From a bacterium (GTDB lineage Bacteria > Planctomycetota > UBA1135 > GCA-002686595), in the NCBI GenBank assembly GCA_030426745.1, contig JAUHYB010000002.1:1-44042 (forward strand): 44,042 bases of DNA. The letters are read 5' to 3'. Each line of letters opens with the position of its first letter. The first letter of the stretch is position 1. Of the stretch, positions 1 through 44,042 are shown one piece after another. The notes under the pieces were generated by a model that was given only the letters and a program-made list of their open reading frames with translations, was not told the DNA's origin and ran no database searches. A program made the translations under genes and the position numbers.

Positions 1-1
1 G

Positions 2-763
2 CGCGCGTTCCTGCAGTCGGTGGACACGTGTTGTCGCCTGATCGACGAGGCGCTGACGGACGACGAGCGCGCGGACACGATGTTCGTGTTCCTGTCCGAC
101 AACGGTTCGACGACGAACATGCTGGACTCCGGCAGCAGCCCGTCGCTGCCGCCGGCGGGTCCGGGGTCGAACCCCTACATGCCGTCGCACTCCAAGCGCA
201 GCCCGTGGCAGGGCGGCATCGGCGCGGCGTGCGTGATCGCCGGCCCGCTCGTCGCGTCGCCGGGCGACGGCGACGCGCCGCGCGTGTGGAGCGGCCTGGT
301 CGGCGTCGAGGACCTGCACGAGGAGCTGTGCCGCTGGCTGGGCGTGCCGCTCGACGAGGCGCACGGGTACCTGCGGCGCGGGCTCGACGCGACCGCCGGC
401 GAGGGGCGACGCCACTACACCCAGCGCGCCTTCCAGAACGGCTTCGCGGACGACATCTTCTCCGGTGACCAGCAGAACGCCGTGCGCTTCGTCAGCGACC
501 AGAGCCACGACGGCTGGAAGCTGCTGTGGATCCGCGCCGGCCGCAAGCCGTCCCCCGACGTCCGCTGGGAGTGGCAGCTGTACGACATGCACCGCGACCC
601 CGTCGAGGCGCGCAACGTGTTCCCCGCCGACGCGGGCGGCGAGTCCATCCAGTCCCGCTACGGCCGCTTGCCGACGACGGCCCGCCGCCACTTCAACGAG
701 CTCTACCTGGACCTCGAGCGCCAGGACCTGATCCCGCCGGGCATGCAGGTCGAGCTGTTCTGA
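2..763 (+). CDS. Sulfatase (arylsulfatase family), C-terminal part
   Basis: The reading frame is open from the first bases of the window, so the 5' end of the gene lies outside it; about 253 residues are present. Sulfatases hydrolyse sulfate esters, in marine planctomycetes often from algal polysaccharides. What is seen is the alkaline-phosphatase-superfamily C-terminal half: a two-partner stretch FLQSVDTCCRLIDEAL, then FVFLSDNGS, whose Asp-Asn are metal ligands in the family, then a Lys/Trp-Gly-Gly segment (HSKRSPWQGGIGAACVIAGP) and a late block QLYDMHRDPVEARN that matches the family's LYDLxxDPxExxNL motif. The catalytic Cys/Ser-x-Pro-x-Arg site would be upstream and cannot be checked. The gene converges on the SDR gene with only about 20 bp between stops. 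The family is clear; the substrate is unknown. Confidence 0.88.
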   Translation, partial: RAFLQSVDTCCRLIDEALTDDERADTMFVFLSDNGSTTNMLDSGSSPSLPPAGPGSNPYMPSHSKRSPWQGGIGAACVIAGPLVASPGDGDAPRVWSGLVGVEDLHEELCRWLGVPLDEAHGYLRRGLDATAGEGRRHYTQRAFQNGFADDIFSGDQQNAVRFVSDQSHDGWKLLWIRAGRKPSPDVRWEWQLYDMHRDPVEARNVFPADAGGESIQSRYGRLPTTARRHFNELYLDLERQDLIPPGMQVELF

Positions 764-784
764 CGGCGCGCGGGCGCCCCGGCT

Positions 785-1690
785 TCAGCGCGGGCAAGCC
801 GTCAGTCGGAAGTCCTCGGGCCGGAACGCGCCGGCCCGCGGCAGGCGCGGCGCGATCGTCGCCGCGTCGAAGGGGACGCGCGGCGCGAGGTCGGCGGGCA
901 GCGCGTCGACCTCGCCCCACGGCTCGACGAGCGACTCCGACAGGATGCGCACCTGCGCCAGCGAGACGAGCGGGACGCGCATCGTCCGCTCCAGGACCAA
1001 CGCGAGCGCGCGGTGCGTCGCGACGGGCAGGGGCACCAGCAGCGGCTGCTTGCCGACCACGCGCCCGACCTTCCGCACGACGCCGGCCAGGTCGGTCAGC
1101 GTCGGCCCGGTCACGGCGACGGTCTTGCCGGCGAGGCGCTCGTCGCCGAGGCCCGCGGCGAGGACGCGCGCGACGTCCTCGACCGCGACGGGGCGCATCG
1201 GGCGGGGCCGCGCGCCCACGAGCCCGAAGACGGGGAAGGTGTGCAGCGCCCTCGACAGGTGGTCCAGAAGGTGATCGCCGCGCCCGTGGATCACGCCGGG
1301 CTTCAGGATCGTGTAGGTCAGGCCCGACGAGCGCACGATCTCCTCGGCGGCCCACTTCGACTCGTGGTACGGCGAGCCGCAGTCGGGTCGCGCGCGCAGG
1401 AAGCTCATCAGCGCGACGCGCGGGACGCCTTGCGCGCGCGCCGCGGCCACCACGCGCCGCGTGCCCTCGACGTGCACGTCGGCGTAGCGCTGGCCCGTCA
1501 ACTCGCGGTTGATACCGGCGCAGTGCGCGACGCCGTCGCAGCCCGCCAGCGCGGCGTTCAGCGCCGCCTCGTCGCGCACGTCCACGCCGTTGCGGCGCGA
1601 GACGGCGACGACCTCGTGACCGCCGGCGATCAACTCGCGCGCCAGCGCGCGCCCGACGAACCCCGTGCCTCCCGTGATCGCGTACTTCAT
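785..1690 (-). CDS. NAD(P)-binding SDR-family epimerase-like protein (NDUFA9-like)
   Basis: A 301-residue atypical short-chain dehydrogenase. It opens with MKYAITGGTGFVG, the GxxGxxG dinucleotide-binding loop, followed by a Rossmann pattern (VVAVSRRNGVDV), an HCAGIN segment and YHESKWAAEEIV, which holds the Tyr-x3-Lys-like pair. The later part (TYTILKPGVIHGRGD, RPVAVEDVARVLAAGL) is typical of the complex-I-NDUFA9-like group of atypical SDRs. An upstream in-frame ATG at 1783 would extend the protein into the regulator gene. I chose 1690 because it gives a normal N-terminus and a 4-base ATGA overlap with the regulator's stop, which implies translational coupling. Its expression should therefore follow the ArsR-type regulator. 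The substrate is not known. Confidence 0.85.
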   Translation of the reverse strand: MKYAITGGTGFVGRALARELIAGGHEVVAVSRRNGVDVRDEAALNAALAGCDGVAHCAGINRELTGQRYADVHVEGTRRVVAAARAQGVPRVALMSFLRARPDCGSPYHESKWAAEEIVRSSGLTYTILKPGVIHGRGDHLLDHLSRALHTFPVFGLVGARPRPMRPVAVEDVARVLAAGLGDERLAGKTVAVTGPTLTDLAGVVRKVGRVVGKQPLLVPLPVATHRALALVLERTMRVPLVSLAQVRILSESLVEPWGEVDALPADLAPRVPFDAATIAPRLPRAGAFRPEDFRLTACPR

Positions 1691-1992
1691 CGCTTCTTCC
1701 TCGCGCGCTTCCTGCGACGGATCTGCGTAGGGCAGACGTCGCTCAAGAACTCGTTCAGGGTCTCGACCAGCGGGGCCGCGCACAGCGAGTAGAGGATGCG
1801 GTTCGCGTCACGCCGCGACTCGATCAGCCCCGCGCCGGCGAGGATCGACAGGTGTCGCGAGATCGAGGGCGCGGCGATGTCGAACTGCTCGGCGATCTCG
1901 CCGGCGGCGCGCTCGCCCCCGCGGAGGATCTGGAGGATCTCGCGCCGGGTGGGGTCGGCGAGGGCCTTGAAGACGCGTGCGGCTCCGGTCAT
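1687..1992 (-). CDS. ArsR/SmtB-family winged-helix regulator, SdpR-like
   Basis: 101 residues with a complete winged helix-turn-helix. The opening VFKALADPTRREILQILRGG, the recognition region IAAPSISRHLSILAGAGLI and the wing RRDANRILYSL match the ArsR family, closest to the SdpR-type autorepressor group as I recall it. There is no CxC or other evident metal-binding Cys cluster in the DNA-recognition helix; a single Cys (in SLCAA) and another near the C-terminus are the only ones. A basic tail (RRRKRARKKR) follows. The stop overlaps the start of the SDR gene (ATGA), so the two form an operon. Autorepression is likely: a promoter with an 8-bp direct repeat between its -35 and -10 boxes lies immediately upstream. 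Confidence 0.88.
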   Translation of the reverse strand: MTGAARVFKALADPTRREILQILRGGERAAGEIAEQFDIAAPSISRHLSILAGAGLIESRRDANRILYSLCAAPLVETLNEFLSDVCPTQIRRRKRARKKR

Positions 1993-2027
1993 GAGTCGCA
2001 GATTAGCAAAATAGCGAAATGCCGCAA
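1993..2027 (-). promoter_or_regulatory. Probable leaderless promoter and operator of the ArsR-type gene
   Basis: Read on the minus strand: TTGCGG at 2027-2022, a 16-base spacer, TAATCT at 2005-2000, then seven bases to the ATG. This is an AT-rich island in very GC-rich DNA. Between the boxes lies a tandem repeat, on the plus strand TAGCAAAA followed directly by TAGCGAAA (2004-2019). The promoter boxes and the repeat are seen in the sequence; their use as an autorepressor operator is inference. Confidence 0.55.
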
Positions 2028-2082
2028 GTGGGCGCCGCCCGGGCCCGGGCCGGGATGGGCGGCGCCCCGGCCCGCCCCGCTC

Positions 2083-2119
2083 GGGCGCGGGCGGGGGCGG
2101 GCGGGGGCGGGGGCGGGGG
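2083..2119 (+). repeat. G-tract array with single-base spacers (G-quadruplex candidate)
   Basis: Seven consecutive runs of three to five G separated mostly by a single C, ending two bases before the stop codon of the leftward sigma-fusion gene. The G-rich strand is the template strand for that gene. Runs of G3-5 with one-base loops are the most stable kind of G-quadruplex sequence. It may help end transcription, but it may equally be slippage-prone low-complexity DNA. Confidence 0.6.
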
Positions 2120-2121
2120 CC

Positions 2122-4755
2122 CTAGCGCACCGGGCGCAGGTACGCCGACAGGAAGACCGTCCCCTCGTCCCACCCCCCGAGCTCGCCGTCCGGACCCAGG
2201 TCGGACACGAAGGTGCTGTCGCCGAAGACGGTCCACAGGCGGGCGTCCACGTGCACGCGGTCCGGGCGTTCGGGCAGGTCGAGGTGCAGGAAGCCGGTCG
2301 AGGCGGTCCAGCCGACGGACTCGCCGTCCGCGAAGACCTCGACGCCCTCGAGGCCGCTCATCGACTCGATCGACAGCAGGTTGACGATCGCCGAGAAGCC
2401 GCGCTCCAGGCGCACGACCAGCGTCGCGTCGCCCGCGAAGTCGACTTGGGTGCCGGCGGCGGCGCGGTATCCGGCGGCGTGTACGCGCCAGTCGAAGCGC
2501 GCGTCGTCGAAGACCTCGCGCGACCACGCGCCGTCCTCGCCCGGCGCGTCGAGCATCTCGACGCCGCCGCGCGGGTGGAAGTAGACGCGGTAGTCGTCGA
2601 TCGCCTCGCCCGTCGCCGCGTCCACCGCCGCGATGCGCAGCGCGCGCCGCGGCGCGTCGTCTCCGATCACGAAGTGCACGGCGTCGTCGGGCGGCGAGAC
2701 GATGCGCTCGCCCTCGGACACCTCCGCCGTGTCCAGCGTGCAGCACCGCAGCCGGTACGACCCGCTGCCGAGTTGCTCGAACGCGTAGTCCGCGACCCAG
2801 CGACCGTCCTCCAGCACCCACTCCGGGTCCGCGCGCCGCCACGCGTCCTGGTCGCCGGTGCCCTCCAGGAACATCACGACGCGACCCTGGTACGCGCCCG
2901 TCGCGCTGGTGATGCGGCCGCGCACGTCGCCGCCGGGCGGCCGGCGCTGCAGCCGCAGCACGGCTTCGACGTCCTGGTCGTATCGCGCGTGGACGACCTC
3001 GTCGAAGGGGAAGTAGTCCTTGTGCTTCACGTACATGACGTGGCGCCCGGCTTCCAGGCGCGTGAAGGTGAAGCGCCCGTAGAGGTTCGTGCGGGCCGAG
3101 CGCGCGCGGCGCTCGCCCTCGACCTGCAAGCCGACCAGCACGTGCGGGATCGGTTCTCCGGCGTCGTCGACCACGCGGCCGTCCACGACGGCGAAGGGGC
3201 GCAGCGGGACGCGGATCGGGTGCGGGCAGACGCCGCGCGTGAACGGCGCGTCGATCGAACCGCACCAGCGACCTTCGGGCGCCTCCAGCCCCAGGCTCCA
3301 CGCGGGGCGCTCCGACCCGACGATCGACTCGTTCGGGAAGCGCACCCACGGGCGCGGCGCGGCGCGCACGTCGGCGGAGCGCCGCCACTCGGTCGCGAGC
3401 GCGTCGTCCGCCTCGGCGTAGTGCGCGACGAAGTCCTCGACCTGCGTGCCCGCCGGCGGGTCGAGGTCGAGGAAGAAGGTCGGGCCGAGCTCGACGGCGA
3501 AGTCGACCGCCGCGGCGGCGTCCGCGCGCGCGACGTCCAGCCGCGCGTGGGACGGATCCGGCGTGACGACGATGTGGCCCCACTCCACGCCGTCGTGCGG
3601 CGCTTCCGTCCCCTCGCCTTCGAAGGTGATCGGCGCGGTCGGCGTCGCGGGGGCTTGCACGACCCCGACGCCGGAGATGCTGCCCGTCACCCGGCGCGGC
3701 CCGCCGAGCTCGTCGGGGTCGTCCGGGTCGCTCCGCGTGTCCGGCTCGTGTCGATAACGCACCTCCAGGGCGAGCGGGAACGACGCCGCCGTCTCGTACC
3801 GCCCGTCCGCGTCGGTGACGACTTCCTCGCACGCGCCGCCGCCTTCCACCGAGAAGGTGTAGTAGGGCACGCCCTGTCCGGTCGACGCGTAGGTCACGCG
3901 CCCGCTGACCGTCGACGACGGCCCCGCGGCGGCGACGCGCGACGACACGGCGTCCGCGCCGGGGGCGCCCGTCGCGACGGGCGGCAGCGAGTCCGCGGGC
4001 AGCGGATGGTCGGCGCGCGCGCGCGGCGCCGCGGCGACGTCTCCCGGCGGCGCGGCGGGCGGCGGGTCCGGCGCTCCGCGATCCGACACGACGTACGCGC
4101 CCAGCGCGCAACAGAGCACCACGGCGGCGGCCAGGGCCTTCTTCATCGTCAACGCTCCCAGCGCGAGTCCGGCGCCCGCGCGCTCCGCGCCGCCGACCGC
4201 GCACAGCGGCAGCAACATCGCGGGCCACGGGCCGAGCTCGCTCGGGCGCCCGCGCAGGTCCTCGCGCAAGCGCGCGAGCCCCCGACGCAAGCGCGTCTTG
4301 ACCGTCGCCGTGGGGCAGCCTTCCAGCCGCGCGATCTCCTCCGGCGTGCGGTCCTCGTAGTAACGCAAGTACAGGACGCGCCGTTGTTCGGGAGGGAGTG
4401 CCGCGAGCGCGCGGGCCAGGCGATCCGCGACCTCCAGGCGGTGGTCGACGTCCTCGCCGGTGCTCGCGGACGCCTCGCGCGCGACGCGCTCTTCGCGCCG
4501 CTTGCGGGCCGACGACGACCGCGCGCGGTCGCGCACGACGTTGCGGGCGACCTTCGCGAGCCACCCGCGCGGTTCGTCCGCGTCGCGCGGCGGCCGGCGC
4601 AACGATCGCAGCCAGACGTCCTGCGCCACGTCGTCCGCCTCGGCCTCCTCGCGCACCAGCCGCCGCGCGAGCGCGCGCAGGAAGTCGGCGTGGGCGAGGA
4701 GGTCGGCGGCGGGGTCCGGGGCGTAGGAGTCGGCGTCGGTCAAGGCGGGTCCCAT
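2122..4755 (-). CDS. ECF sigma-70 domain fused to a TM anchor and carboxypeptidase-regulatory-like domains
   Basis: 877 residues in one uninterrupted frame. Residues ~20-80 form sigma region 2 (FLRALARRLV, DDVAQDVWLRSLRRP, GWLAKVARNVVRDRAR) and ~115-165 sigma region 4 (LPPEQRRVLYLRYYEDRTP, then the HTH PTATVKTRLRRGLARLRED). A hydrophobic stretch at ~179-222, with KKALAAAVVLCCALGAYVV as the clearest TM helix, is followed by a Pro/Ala linker and about 640 residues of beta-rich sequence. That part includes carboxypeptidase-regulatory-like repeats: SGRVTYASTGQGVPY, VDGRVVDDAGEPIPHVLV with TNLYGRFTFTRLEAGRH, and VRGRITSATGAYQGRVV. The implied topology is a cytoplasmic sigma domain held at the membrane with an extracytoplasmic sensor. 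No separate anti-sigma factor is visible. Sigma-domain fusions are known in planctomycetes; how this one is released or activated is unknown. Confidence 0.85.
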   Translation of the reverse strand: MGPALTDADSYAPDPAADLLAHADFLRALARRLVREEAEADDVAQDVWLRSLRRPPRDADEPRGWLAKVARNVVRDRARSSSARKRREERVAREASASTGEDVDHRLEVADRLARALAALPPEQRRVLYLRYYEDRTPEEIARLEGCPTATVKTRLRRGLARLREDLRGRPSELGPWPAMLLPLCAVGGAERAGAGLALGALTMKKALAAAVVLCCALGAYVVSDRGAPDPPPAAPPGDVAAAPRARADHPLPADSLPPVATGAPGADAVSSRVAAAGPSSTVSGRVTYASTGQGVPYYTFSVEGGGACEEVVTDADGRYETAASFPLALEVRYRHEPDTRSDPDDPDELGGPRRVTGSISGVGVVQAPATPTAPITFEGEGTEAPHDGVEWGHIVVTPDPSHARLDVARADAAAAVDFAVELGPTFFLDLDPPAGTQVEDFVAHYAEADDALATEWRRSADVRAAPRPWVRFPNESIVGSERPAWSLGLEAPEGRWCGSIDAPFTRGVCPHPIRVPLRPFAVVDGRVVDDAGEPIPHVLVGLQVEGERRARSARTNLYGRFTFTRLEAGRHVMYVKHKDYFPFDEVVHARYDQDVEAVLRLQRRPPGGDVRGRITSATGAYQGRVVMFLEGTGDQDAWRRADPEWVLEDGRWVADYAFEQLGSGSYRLRCCTLDTAEVSEGERIVSPPDDAVHFVIGDDAPRRALRIAAVDAATGEAIDDYRVYFHPRGGVEMLDAPGEDGAWSREVFDDARFDWRVHAAGYRAAAGTQVDFAGDATLVVRLERGFSAIVNLLSIESMSGLEGVEVFADGESVGWTASTGFLHLDLPERPDRVHVDARLWTVFGDSTFVSDLGPDGELGGWDEGTVFLSAYLRPVR

Positions 4756-4817
4756 TCTCGGTGCGTCGACCGTGGAACGGAGCCGCGCGCGCCGGAGGAT
4801 TCAGGAAACCGCCGGGA

Positions 4818-5783
4818 TCAGGCGTCCGCGGGCTCCGCCTCGCGCGCCGCCGCGCCGTTGCGGTCCTCGCGCGATCCGGCGGCCTCCATGACCACCGAGC
4901 GCGCGCGGCCCAGGTCCAGCGTGCGGATCGGGAAGGGGATCTCGATCTCGTGCTCCCGGAAGGCCTCGTGGATCGCGACGATCGCGTGGTGTTTCGCCTC
5001 GGGATGGATGACGTCGCCGGGGACGTCGATCCAGAAGCGCACGACCAGGTCGATCGAGCTGCCGCCGAACTCCTCGGCGAAGACCTCGACCGGTTCGTCC
5101 TGCAGCGCGAAGTCCAGCGCGCGCACGGCGTCGCCGGCGACCTCGACCGCCCGGCGCAGCTCGGTCTCGTACGCGACGCCGACCTCGACGTCGACGCGGC
5201 GCTTCGCGCTCATCGAGTAGTTGATGAGCGGGTTCTCGAAGACCTCCTTGTTCGGGATCACGACCGTGCGGCCGTCGAAGGTCCGCACCAGCGTGTTGCG
5301 CAGGTTCAGGCGGTGGACGACGCCGAAGTACCCGTTGGTCTCGACCTGGTCGTCGACGTGGAACGGCTTGCGGATGCCCATCGCGACGCCGGCGATCAGG
5401 TTCGCCGCCAGGTCCTGGAACGCGAAGCCGACCGCGATACCGACGATGCCGGCGCCGGCCAGCATCGAGAAGATCGTCTTGTCGAGGCCCATCACGCCGA
5501 GCGCGACGACCGCGCCCAGCAGCACGACGGCGACGCGCGCCATGGACGACGTCAACGCGGCGATCGCGGACGTCGCGCCGACGCGCTTCGAGAAGCGGCC
5601 GAACAGCTTGGCCGCGGGGCCGGAGACGACGCCGAAGAACACGACGATCGCCAGCGCGATGGCGAGGTTCGGCACGTTCGAGACGAAGGTCTCGAGCCAG
5701 CCGTTCAGCTTCTCCTGGAGGATCTCCAGGGCCTTGTTCCAGTTCATCTCCATCGTCTCGGCGGTGGTGGGGGCGGCGGTCAC
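4818..5783 (-). CDS. mscS: MscS-family mechanosensitive channel
   Basis: 321 residues; small-conductance mechanosensitive channels release solutes on hypo-osmotic shock. Three TM segments lie in the first ~130 residues, the last being the pore helix (FSMLAGAGIVGIAVGFAFQDLAANLIAG), rich in Gly/Ala as in MscS TM3. The beta domain follows, with IRKPFHVDDQVETNGYFGVV, LRNTLVRTFDGRTVVIPNKE and ENPLINYS, then the alpha/beta vestibule domain. The start is GTG at 5783 with GAAGGA six bases upstream; an ATG ten codons in (5753) is an alternative. A minus-strand TATCCG-type hexamer lies about 30 bases upstream. The next upstream gene is another small membrane protein (DUF1328). Confidence 0.93.
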   Translation of the reverse strand: MTAAPTTAETMEMNWNKALEILQEKLNGWLETFVSNVPNLAIALAIVVFFGVVSGPAAKLFGRFSKRVGATSAIAALTSSMARVAVVLLGAVVALGVMGLDKTIFSMLAGAGIVGIAVGFAFQDLAANLIAGVAMGIRKPFHVDDQVETNGYFGVVHRLNLRNTLVRTFDGRTVVIPNKEVFENPLINYSMSAKRRVDVEVGVAYETELRRAVEVAGDAVRALDFALQDEPVEVFAEEFGGSSIDLVVRFWIDVPGDVIHPEAKHHAIVAIHEAFREHEIEIPFPIRTLDLGRARSVVMEAAGSREDRNGAAAREAEPADA

Positions 5784-5937
5784 GGGCGTCCTTCGGGGCG
5801 GTTCGCGGCGGATAGAGGTGCGGCCGGTCGCGGAGGGAGGCGACCGGCCGCGGCGGGGATGGGGTGGTGGTGCCCCGCTCCGCGTGTGGTGCGGTGGTGC
5901 GGGAGGAGTGGGGGCGGGGCCGGGGTCGTCGGCGGGA

Positions 5938-6108
5938 TCAGGTCGCGGCGCCGGTTCGCTTGCCCGTGATCAGGCTGATGACGAGCAGGATCAGGAACAG
6001 GACGAAGAGGATGCCTGCGATGTCCATGGCCAGGGCGGACACGCCCGTCAGTCCGAGCAATCCGGCGATCAGGGCGAGGACGAGCATCGTGACGGTCCAA
6101 CTCAACAT
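5938..6108 (-). CDS. DUF1328-type two-TM mini membrane protein
   Basis: 56 residues, nearly all in two hydrophobic helices (MLVLALIAGLLGLTGVSA and IAGILFVLFLILLVISLI) ending in a short basic tail. Size, opening MLSWTV and helix pattern match the DUF1328/YtjA family, whose function is not established. The frame extends upstream to an ATG at 6243, but that N-terminus is low-complexity and the start at 6108 has a good ribosome-binding site (CGGAGA, about six bases before the ATG). It lies between MscS and a coiled-coil lipoprotein in the same direction, which suggests an envelope or osmotic-stress group. Confidence 0.85.
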   Translation of the reverse strand: MLSWTVTMLVLALIAGLLGLTGVSALAMDIAGILFVLFLILLVISLITGKRTGAAT

Positions 6109-6283
6109 GGCGGTTCTCCGGTCGGGTGTTGCGGTGTGAAGGTGTGGTCGCGGGTCGCGGGCCGGCCGCGTCCGGCGTGCGGCGGTGTCGTCGTGCAGCG
6201 GTGTCGTCGCGCAGCGGTGGCAGTCGTGCAATCCGTCAGCCATCCGGCGGCGCTGCGCCGCGGGTCAGGATCCGCGGCGCGGA

Positions 6284-6682
6284 TCAGGAGTCGGTGCGCT
6301 CCTCGATCTCGTCCTCGAGCTCCTCGAGCTCGTCCACGACGTCGTCGCGCATCTCGTCCCAGCCGTCGGCGGCGTCGTCGCCCAGCTCGTCGAGGCGGTC
6401 GCGCAGGTCGTCGACGCGCTCGCCCAGCGCCTCGCGCGCCTCGGCGGCCTCGTCGCCCGCGGACTCGGCCGCGTCACCGGCCTCGTCGCGCCACTCGTCG
6501 ATCGTCTCGCTCATGTCGTCGAGCTGATCGTCGACGGCGTCGCGGAACTCGTCGCTCTGCTCGGCGGTGTAGTCGCGCAGCTCCGACAGGAAGTCGTCGG
6601 CCTCGGCGCGGACCTCGTGCGCGGACTCGGAGCAGGCGGTGGTCAGGATCAGGAACAGCGGCATCGCGTAGCGGAACTTCAT
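6284..6682 (-). CDS. Acidic coiled-coil lipoprotein
   Basis: 132 residues. The signal peptide MKFRYAMPLFLILTTAC ends in a lipobox with Cys17. The rest is strongly acidic and predicted helical throughout (repeated DDxxDE/LRDRLDEL patterns), consistent with a long surface coiled coil. I recognise no catalytic domain. The general layout resembles small outer-membrane lipoproteins that pack around peptidoglycan, but there is no sequence motif to support that role. Confidence 0.75.
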   Translation of the reverse strand: MKFRYAMPLFLILTTACSESAHEVRAEADDFLSELRDYTAEQSDEFRDAVDDQLDDMSETIDEWRDEAGDAAESAGDEAAEAREALGERVDDLRDRLDELGDDAADGWDEMRDDVVDELEELEDEIEERTDS

Positions 6683-6982
6683 GGCGTCGGTTCGTGTCGT
6701 GGGTTCGTGCGGGTGGGTGGCTTCGCGGGGCGAAGACGGCGGAGGGTTCGCAACGGCTGTGCCGCCGGCCCGAGACGCGGACGGAAGTCCTGCGTGCGCA
6801 AGCGGTTGCGCGCCGTTCGGGCCCGGTCGCGCGGCCGCGCCGCGGCGCGACGGTCGGGCTTCGGCACCCGATCTCGTCGGGCCGCCGCGCTCCGATCGGC
6901 CGCCGCGTGTCCCGCCCGGCGGCGCGCTCTAGGCTGCGCGCTCTCCCGCCCGTCCGCCGCGAACGTCCACCGTACGATCCCC
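6683..6982. other. Divergent intergenic region, no gene seen
   Basis: 300 bases between the leftward coiled-coil lipoprotein and the rightward propeller-like lipoprotein. It must hold both promoters; only the rightward -10-like hexamer at 6930 is convincing. Open frames through it have the Arg/Ala/Pro composition of GC-rich noncoding frames. Confidence 0.6.
6930..6935 (+). promoter_or_regulatory. -10-like hexamer TAGGCT
   Basis: TAGGCT followed by GCGCG, 47 bases before the ATG at 6983. It matches the recurring TAGnnT-G/C signature found before many genes here. No good -35 box is visible. Confidence 0.4.
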
Positions 6983-8179
6983 ATGCTCCGCCACGCCGCT
7001 TCGCCTCGCGTCCCCCGCATCGCCGCGCCGCTCCGCGCCGCGCTCGTCGCCGTCCCGTTCCTCGCGAGCGCGTGCGTGTCGCGACCCGACGCGTCGAGCA
7101 CGCGCGCGCTCGACCCCACGCGCGGCGAGGTGCCGATCAGCGGGGCCGAGGCCGGCTGGGAGGCGCGCCTGGTGCTCGACGTCGGCGACGTCGGCGTGTG
7201 GACCGTCGAACCCGAGCCGGTCTTCCCGCAGTACGCGATGGACCAGCTGGTGGGGCTCGACGACCTGGGCCGCTGTCACGTGATGATCTCGTACAGCGGA
7301 AAGTGGACGCACCGCGTGCGCGGCGGCGACCTGGATTGGCTCGGCGCGGTCGCGCACGGTGACGTCGATCCGCGCGTGGAGGGCGCCGAGCTGTACGTGG
7401 CCGGCGCGCGCGGCAACGTCTATCAGCTGACGACCTTCGAGTCGGGCGACCTGGACTGTCGCCTGGTCGGGCAGATCCCCGGCTGCGAGGTGCACGCGAT
7501 GATCGCGGGCGACGTCGACCGGCGCAGCCCGGGCGCGGAGGTACTCGTGTTCACCAGCCCCGGCCGGATGTACCGCCTGGCCGCGACGGGGGACGACGGG
7601 CGGTTCGACCTGGAGCTGCTCGAGCGGCTGCCCGGCCGCGTGCGCGACGCGGTCGCGCTGCCGCGCGCGGTCGGTGAACCGCAGCGCGTCGTCGCGGCGA
7701 ACCGCGCGGGCCTGCTGCAGGTGCTGACGATCGACGCGGACGGCGCGAGCTGGGACACGATCCACGCCGCGCCGATGGGCTTCGGGCGCGTCGACCTGCG
7801 GCCCGGCGGCGGCGCGACGGTGCTGTACAGCACGCTGGACGACGGCCGCGTGTTGCGGCACGAGAGCGCGCCCGACGGCGCGTGGACGACCGAGACGATC
7901 TTCGACGGACCGCAAGGGCCGCGCGGCATCGCGGCGGGCGCCTTCGACGACGACCCGGAGACGGAGACCGTCGCCGTGTTCGGCTACAGCGCCGAGGTGC
8001 AGCTCCTGACCGGGCGCGACGGCGCGTGGACGACCGAGACGATCTTCCGCGACCGCGAGCGCGGACACTGGCTGGCGGCGGGGGAGTTCGACGGTCGCAA
8101 CGCGACGGACGAGCTCGTGTGCAGCGGCTACGGCGGGCGGATCGTGCTGCTGCAGCGTCCGGTGGGGTACGGGCGCTGA
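6983..8179 (+). CDS. Propeller-like (FG-GAP/VCBS-type) lipoprotein
   Basis: 398 residues. A signal peptide ends at LASAC (Cys31), predicting lipidation. The mature part is a run of beta-propeller-like repeats with the FG-GAP flavour: HGDVDPRVEGAELYVAG, AGDVDRRSPGAEVLVFTS, AGAFDDDPETETVAVFG, AGEFDGRNATDELVCSG. Each pairs a G-D-x-D turn with an E-L/V-V-V strand. WTTETIF occurs twice near the C-terminus. Such proteins are thought to be scaffolds or ligand binders at the cell surface. The ATG at 6983 was chosen because it begins the signal peptide; the frame runs open far upstream without credible coding. It heads a possible tandem with the DUF481 gene, although that one seems to have its own promoter. 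Confidence 0.8.
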   Translation: MLRHAASPRVPRIAAPLRAALVAVPFLASACVSRPDASSTRALDPTRGEVPISGAEAGWEARLVLDVGDVGVWTVEPEPVFPQYAMDQLVGLDDLGRCHVMISYSGKWTHRVRGGDLDWLGAVAHGDVDPRVEGAELYVAGARGNVYQLTTFESGDLDCRLVGQIPGCEVHAMIAGDVDRRSPGAEVLVFTSPGRMYRLAATGDDGRFDLELLERLPGRVRDAVALPRAVGEPQRVVAANRAGLLQVLTIDADGASWDTIHAAPMGFGRVDLRPGGGATVLYSTLDDGRVLRHESAPDGAWTTETIFDGPQGPRGIAAGAFDDDPETETVAVFGYSAEVQLLTGRDGAWTTETIFRDRERGHWLAAGEFDGRNATDELVCSGYGGRIVLLQRPVGYGR

Positions 8180-8255
8180 CCGGACGCGGCGGCGCGCGCC
8201 GGCTCGCGGTGAACTCATGGAGCGACGCCGCGTCGCCATATCGCCGCGCCCCGCG

Positions 8256-8283
8256 TTGAGTCGCGCGGCGCGCGCGGTAGGCT
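8256..8283 (+). promoter_or_regulatory. Promoter of the DUF481 gene
   Basis: TTGAGT at 8256-8261, a 16-base spacer, and TAGGCT at 8278-8283, 39 bases before the ATG at 8323. This is the best two-box promoter on the plus strand in the window. Confidence 0.5.
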
Positions 8284-8322
8284 GCGATCTCGCCACCGTT
8301 CCCAGCCCTCCCGCTCCTCGCC

Positions 8323-9507
8323 ATGAGACTCGCGACCGCCGCCCTGTGCGCGTGCGCCGCGGCGGCCTGCCGCACCACACCGGATCCGACCCACGCCGCC
8401 GTCGAAGCGCTGTCCGCCCCCGCGCAGGACACCGTCCCGCCCGCCGTACCACCGCCCGCGGGGTCCTCACCCGGAGGGGCCGCGGACTCCACGCAGCCCG
8501 CCTGGCAACCGCCGATGCCCGACGAGGACGCGGACGACTGGGTGCGCATGAACTCCGGCGAGTGGCTGCGCGGCGAGGCGGGCGTGCTGCGCAACGACGT
8601 GCTGGAGTTCGAGAGCGAGGAGCTCGACAACCTGAAGCTCGACTGGGGCGACGTGGCGGAGCTGCGCGCGCCGCGCATCATGACGCTGGGCCTGACCGAG
8701 CAGCGCGTCGTGACGGGCACCGTGATGGTGCACGGCGACGACGTCGCGGTGCGCGTCGGCGACCGCGTCGAGCACTACACCCGCGAGGAGCTGCTCGCGA
8801 TCATCCCGGGTCGGCCGACCGAGTCGAACTGGTGGTCCGGCGAGGTTTCGCTGGGCATGTCGATCCGCAAGGGCAACACGAACCAGGCCGACCACTCCGC
8901 CGACGTCCGCGTGCGGCGTCGGACGCCCGGTTCGCGCGTCGAGCTCGGCTACAACGGCGTGCTGACGCGGGTCGAGAGCCAGGAGACGTCGAACGCGCAC
9001 CGCTTCGACGGGCGCTGGGACCGCTTCCTGACGCGGCGTTTCTATGTCTCGCCGCTGTTCTTCGACGCCTTCAACGACCGCTTCCAGAACATCGACTGGC
9101 GGGTGACGCCCGGCGCGGGTGTCGGTTACCAGATCATCGACAGCGGCGGCGTCGAGTGGGACGTCGACGGCGGCGTCGGCTACCAGTACCTGCGCTACGA
9201 CTCGGTCGAGCCCGGCGAGCCGGAGACGCAGGAGTCCGCCGCGCTGATCGCCGGCACCAGCGTCGACATGGACCTGACCGAGAAGGTCGAGCTGTACGCC
9301 GAGTACCGCGTGCAGGCCGCGCTGAACAGCGACGTCGGCACGAACCAGCACGCGAAGGCGACCGTGTCCGTGGACCTGGTCGGCGAGCTAGACCTGGACG
9401 TCACCGTGATCTGGGACCGCGTCGGCAAGCCGGTCGCGGACGCGGACGGCGTCGTCCCGAAGAACGACGACTACCGCATGCAGGTCGGACTGGGCTGGAG
9501 CTTCTGA
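8323..9507 (+). CDS. DUF481-family outer-membrane barrel with lipoprotein signal
   Basis: 394 residues. The very short signal MRLATAALCACAAAAC suggests lipidation at Cys16. A Pro-rich linker follows, then a small beta domain (MNSGEWLRGEAGVL...LDWGDVAELRAP) and, from about residue 165, the DUF481 barrel (WWSGEVSLGMSIRKGNTNQ, RRTPGSRVELGYNG, YVSPLFFDAFNDRFQNID, GAGVGYQII). It ends MQVGLGWSF, a terminal Phe as expected for an outer-membrane insertion signal. DUF481 proteins such as E. coli YdiY are barrels of uncertain function, one of them salt-induced. Carrying both a lipobox and a barrel is unusual. Transcription probably ends at the hairpin at 9533-9566. Confidence 0.85.
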   Translation: MRLATAALCACAAAACRTTPDPTHAAVEALSAPAQDTVPPAVPPPAGSSPGGAADSTQPAWQPPMPDEDADDWVRMNSGEWLRGEAGVLRNDVLEFESEELDNLKLDWGDVAELRAPRIMTLGLTEQRVVTGTVMVHGDDVAVRVGDRVEHYTREELLAIIPGRPTESNWWSGEVSLGMSIRKGNTNQADHSADVRVRRRTPGSRVELGYNGVLTRVESQETSNAHRFDGRWDRFLTRRFYVSPLFFDAFNDRFQNIDWRVTPGAGVGYQIIDSGGVEWDVDGGVGYQYLRYDSVEPGEPETQESAALIAGTSVDMDLTEKVELYAEYRVQAALNSDVGTNQHAKATVSVDLVGELDLDVTVIWDRVGKPVADADGVVPKNDDYRMQVGLGWSF

Positions 9508-9532
9508 GCGCGGCGGACCGCCGGAACACGAA

Positions 9533-9566
9533 GGAGCCCCGGTCGCCTCGCGGCGGTCGGGGCTCC
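9533..9566. terminator. Bidirectional terminator hairpin
   Basis: Arms 9533-9547 and 9552-9566 pair at 13 of 15 positions around a 4-base loop, between two convergent genes (stops at 9507 and 9601). On the minus strand the stem is followed by TTCGTGTT, a weak T-tract; on the plus strand there is none. Confidence 0.75.
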
Positions 9567-9600
9567 TCTCGTCGCGCGGCGCGGGCGCCGGCCGGGCGGG

Positions 9601-11253
9601 TCAGATGCCCTTGAGGATGTACTGCTTCCAGCACTCCTCCATCGCGTCCCAGTCCACGCCGGCGAACGCGACGTCGACGGCCTCGTCCAGGTCCTCGGTC
9701 GACGCGAGCGTCTCGAAGTAGGTGTCGAGGATGCCGTCCCAGTCGTCGTTCCAGCAGCTGGTCTCGCCCTTCGCCGTGCGCAGGAAGTAGATGAACGACC
9801 AGCCCTGGGCGTAGTTGTGCCCGCCGCCGATGCCGTAGCCGTTCCGGCCGTAGTACTCGGCCTGCGAGTAGCGGACGAGCTCCTTCAGGGGGACGATCGC
9901 GCGCTTGCCGCCGGGCTCGTCGTCCTTGATCGCCTGCTTGATCGTCTGGACGCGCCACGCGAACGGCTTCAGCTTGAAGCGCTTGTGCTCGTACTCGTAG
10001 CCGCTGAAGTAGTCGCCGGTGCCTTCGTTGTACCAGGAGTGCGGCGCGATGCTGCCGTACAGGTAGAAGATGTACTGGTGGAAGGCCTCGTGGTTCAGCA
10101 CCGACCAGGTGTCGTCGCGACCGCCGCCCTGCTTGTCGTCGTAGATCACGAGTTCTTCGTGGAAGGCCGCCCAGTAGCCGGCCGACCCGGGCGGGCCGCC
10201 GTACTCGTGGTACTGGTTCTTGTTCTTGAAGATGCGCACGACGGAGCACTTCGACAGGTCGCGGGGTGACGCGTTCGTCGTCGTGCTGCGCGCCTGCTTG
10301 CGCAACTCCTTCTCGAGCTGTCGCTTGGCGCGCTCCTCCGGCGAGAGGTCGCCGAGGTCCTCTTCGGCTTCGCGCTTCTTGCGGTTCTCCGCCGCGATCG
10401 CGCGCAGGCGGTCGGCGGCCTCCCACGGGTAGAGCTCCTCGTAGACCTGGCGGATCGCCTCCAGCCGCTCCATCAGCTCGCGGATGAACTGCCGGTCGTC
10501 GTTGTCCGTGATGACGAAGTAGTTGTCCGTCTCGTACAGCTCCCAGCCGGGCGTCTTCGCGCACTCCTCCTCCAGCTGGCGGCGCTTGATCGTGCGGAAC
10601 GACGAGTCGCCGTCGCGCGCGCCGGAGTACTCGATCTTCTCGACCTCGAGCGCCTTGAACGACTTGGCCATCTTCGAGAAGGCCGTGTCGTACTTGCGCC
10701 ACTTCTTGCGGTCGGCCGGTCCGTTGAAGACGACCGCGACGTCGACGTCGGGGCGCACGCGGTACAGCACCGCGTAGACGTGGAACTCCTCGCCGCCGGT
10801 CTCGCCGACGTAGAGGTACTCCGTCGCGTCGACCTTGTTGATCTTGCGGTCCTTCTCCTGGTCGACGCGGAACTTCGAGCCGCGCAGGTTGCGCTCGATC
10901 CACTTGTCCAGGCGCTGGTCCTTCGGGCGCGCGGCGCCGTCCTGTCCGCCGCCGGACTCCTCGCTGCGGCGGTCGAACTTGACCAGGTTCGCCTCGAGCC
11001 ACAGCGGCACGTTCGGCGCCAGCAGGATGTACTTGTTCGTCGTCGGCGAGTACTTGCCGATCAGCTGGTCCTCACCCGGCTGGGGAGGCGTGAACTCCCA
11101 GTCGTCGGGCATCTTGATCTTGAAGCCGATGTCGATCGCGTCCTCGTAGTAGTCGCCCACCTTGGGCGCCTGGGCGGAGGCGGGACGGACGGAGACGATC
11201 GCGAGGACGGCGAGGAGGACGCCGATCCACCGCGCGGTGCGGAGGGTCTGCAT
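9601..11253 (-). CDS. Secreted HExxH metallopeptidase-like protein (DUF1570-like)
   Basis: 550 residues with a cleavable signal peptide (MQTLRTARWIGVLLAVLAIV..ASAQA). The N-terminal third is beta-rich (residues 40-200). A second part begins at WELYETDNYFVITD (~237), a charged helical hairpin follows (~255-325), and the zinc site is LNHEAFHQY (His388, Glu389, His392), with Glu410 in WYNEGTGDY as the likely third ligand. This arrangement fits gluzincin-type peptidases of the DUF1570 kind found in planctomycetes. The frame stays open up to 11634, but that region is repetitive and low-complexity, so the start was set at 11253 where the signal peptide begins. The substrate is unknown. Confidence 0.82.
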   Translation of the reverse strand: MQTLRTARWIGVLLAVLAIVSVRPASAQAPKVGDYYEDAIDIGFKIKMPDDWEFTPPQPGEDQLIGKYSPTTNKYILLAPNVPLWLEANLVKFDRRSEESGGGQDGAARPKDQRLDKWIERNLRGSKFRVDQEKDRKINKVDATEYLYVGETGGEEFHVYAVLYRVRPDVDVAVVFNGPADRKKWRKYDTAFSKMAKSFKALEVEKIEYSGARDGDSSFRTIKRRQLEEECAKTPGWELYETDNYFVITDNDDRQFIRELMERLEAIRQVYEELYPWEAADRLRAIAAENRKKREAEEDLGDLSPEERAKRQLEKELRKQARSTTTNASPRDLSKCSVVRIFKNKNQYHEYGGPPGSAGYWAAFHEELVIYDDKQGGGRDDTWSVLNHEAFHQYIFYLYGSIAPHSWYNEGTGDYFSGYEYEHKRFKLKPFAWRVQTIKQAIKDDEPGGKRAIVPLKELVRYSQAEYYGRNGYGIGGGHNYAQGWSFIYFLRTAKGETSCWNDDWDGILDTYFETLASTEDLDEAVDVAFAGVDWDAMEECWKQYILKGI

Positions 11254-11804
11254 GGGGGTCGAGGGTCTCGGTTCGGAGCCGGGGAGGCGGGGCGCGCCGC
11301 GGGACGGCGCTAGGGCGGAGAGGGCCGCCGCGCACGGGGCCGTTGTGTACTGGGCCGCTGGGAATTGGGCCGTGGGGGACCGCGCCGCTAGGAACTGCGC
11401 CGCTGGGAACTGGGCCGCTGGGAACGGGGCATGGCGCGCGGGCGACGAGTCTATTCGTCGCGGGGCGCAGGAAGGTTGGCTCTGCGGCGGGGAATCGGCG
11501 TTCGTGGGGGCGGCGTCCCCTCGGCGGCGCTCGGCGGCGTCGCGACCGCGGTCGCGGGCCCCGTGAGCGTGGGGGATGCCGGACGGTCCTTCGACCCCCG
11601 GACTGCCGCGAGTCGCCCGGGGGCGGCGCTCCACGAGCGCCGCCCCGCGCCTCGCGCGCCGGCCCCACCGCGCCGGGCGCCGCGTCCCGGGACGGAACGG
11701 TCGCTCCGAACGGGGCTCACGGAACGTTGCGGCTTCCTATCGGGACCCGGCGGTCCGCTCTACGGTCGAGTCCATCCAGACCACGTCCCACCGGGAGGGG
11801 CACC
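11254..11804. other. Divergent intergenic region with tandem repeat
   Basis: 550 bases between the leftward metallopeptidase and the rightward propeller protein. It holds a 15-bp tandem repeat (11349-11423) and, near the right end, TACGGT at 11761-11766, a weak -10 candidate 38 bases before the ATG at 11805. No gene is convincing: the open frames have compositions dominated by Arg, Pro, Gly and Ala and no recognisable domain. Confidence 0.6.
11349..11423. repeat. 15-bp tandem repeat, five copies
   Basis: Consensus ACTGGGCCGCTGGGA. Copies start at 11349, 11364, 11379, 11394 and 11409; the first and fifth are identical and the others differ by one to several bases. A multiple of three preserves any frame, but flanking sequence does not look coding. 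It is likely a slippage-generated minisatellite in the divergent promoter region. Confidence 0.85.
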
Positions 11805-14690
11805 ATGATCCGCACCACGAGGGCGCTCGCACCGTCGAGCGCCGCGACCCTCGGCGCCGCCTGCGCCGTGTTCCTGTCCACCACCTCCCTCGCGCGCGCG
11901 CAGACCCCGCCGGTCGCCGTCGACGACGTCTACTCCGTCGCGACCGGCGGCGAGCTGGTCGCCGTCGCGCCGCCGGCCGCCGCCGTGATCGAGGAGTTGA
12001 TCGACGCGACCGGCGACGGCGTGCACGCGTTGACCGGCGTCGAGGGGATCGCCGTCGACGTCGCGGGCAACGTCTTCGTCGCGGGACTGAACACCGACAA
12101 CGTGTTCCGCGTGACGCCGGGCGGCGTGGTGACGCAGGTGCTCGACGCGACGGGCGACGGCGTGGCCGGCTTCGCCGCGCCCTTCGGCGTCGCGACGGAC
12201 GCCGCGGGCAACCTGTTCGCCGCGGGCAGCGGCACGGACAACGTCTTCCGCGTCGAGCCCGGCGGGACGATCACGCAGGTCATCGACGCGACCGGCGACG
12301 GCGCCGTCCCGCTGCTGTCGCCCTTCGGCGTCGCGACGGACTCCGCCGGCAACCTGTACGTCTCGGGCAAGGACAGCTGGAACGTCTTCCGCGTCACGCC
12401 CGGCGGCGTGATCACCGAGATCATCGACTTCACCGGCGACGGCGTCAGCCCGCTGCAGGAACCCTTCGGCGTCGCGGTGGACGCGGCGGACAACGTCTAC
12501 GTCGCGGGCCGCAAGTCCGACAACGTGTTCAAGATCACGCCGGGCGGCACGATCACCGAGATCCTGGACGCCGCGGGCGACGGGCTGGGCAACACGCTGG
12601 ACTGCGGCAACTTCGTGCACTGCGGCATCACCGCGGCCGCGGACGGCACGGTGTACGTGACGGGCGGTCAGTCCGACAACGTCTTCCGCGTCGACTCGGG
12701 CGGCGCGGTCACCGAGATCCTGGACGCCGCCGGCGGTGGAGCGGGGTCCCTCGACCTGCCGCAGGGCGTCGCGTTCGACGACGGCAGCGGCACGCTGTTC
12801 GTCGCGGGCACGCTGTCGTCGAACGTGTTCGCGGTGACCGCGGCGCTCGACGTGTCGATCGTGCTGGATTCCTCCGGCGACGGGATGGGGAATCCGTACG
12901 ACACGCCGGACGCGTTCAACCTGGCCGTGGACGCGGCGGGCAACCTGTACGCGAGCGCGTTCACCAGCGCGAACGCGTTCAAGGTGCCGCCCGGCGGGCC
13001 GCCGCCGACCGCCGGGATCACGCAGCTGATCGACGGTTCCGGCGACGGCGTCAGCGCGCTGGTGAACCCCGACGGCATCGACGTCGACGAGGCGGGCAAC
13101 CTCTACGTCGGCGGCTGCGGCAACTCGCCGGCGAACTCCAGCGTGTTCCGCATCGACGCGGGCGGCGCGATCACCGAGGTGCTGGACGGCACCGGCGACG
13201 GCGTGCACGCGTTCAACTGCCCGGTCGGCACCGAGCTCGACTGCAAGGGCAACCTGTGGGTCGCCGGGCACCGCAGCGACAACGTCTTCCGCGTCGCGCC
13301 CGACGGCGTCGTGACGATGATGGCGGACGCGGCGGACGGCCTGCTCGCGCCCTTCGACGTCGCGATCGACGGGCGCGACAACGTGTACGTCACCGGCTTC
13401 GACTCCGACAACGTCGTGCGCATCGCGCCGGACGGCACGGTGACGGAGGTCATGGACGCGACGGGCGACGGGCTGGGTCAGACCCTGGACGCGCCCTTCG
13501 GCGTCGACGTCGACGCGGACGGGAACGTCTACGTCGCGGGCAACGACGGCGACAACGCGTTCCGCGTGGCGCCGGGCGGCGCGGTCACCGCGATCATCAC
13601 GGCGGCCGGCGACGGCGTGAACGCGTTCGCGAAGTGCGCGGACGTCGCGGTGGCGCGCTCGGGCAACGTCTACGTGACCGGCAACGGCAGCGACAACGTC
13701 TTCCGCGTGGCGCCGGGCGGCGCGATCACGATGATCGCGAGCGCGGCCGACGGCCTGGACAACCCGACGGGGATCGAGGTCGACGCGGCGGAGAACGTCT
13801 ACGTCTGCTGCTTCGAGAGCGACAACGTGTTCTGCATCCGGCCGGACGGCGCGATCGTCGAGGTCCTGACGGGCGCGGGCGACGGCGCCCACGGGTTCGA
13901 AGGGCCCGCCGACGACTGCATCGCTCTGGCGGGCGACGGCACGGTCTACGTGACCGGCACGCTCGCGTTCCACAACGTGTTCCGCGTCGAACTCGACCGG
14001 CCAGGCGTGCTGGACAACGACGCGGACGTCGACGGCGACCCGCTGACGGCGGCGCTCGTCTCGCCGCCCACGGCCGGCGCGCTGACGCTGGACCCGGACG
14101 GCTCGTTCACCTACCAGCACGACGGCGGCAGCGCGCTCGTCGACAGCTTCACGTACCGCGCGAACGACGGCGGCTTCGACTCGAACACGGCCACCGTCAC
14201 GATCGCGATCGAGCCCGCGTGCCCGCCGAGCTTCGACGACCTGGGCTGGTCGATGTGCTTCGGCGACGGATCGGCCGCCGCCTGTCCCTGCGGCAACGAG
14301 TCCGGCGTCGCACAGTCCGGCTGCGAGCACTCCGGCGGCGAAGGGGCGCGCATCCGCGCGCACGGCTCGGACCAGGTGGTGGTCGACGACGCCGTCTTCT
14401 CCCTGTGCCGCGCGGTCCCGAACCAGACGGCCGTGCTGGTCCAGGGCGCCGCCGCGATCGCGCTGCCGTTCAAGGACGGCGTGCTGTGCATGGGCTCGTG
14501 GACCCGGCGGATCGAGTTCGTGGCGGTCGGCCCCGACGGCGGCGCGACGACGACCGCCTCGCTGGCGACGCGCGGCAACCTGTTCCCCGGGCAGACGCGC
14601 TACTACCAGTGGTGGTTCCGCGACCCCGGCGCGTCGCCGTGCGGGTCGGGCTCGAACTTCTCGAGCGGGCTGTCCGTCGACTGGATGTGA
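11805..14690 (+). CDS. Secreted NHL/SMP-30-like repeat protein inserted in a split Ig/cadherin-like domain
   Basis: 961 residues with a signal peptide (to about residue 32, LARAQ). Residues 36-56 (PVAVDDVYSVATGGELVAVAP) are the first strands of a bacterial cadherin-like/tandem-95 Ig domain. Fourteen repeats of ~43-53 residues follow (about 65-730), each like DATGDGV..P.GVAVDAAGNVYVAG..SDNVFRV.PGG.ITEVL, the NHL/SMP-30 propeller pattern. The Ig domain then resumes at PGVLDNDADVDGDPLTAAL and runs through GSFTYQHDGG and DSFTYRANDG to ~803. The last ~155 residues form a Cys-rich planctomycete domain (MCFGDGSAAACPCGNESG; later RYYQWWFRD and FSSGLSVDWM), probably a sorting or surface module. The start has GGGAGGGG four bases before the ATG. 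The N-terminus and propeller are certain; binding partners are unknown. Confidence 0.85.
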   Translation: MIRTTRALAPSSAATLGAACAVFLSTTSLARAQTPPVAVDDVYSVATGGELVAVAPPAAAVIEELIDATGDGVHALTGVEGIAVDVAGNVFVAGLNTDNVFRVTPGGVVTQVLDATGDGVAGFAAPFGVATDAAGNLFAAGSGTDNVFRVEPGGTITQVIDATGDGAVPLLSPFGVATDSAGNLYVSGKDSWNVFRVTPGGVITEIIDFTGDGVSPLQEPFGVAVDAADNVYVAGRKSDNVFKITPGGTITEILDAAGDGLGNTLDCGNFVHCGITAAADGTVYVTGGQSDNVFRVDSGGAVTEILDAAGGGAGSLDLPQGVAFDDGSGTLFVAGTLSSNVFAVTAALDVSIVLDSSGDGMGNPYDTPDAFNLAVDAAGNLYASAFTSANAFKVPPGGPPPTAGITQLIDGSGDGVSALVNPDGIDVDEAGNLYVGGCGNSPANSSVFRIDAGGAITEVLDGTGDGVHAFNCPVGTELDCKGNLWVAGHRSDNVFRVAPDGVVTMMADAADGLLAPFDVAIDGRDNVYVTGFDSDNVVRIAPDGTVTEVMDATGDGLGQTLDAPFGVDVDADGNVYVAGNDGDNAFRVAPGGAVTAIITAAGDGVNAFAKCADVAVARSGNVYVTGNGSDNVFRVAPGGAITMIASAADGLDNPTGIEVDAAENVYVCCFESDNVFCIRPDGAIVEVLTGAGDGAHGFEGPADDCIALAGDGTVYVTGTLAFHNVFRVELDRPGVLDNDADVDGDPLTAALVSPPTAGALTLDPDGSFTYQHDGGSALVDSFTYRANDGGFDSNTATVTIAIEPACPPSFDDLGWSMCFGDGSAAACPCGNESGVAQSGCEHSGGEGARIRAHGSDQVVVDDAVFSLCRAVPNQTAVLVQGAAAIALPFKDGVLCMGSWTRRIEFVAVGPDGGATTTASLATRGNLFPGQTRYYQWWFRDPGASPCGSGSNFSSGLSVDWM

Positions 14691-14834
14691 CGCCGGGGCG
14701 CCGGCGCCGCCGCCTCGCGGAGCGGGGCGCGGGAGACTGCGGGGCGCTCGCGCGGCGGGCGCCCCCCTTCGTTCCGCCGGCCGCCGGCGCGCTCCGGCGG
14801 GCGTGAAGGTTCGCGCGCGGCGCCGCCCCGCCGT

Positions 14835-14840
14835 TAGAAT
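14835..14840 (+). promoter_or_regulatory. -10-like hexamer TAGAAT
   Basis: TAGAAT followed by CGCGCCC, 28 bases before the ATG at 14869 that begins the rim-type operon. No clear -35 box is seen. Confidence 0.45.
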
Positions 14841-14868
14841 CGCGCCCGTCCCCCGAACCACCCTCCCC

Positions 14869-15522
14869 ATGCGAAGACTCCTCCTGGCCGTCGTCTGCGT
14901 CGCTCCCTTCGTCGGTTCCTGCCAGAGCGAAGGCGCGCGACAAGGCGCCACGCACGGCGCGATCTACGGCGCCTTCGGCACTGCCGTCTCCAGCGTGGTC
15001 TGGGGGCGCGACGACGTCCTGGGCGACGCGGCGCGCGGCGCGGTGGTGGGCGCGACCGTCGGCGGCGTCGACGGCGCGGTGCGCGAGAACCAGCGCGAGA
15101 ACGCGAAGGCCGCGCAGGACGCCGAGGCGGCGAAGAACGCGCGCCTGGCCGCCGAGAACGCGGAGCTCTCGCAACGCAACCACCAGCTGGAGCTCGAGCG
15201 CCGGCTGACCGCCGAGATCGGTCCGGACAACACCGAGGCGATCCGCCTGCTGGTGAACTGCGACCACCAGGGCGCGGTGCTCGCGGCGCGGCGCTCGGCC
15301 GACGCCTCCAGCGAGCCGTTCCGCCAGGCCGGGATGTGGATCGAGGCGCTCGCCGCCTACGACCGTCGCGACCTCTCCACGGCGAAGATGTTCTACCCGC
15401 GCCTGGCGCAGGCCGTGCCGGACGTCGCCGACGCGGAGGCCGCGGAGACGACGGTCATCGAGCTCGCCGGGAAGCTGGAAGACACGCGAGCCTCCTTCGG
15501 GCTGCCGCGCCGCTGCCGGTGA
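14869..15522 (+). CDS. Glycine-zipper/coiled-coil lipoprotein
   Basis: 217 residues. The signal peptide [18 protein letters not shown] ends in a lipobox (Cys18). A Gly/Ala-rich segment ([15 protein letters not shown] and [16 protein letters not shown]) resembles glycine-zipper membrane-associated hairpins. A charged helical coiled coil ([20 protein letters not shown]...LELERRLT) and a helical C-terminal part with a TPR-like feel follow. An upstream in-frame ATG at 14803 was rejected because it precedes the promoter hexamer and adds a non-signal N-terminus. The stop overlaps the GTG of the RimB-like gene, so this lipoprotein leads the operon. Confidence 0.75.
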
Positions 15523-16013
15523 GCGCGCGCCCGCAACCCGACGAGCTGGAGACGATCGGCTGGCGCGAGTGGGTCGCGCTGCCGTCCTTCGGCATCCAGT
15601 CGATCAAGTGCAAGGTCGACACCGGCGCGCGGACCTCCAGCCTGCACGCCTACGACGTGGAGGAGTTCCGCCGGGGGGGGCGCGACATGGTGCGCTTCGT
15701 GGTACACCCCGAACAGCGGTCGACGAAGGAGACGATCCACTGCGAGGCGCGTCTCGTCGACCGCCGCAAGGTCAAGCCGTCCAGCGGCCACGCCGAGCTC
15801 CGGCCGGTCATCCTGACCGAGCTCGAGCTGATGGGGCAGCGCTGGACGGTCGAGTTGACGCTCACGCGTCGCGACGCGATGGGCTTCCGCATGCTGCTCG
15901 GCAGGCAGGCGACGCGCGGCCGGTTCGTGGTCGACCCGGGGCGGTCCTACCGCAACGGCAAGCGGATCAAAGGCAAGAAGCGGCTCTCGGGGCCGAAGGG
16001 AACGAAACGGTGA
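15519..16013 (+). CDS. RimB-like retropepsin-fold protease (ATP-dependent zinc protease family)
   Basis: 164 residues of the family annotated as putative ATP-dependent zinc protease. The core is [17 protein letters not shown] followed by [14 protein letters not shown], with Asp34-Thr-Gly as in retropepsin-like aspartic proteases, then [11 protein letters not shown] and [18 protein letters not shown]. In Pseudomonas the homologous RimB trims or regulates poly-glutamate added by RimK. The GTG start at 15519 overlaps the previous TGA (GTGA), and the end overlaps rimK in the same way, so the two partners are made together. The basic C-terminal tail (KRIKGKKR) is a family feature. Function on S6 or another target is inference. 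Confidence 0.85.
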
Positions 16014-16912
16014 GAATCGCGATCCTCTCCCGCAAGGGGAGCCTCTACTCCACGTCGAGACTCAAGCAGGCCGCCGAGGAGGCGGGGCACGAGGCGTTCG
16101 TGGTCGACTACCTGCGGTGTTACATGAACATCGCGACGCACCGGCCCTCGGTCGTCTACGGCGGCAAGAACCTGCACGTCGACGCGATCATCCCGCGCAT
16201 CGGCGCGTCGAACACCTTCTACGGCACGGCCGTCGTGCGGCAGTTCGAGATGATGGGCGTGTACCCCCTCAACGAGTCGCAGGCGATCTCGCGGTCGCGC
16301 GACAAGCTGCGCTGCCTGCAACTGCTGTCGCGGCGCGGCATCGGGCTGCCCGTGACGAGCTTCGCGCACTCCACCAAGGACGTGGAGGGCGTCATCGAAC
16401 TGGTCGGCGGCGCGCCGCTGGTCGTCAAGATCCTCGAGGGCACGCAGGGCATCGGCGTGGTGCTGTGCGAGAACGCGAAGGCCGCCGAATCGGTGATCGA
16501 GGCCTTCCGCGGCGTGAACGCGAACATCCTGGTGCAGGAGTTCATCAAGGAGGCGGGCGGCGCCGACCTGCGCGCGTTCGTCGTCGGGGACCGCGTCGTC
16601 GCCGCGATGATGCGCCAGGGCGCGCCGGGCGAGTTCCGGTCCAACTTGCACCGCGGCGGCCACGCCGAGAAGGTCAAGCTGACGCCCGAGGAGCGCAGCA
16701 CCGCGGTCCGCTCCGCCAAGGCGATGGGCCTACGCGTGTGCGGCGTGGACATGCTGCGGTCGAACCACGGGCCGGTCGTGATGGAGGTGAACTCCTCGCC
16801 GGGCCTGGAGGGCATCGAGAAGTCCACCGGCATCGACGTCGCCGGCAAGATCATCAAGTTCATCGAGGCCAAGGCATCGCCCGGCAAGACGAGTGACCGC
16901 ATCAAGGGCTAG
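16010..16912 (+). CDS. rimK: RimK-type ATP-grasp glutamate ligase
   Basis: 300 residues, the same length as E. coli RimK, which adds glutamates to the C-terminus of ribosomal protein S6. The opening [17 protein letters not shown], the ATP-grasp elements ([71 protein letters not shown]) and the metal-binding end [21 protein letters not shown] are all present. The GTG start overlaps the RimB-like stop (GTGA). The 3' end overlaps the next gene by 20 bases. Whether this organism's S6 has a glutamate tail cannot be seen here; other RimK-like ligases modify small molecules. Confidence 0.93.
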
Positions 16913-17885
16913 GCGGGGCGAACCGTTCGAGGTCGGCGGATACTTCATCGCGCCGGGACAGCGCTTGCGGTTCGACCTGCCGGTCGCGCTGCTGCCGACG
17001 CACACGCAGCTGCACATCCCCGTCACCGTGGTCCACGGCGCCAAGCCGGGTCCGCGCGTGTGGATCAGCGCCGCGGTGCACGGCGACGAGCTGAACGGCG
17101 TGGAGATCATCCGGCGCGTGCTGGAGATGGTGCGCGACCCGCTGCGGTGCGGGACGATCGTCGCGGTGCCGATCGTGAACGTCTTCGGCTTCATCCAGCA
17201 GTCGCGGTACTTGCCGGACCGCCGGGACCTGAACCGGTCCTTCCCCGGCTCGGTGCGCGGGTCGCTGGCGTCGCGGATCGCGCACTTGTTCATGAACGAG
17301 ATCGTCGAGCGCTGCACGCACGGCATCGACCTGCACACGGCCGCCGAGGACCGCAGCAACTACCCGCAGGTGCGCGGCGACATGGAGGACCCCGAGACGC
17401 TGCAGCTGGCGCGCGCGTTCGCCGCGCCGGTGACGGTGCACTCCGCGACGCGCCCCGGGTCGCTGCGCGGCGCCGCGACGAAGCGCGGCAAGCCGGTCAT
17501 CGTGTTCGAGGGCGGCGAGGCGCACCGCTTCAACGAGCCTGCGATCCACGTCGGCGTGCGCGGCATCCTGGGGGTGCTGCACTCGCTGGGCATGGTCCCG
17601 CGATTCTCGCGGAAGAAGCGCGCCGAGACGATCCTGGTCGAGGAGAGCTCGTGGATCCGCGCGCGGCGCGGCGGCCTGCTGCGCCTGTTCGTCGACGAGG
17701 GCGACCAGGTCAAGGAGGGCGAGAAGGTGGGCACCATCGGCGACCCCTTCGGCGCCGAGCGCGTCGCGATCCGCGCGCCCTTCACCGGCGTCGTGATCGG
17801 CAAGACGAACAACCCGGTCGTCCACGGCGGCGACTCGGTCGTGCACCTCGGCAAGCTGCCCGCATCGGACGGCGCCGCGGACTGA
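16893..17885 (+). CDS. Succinylglutamate desuccinylase/aspartoacylase-family (M14-like) deacylase
   Basis: 330 residues. The zinc site of the AstE/ASPA family is complete: [10 protein letters not shown] (His63, Glu66) and GIDLHTA (His148), with RDLNRSFPG between them and [12 protein letters not shown] downstream as the likely catalytic Glu. The C-terminal ~65 residues form a barrel-sandwich (lipoyl-like) domain ([20 protein letters not shown]...APFTGVVIG), as in the deacylase group. The GTG start at 16893 lies inside the end of rimK. Its pairing with RimK and the RimB-like protease suggests it removes or processes glutamyl conjugates, possibly the S6 tail; this is inference from context. A hairpin at 17907 probably ends the operon. 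Confidence 0.9.
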
Positions 17886-17906
17886 GCGCACGCGCTGGAA
17901 CCGATC

Positions 17907-17923
17907 CTCGGCCGGAGGCCGAG
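17907..17923 (+). terminator. Hairpin after the rim-type operon
   Basis: CTCGGCC, a 3-base loop GGA, then GGCCGAG: a perfect 7-bp stem 22 bases after the stop. No T-tract follows, so termination is plausible but unproven. Confidence 0.45.
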
Positions 17924-18075
17924 CGCGCAGCGCAGCGCGAGGAAGGGCGGCGACGCTCGCTCCTCCCGGTGAGGTTTGGAACTGGCGCTCGAAGGCGGGA
18001 CGCTCAGGGTGCCGGGCGCGGTGATGTGCGGCCGCGGCCGACCGAAGTCAGGTGGGTTCCGGGACGTGCTCGAAG

Positions 18076-18087
18076 TAGAGTGCCCGC
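18076..18087 (+). promoter_or_regulatory. Leaderless-type -10 box, TAGAGT plus six bases to ATG
   Basis: TAGAGT at 18076-18081 followed by GCCCGC and the ATG at 18088. Normal -10 to start-site spacing would put the transcript start on the A of ATG. The minus-strand box at 25787 is almost identical (TAGAGTGCCGTC-ATG). Confidence 0.6.
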
Positions 18088-18780
18088 ATGAGCGAGGGCA
18101 CGGGAGGGGGCGCGCCCGAGCGGCGGCCGCTGAAGAGCCGCGGCATCGGCGTCTTCGTCCGCATGGCGGACGGCCTGGCGGCGGCCGGCGTGCACCCGAA
18201 CACGGTGTCGATCGTCGGGACCGCGTTCGCGCTCGTCGGCGCGGCGGCGATCGTCGCGACGCGCGAGGCGACGGGCGCGGCGGAGCGCGCGCTGTGGTTC
18301 GCCGGCGCCGCCTGCGTCCAGCTGCGGCTGCTGGGCAACATGCTGGACGGCATGGTCGCGCAGGCCGCGGGCAAGCAGAGCAAGATGGGCGAGCTCTACA
18401 ACGAGTTGCCCGACCGGGTGGCCGACGCGGCGCTGCTGGCCGCAGCGGGCTACACCGCCGGCGCCGCGCCGTGGCTGGGGTGGCTGGCGGCCGTGCTGGC
18501 GCTGCACGTCGCCTACCTGCGCGCGCTCGGCGCGGCGGCGGGCGCGGGGCAGGTCTTCGTCGGCTTCATGTCGAAGCCGCAGCGCATGTTCACGCTGACG
18601 GTGGTCTGCCTGTTCCAGGCGTTCGCGCCGGACGGGTGGCGCGGCGCGCGCTTCGCGGTCGGCGACGGATTCGAGGTGGGCGTGACGGGCGCGGCGCTCG
18701 CGCTGATCTCGGCCGGGTGCCTGTGGACGCTCGCGGCGCGCTGGCGGGCGATCCGCGCGCGCCTGGAGGGCGGCGCGTGA
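18088..18780 (+). CDS. CDP-alcohol phosphatidyltransferase (YnbA-like)
   Basis: 230 residues with several TM helices. These enzymes swap CMP of a CDP-lipid for an alcohol headgroup. The family motif is recognisable but altered: RLLGNMLDGMVAQ then KMGELYNELPDRVAD. Asp87-Gly88, Gly101 and Asp109 are in place, while the usual first and third Asp are Asn (Asn84, Asn105) and the usual Arg after Ala is Gln92. I recall a proteobacterial subgroup with similar LDGMVA...GELYNE.PDR sequences, so this may be a subfamily trait and not a loss of activity. The stop overlaps the GTG of the CdsA-like gene, as in E. coli ynbAB, which argues for a dedicated lipid pathway. Confidence 0.85.
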   Translation: MSEGTGGGAPERRPLKSRGIGVFVRMADGLAAAGVHPNTVSIVGTAFALVGAAAIVATREATGAAERALWFAGAACVQLRLLGNMLDGMVAQAAGKQSKMGELYNELPDRVADAALLAAAGYTAGAAPWLGWLAAVLALHVAYLRALGAAAGAGQVFVGFMSKPQRMFTLTVVCLFQAFAPDGWRGARFAVGDGFEVGVTGAALALISAGCLWTLAARWRAIRARLEGGA

Positions 18781-19724
18781 CGCTCGCGCTCGTCACCCCG
18801 CAGCCGGAGGTGTTCCGCGCCTACGCGATCGCCGCCGCGGGGCTGCTGGTCGCGGCCGGCCTCGCCATCGCGTGGATCGGCCGCGGCGGCCGCCGCGACG
18901 TGTCCGGCGTGCGCCGCACGTGGATCGGCTGGCTGATCATGGCGCCGCTGGCGCTGGGCGCGCTGTACCTGGGCCGCGTGCCGACGATCGTCGGCGTCGG
19001 GCTGCTGGCGCTCGGCGGCTTCCGCGAGTTCGCGCGCGCCACCGGCCTGTACCGCGACTGGACGACGACGATCGCGGTCTACCTCGGCGTCGCGGGCCTG
19101 ACGGCGGTCGCGCTGGTGGACGACCCCGAGACCGGCGCGCCGGGCTGGTACGGCCTGTACATGGCGATGCCGGTGTACGTCGTCGCGGGGCTCTTGACGG
19201 TCCCGGTGTGGCGCAACCGGGCGAAGGGACAGCTGCAACCGGTCGCGCTCGCGATCGTCGGCTTCGTCTACTTCGGGTGGATGTTCGGGCACCTCGCGTT
19301 CCTCGCGAACGCGGCGGAGGCGACCGGGTACCTCCTGTTCCTGATCTTCGCCGTCGAGCTGAACGACGTCGCCGCCTTCACCTGCGGGCGACTCTTCGGC
19401 CGCACGAAGCTGCGCAGCGAGATCAGCCCGAACAAGACGGTCGAGGGCTCGCTCGGCGCGCTGCTGTTCTCGCTGGCGCTGCCGTGGCTGCTGCGCGGAT
19501 CGTTCCCGCACTTCGACGCGGTCGACCTCGTGCTGACCGGACTGATCGTCGGCGTCGGCGGGCAGCTGGGCGACCTGTCGATCTCCTTCATCAAGCGGGA
19601 CCTCGGCATCAAGGACATGGGCGCGTTGATCCCGGGTCACGGCGGCGTGCTGGACCGGCTGGACAGCCTGATCTACGTCGCGCCGCTCTTCTTCCACCTC
19701 GTGCGCTGGCGGCACGGGATCTGA
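18777..19724 (+). CDS. cdsA: Phosphatidate cytidylyltransferase (CdsA-like)
   Basis: 315 residues, about eight TM helices. The enzyme makes CDP-diacylglycerol from phosphatidate and CTP. The C-terminal signature is complete: SFIKRDLGIKDMG then IPGHGGVLDRLDS, matching the Prosite-type pattern S-x2-K-R-x4-K-D...H-G-G-x-x-D-R-x-D. Earlier FAVELNDVAAFTCGRLFG and SPNKTVEGSLG also match. The start is a GTG overlapping the previous stop (GTGA); the stop overlaps the ATG of the acyltransferase (TGATG). The cluster order phosphatidyltransferase, CdsA, PlsC puts product and precursor steps together. This may be the specialised (YnbB-like) rather than the housekeeping copy. Confidence 0.92.
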   Translation: MTLALVTPQPEVFRAYAIAAAGLLVAAGLAIAWIGRGGRRDVSGVRRTWIGWLIMAPLALGALYLGRVPTIVGVGLLALGGFREFARATGLYRDWTTTIAVYLGVAGLTAVALVDDPETGAPGWYGLYMAMPVYVVAGLLTVPVWRNRAKGQLQPVALAIVGFVYFGWMFGHLAFLANAAEATGYLLFLIFAVELNDVAAFTCGRLFGRTKLRSEISPNKTVEGSLGALLFSLALPWLLRGSFPHFDAVDLVLTGLIVGVGGQLGDLSISFIKRDLGIKDMGALIPGHGGVLDRLDSLIYVAPLFFHLVRWRHGI

Positions 19725-20596
19725 TGCGGGACCAGGGCGAGGGCGAACCGGACGCGGGCCGGGTCGGGAGCGGTACCGGCGGGGGGAACGGGTCCGACGA
19801 CGGGAGCGGGGGCGCGCCCGATCTCGGCGGAGCGGAGCTCTGCGAGTCCGGGATCGGCGCGCCCGGGCGCGAGGGTCGCGCCGGCGCCGGCGAGTGGACG
19901 TACGCGCCGCCCGCCGACCTGGCGCAGCCGCTGGCCGAGCGCCTGAAGGGCTTCCCGCGCGAACCCGAGATGTGGATGTACGCGCTGCGGTCCGGCGCGG
20001 CCGCGGCGATCCGCGCGTGGCTCGGCGTGTACCACCGCTTCCGCATCCACGGGCGCGAGCACCTGCCGACGGCCGGTTCGTTCGTGATGGTCGGCAACCA
20101 CCAGAGCCACCTCGACGCGCCGTGCCTGCTGGCCGCGTTGCCGTGGCGCACCCTGCACCGCGCGTTCCCGGCGGCGGCGGCGGACTACTTCTTCCAGAGC
20201 CTGCCGACGGCGGCCTTCAGCTCGATCGTGATCAACGCGCTGCCGTTCGACCGCGAGGCGAAGGGGGAGGAGAGCCTGGCGGTGTGCCGCGCGCTGCTCG
20301 AGACGCCGGGCAACGTGTTGATCCTGTTCCCTGAGGGCACGCGCAGCACGACGGGCGAGCTGGGCCGCTTCCGCTCGGGCATCGGGCGGCTGGTCGAGGG
20401 CACCGACGTGCCCGTCGTCCCGTGCCGTCTGGTCGGCGCGCACCGCGCGTGGCCGAAGGGCGCCGCGATCCCGCGGCCGGCGAAGCTGGACCTCCACATC
20501 GGCGCGCCGCGCTCGTTCGGGCACCTCCCGCCCGGTCGCGAGACGGTCGGAACGATCTGTCGGGAACTGCAGGAGGCGGTCGCGGGCCTCGGCTGA
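19724..20596 (+). CDS. plsC: 1-acyl-sn-glycerol-3-phosphate acyltransferase (PlsC-like)
   Basis: 290 residues. The acyltransferase blocks are VGNHQSHLDAP (block I, His126 and Asp131), a middle INALPFDRE and ILFPEGTRSTTGELGRF (block III). The first ~60 residues are an unusual Gly/Asp-rich tail (GSGTGGGNGSDDGSGG) without family counterpart; an internal start further in is possible, but there is no in-frame ATG until the codon for Met83, so the TGATG-coupled start at 19724 is preferred. It probably supplies phosphatidate to the CdsA encoded just before. Twelve bases after its stop begins the large hairpin element. Confidence 0.88.
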   Translation: MRDQGEGEPDAGRVGSGTGGGNGSDDGSGGAPDLGGAELCESGIGAPGREGRAGAGEWTYAPPADLAQPLAERLKGFPREPEMWMYALRSGAAAAIRAWLGVYHRFRIHGREHLPTAGSFVMVGNHQSHLDAPCLLAALPWRTLHRAFPAAAADYFFQSLPTAAFSSIVINALPFDREAKGEESLAVCRALLETPGNVLILFPEGTRSTTGELGRFRSGIGRLVEGTDVPVVPCRLVGAHRAWPKGAAIPRPAKLDLHIGAPRSFGHLPPGRETVGTICRELQEAVAGLG

Positions 20597-20608
20597 CCCG
20601 CGTCCGTG

Positions 20609-20740
20609 CCTCGACAGGACTACGGTGCCAGGCACCTTCCTCCGGAATCGCGTCCCACGCGAGAGAGCCGCCGAAAGGCGGCTCTCTCGCGTGGGACGCG
20701 ATTCGGGAGGAAGGTGCCTGGCACCGTAGTCCTGTCGAGG
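20609..20740. repeat. 132-nt near-perfect inverted repeat (64-bp arms, GAAA loop)
   Basis: Left arm 20609-20672, loop GAAA 20673-20676, right arm 20677-20740. The arms match at 63 of 64 positions; the only mismatch is G20644 opposite G20705. Each arm also contains a 13-base sub-palindrome, GGTGCC-A/T-GGCACC (20624-20636 and 20713-20725), a motif I associate with REP-like elements. In RNA the GAAA would be a GNRA tetraloop. No second copy is apparent in the window. It follows plsC by 12 bases and precedes the next promoter by about 60. It may be a MITE/REP-type mobile element, a terminator, or both. Confidence 0.9.
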
Positions 20741-20798
20741 CGTGGCACCATGCCCCTGTGGACGGGCCGCGGTCGTGGAGACGGGCGCGGCCGATCGC

Positions 20799-20810
20799 TA
20801 CGCTTCCGGC
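20799..20810 (+). promoter_or_regulatory. Leaderless-type -10 box, TACGCT plus six bases to ATG
   Basis: TACGCT at 20799-20804, then TCCGGC and the ATG at 20811. The six-base gap equals that at 18076, 25787 and 26581. Confidence 0.45.
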
Positions 20811-21713
20811 ATGCAACGCACCTCGCGCTTCGCGCTCGCGGCCGTCGCCGCGCTCGGGTCCTGTGCTTCCACGTCGGCGCCGACCGCGCGGCTCTCGATC
20901 CCCGAGGTCGCGGAGCCCACCGCGCCGCGCCGCGTGTCCGCGGACGACGCCGCGACGACCGAGACCCCGTGGGAGACGTTCAGCCTCAGCGCGGGCGGCC
21001 TGCTCGTCGCGCTCGACAGCGGCGCGCGCTTCGGCCCGGCCGGCGCGGGCGTCGAGCTGAACTTCGAGGACCTGTTCGGCCTCGACACCTCGACCAGCTC
21101 GTTCCGCCTCGAGGGCACGTGGCGCTTCACCGAGAACCACCGCCACCGCGCGTCGCTCGGTTGGGTGGACCTGGGGCGCAGCGGCGAGACGACCTTGCAG
21201 AGCGACGTCACGGTCGACGACACGACCGTCCTGCCGGCGGGCACGGGCATCAAGAGCGGCTTCGGCCTGCAGCTGATCAAGGCGGACTACAGCTACTCGT
21301 TCTTCCAGGACGACCGCGCCGACCTCGCGGCGATCTTCGGCATGTACGTCGCGCCGATCGACGTGTCGCTCGAGGCCGTCGGGCTCGCGACCTACAGCGA
21401 CAACTTCGACGTCACCGCGCCGCTGCCGCTCGCCGGCCTGCGCATGGACTTCGCGCTCACGCCGGAGTGGTTCCTGCGCAGCAACCTCAGCCTCTTCTAC
21501 CTCGAGTTCGACGGCTACACCGGGTCGATGTCCGACATCACCGCGGCGGTCGAGTACCAGGCGTGGAAGCACGTGGCGATCGGCTTCGGCGTCGACTCCT
21601 TCCGCATCGGCGTCGAACACGAGGGCGACTCGAACATCCCCGGCGTCTCGAGCCGGGGCAAGATCGACATCGGGTACACGGGCGCGATGCTGTACCTGAA
21701 GGGCATCTGGTAG
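20811..21713 (+). CDS. Lipidated outer-membrane barrel-like protein
   Basis: 300 residues. The signal MQRTSRFALAAVAALGSC has a lipobox at Cys18. After a Pro/Ala linker the sequence alternates in short amphipathic strands (FSLSAGGLLVAL, SFRLEGTWRF, HRASLGWVDLG, GLQLIKADYSYSFF, AAVEYQAWKHVAIGFGVD) and ends GAMLYLKGIW with a terminal aromatic residue, as in outer-membrane barrels. It resembles OmpW/opacity-type barrels only in general. The in-frame ATG at 20742 lies at the edge of the hairpin element and adds no signal peptide, so 20811 was chosen. Confidence 0.75.
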   Translation: MQRTSRFALAAVAALGSCASTSAPTARLSIPEVAEPTAPRRVSADDAATTETPWETFSLSAGGLLVALDSGARFGPAGAGVELNFEDLFGLDTSTSSFRLEGTWRFTENHRHRASLGWVDLGRSGETTLQSDVTVDDTTVLPAGTGIKSGFGLQLIKADYSYSFFQDDRADLAAIFGMYVAPIDVSLEAVGLATYSDNFDVTAPLPLAGLRMDFALTPEWFLRSNLSLFYLEFDGYTGSMSDITAAVEYQAWKHVAIGFGVDSFRIGVEHEGDSNIPGVSSRGKIDIGYTGAMLYLKGIW

Positions 21714-21857
21714 CGGCGGCCGCGCGCGGCGGTAGGGCGAGAACGGCAGGAAAACGATCAACGGTCGCGCCTCGGCGTGCGTCCGTTGGGACGGACGCGG
21801 CCCGCGGCGTCGAGGCGCCCCGGGGCCGTGTGGTTCCGCACCCCAACCCCGCTCGAG

Positions 21858-23204
21858 ATGATGGTCCCCCTGCAGATCCTGTGCTGTTTCGCCCTGTTCG
21901 TCGCGCCGCCGACCCTCGGTGACGGCGGAGACCGGCACGTCGCGAAGTCGAGGTCCGCGCGTGAGCTGGCGGAGCTGGTCGAGCGCAGCGAGTCGGTCGG
22001 TTTCTCCGGCGCGATGCTGGCCGCGAAGGACGGCAAGGTGCTCGTCGCCATGGGCGTGGGGATGGCCGACGCGGACGCCGGCGTACCGAACACGGCGGAG
22101 ACGCGGCTCGAGATCGCGTCCGCGACCAAGCAGTTCACCGGCGCCGCGATCTGCGCGCTGGCGCAGGACAAGAAGATCGACCTGGACGCGTCGATCGCCG
22201 AGTACCTGCCGGACGTCCCCGAGTCGTGCGCGGCGATCACCGTGCGCCAGCTGGTGCAGCACACCTCGGGCATCCCCGGCACGAACTCCGCCGGCGGCGG
22301 CGAGGACCTGCGCGCGGTGATCCCGATCTTCCTGCAGGGCGGGCCGCAACACGAACCGGGCACGCACTGGGAGTACTGGAACCAGGGCTACGCCCTGCTG
22401 GCCGGCATCATCGAGCGCGAGTCGGGCGACAGCTACGCCGACTACTGCAAGTCGCGCCTGTTCAAGCCGGCCAAGATGAAGGACAGCGGGTTCACCGGCG
22501 ACGACGCGCCGCGCGGCGCCGTCGTGGCGGTGGGGCGCTCCGAGCGCGGCGACCGCGGCGCGTTCGACCACCCGTACGGCATGTACGGCTACCAGTACCG
22601 CGGCATGGGCGGCGCCGTCACGACGGTGTGGGACCTGTGGCGCTGGGACCGCGCGCTGCACGGCAAGAAGGTGCTGAACGCGAAGTCGAAGAAGGAGCTC
22701 TTCGCGCCGGGCCTCGAGGACTACGCGCTCGGCTGGTACGTGAAGGAGGTGAACGATCGCCTGGCGCAGTACCACGCCGGCGGCGTGCGCGGGTTCGCCT
22801 GCAAGGTCACGCGGTTCCCCGACGAGGACGCCGCGCTCTTCGTCCTGTGCAACGACGACGAGGCGCCGGCCCACCAGCTCTCGGCCCTGTTCGAGCGCGC
22901 GCTCTTCGGCGAGCGCTACGTCGCGCCGCCGTACCCGCTGGGCGACGACCTGCAGCGACAGGTCGTCGGCACCTTCACCGACGCCGGCGGCGGCCGCCTC
23001 GAGGTCACGGCCGACGGCCTCGTCACCAAGGCCCTGATCCACTGGCCCGCCGGCCAGGTGACCTACGGCTACCTGGGCCGCAAGGAGGCCGACGACGACG
23101 CGCTCGTCTACTACGCCTGGACCAGCGCCGACCCGGTGGGGGTGACGGTGAAGGACGGGCGGATCACGAAGCTGGGGATCTCGCGGGGGTCGTACGAGCG
23201 GTGA
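21858..23204 (+). CDS. Serine hydrolase, beta-lactamase/DD-peptidase fold (class C-like)
   Basis: 448 residues with an N-terminal signal (MMVPLQILCCFALFVAPPTLG). The catalytic motifs are IASATKQFTG (Ser88-x-x-Lys91) and EYWNQGY (Tyr173-x-Asn175), with HAGG in place of the KTG box, as in esterase- or peptidase-type members of the class C group. QLVQHTSGIP is also typical. The C-terminal ~90 residues are a small beta domain (VGTFTDAGGGRLEVTADGL). An ATG three bases further (21861) and one at 21777 are alternatives. The stop overlaps the GTG of the next gene. The substrate could be peptidoglycan peptides or a small ester; antibiotic resistance is not implied. Confidence 0.85.
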   Translation: MMVPLQILCCFALFVAPPTLGDGGDRHVAKSRSARELAELVERSESVGFSGAMLAAKDGKVLVAMGVGMADADAGVPNTAETRLEIASATKQFTGAAICALAQDKKIDLDASIAEYLPDVPESCAAITVRQLVQHTSGIPGTNSAGGGEDLRAVIPIFLQGGPQHEPGTHWEYWNQGYALLAGIIERESGDSYADYCKSRLFKPAKMKDSGFTGDDAPRGAVVAVGRSERGDRGAFDHPYGMYGYQYRGMGGAVTTVWDLWRWDRALHGKKVLNAKSKKELFAPGLEDYALGWYVKEVNDRLAQYHAGGVRGFACKVTRFPDEDAALFVLCNDDEAPAHQLSALFERALFGERYVAPPYPLGDDLQRQVVGTFTDAGGGRLEVTADGLVTKALIHWPAGQVTYGYLGRKEADDDALVYYAWTSADPVGVTVKDGRITKLGISRGSYER

Positions 23205-24364
23205 ACCGCGCCGCGTACTTCGCGTTCAACTCGACCATGTTGCTCGCCGCGCTGCTGTTCGCCTTCCCGTTCGCCGGTGCCGATCCCGGCGAGGAAGCGG
23301 GCCGGGTCTGGGGCGACGTTGCGGTGGAGGTCGTCGAGGCGGGGTCGCTCCCCCGGCAACGCTGGGCGGCGTTGGGGGTGTGGAGGAGGCGCGGGGACGA
23401 TGTCTCGGCGCTCGCGACGTTCCTCGGCGCGGATCGGCTGCGGATCGACATCGCGGACGGCGACGGCTACAGCGGCCACCCGGTGCGGTTCGAGTTGGAG
23501 CGTGACGCGGACGGCGCCTGGTCGGCGCGGGCGTCGGCCGAGTACTGGGCGTGCACGATCCATCCCGCGGAGCAGTACGTCGACGTCCACGGGTCGCTCC
23601 GCGTCGAGGAGTGGGCTCCCGGCTCTTCCGACCGACTGCGGTTCACCTACGAGTTGCAGGTGCTCGACGCCTACCTGTACGGCGACCGGGATCCGCACGA
23701 CCCCGAGCTGCTCTCGGGCGCGTTCGACGTGACGTTACCGAATCAGGTGGAGGTCGGCGCGTTCGTTCCTACTCGCCATGACGCGCGGCCGGCGCTCCGG
23801 CAGGTGCGCATCACCGGTGACGACGGTGCGCTGCGAGCATCAGGGACCCTCGACGCGCTCGGTCGACGACAGGGAGTCTGGACCCGCTGGACGGCCGAGG
23901 GCGATCCCGAGTCCAGCGGCCACTGGGTCGACGGGGTGCTCGACGGCTGGTGGTTCGGTTGGAACGCGAGTGGTCGGTTGAGGTGCGTGGGGGCGTACCG
24001 CGACGGGATCGCGCACGGAACCTGGGTCGAACTCCATGGACGAAGCGTGCAGGTGGGAACGATGCGCGGGAACTCTCGCGTCGGTCGCTGGCGCTACTGG
24101 AGCGGACTCCGCTGCACGGGCGAAGAGACCTACATGGGCGGCTGGAAGCAGGGCCCGGCTTGGTACGAGTTCCCGGCGGACGGTACCCGGACGGAGGGTC
24201 GGTACGCGCAGGACCGCATGGTCGGAACCTGGCTGACGTACGACCGGAACGGCGCGATCGTCGCGACGGACGAGCGGCCTGAACGGTTCGCCTTGCAGGA
24301 GTGGCGAAGAGGCCGGCAGCTGTGGCAGTTCCTGCTTCAGGGCATGGGCCTGCGCCCGCGCTGA
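23201..24364 (+). CDS. Exported MORN/YwqK-repeat protein
   Basis: 387 residues. The start is GTG in a GTGA overlap with the hydrolase; the N-terminus is hydrophobic (MLLAALLFAFPFAGA), suggesting a signal peptide. The first half is an unrecognised beta-rich domain. From about residue 225 come YwqK/MORN-type repeats with the G-x-W-x-x-[WY] rhythm: GRRQGVWTRWTAEGD, GVLDGWWFGWNASGRL, GIAHGTWVELHG, SRVGRWRYWSG, GWKQGPAWYEFPADG and RMVGTWLTYDRNG. Such repeats mediate binding and are common in planctomycetes. Expression is tied to the hydrolase, so a partner or chaperone role at the envelope is possible but not shown. Confidence 0.8.
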   Translation: MNRAAYFAFNSTMLLAALLFAFPFAGADPGEEAGRVWGDVAVEVVEAGSLPRQRWAALGVWRRRGDDVSALATFLGADRLRIDIADGDGYSGHPVRFELERDADGAWSARASAEYWACTIHPAEQYVDVHGSLRVEEWAPGSSDRLRFTYELQVLDAYLYGDRDPHDPELLSGAFDVTLPNQVEVGAFVPTRHDARPALRQVRITGDDGALRASGTLDALGRRQGVWTRWTAEGDPESSGHWVDGVLDGWWFGWNASGRLRCVGAYRDGIAHGTWVELHGRSVQVGTMRGNSRVGRWRYWSGLRCTGEETYMGGWKQGPAWYEFPADGTRTEGRYAQDRMVGTWLTYDRNGAIVATDERPERFALQEWRRGRQLWQFLLQGMGLRPR

Positions 24365-24377
24365 GCGGCAACCGCTC
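24363..24377. terminator. Small hairpin between convergent genes
   Basis: GAGCGG, a CAA loop, CCGCTC, overlapping the last codon of the MORN-type gene (stop 24362-24364) and 19 bases from the cytochrome stop. A 6-bp stem without T-tract; a weak candidate. Confidence 0.35.
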
Positions 24378-24395
24378 GAGCTACGGCAACGCGCC

Positions 24396-25775
24396 CTACT
24401 CCGCAGGCAGCCCCGCCAGGTCGCGCACGTAGTGCACGACGTCCCACAAGGCCTGCTCGTCCATCGTGTCCGCCAGCCCCGGCATCGGCGTGCCCGGGAT
24501 GCCGCAGTAGATCCGCCGGTAGACGTCGATCGGGCGCGTGCCGCCGCGGAAGACGCCGGTGGTCAGGTCGGTCGGCCAGGCGGGGCGGCCCCACTCGTCG
24601 ACGATCAGGGTGCGGCGCGTGCCGTCGGGGGCGACCTCGATCGCTTGCGGTCCGTCGCCGCGGCCGCGGTCGCCGTGGCAGCTCGCGCAGTTGGCGGTGG
24701 CGGCGTCGTGGAACAGCGCCTCGCCGCGCGCGATCGACTCCGCCGTCGCCGGCGGGATCGGGTCGGGCATCGCGACGAAGGACTCGTCGGCCGTCAGCCA
24801 GCGGTCCCACACCTCGCGGTACGCCTCCTCGATCGCCTCGCCCGGCAGGTCGTCGTCGGTGACCCAGCTCGCGACGAGCCAGCGCTCCACCTCGCCGCGC
24901 ATCGCGATCCAGCGCACGCGGTCGATCAGCGCCTCGCGCTCACCGGCGCCCAGCAACTCGGACCACGACTCCATCAACGTGCCGGGCAGGCCGTGCTCGA
25001 GCGTGCGTCGCAAGTCGTCGCGCCGCGGCCGCGCGGGCGCGCGCACGGAGCTGAACTTGAACACGCCGTGTCGGTAGTCGCGCGGCTGCGGGACCATCTC
25101 GGTCGAGCGCGGCCCGTCGCCGGCGCCGTACATGCCGTGGCACTCCTGGCAGTTCTGCGCGTAGAGGCGCCGGCCGTCGGCGGTGTTCGGGTAGTCCTCG
25201 GCGAACAGGCGCTCGACGCCGGCGAGGAACGCGTCGTCGTCGAGTCGCGAGCGCTCGCGGCGCAGGTCGCGCCACGCGCGGTTCAGCGTGCGGCGTCCGG
25301 GCCACGGTCCCGGCAGGCGCGCGTCGCCCTCCGCGATCGCGTCGTAGACCACGGACCAGTACGCGCGGTTCGCCGCGCGCAACTCCTCGAGCTCCTCCGC
25401 GTCGAAGCCCTCCAGCGCGCGCGTCCCGGCGAACGGCGACGCGTTCGGGTCGTAGCCCTCGTCGCGCCACTCGGGCAGCAAGCGGTAGCGCGGTTCGCCC
25501 AGGTCCCCGAACCACGCGTCCAGCGTCTCGACCAGCTCGGCCGCGACCGCGGGCTCGTCGGCGAGGATCTCGCGGCTGGTCTCGCTCAGGCTCGCGAGCG
25601 AGACGGCCGGCGCCTCGACGGGTCGCGGCTGCACCTGTTCGGGCGCGGGCGGTTCGTCGGTCGCGGACTGCGCGCACGCGCCGACCCAGGCCAGGCCGGT
25701 GACGGTCGCGAGGGCGGCGAGGTGGCGCGGCGCGTGGAGCGGCGCGCGCGACGGCTGGTTCGCGGATCGGTCCAT
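24396..25775 (-). CDS. Dihaem cytochrome c lipoprotein
   Basis: 459 residues. The signal peptide ends LAWVGAC (Cys34, lipobox). After an unrecognised helical region (~60-190) come two class-I-like c-type haem domains: CQECH (Cys209, Cys212, His213) with Met268 in GTLMESW as a likely axial ligand, and CASCH (Cys363, Cys366, His367) with GIPGTPMPG supplying the second Met. The protein would carry electrons on the outer face of a membrane. No oxidase or reductase subunit lies next to it, so its partner is not visible. The start has a leaderless-type promoter (TAGAGT) directly in front. Confidence 0.9.
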   Translation of the reverse strand: MDRSANQPSRAPLHAPRHLAALATVTGLAWVGACAQSATDEPPAPEQVQPRPVEAPAVSLASLSETSREILADEPAVAAELVETLDAWFGDLGEPRYRLLPEWRDEGYDPNASPFAGTRALEGFDAEELEELRAANRAYWSVVYDAIAEGDARLPGPWPGRRTLNRAWRDLRRERSRLDDDAFLAGVERLFAEDYPNTADGRRLYAQNCQECHGMYGAGDGPRSTEMVPQPRDYRHGVFKFSSVRAPARPRRDDLRRTLEHGLPGTLMESWSELLGAGEREALIDRVRWIAMRGEVERWLVASWVTDDDLPGEAIEEAYREVWDRWLTADESFVAMPDPIPPATAESIARGEALFHDAATANCASCHGDRGRGDGPQAIEVAPDGTRRTLIVDEWGRPAWPTDLTTGVFRGGTRPIDVYRRIYCGIPGTPMPGLADTMDEQALWDVVHYVRDLAGLPAE

Positions 25776-25787
25776 GACGGCACTCTA
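25776..25787 (-). promoter_or_regulatory. Leaderless-type -10 box of the cytochrome gene
   Basis: On the minus strand TAGAGT (25787-25782), GCCGTC, then the ATG at 25775. It differs from the plus-strand box at 18076 only in the six-base spacer (GCCCGC there). Confidence 0.6.
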
Positions 25788-25855
25788 GGGCGAAGCGCGC
25801 CGCCGCGCAGCTCGCCGGTGTGCGTAGCGGCGAAGTGTCGCACCCGCGCGCCGCG

Positions 25856-26569
25856 TCAGCGCCACGCGCAGTGCCGGATCGCGTCGCCGACGATCGGCGA
25901 CAGGCGGGCGGCGCGCGGTACGTCCAGGCGCGCCCCGCGCGCGGCCGCCTCGGCCCGGAAGAACGGCAGCTCCTCGTCCGTCGTGCTGAGGACCGCCGGG
26001 GCGCGCAGGCCGGCGGTCCAGCGCGTGACGAGCTCGGCCGCGCGCGCGCGCTCGGTCGCCTCGTCGCCGCCTCCGACCGCGTCGTCGCCCGACCGCTCGT
26101 ACAGCGCGTCGTGCAGCGCGGGGAAGGCCTCGGGGTCGGTCAACACGCTGACGACCCACAGGTGATCCACGGGCGCGTCGACGGGGTCCGTCTCGATCGC
26201 GAGCGGCACGCCGACCGCGGCCAGCGCGCGGTTGAGCTCGTCGGCCTCCGGGCCGGGCAGGTTGACGACGCGCACCTCGCGGCCCAGCACGAGCGCCTCG
26301 CACAGCATCGGCGCCAGCTCCGCGACGGCGGCGCCGACGTACAGGCTGCGCGCGGGCCCCGCGGCGGGGAGCGCGGCGAGCTGCTCCGCCAGGCCCGACG
26401 CGACGAGCAGGCCGGCCTCGATCAGCGCCTCGCGCGCGTCCGCGCCGAAGAACCCGTCGCCCTCGTCCCAGCAGTACAGGCGCTCGAGCAACGGCCAGTC
26501 GAGCTCCTCGTGCAGCGCGACGAGCGCGGCGCCGAACGCGCGGGCGGAGGCGTCGGGGGGCGGCGGCAT
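25856..26569 (-). CDS. Hypothetical protein, Rossmann-like core
   Basis: 237 residues, acidic, without signal peptide or TM. I do not recognise the family. The middle (ARSLYVGAAVAELAPMLCEAL then REVRVVNLPGPEADELNRAL and VDHLWVVSVLTDPEAFP) alternates hydrophobic strands and helices as in a Rossmann or methyltransferase-like fold, but lacks a clear GxGxG motif. The N-terminal part has LDWPLLERLYCWDEGDGFFG. It is followed after 80 bases by the cytochrome gene in the same direction, each with its own leaderless-type box. The protein-like composition, the promoter and the terminator-free flanks support it being a real gene. Confidence 0.7.
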   Translation of the reverse strand: MPPPPDASARAFGAALVALHEELDWPLLERLYCWDEGDGFFGADAREALIEAGLLVASGLAEQLAALPAAGPARSLYVGAAVAELAPMLCEALVLGREVRVVNLPGPEADELNRALAAVGVPLAIETDPVDAPVDHLWVVSVLTDPEAFPALHDALYERSGDDAVGGGDEATERARAAELVTRWTAGLRAPAVLSTTDEELPFFRAEAAARGARLDVPRAARLSPIVGDAIRHCAWR

Positions 26570-26581
26570 GGGGGGAGTCTA
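26570..26581 (-). promoter_or_regulatory. Leaderless-type -10 box, TAGACT plus six C to ATG
   Basis: On the minus strand TAGACT (26581-26576), CCCCCC, then the ATG at 26569. The same six-base gap is seen at three other genes. Confidence 0.6.
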
Positions 26582-26836
26582 TGCCGGACCGGGGTTCGCG
26601 GAGAAGCGCGGCGCCGCGCCCGATCGCCCGCGGGCGCCCGCCGCGCCGGCGCGTCACCCCGCCCGGGCGGGGTCCGATCGCCGCCCGAACGCCGGCGGCG
26701 GGGGGGCGTCCCCGGCGCCCGGACACCTCTCGCCCGCGCCCCGGGAGAAAAGTCGCGAAAACGCCTGCGGGTGTCCGCGGTCGGCTGCGCGTTGCACGCA
26801 AACGATCACCGAAACCCCTCTTCCCGAGCGGACATC

Positions 26837-27568
26837 ATGCAACTCATCACCAAGCAACTCCTCACCCTCTCCCTCCTCGCCCTGGCCTCCTGCGCGAGCA
26901 CCACGACCCCCCGCGAAGCGACCGCCCCCGACGAAGGACCGGACGCGCGACCCGGCGACGACGTCACCGTCGAGGTCGGCGCCTTCTACCGGGCCACGAA
27001 GGTCAGCGAGGTCGAGTTCAAGGACCCCGCATTCGTGGAGGGCACGGCGAAAGACCTGACGCGACAGCGCGCCGGCGTGCACGCCAGCGTCGGCGTCCGG
27101 CCGGTGCGGGCCTTCCTCGAGGTCTTCGGCGAGGACTTCATGGGCTCGACCGGCGTCGGCTTCGGCATCGGCGTCGAGGGCGACCCGCTCGTGCACACCT
27201 TCGAGAACGGCGTGGAGCTCTCGATCCCGTACCAGCTGGGCGGCGCGGTCGTCGGCCTGCCGGACGCGGAAGCGCTGGGCGTCACGAACGACTCCGGCTA
27301 CATCGAGCTGAACCTCGACGTCGGCGTCGCGGCGCGCTGGGGCGCGTGGGTCCCCGCCGTCGGCGTCTCGAACCGGGGCTTCCGCGGAACGATGGAGTTC
27401 CCCGGCGAGGGCGACGACGACTTCGACGACGAGGACCTCTCGGCCGACCTCGCCGGCGGTTACCTGGAGCTCGCGTATCGGCCGCGGACGCGCGGGATCG
27501 ACGTGGTCCTGCGCGGCATGGCCGGCGACGAGACCGGCGTCCAGCTCTCCGCCGCGTGGGGCTTCTAG
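26837..27568 (+). CDS. Lipidated outer-membrane barrel-like protein
   Basis: 243 residues. The signal MQLITKQLLTLSLLALASC gives a lipobox at Cys19. An acidic linker leads to a barrel-like region (VTVEVGAFYRATKVSEVEF, GVHASVGVRPVRAFLEVFG, GYIELNLDVGVAARWG, GGYLELAYRPRTRG) ending VQLSAAWGF, with the terminal Phe typical of barrel insertion signals. I recognise no named family. It lies just before the ECF sigma gene; the dyad at 27582-27627 starts 13 bases after its stop and may end its transcript. The frame is open far upstream, but the sequence there is low-complexity; the start with a signal peptide was chosen. Confidence 0.75.
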   Translation: MQLITKQLLTLSLLALASCASTTTPREATAPDEGPDARPGDDVTVEVGAFYRATKVSEVEFKDPAFVEGTAKDLTRQRAGVHASVGVRPVRAFLEVFGEDFMGSTGVGFGIGVEGDPLVHTFENGVELSIPYQLGGAVVGLPDAEALGVTNDSGYIELNLDVGVAARWGAWVPAVGVSNRGFRGTMEFPGEGDDDFDDEDLSADLAGGYLELAYRPRTRGIDVVLRGMAGDETGVQLSAAWGF

Positions 27569-27581
27569 GGACCGCGGACCG

Positions 27582-27627
27582 GTCATGCCGAGGGGCGCGG
27601 GCTAGGATGCGCGTCCCTCGGCATGAC
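27582..27627 (+). promoter_or_regulatory. Perfect 13-bp dyad around the -10 box and start codon of the ECF sigma gene
   Basis: GTCATGCCGAGGG (27582-27594) and its exact complement 27615-27627 flank a 20-base centre holding TAGGAT (27603-27608). The pairing can extend inward by a further G-T and four G-C pairs. The right arm contains the ATG at 27623. It may act as an operator around the promoter, as a terminator for the preceding gene, or to hide the start codon in read-through RNA. Confidence 0.8.
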
Positions 27628-28201
27628 TCCTCACGACCCGACCGAACTGACGCGGCTCCTCGGACGACTGGGAGCGGGTGACGACGGCGCCGACGAGGCG
27701 CTGCTCGAGCTCGTCTACGACCGGCTGCTCGGCGTCGCGCGCCGCCTGTTCGAGGGCGAGCGCGCGGGGCACACGCTGCAACCGACCGCCGTCGTCCACG
27801 AGGCCTGGGAGAAGCTGGTCCAAGAGGACGCGGCCGCCTGGCGCAACCGCGCGCAGTTCTTCGCGGTCGGCGCGACGGTGATGCGACGCATCCTCGTCGA
27901 CTACGCGCGGAAGCGCGCCAGCCTCAAGCGCGGCGGGGGAGCGGAAGCCGTCCCGCTGAGCGCTGTCGGACCGGACGACCTCGACTCGAACGCGAACCTG
28001 CTCGACCTCGATCGAGCCCTCGAAGCCTTGGCCCACCTCGACGAACGACAACACCGCATCGTGGAACTGCGGTTCTTCTCCGGCCTGACCGTGCCGGAGG
28101 TCGCGTCCTGCCTGGGCGTCTCGGTGCGCACCGTCGAAGCGGAGTGGACGATGGCGAAGGCGTGGTTGAAGCGGCAGCTGGAGCGGGGCCTCGACGCGTG
28201 A
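27623..28201 (+). CDS. ECF sigma factor, TIGR02999 (planctomycete/acidobacterial) type
   Basis: 192 residues. The opening ELTRLLGRLGAGDDGADEALLELVYDRL, the block LQPTAVVHEAWEKLV, FFAVGATVMRRILVDYARKR (region 2) and the region-4 HTH FFSGLTVPEVASCLGVSVRTVEAEWTMAKAWLKRQL are hallmarks of the TIGR02999 group, whose genes typically stand beside Ser/Thr kinases. Here the stop overlaps the GTG of such a kinase (GTGA), so sigma factor and kinase are co-produced. No anti-sigma gene is nearby; control by the kinase is a reasonable inference. The start at 27623 lies within an inverted repeat. Confidence 0.92.
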   Translation: MTPHDPTELTRLLGRLGAGDDGADEALLELVYDRLLGVARRLFEGERAGHTLQPTAVVHEAWEKLVQEDAAAWRNRAQFFAVGATVMRRILVDYARKRASLKRGGGAEAVPLSAVGPDDLDSNANLLDLDRALEALAHLDERQHRIVELRFFSGLTVPEVASCLGVSVRTVEAEWTMAKAWLKRQLERGLDA

Positions 28202-30966
28202 CCGACGACCGCGCGAGGGACCTGCACCAGCGCGCGAAGCGCGTCTTCGTCCAGCTCGTCGACCTGCACGGGGCCGAGCGCGACGGCGCGCTCGTCCGGC
28301 TCTGCGGCGACGACGGCGCGTTGCGCGAAGAGGTCGAGTCGTTGCTCGACCACGCCGAGACCGAGACGGACCACCTGCAGCCGACCCTGGTCGGGCAGGG
28401 TGACGACGTCGAGCTGCTGTCCGCGCCGAGCCGCTTGCTGGCCGAGCTGCGCCAGGGCTGGGCCGACCGCTTGCAGGCGGGCCAGGCGCTGTCCGATCGC
28501 TACGAGCTGCAGGAGTGCCTCGGGCGCGGCGGCATGGGCGAGGTCTGGCGCGCGCGCGACCGCATGCTGGGCGAGACCGTCGCGCTGAAATTCATCCACG
28601 GCGGGCCGGGCAAGGCGCGCAGCCGCGCCTGGGTCGATCGCTTGTTGAACGAGGTCAGCGCCGCGCGTCGCGTCGCGCACCCGAACGTCTGTCGCGTGCA
28701 CGACGCGGGCGAGGCCGACGGCGAGTTCTTCTTCTCGATGGAGTACGTCCCCGGCGGCGACCTCTCCGAGCGGCTGCGGGACGGCGGGCGCCTGGACGCG
28801 GCGGCGTCGCGCGTGCTCGCGCGCGAGCTGACGAGCGCGTTGGCGGCGATCCACGCGGCGGGCCTGCTGCACCGCGACCTCAAGCCGGCGAACATCCTGT
28901 TCGACGCGCAGGGCGCCGCGCGCCTCTCCGACTTCGGCCTGGCGTTGGCGGCCGAGGAGGCGGCGGGCGAGGAGTCGCGGTCGGGCACGCGCGCCTACAT
29001 GGCGCCGGAGCTGACGGACGGCGGCGCGCCGTCGGCGCAGAGCGACCTGTTCGCGCTCGGCCTGGTGTTGTACGAAGCCGTCACGAACCGGCGGGCGTTC
29101 CGCTCGGGGCGCGAGGTCGCGCGCTACGCGGAGCGCGGCGAACTGCCGCCGGCGCCGTCGTTGCTCGTGAAGGACGTGGACCCGGTGCTCGAGCGCGTCG
29201 TCATGCACTGCCTGGCGCCGCGCCCGGAAGACCGCCCCGCGTCGGCGGCGGAGCTGCTCGAGGTCCTGGAGGAGCGCGACCCGTTGACCGCGGTGCTCGC
29301 GCTCGGCGACCTGCCGTCCGCGGACGTCATCGCCGCGTCGACGGCGCGCGGCGTGCTCGGCGCGCGCGGCGCCCGCGTGGTGCTCGGGGCGTGCGCGGTC
29401 ATGCTGGCGGTCATCGTCGCGCTGTCGCCGCTGATGCAGGGCGAAGGCCCGTTGCCGCGCGTCGCGCCGGAGGAACGCGCGGCCGAGGCGCGGGCCATGC
29501 TGGACCGACTCGACGGCGCGAGCGAGCGGTGGACGTCACGCGCCTTCGCGTACGGCGGCCTCGAGGACATCGCGGGCCCGCCGGGCTGGAACCACGCGTT
29601 GCCGGGCGGCCGCGACCTCTTGCGGTGCTTCTGGTTGCGCGAGTCGACGGGGCACCTCGAGCCGCAGGGCTGGGCCGCGGTCCTGTTCGGCAACGGTCGC
29701 GTCGAGGTGCAGGACCCGCCCGCGAACACGCCGGGCGTCCGCACGCTGATCCTGGGCGCGGACGGACGGCTGGTCGCGTTCCGCACGAGCGCGGTCCCCG
29801 TCGATCACGCGCTCGCGGGACCGCTGCAGCCGGACGGCGCGACGGTGGACCTGGCGTTCGACCTCGCGCGGCTGGACCGCGCGAGCTTCACGCCGACGAC
29901 GCCGCTCGACGCGACCGCCGCCGTCGGCAGCGCGCTGGCCTGGGTCGACGCGACGGTCGAACCGCCGCGCCGCGTCGAGCTGGCGCACGCGGGGCCGCGC
30001 CTGTTGTCGTTCGAGGTGCTGACCGCCGCGCCGTCGGCGGACGCGGCGAGCGACGGCGCGGAAGAACCGGCGTCGGGAGGCGTCGTGCGCCTGTTCGTGA
30101 TCGCGGCGATGTTCGCGGTGATCCTGCCGCTCGCGCTGCGACAGCTGCGGTCCGGTCGCGGCGATCACTGGGGCGCGGCGCGGCTGGCGCTGACCTGCGG
30201 CTCGACGGTCTCGATCAGCTGGTTCCTCGTCGCGAGGTTCCCCGCGCGCGCCGAAGCGCGCTTGCTGTATCCGTTCCCCGGCGTGCTGATCGGCGTGGGC
30301 GCCGCGGTGCTGGTGTGGCTGTTCTACATGGCGCTCGAGCCCGCCGTGCAGCGGCGCTGGCCGCGCGTCCTCGTGTCGTGGGGGCGCTTCCTGCGCGGCC
30401 GCCGGCGCGACCCGCTGGTCCTCAGCCACGTCCTGCTCGGCGTCGCGCTGGGCCTGCTCGCGCCGTTCTTCGACGCGGTGAGCGGCGTGGTCGCCGGCGT
30501 CCCCGTGAAGGTCGCGGGCAACGCGATGGTGCTGTCGGGTTCGAACCCGCTGCACTGGCTGTACGTCCTGACCGACCTGCCGAACGGCGTCGTCCTGGTC
30601 AGCCTGCAGTTCCTGGCGGGCCTCGTGATCTTCAAGGCCGTGTTCCGCAGCGAGCGCGTGTCCGTCGCGGCGCTCTGGCTGCTCGGCGTGTCCGTCAGCC
30701 TGGTGGACGCGGAGCACGCGCTGGGCGCGGTCGGCGCGGTGCTGGCGGTGACCGTGATCCTGGTCGTGCTGCTGCGCTACGGACTGTTGACCCTGGTCTT
30801 CCTGTCCTTCACGACCGCGCTGTTCGCGGCGCTGCCCGTCGCGCCGTCGATCGACGCCTGGTACGCGGGCGGATCCGCCGTCTCGCTGGGCGTCGCGGCG
30901 GCGCTGGCGCTGGCGTCGGCCGTGCCGCTCCTGCGCGCGAAGGCGCCGGGTCCGCGCGAGGCCTGA
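28198..30966 (+). CDS. Ser/Thr protein kinase with multi-TM C-terminal half
   Basis: 922 residues. Residues 1-60 hold the charged pre-kinase segment common in planctomycete kinases (ALREEVESLLDHAE). The kinase domain (about 102-365) is complete: LGRGGMGEVWRARD, catalytic Lys131 in VALKFIH, HRDLKPANI (Asp226), DFGLA and GTRAYMAPEL. A TM helix at ~390-410 is followed by an extracytoplasmic domain of ~220 residues (GPPGWNHALPGGRDLLRCFW...) and then some seven to nine TM helices to the end. The start is GTG in a GTGA overlap with the sigma gene. The kinase probably senses an external or membrane signal and controls the partner sigma factor; that link is known for some ECF-kinase pairs and inferred here. 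Confidence 0.9.
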   Translation: MTDDRARDLHQRAKRVFVQLVDLHGAERDGALVRLCGDDGALREEVESLLDHAETETDHLQPTLVGQGDDVELLSAPSRLLAELRQGWADRLQAGQALSDRYELQECLGRGGMGEVWRARDRMLGETVALKFIHGGPGKARSRAWVDRLLNEVSAARRVAHPNVCRVHDAGEADGEFFFSMEYVPGGDLSERLRDGGRLDAAASRVLARELTSALAAIHAAGLLHRDLKPANILFDAQGAARLSDFGLALAAEEAAGEESRSGTRAYMAPELTDGGAPSAQSDLFALGLVLYEAVTNRRAFRSGREVARYAERGELPPAPSLLVKDVDPVLERVVMHCLAPRPEDRPASAAELLEVLEERDPLTAVLALGDLPSADVIAASTARGVLGARGARVVLGACAVMLAVIVALSPLMQGEGPLPRVAPEERAAEARAMLDRLDGASERWTSRAFAYGGLEDIAGPPGWNHALPGGRDLLRCFWLRESTGHLEPQGWAAVLFGNGRVEVQDPPANTPGVRTLILGADGRLVAFRTSAVPVDHALAGPLQPDGATVDLAFDLARLDRASFTPTTPLDATAAVGSALAWVDATVEPPRRVELAHAGPRLLSFEVLTAAPSADAASDGAEEPASGGVVRLFVIAAMFAVILPLALRQLRSGRGDHWGAARLALTCGSTVSISWFLVARFPARAEARLLYPFPGVLIGVGAAVLVWLFYMALEPAVQRRWPRVLVSWGRFLRGRRRDPLVLSHVLLGVALGLLAPFFDAVSGVVAGVPVKVAGNAMVLSGSNPLHWLYVLTDLPNGVVLVSLQFLAGLVIFKAVFRSERVSVAALWLLGVSVSLVDAEHALGAVGAVLAVTVILVVLLRYGLLTLVFLSFTTALFAALPVAPSIDAWYAGGSAVSLGVAAALALASAVPLLRAKAPGPREA

Positions 30967-30996
30967 CCCGGTCGCGGAGGGCCTGACCCGGTCGCG
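30961..30996. repeat. 20-bp tandem duplication across the kinase stop codon
   Basis: GCCTGACCCGGTCGCG occurs at 30961-30976 and again at 30981-30996. The first copy contains the stop codon TGA (30964-30966). It looks like a recent slippage duplication. Confidence 0.85.
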
Positions 30997-30999
30997 CGG

Positions 31000-31040
31000 G
31001 CGCCGCGTCCGATCGGGGGTGACCCGACCGGACGCGGCGC
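31000..31040. terminator. Strong hairpin between convergent kinase and typA genes
   Basis: Arms 31000-31017 and 31023-31040 pair at 17 of 18 positions with a 5-base loop. It lies midway between the two stops (30966 and 31046). No T-tract follows on either strand. Confidence 0.75.
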
Positions 31041-31045
31041 GGCGA

Positions 31046-32863
31046 TCAGACGCGCTTGCCGGCCTTCTTGCGCTGGTCGGCGTTCAGGATGCGCTTGCGC
31101 AGGCGCAGCGAGGTCGGCGTCACCTCGAGCAGCTCGTCGTCCTCGACGTACTCGAGCGCTTCCTCCAGCGAGAACACGCGCGGCGGCGCGATCTTCGCGT
31201 TGTCGTCGCGACCGGCGGCGCGCATGTTCGTCAGCTTCTTCTGGCGGCAGACGTTCAGCGGGAGGTCGCCCTCCTTGTTGTTCGCGCCGACGATCATGCC
31301 CTCGTAGACGGGGACGCCCGGCGCGACGAAGAACTCGCCGCGGTCCTGCAGGCCGTCGAGCGCGTACGCCACGACGTCGCCGGTCCGGTCGGACACGAGC
31401 ACGCCGCCGTTGCGGCGGGGGATGGGGCCGCCGTCGGGTTCCCACGACTCGAAGACGTGCGCCAGGATCGCCTCGCCCTGCGAGAGCGTCAGCAGCGCCG
31501 TCCGCGCGCCGATCAGGCCGCGCGCGGGGATCTTGAACTCGACCTTGCTCATCGCGCCGAGCGGCTCCATGTGCACCATCTCGCCGCGGCGGCGGCCGAG
31601 GTACTCGATCACCTTGCCGGCGAAGTCGCCGGGCACCTCGACGGACGCGCGCTCGTACGGCTCGCACTTGGTGCCGTCGACGTCCTTGATGATGACGTGC
31701 GGCTTGCCGACGGCGAACTCGTAGCCCTCGCGGCGCATGTTCTCGATCAGCACGCCCAGGTGCATGACGCCGCGGCCCTTGACCTCGTAGGCCTCGGACG
31801 CGTCGGTGCGCTCGACCGTCAACGCGACGTCGCGCGCCGACGCGCGCTCCAGGCGGTCGAGGATCTGGCGGCTGGTGACGAACTTGCCCTCCTTGCCGGC
31901 GAAGGGCGAGTTGTTCACGTAGAACACCATCGAGATCGTCGGCTCGTCCAGCGTGATCGCCGGCAACGGATCGGGCTCCTCGATCGGGCACAGCGTGTCG
32001 CCGATCGACAGGTCCTCGATGCCCGCGACGACCGCGATGTCGCCCGCGTGCACCTCGTCGACGGGGACGCGCGCGAGGCCCTCGTAGCGGAACAGGTTCT
32101 TCACCGGCGCGCTCGGGTACCGGTCGCGATCGGGGTGCGTCACGGAGTAACGGCCGCCGGCGCGCAACGTGCCGCGCCGCACGCGGCCGATCGCGATGCG
32201 GCCGATGAAGTCGTCCTGGTCCAGCGTGACCGCCTGGAACTGCAGCGGCCCGTCCGCGTCCATCGGCGGCGCGGGCACGTGCTCCATCAGCATCTCGAAG
32301 AGCGGGCGCAGGTCGTCCGACTCGTCGCCGATCTCGTGCATCGCGTAGCCGTCGCGGCCGGATCCGTAGACGACCGGGAACTCGAGCTGCTCGTCGTGCG
32401 CGCCGAGCTCGACGAACAGGTCGAAGATCTCGTCCAGCACGCCGTCCGGCCGCGCGTCGGGGCGGTCGATCTTGTTGATCATCACCAGCGCGCGCAGGCC
32501 GTGCTCGAACGCCTTGCGGAGCACGAAGCGCGTCTGCGGCATCGGGCCCTCGAAGGAGTCGACCAGCAGCAGCACCGCGTCGGCCATCGACAGCGTGCGC
32601 TCCACCTGGCCGCCGAAGTCGGCGTGGCCCGGCGTGTCGACGATGTTGATGCGCGTGCCCTGGTAGGCGATGGCGGTGTTCTTGGCCAGGATCGTGATGC
32701 CGCGCTCGCGCTCCTGCGCGTCGGAGTCCATCACGCGCTCCATCACGGCCTGGTTCTCCCGGAACGTGCCGGCGTAGCGGAACATGGCGTCGACCAGGGT
32801 GGTCTTGCCGTGGTCGACGTGCGCCACGATGGCGACGTTACGGATCTCGCGGGGGGCGGACAT
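31046..32863 (-). CDS. typA: Ribosome-associated GTPase TypA/BipA
   Basis: 605 residues, the usual length. TypA is a translational GTPase needed for ribosome assembly and stress growth. The G motifs are [10 protein letters not shown], the switch region [21 protein letters not shown] and INKIDRPDA. The beta-barrel domain II, domain III and the TypA-specific C-terminal part ([63 protein letters not shown]) all follow. The gene sits four bases downstream of the exonuclease gene and is probably transcribed with it. Nothing is unusual in its residues. Confidence 0.97.
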
Positions 32864-32867
32864 GACG

Positions 32868-33662
32868 TCAGAGGATCTTGTGCAAGCGGTCGATGCGGTA
32901 CGTCCGCAAGGTTCCCGACCGGGGGCAGAGGGCTTCCAAGTACGCCTTGGAGCGGTGTTCGAACAGGAAACGGGGCATCAAGGGGATCGAGGAGGGCGAC
33001 GCCGTCTCGCCGTACAGCGCGACGACCTCGCGGTCCTCCTCCAGCGCGGCTTCGAGCGCGCGCAAGCGCCGCGGCAGCCGCGGTGACGACGGCATCGACG
33101 CGCGGATCGTCACCGGCGCGCCGCGCAGGAAGGTCGCGAGCTTCGCCTCGCGCAGGCCGCCGGCGCGCTCGAGGCACTCCTCGATCACCTTCCAGCAGTA
33201 GACGGCGTCGGACAGCGCGCGGTGGTGCGGGCCCTCTTCCAGCTCGAGGTGCTGGCAGAGCGTCGGCAGCTTGTGGTCGGCGGACTCGGGGATGAGCTTC
33301 TTCGAGAGCGACAGCGAGTCGAGGAACAGGCCGTCCGGCGGGTCGAGCCGCGCGCGCGCGTACTCGTAGCCGAGCACCTTCGTGTCGAAGCCGGCGCTGT
33401 GCGCGGCGAACCAGTCGTCGCCCGCCCACTCGGCGAAGCGCGCCAGCACCGTCGCGGCGTCGTCGGCGTCGCGCACGTCGTCCTCGTCGATGCCGTGGAT
33501 CTCCGTCGCCTCGGGCTCGATCGCGACCTCCGGCCGCACGAAGCACTCGAAGGTGTCCTCGATCTCACCGTCCACGACGCGCACGGCGCCCAGCTCCAGG
33601 AGGTGCGGGGCGCCTTGCAGGGTGGCGGTCTCGGTGTCGAGGACGACGAGCGGGCGGTCCAT
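32868..33662 (-). CDS. DnaQ-like 3'-5' exonuclease with C-terminal WYL-like segment
   Basis: 264 residues. Exo I is PLVVLDTETATLQ (Asp-x-Glu), Exo II lies around AAHSAGFDTKVLGYE and Exo III is PHHRALSDAVYCWKV (His-x4-Asp), so this is an active-looking DEDDh exonuclease of about 170 residues. The remaining ~85 residues contain EDREVVALYGE and end with FLFEHRSKAYLEALCPRSG and TLRTYRIDRLHKI, which resembles the strand pattern and terminal RIDRI motif of WYL domains. A minus-strand TACCCT lies ten bases before the ATG. The frame is open far upstream but only this part has domain content. Four bases separate it from typA. Confidence 0.82.
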   Translation of the reverse strand: MDRPLVVLDTETATLQGAPHLLELGAVRVVDGEIEDTFECFVRPEVAIEPEATEIHGIDEDDVRDADDAATVLARFAEWAGDDWFAAHSAGFDTKVLGYEYARARLDPPDGLFLDSLSLSKKLIPESADHKLPTLCQHLELEEGPHHRALSDAVYCWKVIEECLERAGGLREAKLATFLRGAPVTIRASMPSSPRLPRRLRALEAALEEDREVVALYGETASPSSIPLMPRFLFEHRSKAYLEALCPRSGTLRTYRIDRLHKIL

Positions 33663-33763
33663 CGGGGCGAAGAGGGTACTCGCAGCCGGCACGGAGCGGT
33701 GCAAGCCGGGCCCCGGATTTCGCGCGGCGGCGGCGCGAGAGTCCTCCCGCGCCCGCCGCGGCG

Positions 33764-35338
33764 TCACTCGTCCCGCGGGTGCCAGCGCACGGTGCGGACC
33801 CGTTCGGCCAGCTCCGGCGTGACCACGGCGACCCACGGTTCGTCCCAGGTCGTGTACCAGGCGTAGTTGACCGAGCGCGGCCCCAGCGCGGCGATCAGCC
33901 CGGTCGGCCGGTTCGCGGGCCACATCAGGTGGCGCCGCAGGTCGTCGGGGACGCAGGCGATGCGCTCGGCGGCGTCCTCGGCGTGCTCCGCGTGCGCGGG
34001 GACCGCCTCGCCGGCCTCGACCAGGCAGCGTCGGGCCCCGGCGGTCAGGTGGTAGCGGGCGCCGGGGTTCTCGCGCAGGTGGTCGGCCAGCGCGACGCCC
34101 AGGGCGGCGGGGCCGCGGTCCCGGATCTCCTCGCCCGCGGCGACCAGCGTCCAGGCGTTCGCGGCGACGCCCAGGCCCAGCAGCGCGGCGAAGGCGACGC
34201 CGGCCGGGCGCGGCAGCAGCGCCGTCAGCCACCCCGCGCCGCGCGCCGCCAGCAGGGCGGCGAAGGGCGCCAGGAACAGCAGGTTGCGCACGAACATCAC
34301 GCGCTTGGTCGCCAGGTAGACGAAGTACACGACCGGCAGCGCCACCAGCACGGCGAACAGGGGCCGCGACTCGCGCCACACGCGCGCGGCGCCGACCACG
34401 GCGAGGGCCGTGCACGTCGCGCCGAAGACCGCGTGGTCGGACATGAGGTCGAGCAAGGCGTACCGCGCTGCGCGCGCGGCGTGCTCGAGGCCGGGCTCGA
34501 CCGTGAAGCCCCAGTGCCCGCGCGAGTAGTGCATCGCCTCGTAGGCGACGTCGTTCCAGAACACCAGCGGCTCGAGCACCGTGCCCGGCGTGCTGGCGAG
34601 GTAGGCGAGCGCGAAGCACGCGAAGGTCCCCAGGCCGGCGGCGAGCAGGCTGCGCCCCTCGCGGTTCGCGAAGAAGACGCCCGCGGGCACGACCGCGAAC
34701 AGCAGGATGCCGCCGGGGTACTTGGTGCCCGCCGCCAGCCCCGCCGCGCCCGCCGCGAGCAGGCACAGCAGCGAGGTGCGCGCCGACCCGCCCGCCGCCA
34801 GCAGCGCCGCCAGGCACAGCGCCGTGAACTGCACCATCACCGTGTCGGGCGCGATCCAGCGCGCGTGGTACGCGAGCTCCCACGACGTCGCCATCAGGCC
34901 CGCCGCGAACAGCGCGGACCACACCGACGCGCCGGCGGCGCGCGCGGCCAGCGCGATCCACAGCACGGACAGCGCGGAGGCCAGCAGGAACAGCGTCCGG
35001 GCGCGCAGCAGGTAGGCGCGGCTCTCGACGTGCCGGACGACGGCGGGCGCGTCCAGCTCGAGCGTGCCCGGGACGTCCTGGTCGGACAGCGCGGTGTGCT
35101 CGAGCACCGCCGGCAGCACCGCGGCGCACGAGATCGCGTAGGAGACCGACGGGTACTTGTAGAAGCCGGGCAGGACCGTGCCGCGCTCGGCCGACCGCAT
35201 GACGGCGCGGCGCTGGATGTCCTCGTCCCAGTGCTTGCCGAAGTCGAGGCCGCGCAGCCCGGTCGCGACGAAGAGCGCGAACAACCCCAGCACGCCGAGC
35301 GCGCCGAGGAGGCGGGCGCGGAGCGGCGAGTCGTTCAA
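33764..35338 (-). CDS. GT39/ArnT-like membrane glycosyltransferase
   Basis: 524 residues with about ten to twelve TM helices. The first loop after TM1 has the acidic motif DFGKHWDEDIQ, as in polyprenyl-phosphate-dependent glycosyltransferases (PMT/ArnT, GT39/GT83); ARWIAPDTVMVQF, GTKYPGG and KRVMFVRNLLFLAPF also fit. It would move a sugar from a lipid carrier to a protein or glycan on the outer face. The start is probably TTG at 35338, because TTG-A overlaps the TGA of the kinase-TPR gene exactly as GTG does elsewhere in this window. The C-terminal ~100 residues form a soluble domain. The acceptor is unknown. Confidence 0.85.
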   Translation of the reverse strand: MNDSPLRARLLGALGVLGLFALFVATGLRGLDFGKHWDEDIQRRAVMRSAERGTVLPGFYKYPSVSYAISCAAVLPAVLEHTALSDQDVPGTLELDAPAVVRHVESRAYLLRARTLFLLASALSVLWIALAARAAGASVWSALFAAGLMATSWELAYHARWIAPDTVMVQFTALCLAALLAAGGSARTSLLCLLAAGAAGLAAGTKYPGGILLFAVVPAGVFFANREGRSLLAAGLGTFACFALAYLASTPGTVLEPLVFWNDVAYEAMHYSRGHWGFTVEPGLEHAARAARYALLDLMSDHAVFGATCTALAVVGAARVWRESRPLFAVLVALPVVYFVYLATKRVMFVRNLLFLAPFAALLAARGAGWLTALLPRPAGVAFAALLGLGVAANAWTLVAAGEEIRDRGPAALGVALADHLRENPGARYHLTAGARRCLVEAGEAVPAHAEHAEDAAERIACVPDDLRRHLMWPANRPTGLIAALGPRSVNYAWYTTWDEPWVAVVTPELAERVRTVRWHPRDE

Positions 35339-37440
35339 CGGACGAGCTCTTCGAAGGCCGGCAGGCCGCGCAACGCGTCGAGGTCGGTGTTGTTGCGCAG
35401 CTCGCTCGCGACGTAGTAGCCGCGGTCGCGCGCGCGCGTCAGCTCGTGGATCGCCTGCTCGATCTCGCCCAGGTAGGCGAAGACGAGCGCGCAGTGGAAG
35501 CCGACGTAGCCGTCCTTCGGCGACATCGTGAGCGCGTCGCGCACCGCCTTCTTCGCCTCGTCGAGGTGGCTCATGCGCGCCAGCAGCATCGCGAGGTGCA
35601 CGCGCGCTTCCTGGTCGTCAGGCTGCGCGGCCAGGTGCCGCTTCGCGACGCTGATGCCGCGGTCGGCGACCTCGATCGCCTCCTCGTAGGAGTCGAGGCG
35701 GCGCATCACGTTGTACAGGTGGTCGTAACTGGCGATGTGCGTCGGCTTCAGGCCGATCGCCTTGTTCAAGAGCGGCTTCGCGCGCTTGAAGTTGCCCTCG
35801 CGCGCGACGAGCGCGCCCATCAGCCGGTGGGCCAACCACTCCTGGTCGTCGAGCTCGATCGCGATGCGGTATTCGCGCTGCGCGTCCGTCGGGTGGCCCG
35901 ACAGGTGGAAGGCGAATCCGAGCGAGGTGTGCGCCTCGGCGCAGTCGTGCTTCAGCGCCAGCGCGCGCGCCGCGAACTCGCGCGACTGGTCCAGGTACGA
36001 CTGGTCGCCGTCCCAGAACAGGAACTTGCGCACCGTGGCCTCGGCGAGGCCGGCGTACGCGATCGCGCAGTACGGGTCGGCCTCGATCGCGCGGCGGAAC
36101 GAGCTGATCGCCGCCATCAGGTGCTTCGACGTGCCCTTGCCGAGCACGTCGTGGGCGTGTTGCGCCAGCTGGATGCTGGCGTCCTCGTCGCGCGTCTTGC
36201 CGATCGGCTGCAGCGCGCCCTCCGTCATGTGACGGCGCAGCGCGCGCGCCGCGTTGCGCGCCAGGTCGGCCTGCAACGCCCACTCGTTCGGGTCGGCGTG
36301 GCGCAATTCCTCGTGCCACTCGGCGTGCGGCCGCGCGTGGCCGTCCTCCGGCGTGTACTGCGTCAGGTCCAGCGTGAGCCGCGCTTCGGGCGGCTTCGAC
36401 GCCAGCCGGATGCGCAGCGACCACTCGTAACCCGTCGCCGGCAGGTCCGATCGGTCCAGCAGCACGACCTCGAGCTCGCGCAGGCGGCCCAGCTCGTCGG
36501 CCAGGTCCTTGCGCAGACCCGCGGCGATCGTGCGGCAGTCGTCCATCGACGCGTCGTCGGCCTCGCACTGCACCGGCAGCACCAGCAGCGTGCCGCGCAC
36601 CTTGACCTGGCGGTGCGCCGTCCCCTGCAGGCCGGCGGAGACCTGCAGCAGCGCGCCGTGCGCGTCACGCGCGTCGGCGTAGCGGTCCTCGGGCGCGGGC
36701 GAGAGGCACTTCATCACGACCTTCTCGAGCTCCGCGGGGAAGCCCGCGCGCGCGACGGACGGCAGCTCGTACTGGCCGTCCAGGATCGCCATGCAGACCT
36801 CGGGGAAGCTCTTGCCGGGGAACGGCAGCTTGCCCGTCGTCATGTGGTACAGCACCGACCCCAGCGAGAAGATGTCGGACCGCATGTCCAGCTCGTCGCC
36901 ACGCACCTGTTCCGGCGACATGTACAGCACCGTGCCGACCAGCATCCCGTGTTGCGTGATCGACGACTCGTTCGTCGCGCGCGCGATGCCGAAGTCGAGC
37001 AGCTTGACCGAGCCGTCGTCGAGCACCATCAGGTTCGCCGGCTTCAGGTCGCGGTGGATCAGCCCGGCCTCGTGCACGGCGCGCAGCGCGCGCGTCGTCT
37101 GCTGCGCGATGCGGATGCACTCCTCGAAGCCGAGGCGCTGGTCCTTGATGATCTTGTCGAGGGTGCGGCCCTCGAGGTACTCCATCGCGATGAACGACGT
37201 GCCGTCGAACTGACCGTACTCGTACACGCGGGCGATGTTCGAGTGCTCGATCTTGCTGGAGTGCACCGCCTCGCGGTGGAAGCGCTGGTCCGCCGACGGG
37301 TCGATCTCCGCGTGGGACCGCAGGATCTTCAGCGCCACGGTCCGACCCAGGTTGCGGTCCTCGGCCCGGTAGACCTCGGACAGCGGGCCTTCGCCGAGCT
37401 TGTCCTGCTCGGTGTCGAACGTGAAGTGTGCGAAGTCCAT
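35335..37440 (-). CDS. Ser/Thr protein kinase with TPR C-terminus, no TM
   Basis: 701 residues. The kinase domain covers about 10-275: VALKILR (Lys38), HRDLKPANL, DFGIARA and GTVLYMSPEQ. The glycine loop is LGEGPLSEVYRAED instead of the usual GxGGMGxV. A middle domain (~285-400) with TLLVLPVQCEADDASMDDC resembles the TolB-like/FlgO-like beta module seen in kinase-TPR proteins. TPR repeats occupy ~440-690 (SSFRRAIEADPYCAIAYAGLAEA, EAHTSLGFAFHLSGHPTDA, QEARVHLAMLLARMSHLDEA). No TM helix, so it is cytoplasmic. The downstream glycosyltransferase is translationally coupled (TTGA), which hints at control of glycan export. Confidence 0.9.
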   Translation of the reverse strand: MDFAHFTFDTEQDKLGEGPLSEVYRAEDRNLGRTVALKILRSHAEIDPSADQRFHREAVHSSKIEHSNIARVYEYGQFDGTSFIAMEYLEGRTLDKIIKDQRLGFEECIRIAQQTTRALRAVHEAGLIHRDLKPANLMVLDDGSVKLLDFGIARATNESSITQHGMLVGTVLYMSPEQVRGDELDMRSDIFSLGSVLYHMTTGKLPFPGKSFPEVCMAILDGQYELPSVARAGFPAELEKVVMKCLSPAPEDRYADARDAHGALLQVSAGLQGTAHRQVKVRGTLLVLPVQCEADDASMDDCRTIAAGLRKDLADELGRLRELEVVLLDRSDLPATGYEWSLRIRLASKPPEARLTLDLTQYTPEDGHARPHAEWHEELRHADPNEWALQADLARNAARALRRHMTEGALQPIGKTRDEDASIQLAQHAHDVLGKGTSKHLMAAISSFRRAIEADPYCAIAYAGLAEATVRKFLFWDGDQSYLDQSREFAARALALKHDCAEAHTSLGFAFHLSGHPTDAQREYRIAIELDDQEWLAHRLMGALVAREGNFKRAKPLLNKAIGLKPTHIASYDHLYNVMRRLDSYEEAIEVADRGISVAKRHLAAQPDDQEARVHLAMLLARMSHLDEAKKAVRDALTMSPKDGYVGFHCALVFAYLGEIEQAIHELTRARDRGYYVASELRNNTDLDALRGLPAFEELVR

Positions 37441-37503
37441 GGGGGGGGAAGCGGCCGGGAGGGAGATCCGGGTCCCGTCTTCCAGGGTCCCATCGGCCAG
37501 GGC

Positions 37504-37535
37504 ATTCTAGCGGCTGGAATCTCCAATCCTAGACG
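37504..37535. promoter_or_regulatory. Back-to-back promoter boxes of the divergent kinase-TPR and hypothetical genes
   Basis: Minus strand TAGAAT at 37509-37504 (63 bases before the kinase ATG at 37440) and plus strand TAGACG at 37530-37535. Midway lies a small dyad, TGGA-ATC-TCCA (37515-37525). The region is AT-richer than its surroundings. -35 boxes would overlap the opposite -10. Confidence 0.5.
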
Positions 37536-37542
37536 CCCCAGG

Positions 37543-37576
37543 ATGCCCGAGAACGCCCCCGCATGCCCGAGAACGC
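37543..37576 (+). repeat. 20-bp-period duplication of a start-codon segment
   Basis: ATGCCCGAGAACGC occurs at 37543-37556 and 37563-37576. The copies are 20 bases apart, so they are in different frames; only the second ATG opens the 258-residue gene. The first ATG is seven bases after TAGACG, the spacing expected for a leaderless start. Confidence 0.8.
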
Positions 37577-38339
37577 TGGTACCGACGCCGAACCGAAGCC
37601 CCTCGCCGCGGTCGAGCCCTTCGACGAGGGCGACCTGCGCGCGCTGGCGGAACCCCTCTGCCGCGACCCCCAGTACAACGACCGCCGGCTGGTCCTGCGG
37701 CGCAAGCTGGGCGCGCTCGCGAAGGCCTTCCTGACGCGGGAGGGAGCGGACCTGCCGCCGCTCTTGTCGCGCACCAGCCTGCACGCGCCGCACGCCTTCA
37801 ACGGCAAGCGCGTCGCGCGCATCTGGACGTACCTGTGCCGCGACAAGAAGGAGAAGACGCGGCTGCGCAAGGTGGTCGGCGCGGACCTGGCGAAGGACCT
37901 CGACGCGGCGTACCGCAACGCGTACCTGTGCGTCGCGGTCGAGGCGGAAGCGCTCGAGGTCTCGCTGCGCATCCACGGCGACGCGTGGTTCGACGGCGCG
38001 AACGTGCAGCGCCGCGTGAAGGCGGAAGGGCCGCGCGCGCTCACCGCGATCCTGAACGAGCTCGACGGCTACACGCTGCGCCTCGCGGACTGGAAGGGCG
38101 AGTGGGCCTGCGGCTCGATCGAGCCCGAGCAGTTGACCGAGTTCTTCGGCTACTTCGAGCCGGGCCGGCACCAGCTGCTGGTGGACCGCCGGTTCCCCGC
38201 GCCCGCGTCGCAACCCGCCGTGCGCGCGCTGTCCTTCGCGCCCGAGGTGCCCGCGCACCTGATGGACGAGCTGGCGCGCCTCGTGCCGCTGTACCGCTAC
38301 GCCGCCTGGTCGCAGGAAAGCGACTTCCTGTTCGGGTGA
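37563..38339 (+). CDS. Hypothetical protein
   Basis: 258 residues, soluble, no signal peptide. I do not recognise the family. The N-terminal half is basic and helical (YNDRRLVLRRKLGALAKAFL, FNGKRVARIWTYLCRDKKEK), the C-terminal half more acidic with GEWACGSIEPEQLTEFFGYF and GRHQLLVDRRFP, ending WSQESDFLFG. The pattern RxxR..K in the first half could bind nucleic acid, but this is guesswork. The ATG at 37563 is the second of two duplicated ATGs; the first, at 37543, is out of frame. It is divergent from the kinase-TPR gene and shares its promoter region, so co-regulation is plausible. Confidence 0.75.
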   Translation: MPENAGTDAEPKPLAAVEPFDEGDLRALAEPLCRDPQYNDRRLVLRRKLGALAKAFLTREGADLPPLLSRTSLHAPHAFNGKRVARIWTYLCRDKKEKTRLRKVVGADLAKDLDAAYRNAYLCVAVEAEALEVSLRIHGDAWFDGANVQRRVKAEGPRALTAILNELDGYTLRLADWKGEWACGSIEPEQLTEFFGYFEPGRHQLLVDRRFPAPASQPAVRALSFAPEVPAHLMDELARLVPLYRYAAWSQESDFLFG

Positions 38340-38395
38340 GCGCGGTTCCCGCGCGGCCTGGCGGCGGGGCGGGCCCTGCGCGGGGCGATTCCGGG

Positions 38396-38401
38396 TAGAC
38401 T
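38396..38401 (+). promoter_or_regulatory. -10-like hexamer TAGACT
   Basis: TAGACT followed by CCGCGCC, 67 bases before the ATG at 38469. It matches the signature at 26581 and others. Confidence 0.4.
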
Positions 38402-38468
38402 CCGCGCCTCCGGCCCGAACACCGGCGCACCCCCGCGCCGGGCGCGGGACCCCTCCTCGCCGGAACGC

Positions 38469-39683
38469 ATGCTCGTGAAGATCGATCGCTCGGCCCTCCG
38501 CGGCGCGGCCCTGCTCGCGCTGCTCGCCTCGTGCAACCTCGTGCAGCGCCCGCTGCCGGTCTACGACCCCGCGACCGCCGGGGCGGCGCGGGCCGAGACG
38601 GACGCGACCTCGCCGGCGCCCTCCGACGACTCGATGGGCGTGTCGGCGTGGGAGGAGTGGCGCGGAGCGCGCGTGCGCGACCGCAAGGGCGAGCGCGTCG
38701 GGACCGTCGCCGACGTGCGCGTGGACCTCGCGAGCGGCGCGATCGTGGGCGTCGAGATCGCGGCGCCGGACGCGGCGCCGCTCCTGGTGCCCTTCGACGC
38801 CTTCGACTGGTCGCGCAGCGACCTGGGCGCGGGCGAGGTCGCGCTGCGCCACGCCTTCGCCGAGGTCCCCGGCAGCGCGCCGGACGTCGCGTGGTACGCC
38901 GAGCGCGAGCGCGCGCGGTTGACCGGCGTCGTCGAGGAACCGACCAACGGCACGGCGGACGACGACGCCGCGAAGGACGCGCTGATGGTGCGCCTGCGCG
39001 ACGCGGACAACCTGGTGCACCGGGTGCTGTTGCGCCCCGCCTTCCTGTCGCCGCGCCTGGCGAACGGGTTCGCGACGGGCACGGAGCTGCGCGTCGAGGG
39101 CGTGCAGGCGCGCGACGAGACCGGCAAGTTGCTCGTCGCGGCGTCGGCGACCTGGAACGGCAGCACGCTGCGACTGCGCGGCGCGGACGGCGCGGTGCTG
39201 TGGGACGAGCTGGACGCCGGATACGCCGACGCGGACGCGTGGATGGAACGCGGGCTCGCGCGCGCGGACGGCGGCGAGCACGAGGTGATCGGGTGGCGCT
39301 TCGACCGCGAGGACGGCCGCGTGGTCGGCGTCACGATCTCGTTCGACCACGCGCCGCTCGTCGTGCCGTGGGACGAGATCGCGTGGTCGGACGACCGCGG
39401 CACGTGGACGTCGCCGCGACAGGTGGCGCCGGAGCCGAGCGAGGGCGACGACGCGACGGGGGCGGGCGAAGCGGGCGCGACCGAGGATCCGGCGCCGTCG
39501 GGCGCGCAACCCGAGGACGCGTCCGCGCCCGCGGGTGACGGCGGCGACGTGACGACGCCCGAGGCGGCGGGTGACGCGGGCGGCGACGCTCCCGTCGATC
39601 CTCCCGCCGACCATTCGGGCGGGGACGACCCGGGCGACGAATCCGGCGCCGCCGGCCCCGACGGCGCGCGCGGGCGCCGCTAG
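38469..39683 (+). CDS. PRC-barrel lipoprotein with acidic tail
   Basis: 404 residues. The signal ends LLALLASC (Cys22). Residues ~60-110 form a PRC-barrel (EWRGARVRDRKGERVGTVADVRVD, GAIVGVEIAAPDAAPLLVPFDAF), and a second PRC-like half appears at ~240-295 (EHEVIGWRFDREDGRVVGVTISFDHAPLVVPWDEI). A middle beta domain lies between them. The last ~100 residues are a disordered Asp/Glu/Gly/Pro-rich tail. PRC-barrels bind partners in RNA processing, photosynthesis and cell division; this exported form has no assigned role. The stop is one base away from the stop of the convergent histidine kinase gene. Confidence 0.8.
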   Translation: MLVKIDRSALRGAALLALLASCNLVQRPLPVYDPATAGAARAETDATSPAPSDDSMGVSAWEEWRGARVRDRKGERVGTVADVRVDLASGAIVGVEIAAPDAAPLLVPFDAFDWSRSDLGAGEVALRHAFAEVPGSAPDVAWYAERERARLTGVVEEPTNGTADDDAAKDALMVRLRDADNLVHRVLLRPAFLSPRLANGFATGTELRVEGVQARDETGKLLVAASATWNGSTLRLRGADGAVLWDELDAGYADADAWMERGLARADGGEHEVIGWRFDREDGRVVGVTISFDHAPLVVPWDEIAWSDDRGTWTSPRQVAPEPSEGDDATGAGEAGATEDPAPSGAQPEDASAPAGDGGDVTTPEAAGDAGGDAPVDPPADHSGGDDPGDESGAAGPDGARGRR

Positions 39684-39684
39684 G

Positions 39685-41169
39685 TCACGACGCCTTCGCG
39701 TCGACCTCGTTCGGCAGCCGCACCGTGAAGGTGCAGCCGCGCAGCTCGTTGTTGCGCACCTCGATCGCGCCGCCGTGCAGCGTCGCGATGCCGTTCGCGA
39801 TCGCGAGGCCCAGGCCGGTGCCGTCCTTGCGCTCGGTCGACGACGGGACGCGCACGAAGCGCTCGAAGATGCGCTCGCGATACTCGTCGGGGATGCCGGG
39901 TCCCTCGTCGCGGACGGAGATCGCGACGCCGTCGCGCGTGCGCTCGGCGCGCAAGGTCACGGCGCCGCCGTCGGGCGAGTGGCTGATCGCGTTGCGCACC
40001 AGGTTCTCGACCATCGTCAGCAGGAGCTCGGGGTCGCCGCGCAGCACCAGGTCCGCGCCGTCCTCGTCCAGGCCGGACAGCACGCGCACGCCGTTCTGGT
40101 CGGCGTACTCCTTGCAGCTCTGCAGGCAGCCCAGGATCAGGTCGACGGCGGGGACGACGTCGTTCGCGCGCGAGTCGGTCAGCTCCGCGCGCGCCAGCAC
40201 GAGGAAGCTCTCGACCAGCTTGCCCAGCCGCTTCAACAGCACCTCGGCGCGCTCGATGAACGCGTAGCTCTTGTCCAGGTCGCGCTCGCCCATGCGCGCG
40301 ACCTGCGCCTGCGTCAGCAGCACGGCGACCGGCGTGCGCAGCTCGTGCGAGACGTTGCTGATGAACTGGTCCTGCGCGCGGTAGCCGGCTTCGATGCGCT
40401 CCAGCGCGGCGTTCAGCTCGTCCTCGAGGTGCGCGACCTCCGCGTCGCGGGTCGGCAGCTCGAAGCGCTCGCTGATGCGCGTCGGCGACACGTCGCGCGC
40501 GGCGCGCGACAGCTCGCGCATCGGCGCGACGGCGCGGCCGGCGATGATCCACGCGGCGGCCATCGCGGCGATCAGCCCGATCGGGACGCCGAACAGCACC
40601 AGGTCGCCGTAGGGGCCCAGCAGCACATCGAAGGAGTCTTCGCGCATGCCCGACTGGAAGTAGTACTGCGCGCCGTCGTCGGCCTGGAACGGGACGGTGA
40701 TCAGGTGCAGCGGTTCGCGCGTCCCGACGAGCTCCGCCGCGGTGTCCTCGGACAGCTTGCGCGACTCGGATCCGATCGTGCCGGCGACCTCGGTCACGCC
40801 GTCGACCGACGGCAGCAGCTCGTCGCGGAAGGGGATCTTGGCGAAGACCTCCTCGTCGTCCTCGACGCCGTACCACGCCAGCACGCCGCCCTGCGTGTCG
40901 CGCACGACGCAGAACGCGAAGTCCGCGCCCTTCGGCAGGTACTCGCCGAGGTCCGCGCCCTGCAGCTCGACGCCGGCGTTCAGCAGGCTGTCGATCATCT
41001 TCGAAACGGGCTCGGTGGCGGCGCGCTCGACGGTCGTCTCGATCGCCTCGCGGCGCAGCAGCACGACGCCCGTGACCAGCGTCAGCTGGATCGCGAAGAA
41101 GACGAAGACGAACCAGGTCGTCAGCTTCAGGCGGAGCGAGCTGCTGCGGGAGCGCATCGGCGACGTCAC
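39685..41169 (-). CDS. Sensor histidine kinase
   Basis: 494 residues. TM1 ~17-38, a periplasmic sensor of ~150 residues (no recognised fold), TM2 ~188-210, HAMP ~210-262, HisKA with FISNVSHELRTPVAVLL (phospho-His275), and HATPase with NLVRNAISHSPDGG (N box), DEGPGIP (G1), and GTGLGLAIANGIATLHGG (G2). The start is GTG at 41169 in a GTGA overlap with the response regulator's stop; an ATG four codons later is possible. Partner of the OmpR-type regulator encoded before it. The sensed signal is unknown; the two flanking PRC-barrel genes are candidate targets. Confidence 0.93.
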   Translation of the reverse strand: MTSPMRSRSSSLRLKLTTWFVFVFFAIQLTLVTGVVLLRREAIETTVERAATEPVSKMIDSLLNAGVELQGADLGEYLPKGADFAFCVVRDTQGGVLAWYGVEDDEEVFAKIPFRDELLPSVDGVTEVAGTIGSESRKLSEDTAAELVGTREPLHLITVPFQADDGAQYYFQSGMREDSFDVLLGPYGDLVLFGVPIGLIAAMAAAWIIAGRAVAPMRELSRAARDVSPTRISERFELPTRDAEVAHLEDELNAALERIEAGYRAQDQFISNVSHELRTPVAVLLTQAQVARMGERDLDKSYAFIERAEVLLKRLGKLVESFLVLARAELTDSRANDVVPAVDLILGCLQSCKEYADQNGVRVLSGLDEDGADLVLRGDPELLLTMVENLVRNAISHSPDGGAVTLRAERTRDGVAISVRDEGPGIPDEYRERIFERFVRVPSSTERKDGTGLGLAIANGIATLHGGAIEVRNNELRGCTFTVRLPNEVDAKAS

Positions 41170-41858
41170 TCCGCGGGCTCGTCCCGCTCCGGCGCGCCGA
41201 AGCGATACCCCATGCCGACCACCGTGTGGATCAGCGGGCTCTCGAACTCCTTGTCGACCTTCTTGCGCAAGGACGAGATGCACACGTCGATCACGTTGCT
41301 CGACGGCTCGAAGTTGATGTCCCAGACCTTCTGCGCGATCGTCATGCGGTCGACGACGCGGTCCTGGTTGCGCATCAGGAACTCGAGCAGCGCGAACTCC
41401 TTCGCGGACAGCTTCAACTTGTGCCCGTCGCGGTGCACGCGGCGCTTCAACAGGTCCAGCTCGAGCCCGCCGAACTCCAGCTTCACCGCCTCGGACGGCG
41501 TGCCGCGGCGCAGCAACGCGCGGATGCGCGCGAGCAGCTCGTCGAACTCGAACGGCTTGGTCAGGTAGTCGTCCGCGCCCGCGTCGAGGCCGGCGATCTT
41601 CTGCTCGGTGTTCGACAGCGCCGTCAACATCAGGATGAAGGACGCGACGTCCCGCCGGCGCAGGTTGCGGCACAGGTCGATGCCGTCGCGGTCCGGCAGC
41701 ATGACGTCGAGGATGACGAGGTCGTACGGCTCGGTCGCCGCCAGCTCCTCGCCCTCGAAGCCCTTGTGGGCGACGTCGACGCTGTAGCCGTTCTCCTTCA
41801 GGCCCTGGCGGATCGCGGCCGCCATGTCCGGGTTGTCTTCGACGACGAGGATGCGCAT
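41166..41858 (-). CDS. OmpR-family response regulator
   Basis: 230 residues. Receiver domain: acidic pair VVEDNPDM, phospho-acceptor Asp51 in LVILDVMLP, Thr79 and Lys101 in DDYLTKPFEF. DNA-binding domain ~130-225: KLSAKEFALLEFLMRNQDRVV, VIDVCISSLRKKVD and HTVVGMGYRF, the OmpR/PhoB winged helix. The frame runs open to 42062 but the receiver begins at 41858, so that ATG was chosen. A TACAGC hexamer lies about 55 bases upstream on the minus strand. The stop overlaps the histidine kinase GTG (GTGA). Confidence 0.95.
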   Translation of the reverse strand: MRILVVEDNPDMAAAIRQGLKENGYSVDVAHKGFEGEELAATEPYDLVILDVMLPDRDGIDLCRNLRRRDVASFILMLTALSNTEQKIAGLDAGADDYLTKPFEFDELLARIRALLRRGTPSEAVKLEFGGLELDLLKRRVHRDGHKLKLSAKEFALLEFLMRNQDRVVDRMTIAQKVWDINFEPSSNVIDVCISSLRKKVDKEFESPLIHTVVGMGYRFGAPERDEPAE

Positions 41859-42417
41859 CGGGGTGGGGGCGGCGGTCTGCCGCGGTCCCTGTCGGTCCGC
41901 GCGCCGGCGGGAAGCTGTAGCAGATGCGGCGGCGGCTGTCAGCCCGGGGGGCTCGCGGCGGGCCTCCCGGGGCGCCCCGCGGGGACCCCCGCCCGAGATA
42001 GGGCGTTCCATATCCCAAGCCCTTGTCGGGCAACGGTTTGTGGTCCGTGAGAGCGATCTCATTCGCCTCTCATCCGGGGCTCAGGGGCACCCCGCTCTAC
42101 TCGGTGTGCGCCGTCGGGAGAGAGACCACCGCGGCGCGCCCACCACACCGATGGACCACGCGCAGCGACACCACCCGAGCCCCACGGCCCACGCGGCCGC
42201 CGCGGGGATCGATCCGCGAGAGCGGACCGCGCGTGCGTCCCGCCGAGGCCGCGCGGCGGAGCCCCAGGGCTCCGCCGACCCGTCACCGGCGACGCGCCGC
42301 AGCCCCTCGGGACTCGTGACGACCCGAACCGCACTCCGGGGCGACGCGGCGCACTCACCACACCGCGGGAACGATCGCCGATCCCGCACCACTCCGACTT
42401 CGGAAGGAACCCTCGTC
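41859..42417. other. Divergent intergenic region, no gene seen
   Basis: 559 bases between the response regulator and the secreted PRC-barrel gene. The left part (to ~41990) is extremely GC-rich with hairpin-prone CCCGGGG/CCCCGCGGGG stretches. An AT-richer island follows (about 41995-42065, with ATATCCC and TTTGTGG), the most likely site for a promoter and a regulator-binding site. A possible ribosome site (GGAAGGA) lies at 42402-42408. Open frames here look noncoding by composition. Confidence 0.6.
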
Positions 42418-43293
42418 ATGAAGCCCACCCGCACCATTCCCTTCGTCCTGGCTCTGTCCCTCCTGCCCGCGGCGCCGCTCCAGGCGCAGGAAGCGGGGGA
42501 CGCGGCCGCGCCCGAGCTGCAGGAGCCGGTCGAGAAGCGCCTGCCGGTCTACGTCGAGGCTCCGCTGGGCAAGCGCGCCGCCGTGAAGAACGAGCAGGGC
42601 CAGGCCCTCGGCGTCTTCCAGGACCACGTCATCGACCGCAAGACGGGTCACGTGACGCACGTCGCCGTCGGCGGCATCGAGGTCAAGGGCGAGGAGCAGA
42701 CCGGCGCCCGCCTGGTGCCCTACGACCGCTTCCAGTGGGACGCCAAGGCGCGGCACCTGATGCTGCCGATGACGGCCGAGGAGCTGCGCAAGATGCCCGC
42801 GTACGACGCGGAGCGTTACCTGCGCAAGGCCGGCGAGGGCGCCGGCGCCGCGAAGACGGACGACGCCGCGCGCAAGCACCGCGACGCGATGAACAAGGAC
42901 GGCGCGTCGAAGTCGGTGACCGCGACCGCGCTGGTCGGCACCGCGATCTTCGCGGGCGAGCAGGAGTTCGCCGCGACCAGCGGCCTGGTGCTGCAGCCGA
43001 AGACCGGCGAGATCGCCTTCGTGTTGGCGCAGGGCAAGTCCGCGCAGGACGACCCCTACATCATGCCGTGGGCCGCGCTGACGCTGCAGGCGCCCGAGGC
43101 CCGGCCCGACGCCGAGGCGACGCCCCAGCGCTTCGTCATCGACGCGGCGCCCGAGGAGCTGCGCGACGCGCCGAAGCTGAAGGGCGGCGAGCTGTCGTCG
43201 CTGAAGAGCCGCGACGCCCTCGCCCGCATCTTCGAGTTCTACGGCCTCGAGGCCCCGCGCGTCCGCGTGGCCGACGCCGGCATGAAGAACTGA
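42418..43293 (+). CDS. Secreted PRC-barrel protein
   Basis: 291 residues with a cleavable signal peptide (MKPTRTIPFVLALSLLPAAPLQAQ). First PRC-like domain ~40-115: VYVEAPLGKRAAVKNEQGQ, LGVFQDHVIDRKTGHVTHVA, ARLVPYDRFQWDAK. A charged linker (AAKTDDAARKHRDAMNKDG) leads to a second PRC-like domain (TATALVGTAIFAGEQEF, LQPKTGEIAFVLAQG, YIMPWAALTL). The start has AAGGA nine bases before the ATG, one of the better Shine-Dalgarno sites in the window. The two-PRC layout parallels the lipoprotein at 38469. It diverges from the response regulator gene and may be under its control. Confidence 0.82.
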   Translation: MKPTRTIPFVLALSLLPAAPLQAQEAGDAAAPELQEPVEKRLPVYVEAPLGKRAAVKNEQGQALGVFQDHVIDRKTGHVTHVAVGGIEVKGEEQTGARLVPYDRFQWDAKARHLMLPMTAEELRKMPAYDAERYLRKAGEGAGAAKTDDAARKHRDAMNKDGASKSVTATALVGTAIFAGEQEFAATSGLVLQPKTGEIAFVLAQGKSAQDDPYIMPWAALTLQAPEARPDAEATPQRFVIDAAPEELRDAPKLKGGELSSLKSRDALARIFEFYGLEAPRVRVADAGMKN

Positions 43294-43483
43294 CGGCCGC
43301 TCGAGCGCGACGCCGACGAACGCGCGGCGGCACGCTCCCGAGGAACGACGGATCTCGAATCCGACTCTCTCCTGGGGCTGCTGCGTCTTGGCCTCCTCCG
43401 GCCTCCTCCAGGCGCAGTGGCCCCGCTTCCACTCCCTTCGCGACCGACGACACGACCACCGAGAGCCGCTCCCGGAACCACGC

Positions 43484-44042
43484 ATGACTCGTTTCGATCG
43501 ACGCCGTTCGTCCCGCCGACGCCCGCGGGGCCGCATCGACCGCTTCCGTCGCTCCGGCGGCGGCGCGCGCCGCAACGCCCTGCGCCGCGGACCGGCGGAC
43601 TTCGTGCTGACGCTGACCGACGAAGAGGAGACCCAGTTCGCGCAGGAGCCGAGCCACGCGCCGGCGCCCGCGGACGCGAAGCCCGAGGACCGCATCCGCA
43701 CGGACGCGATCCTGCTCACCACCGACCTGTCCGACGAGAGCCTGCGCGCGTTCCTGCCGACCGCGTCGCTGGCCCGCGCGTTGGGCAAGCAGATCGTCCT
43801 GGTCCACGTGGTCCAGGAACTCCCCGGCAGCTTCCAGGGCACGCTGATCGTCCCGCCCATCCCGTTCGACGCGAAGGGCTCGATCATCAAGCAGGCGGAA
43901 GGGGAGTTGGCCGAACTCGCGCGGCGGCTCGGCGGGGGTGCCGAGTCCATCGTGCTGCGCGGGTCCGACGTCGCGGGGACCATCGCGGACTACGCCGAGC
44001 GCGTGCAAGCGAGCCTGATCGCGATCGCGAGCCACGGTCGCA
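43484..44042 (+). CDS. Universal stress protein (UspA family), 5' part
   Basis: The frame from ATG 43484 runs off the window end with 186 residues read. Residues 1-70 are an Arg-rich then acidic N-terminal extension without family counterpart (MTRFDRRRSSRRRPRG...). From ~72 the Usp fold begins: DAILLTTDLSDESLRAFLPT, LGKQIVLVHVVQE, and near the end DYAERVQASLIAIASHGR, the start of the ATP-binding G-x2-G-x9-G(S/T) loop. Usp proteins bind nucleotides and support survival under stress. About 190 bases separate it from the PRC-barrel gene; a shared transcript is possible. Confidence 0.85.
   Translation, partial: MTRFDRRRSSRRRPRGRIDRFRRSGGGARRNALRRGPADFVLTLTDEEETQFAQEPSHAPAPADAKPEDRIRTDAILLTTDLSDESLRAFLPTASLARALGKQIVLVHVVQELPGSFQGTLIVPPIPFDAKGSIIKQAEGELAELARRLGGGAESIVLRGSDVAGTIADYAERVQASLIAIASHGR

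Follow-up and report, generated by a model that had tools for sequence, protein, structure and literature searches.

The window, a stretch of 44,042 nucleotides, raises the question of what kind of element forms the near-perfect palindrome that separates two of its codirectional genes, and by what means the two arms of that palindrome stay so closely matched. The first-pass annotation had described arms of 64 bp with one mismatch and a GAAA loop, a description that we confirm and extend by one further outer pair, to 65 nt. The features are as follows.

20608..20741, no strand: whole hairpin element, 134 nt, from inverted-repeat search, fold, and family alignment
20608..20672, + strand: left arm, 65 nt, with outer end and core conserved and the inner part copy-specific
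20673..20676, + strand: loop GAAA, different in other copies
20677..20741, - strand: right arm, the inverse of the left arm except for the mismatch G20644/G20705
20620..20636, + strand: REP-like unit of the left arm, CTAC (ATAC in most copies) followed by GGTGCCAGGCACC
20713..20729, - strand: REP-like unit of the right arm, in inverse orientation
19724..20596, + strand: upstream neighbour, gene for a PlsC-type acyltransferase (context, outside the element)
20811..21713, + strand: downstream neighbour, gene for a secreted protein with no Pfam match (context, outside the element)

The arms pair at 64 of 65 positions (98% complementary) around a 4-nt spacer, and each contains a GGTGCC-N-GGCACC palindrome (20624-20636 and 20713-20725). 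No other close inverted repeat of the window comes near to it. Its fold energy is -160.5 kcal/mol against a mean of -64.5 for shuffled sequences (z = -22.6; 0/200), and when sequence of a relative with 71% G+C was shuffled, 400 kb of it yielded no hairpin with a score of at least 19. The stop codon of the PlsC-type gene, which is the last of a gene run with matches to CDP-OH_P_transf, CTP_transf_1, and Acyltransferase, lies 11 nt 5' of the hairpin, and 69 nt separate the other end of the hairpin from the next ATG on the same strand.

The window's own genome (G000) is a draft of 4.23 Mb in 704 contigs, 81% complete, and a search of it with the element returned 80 rows at about 40 places at E <= 1e-8. 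Exact GGTGCCNGGCACC sites number 51, against 0 for the reversed pattern. Thirteen copies are complete, each with GGTGCCNGGCACC in both arms in inverted orientation, and about 26 further half copies end inside the hairpin at a contig end; many elements of this genome break contigs at the hairpin tip. Since several halves share an inner arm (by-eye reading; e.g., C400/C431, C224/C556, and C260/C139), they seem to be opposite sides of a single element, and the complete copies together with the paired halves thus give a total of about 30 to 40 elements. Each arm runs from the consensus GCCTCGACAGGAATACGGTGCCAGGCACCTTCCTCCGGAATAGCG through a copy-specific inner arm to a loop of a few bases, and the tetranucleotide before the palindrome is ATAC or CTAC in these copies and RTAC in relatives. 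A functional part for the GNRA loop is rejected, because the other copies carry other loops. Nothing relevant to GGTGCCTGGCACC turned up in the literature searched, and among 84,980 named genomes GGTGCCNGGCACYTTCCTCC had only 10 matches, single and scattered.

It had been considered at the outset that the hairpin might be a single conserved copy, a regulatory RNA and not a mobile element. A conserved regulatory RNA confined to this locus, with the phospholipid operon on one side and the next gene on the other, would account for the strong structure and the co-variation only, and it is refuted by the copy number, about 30 to 40 at unrelated loci; the window also has no Rfam match at the gathering threshold, and we give this reading practically no chance. 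False inverted duplication during assembly, the other alternative raised at the outset, draws some support from the 704-contig draft, in which many contigs end in the middle of a hairpin. It is nevertheless very improbable, because the unique flanks differ on the two sides of each complete copy and a near-complete relative from the same family (G016; 6.9 Mb, 2 contigs) holds its own versions of this class, in which the sequence changes from copy to copy.

The hairpins of this near-complete relative share the architecture of those in the draft genome. Sixteen of them, measured in 800 kb, have arms mostly of 37 to 83 bp, mostly free of mismatches, and loops mostly of 3 nt, and only 4 of 1052 pairs are not Watson-Crick. 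They fall into two families, A (TAGGCGTTCGTACGGTGCCAGGCAC...) and B (GGGCGTACGGTGGCGGGACCATTT...). There are also short forms (L111 and L113), in which two outer arms are joined at a single GGTGCCNGGCACC and the inner part was probably lost through the palindrome. With a covariance model built from the draft-genome copies, similar hairpins were found in 20 of 81 family genomes. Their sequence differs from genus to genus (e.g., GGAATACGGTGCCAGAGCAATTTTTC in G062 and G025), and between genomes the 13-nt palindrome co-varies only moderately (18 cells with double changes versus 11.8 in shuffles; 2/500). Three hairpins clustered near a contig end in G004 (C62:119300-121138; L264) have 5 to 7 mismatches each and are therefore less homogenised than those in other genomes.

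A link to REP-associated transposases had been suspected from the sequence of the arms. It is borne out in six relatives, whose arms match the ends of RAYT-like genes, and stops short in the window's own genome, where the RAYT ends (C253:7006-8016) share only the start motif with the hairpin. In G016, the sole Y1 transposase gene found (339 aa) has family B hairpins on both flanks. Its homologues occur in 37 of the 81 family genomes and have NCBIfam REP_Tyr_transpos as their best match, below cut-off; the homologue in G000 matches Pfam Y1_Tnp over cut-off. An HxH motif (H60 and H62) and two tyrosines (Y112 and Y119) are conserved, and no sequence in the PDB matched the RAYT. Terminal inverted repeats flank most of the 30 transposase genes examined, and these repeats start with RTAC[ACG]G[AT]G[CTG]C in 21 of 30 flanks upstream and 18 of 30 downstream, the expectation being 0.0047 per 180 nt. 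Hairpin arm and transposase end have nearly the same sequence in G027 (42/44), G084, G083, G026, and G085, and this transposase is present in 16 of 20 hairpin-positive genomes versus 21 of 61 others (Fisher p = 0.0006; as the compared sequences are related, this and the other p-values are indicative). No RAYT of this group was detected in the hairpin-bearing genomes G062 and G025. GTGCCNGGCAC was not found in the flanks of the three Y1 genes of G000, nor was a cognate transposase for the window hairpin found in this 81%-complete genome; the cognate enzyme may have been lost, may be encoded on a contig that the assembly lacks, or may come from an unrecognised gene.

Two further observations concern Y1 genes. 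G000 has a second kind of Y1 transposase gene (L122; C501:5500-10500) beside a different repeat that translates repeatedly as ...RAERSPAELERSAAAP..., and G037, from another family of the same order, has 62 Y1_Tnp matches and far more GGTGCCNGGCAC-like sites than the control (353 versus 79), with single AAAGGTGCCAGGCACCTTT palindromes adjoining the gene at one locus.

Sites without the element were found in congeners at two occupied sites, which hold related elements and not the window copy. At the first, the hairpin site of G085 aligns without a break to G019 (897 versus 900 bases, 78%), which lacks the 128-bp hairpin. At the second, a hairpin of G062 between convergent genes, one of them lpdA-like by sequence reading, is absent in six congeners, and in G025 and others the same junction carries a short hairpin that resembles a terminator. 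A same-site comparison anchored on the PlsC-type gene gave no match of the window site, the best homologues in relatives being about 40% identical or less. The elements are thus dispersed, multi-copy, and mostly intergenic, congeners have empty sites for related elements, and in several relatives the arms are the ends of transposase genes. Because of the copy number, the RAYT-like ends, and the empty sites, we assign the hairpin to the non-autonomous elements of REPIN/TIR-dimer type: it is probably, judging from sequence comparison, a REPIN-like mobile repeat composed of two inverted ends of a Y1 (HUH) RAYT/TIRYT transposon, with the transposase gene replaced by a short loop. Each end would consist of the RTAC-like tetranucleotide, a short GGTGC-CAG-GCACC palindrome, and about 45 further bases. 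Of the origins first considered, both a mobile element of REP or MITE type and a pair of element ends are consistent with these results. Spread would occur in trans, by the action of a Y1 transposase on single-stranded hairpin DNA, as proposed for REPs.

Like REPINs (Bertels and Rainey 2011, PMC3116915), these elements have a pair of inverted REP-like units around a variable middle and fold into one long hairpin, and they are dispersed, extragenic, subject to compensatory stem changes, and, in six relatives, tied to RAYT transposases. They differ in having no GTAG/GTRG tag outside the palindrome, in their arms of 37 to 87 bp with 0 to 2 mismatches and usually 3-nt loops, in the pairing of copy-specific outer bases, and in their position mostly at gene 3' ends. 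Because RTAC or CTAC holds the place of GTAG, we do not file them as GTAG REPs. In TnpA-REP, the tetranucleotide guides where cleavage occurs, and a GTAC variant shifts that site (PMC8266576); by analogy, RTAC may be such a guide here, which we offer as a lead only. The TIRtrons and TIR dimers (Di Nocera and others 2013, PMC3733652) likewise have a RAYT-like (TIRYT) gene between inverted repeats without GTAG, and their repeats also occur as dimers elsewhere in the genome, as is seen here in G027, G084, G083, G026, and G085 but not in G000 with the RAYT found there. In contrast to those, the end motif of RTAC and palindrome is common to many genera of the family here, and the dimers form long hairpins that are almost perfect. 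Nematomorph mitochondrial genes (PMC6649704) also contain many perfect inverted repeats of great length within a single small genome, although those are coding and mitochondrial and have no tie to a transposon end family.

The arms of the 13 complete copies in G000 co-vary, in agreement with the active maintenance proposed earlier: both-sided changes at 35 of 65 pairs amount to 91 cells versus 25 in shuffles (0/500), whereas the per-pair table has 8 cells with one-sided changes of G.U type. Compared in ungapped register, the inner arms of one copy share 88% identity, against 60% for inner arms of different copies. Ends of this kind that have the transposase gene between them, at a distance of 1 kb, agree at only 80% over 26 nt, against 96% for the hairpin arms of G000 and 99% for those of relatives (Mann-Whitney p = 5e-8); 35 nt were compared, and the functional ends may be shorter. 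That arms stay matched in diverged copies suggests that one arm has repeatedly been copied onto the other. Template switching is a general mechanism that predicts such matching of adjacent arms (PMC8794818), and we infer that the arms template each other in this manner within the hairpin, by quasipalindrome correction, so that their identity would be kept at the DNA level. The documented cases are alike in their multi-base compensatory changes without G.U intermediates and in copying into the flank; they concern the stems of RNA genes, whereas here the process is proposed for dozens of mobile hairpins of 60 to 80 bp per genome. The two states of the ends, adjacent in the hairpin or 1 kb apart around a transposase gene, constitute a natural experiment on the homogenisation of inverted repeats.

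Pairing could instead be kept by compensatory selection on RNA, with the hairpin as a 3'-UTR structure (a bidirectional terminator or RNase barrier) whatever the origin of the element. The arm co-variation would follow from this, and so would the placement of the copies beside stop codons and often between convergent genes. By eye, a stop codon is no more than about 25 nt away from 13 of 18 hairpins in G016, and 7 of the 18 lie between convergent genes against a background of 86/459 (p = 0.04); the same holds for about 7 of the 13 complete copies in G000 (p = 0.005), all gene positions being those of a crude gene caller. The G062 copy even stands where congeners have a terminator-like hairpin. 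The window copy has a less usual setting, behind a stop codon between codirectional genes. Against selection on RNA, G.U-type intermediates are almost lacking next to the double changes, A.C (11) outnumbers G.T (4) among the few mismatches of the G000 copies, and mismatch-free stems of 65 to 83 bp far exceed the need of a terminator. Moreover, no U tract or terminator-like site was found in 20400-21000, and copy-specific outer bases are paired too. The pattern of the arms fits the template-switch prediction and is hard to obtain from RNA selection alone, which we consider improbable as the explanation of the matching. A role of the mobile hairpin as a terminator or 3' mRNA protector is still plausible: once transcribed at a gene 3' end, it may replace the terminator or shield the end of the mRNA.

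The outer bases bear on how the elements insert. Up to 18 nt beyond the palindrome, they agree more within than between copies, and further out the agreement is that of the background. Outside the family A ends in G016, the paired copy-specific extension averages about 6 bp (hand count) versus 0.4 expected. The G062 element has GAGAACG at its left border, and at its right border CGTTCTC, the inverse of that sequence. In G025, whose flanks are 94% identical to those of G062, GAGAACG precedes the terminator-like hairpin and CGTTCTC is missing, and the outer paired bases therefore look like copied flank; at this one site, one flank has apparently been copied to the other side. Template switching could thus also lengthen a hairpin by a few bases.

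A pair of ends might otherwise insert into the stem or tip of a pre-existing terminator, whose remains would form the outer copy-specific arms. The sites are indeed gene 3' ends, where terminators sit, and the congeners of G062 have a terminator-like hairpin at the site. In one composite hairpin of G016 (C1:6128623-6128767), the outer bases belong to family A (TTAGGCGTTCGTAC) and the core to family B, which looks like the entry of one element into another. However, only ACGG of the outer arm of G062 lies within the G025 palindrome, GAGA being outside it and yet paired in G062, and most other convergent junctions in G016 have no hairpins or short ones, so that we consider insertion into terminators rather unlikely. 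It is possible, as a tentative suggestion, that insertion moves half an element, one end with part of the inner stem, whose 3' end folds back and self-primes a few bases into the target flank. If so, each copy would be born a perfect hairpin with copy-specific outer bases, a palindrome-manufacturing mode of transposition. With the empty sites, the insertion mechanism of RAYT-mobilised repeats becomes open to direct test.

Long palindromes are fragile in model bacteria, and dozens of near-perfect palindromes of about 110 to 180 bp per bacterial genome are therefore unexpected. SbcD over the cut-off was not found in G000, G016, and G029 (three of four genomes), where the only SbcD matches, below the cut-off, come from a diverged Mre11/SbcD-like metallophosphoesterase of about 450 to 470 aa. 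Absence of the palindrome nuclease SbcCD is thus possible on sequence grounds and, if true, could help explain the tolerance of long palindromes. The hairpins also explain many contig breaks in drafts of this lineage.

Elsewhere in the window, a 15-nt G+C-rich unit (GGCCGCTGGGAACTG-like) is repeated in tandem in at least 6 copies at 11299-11430, and an ARAGORN tRNA-Arg at 15716-15798 on the - strand, within a long opposite-strand coding frame and without Rfam support, is likely a false call. At least 8 tandem copies of a coding repeat of about 141 nt (DNVFRVxPGG...-like units) at 11908-13904 probably belong to a secreted protein of beta-propeller type.
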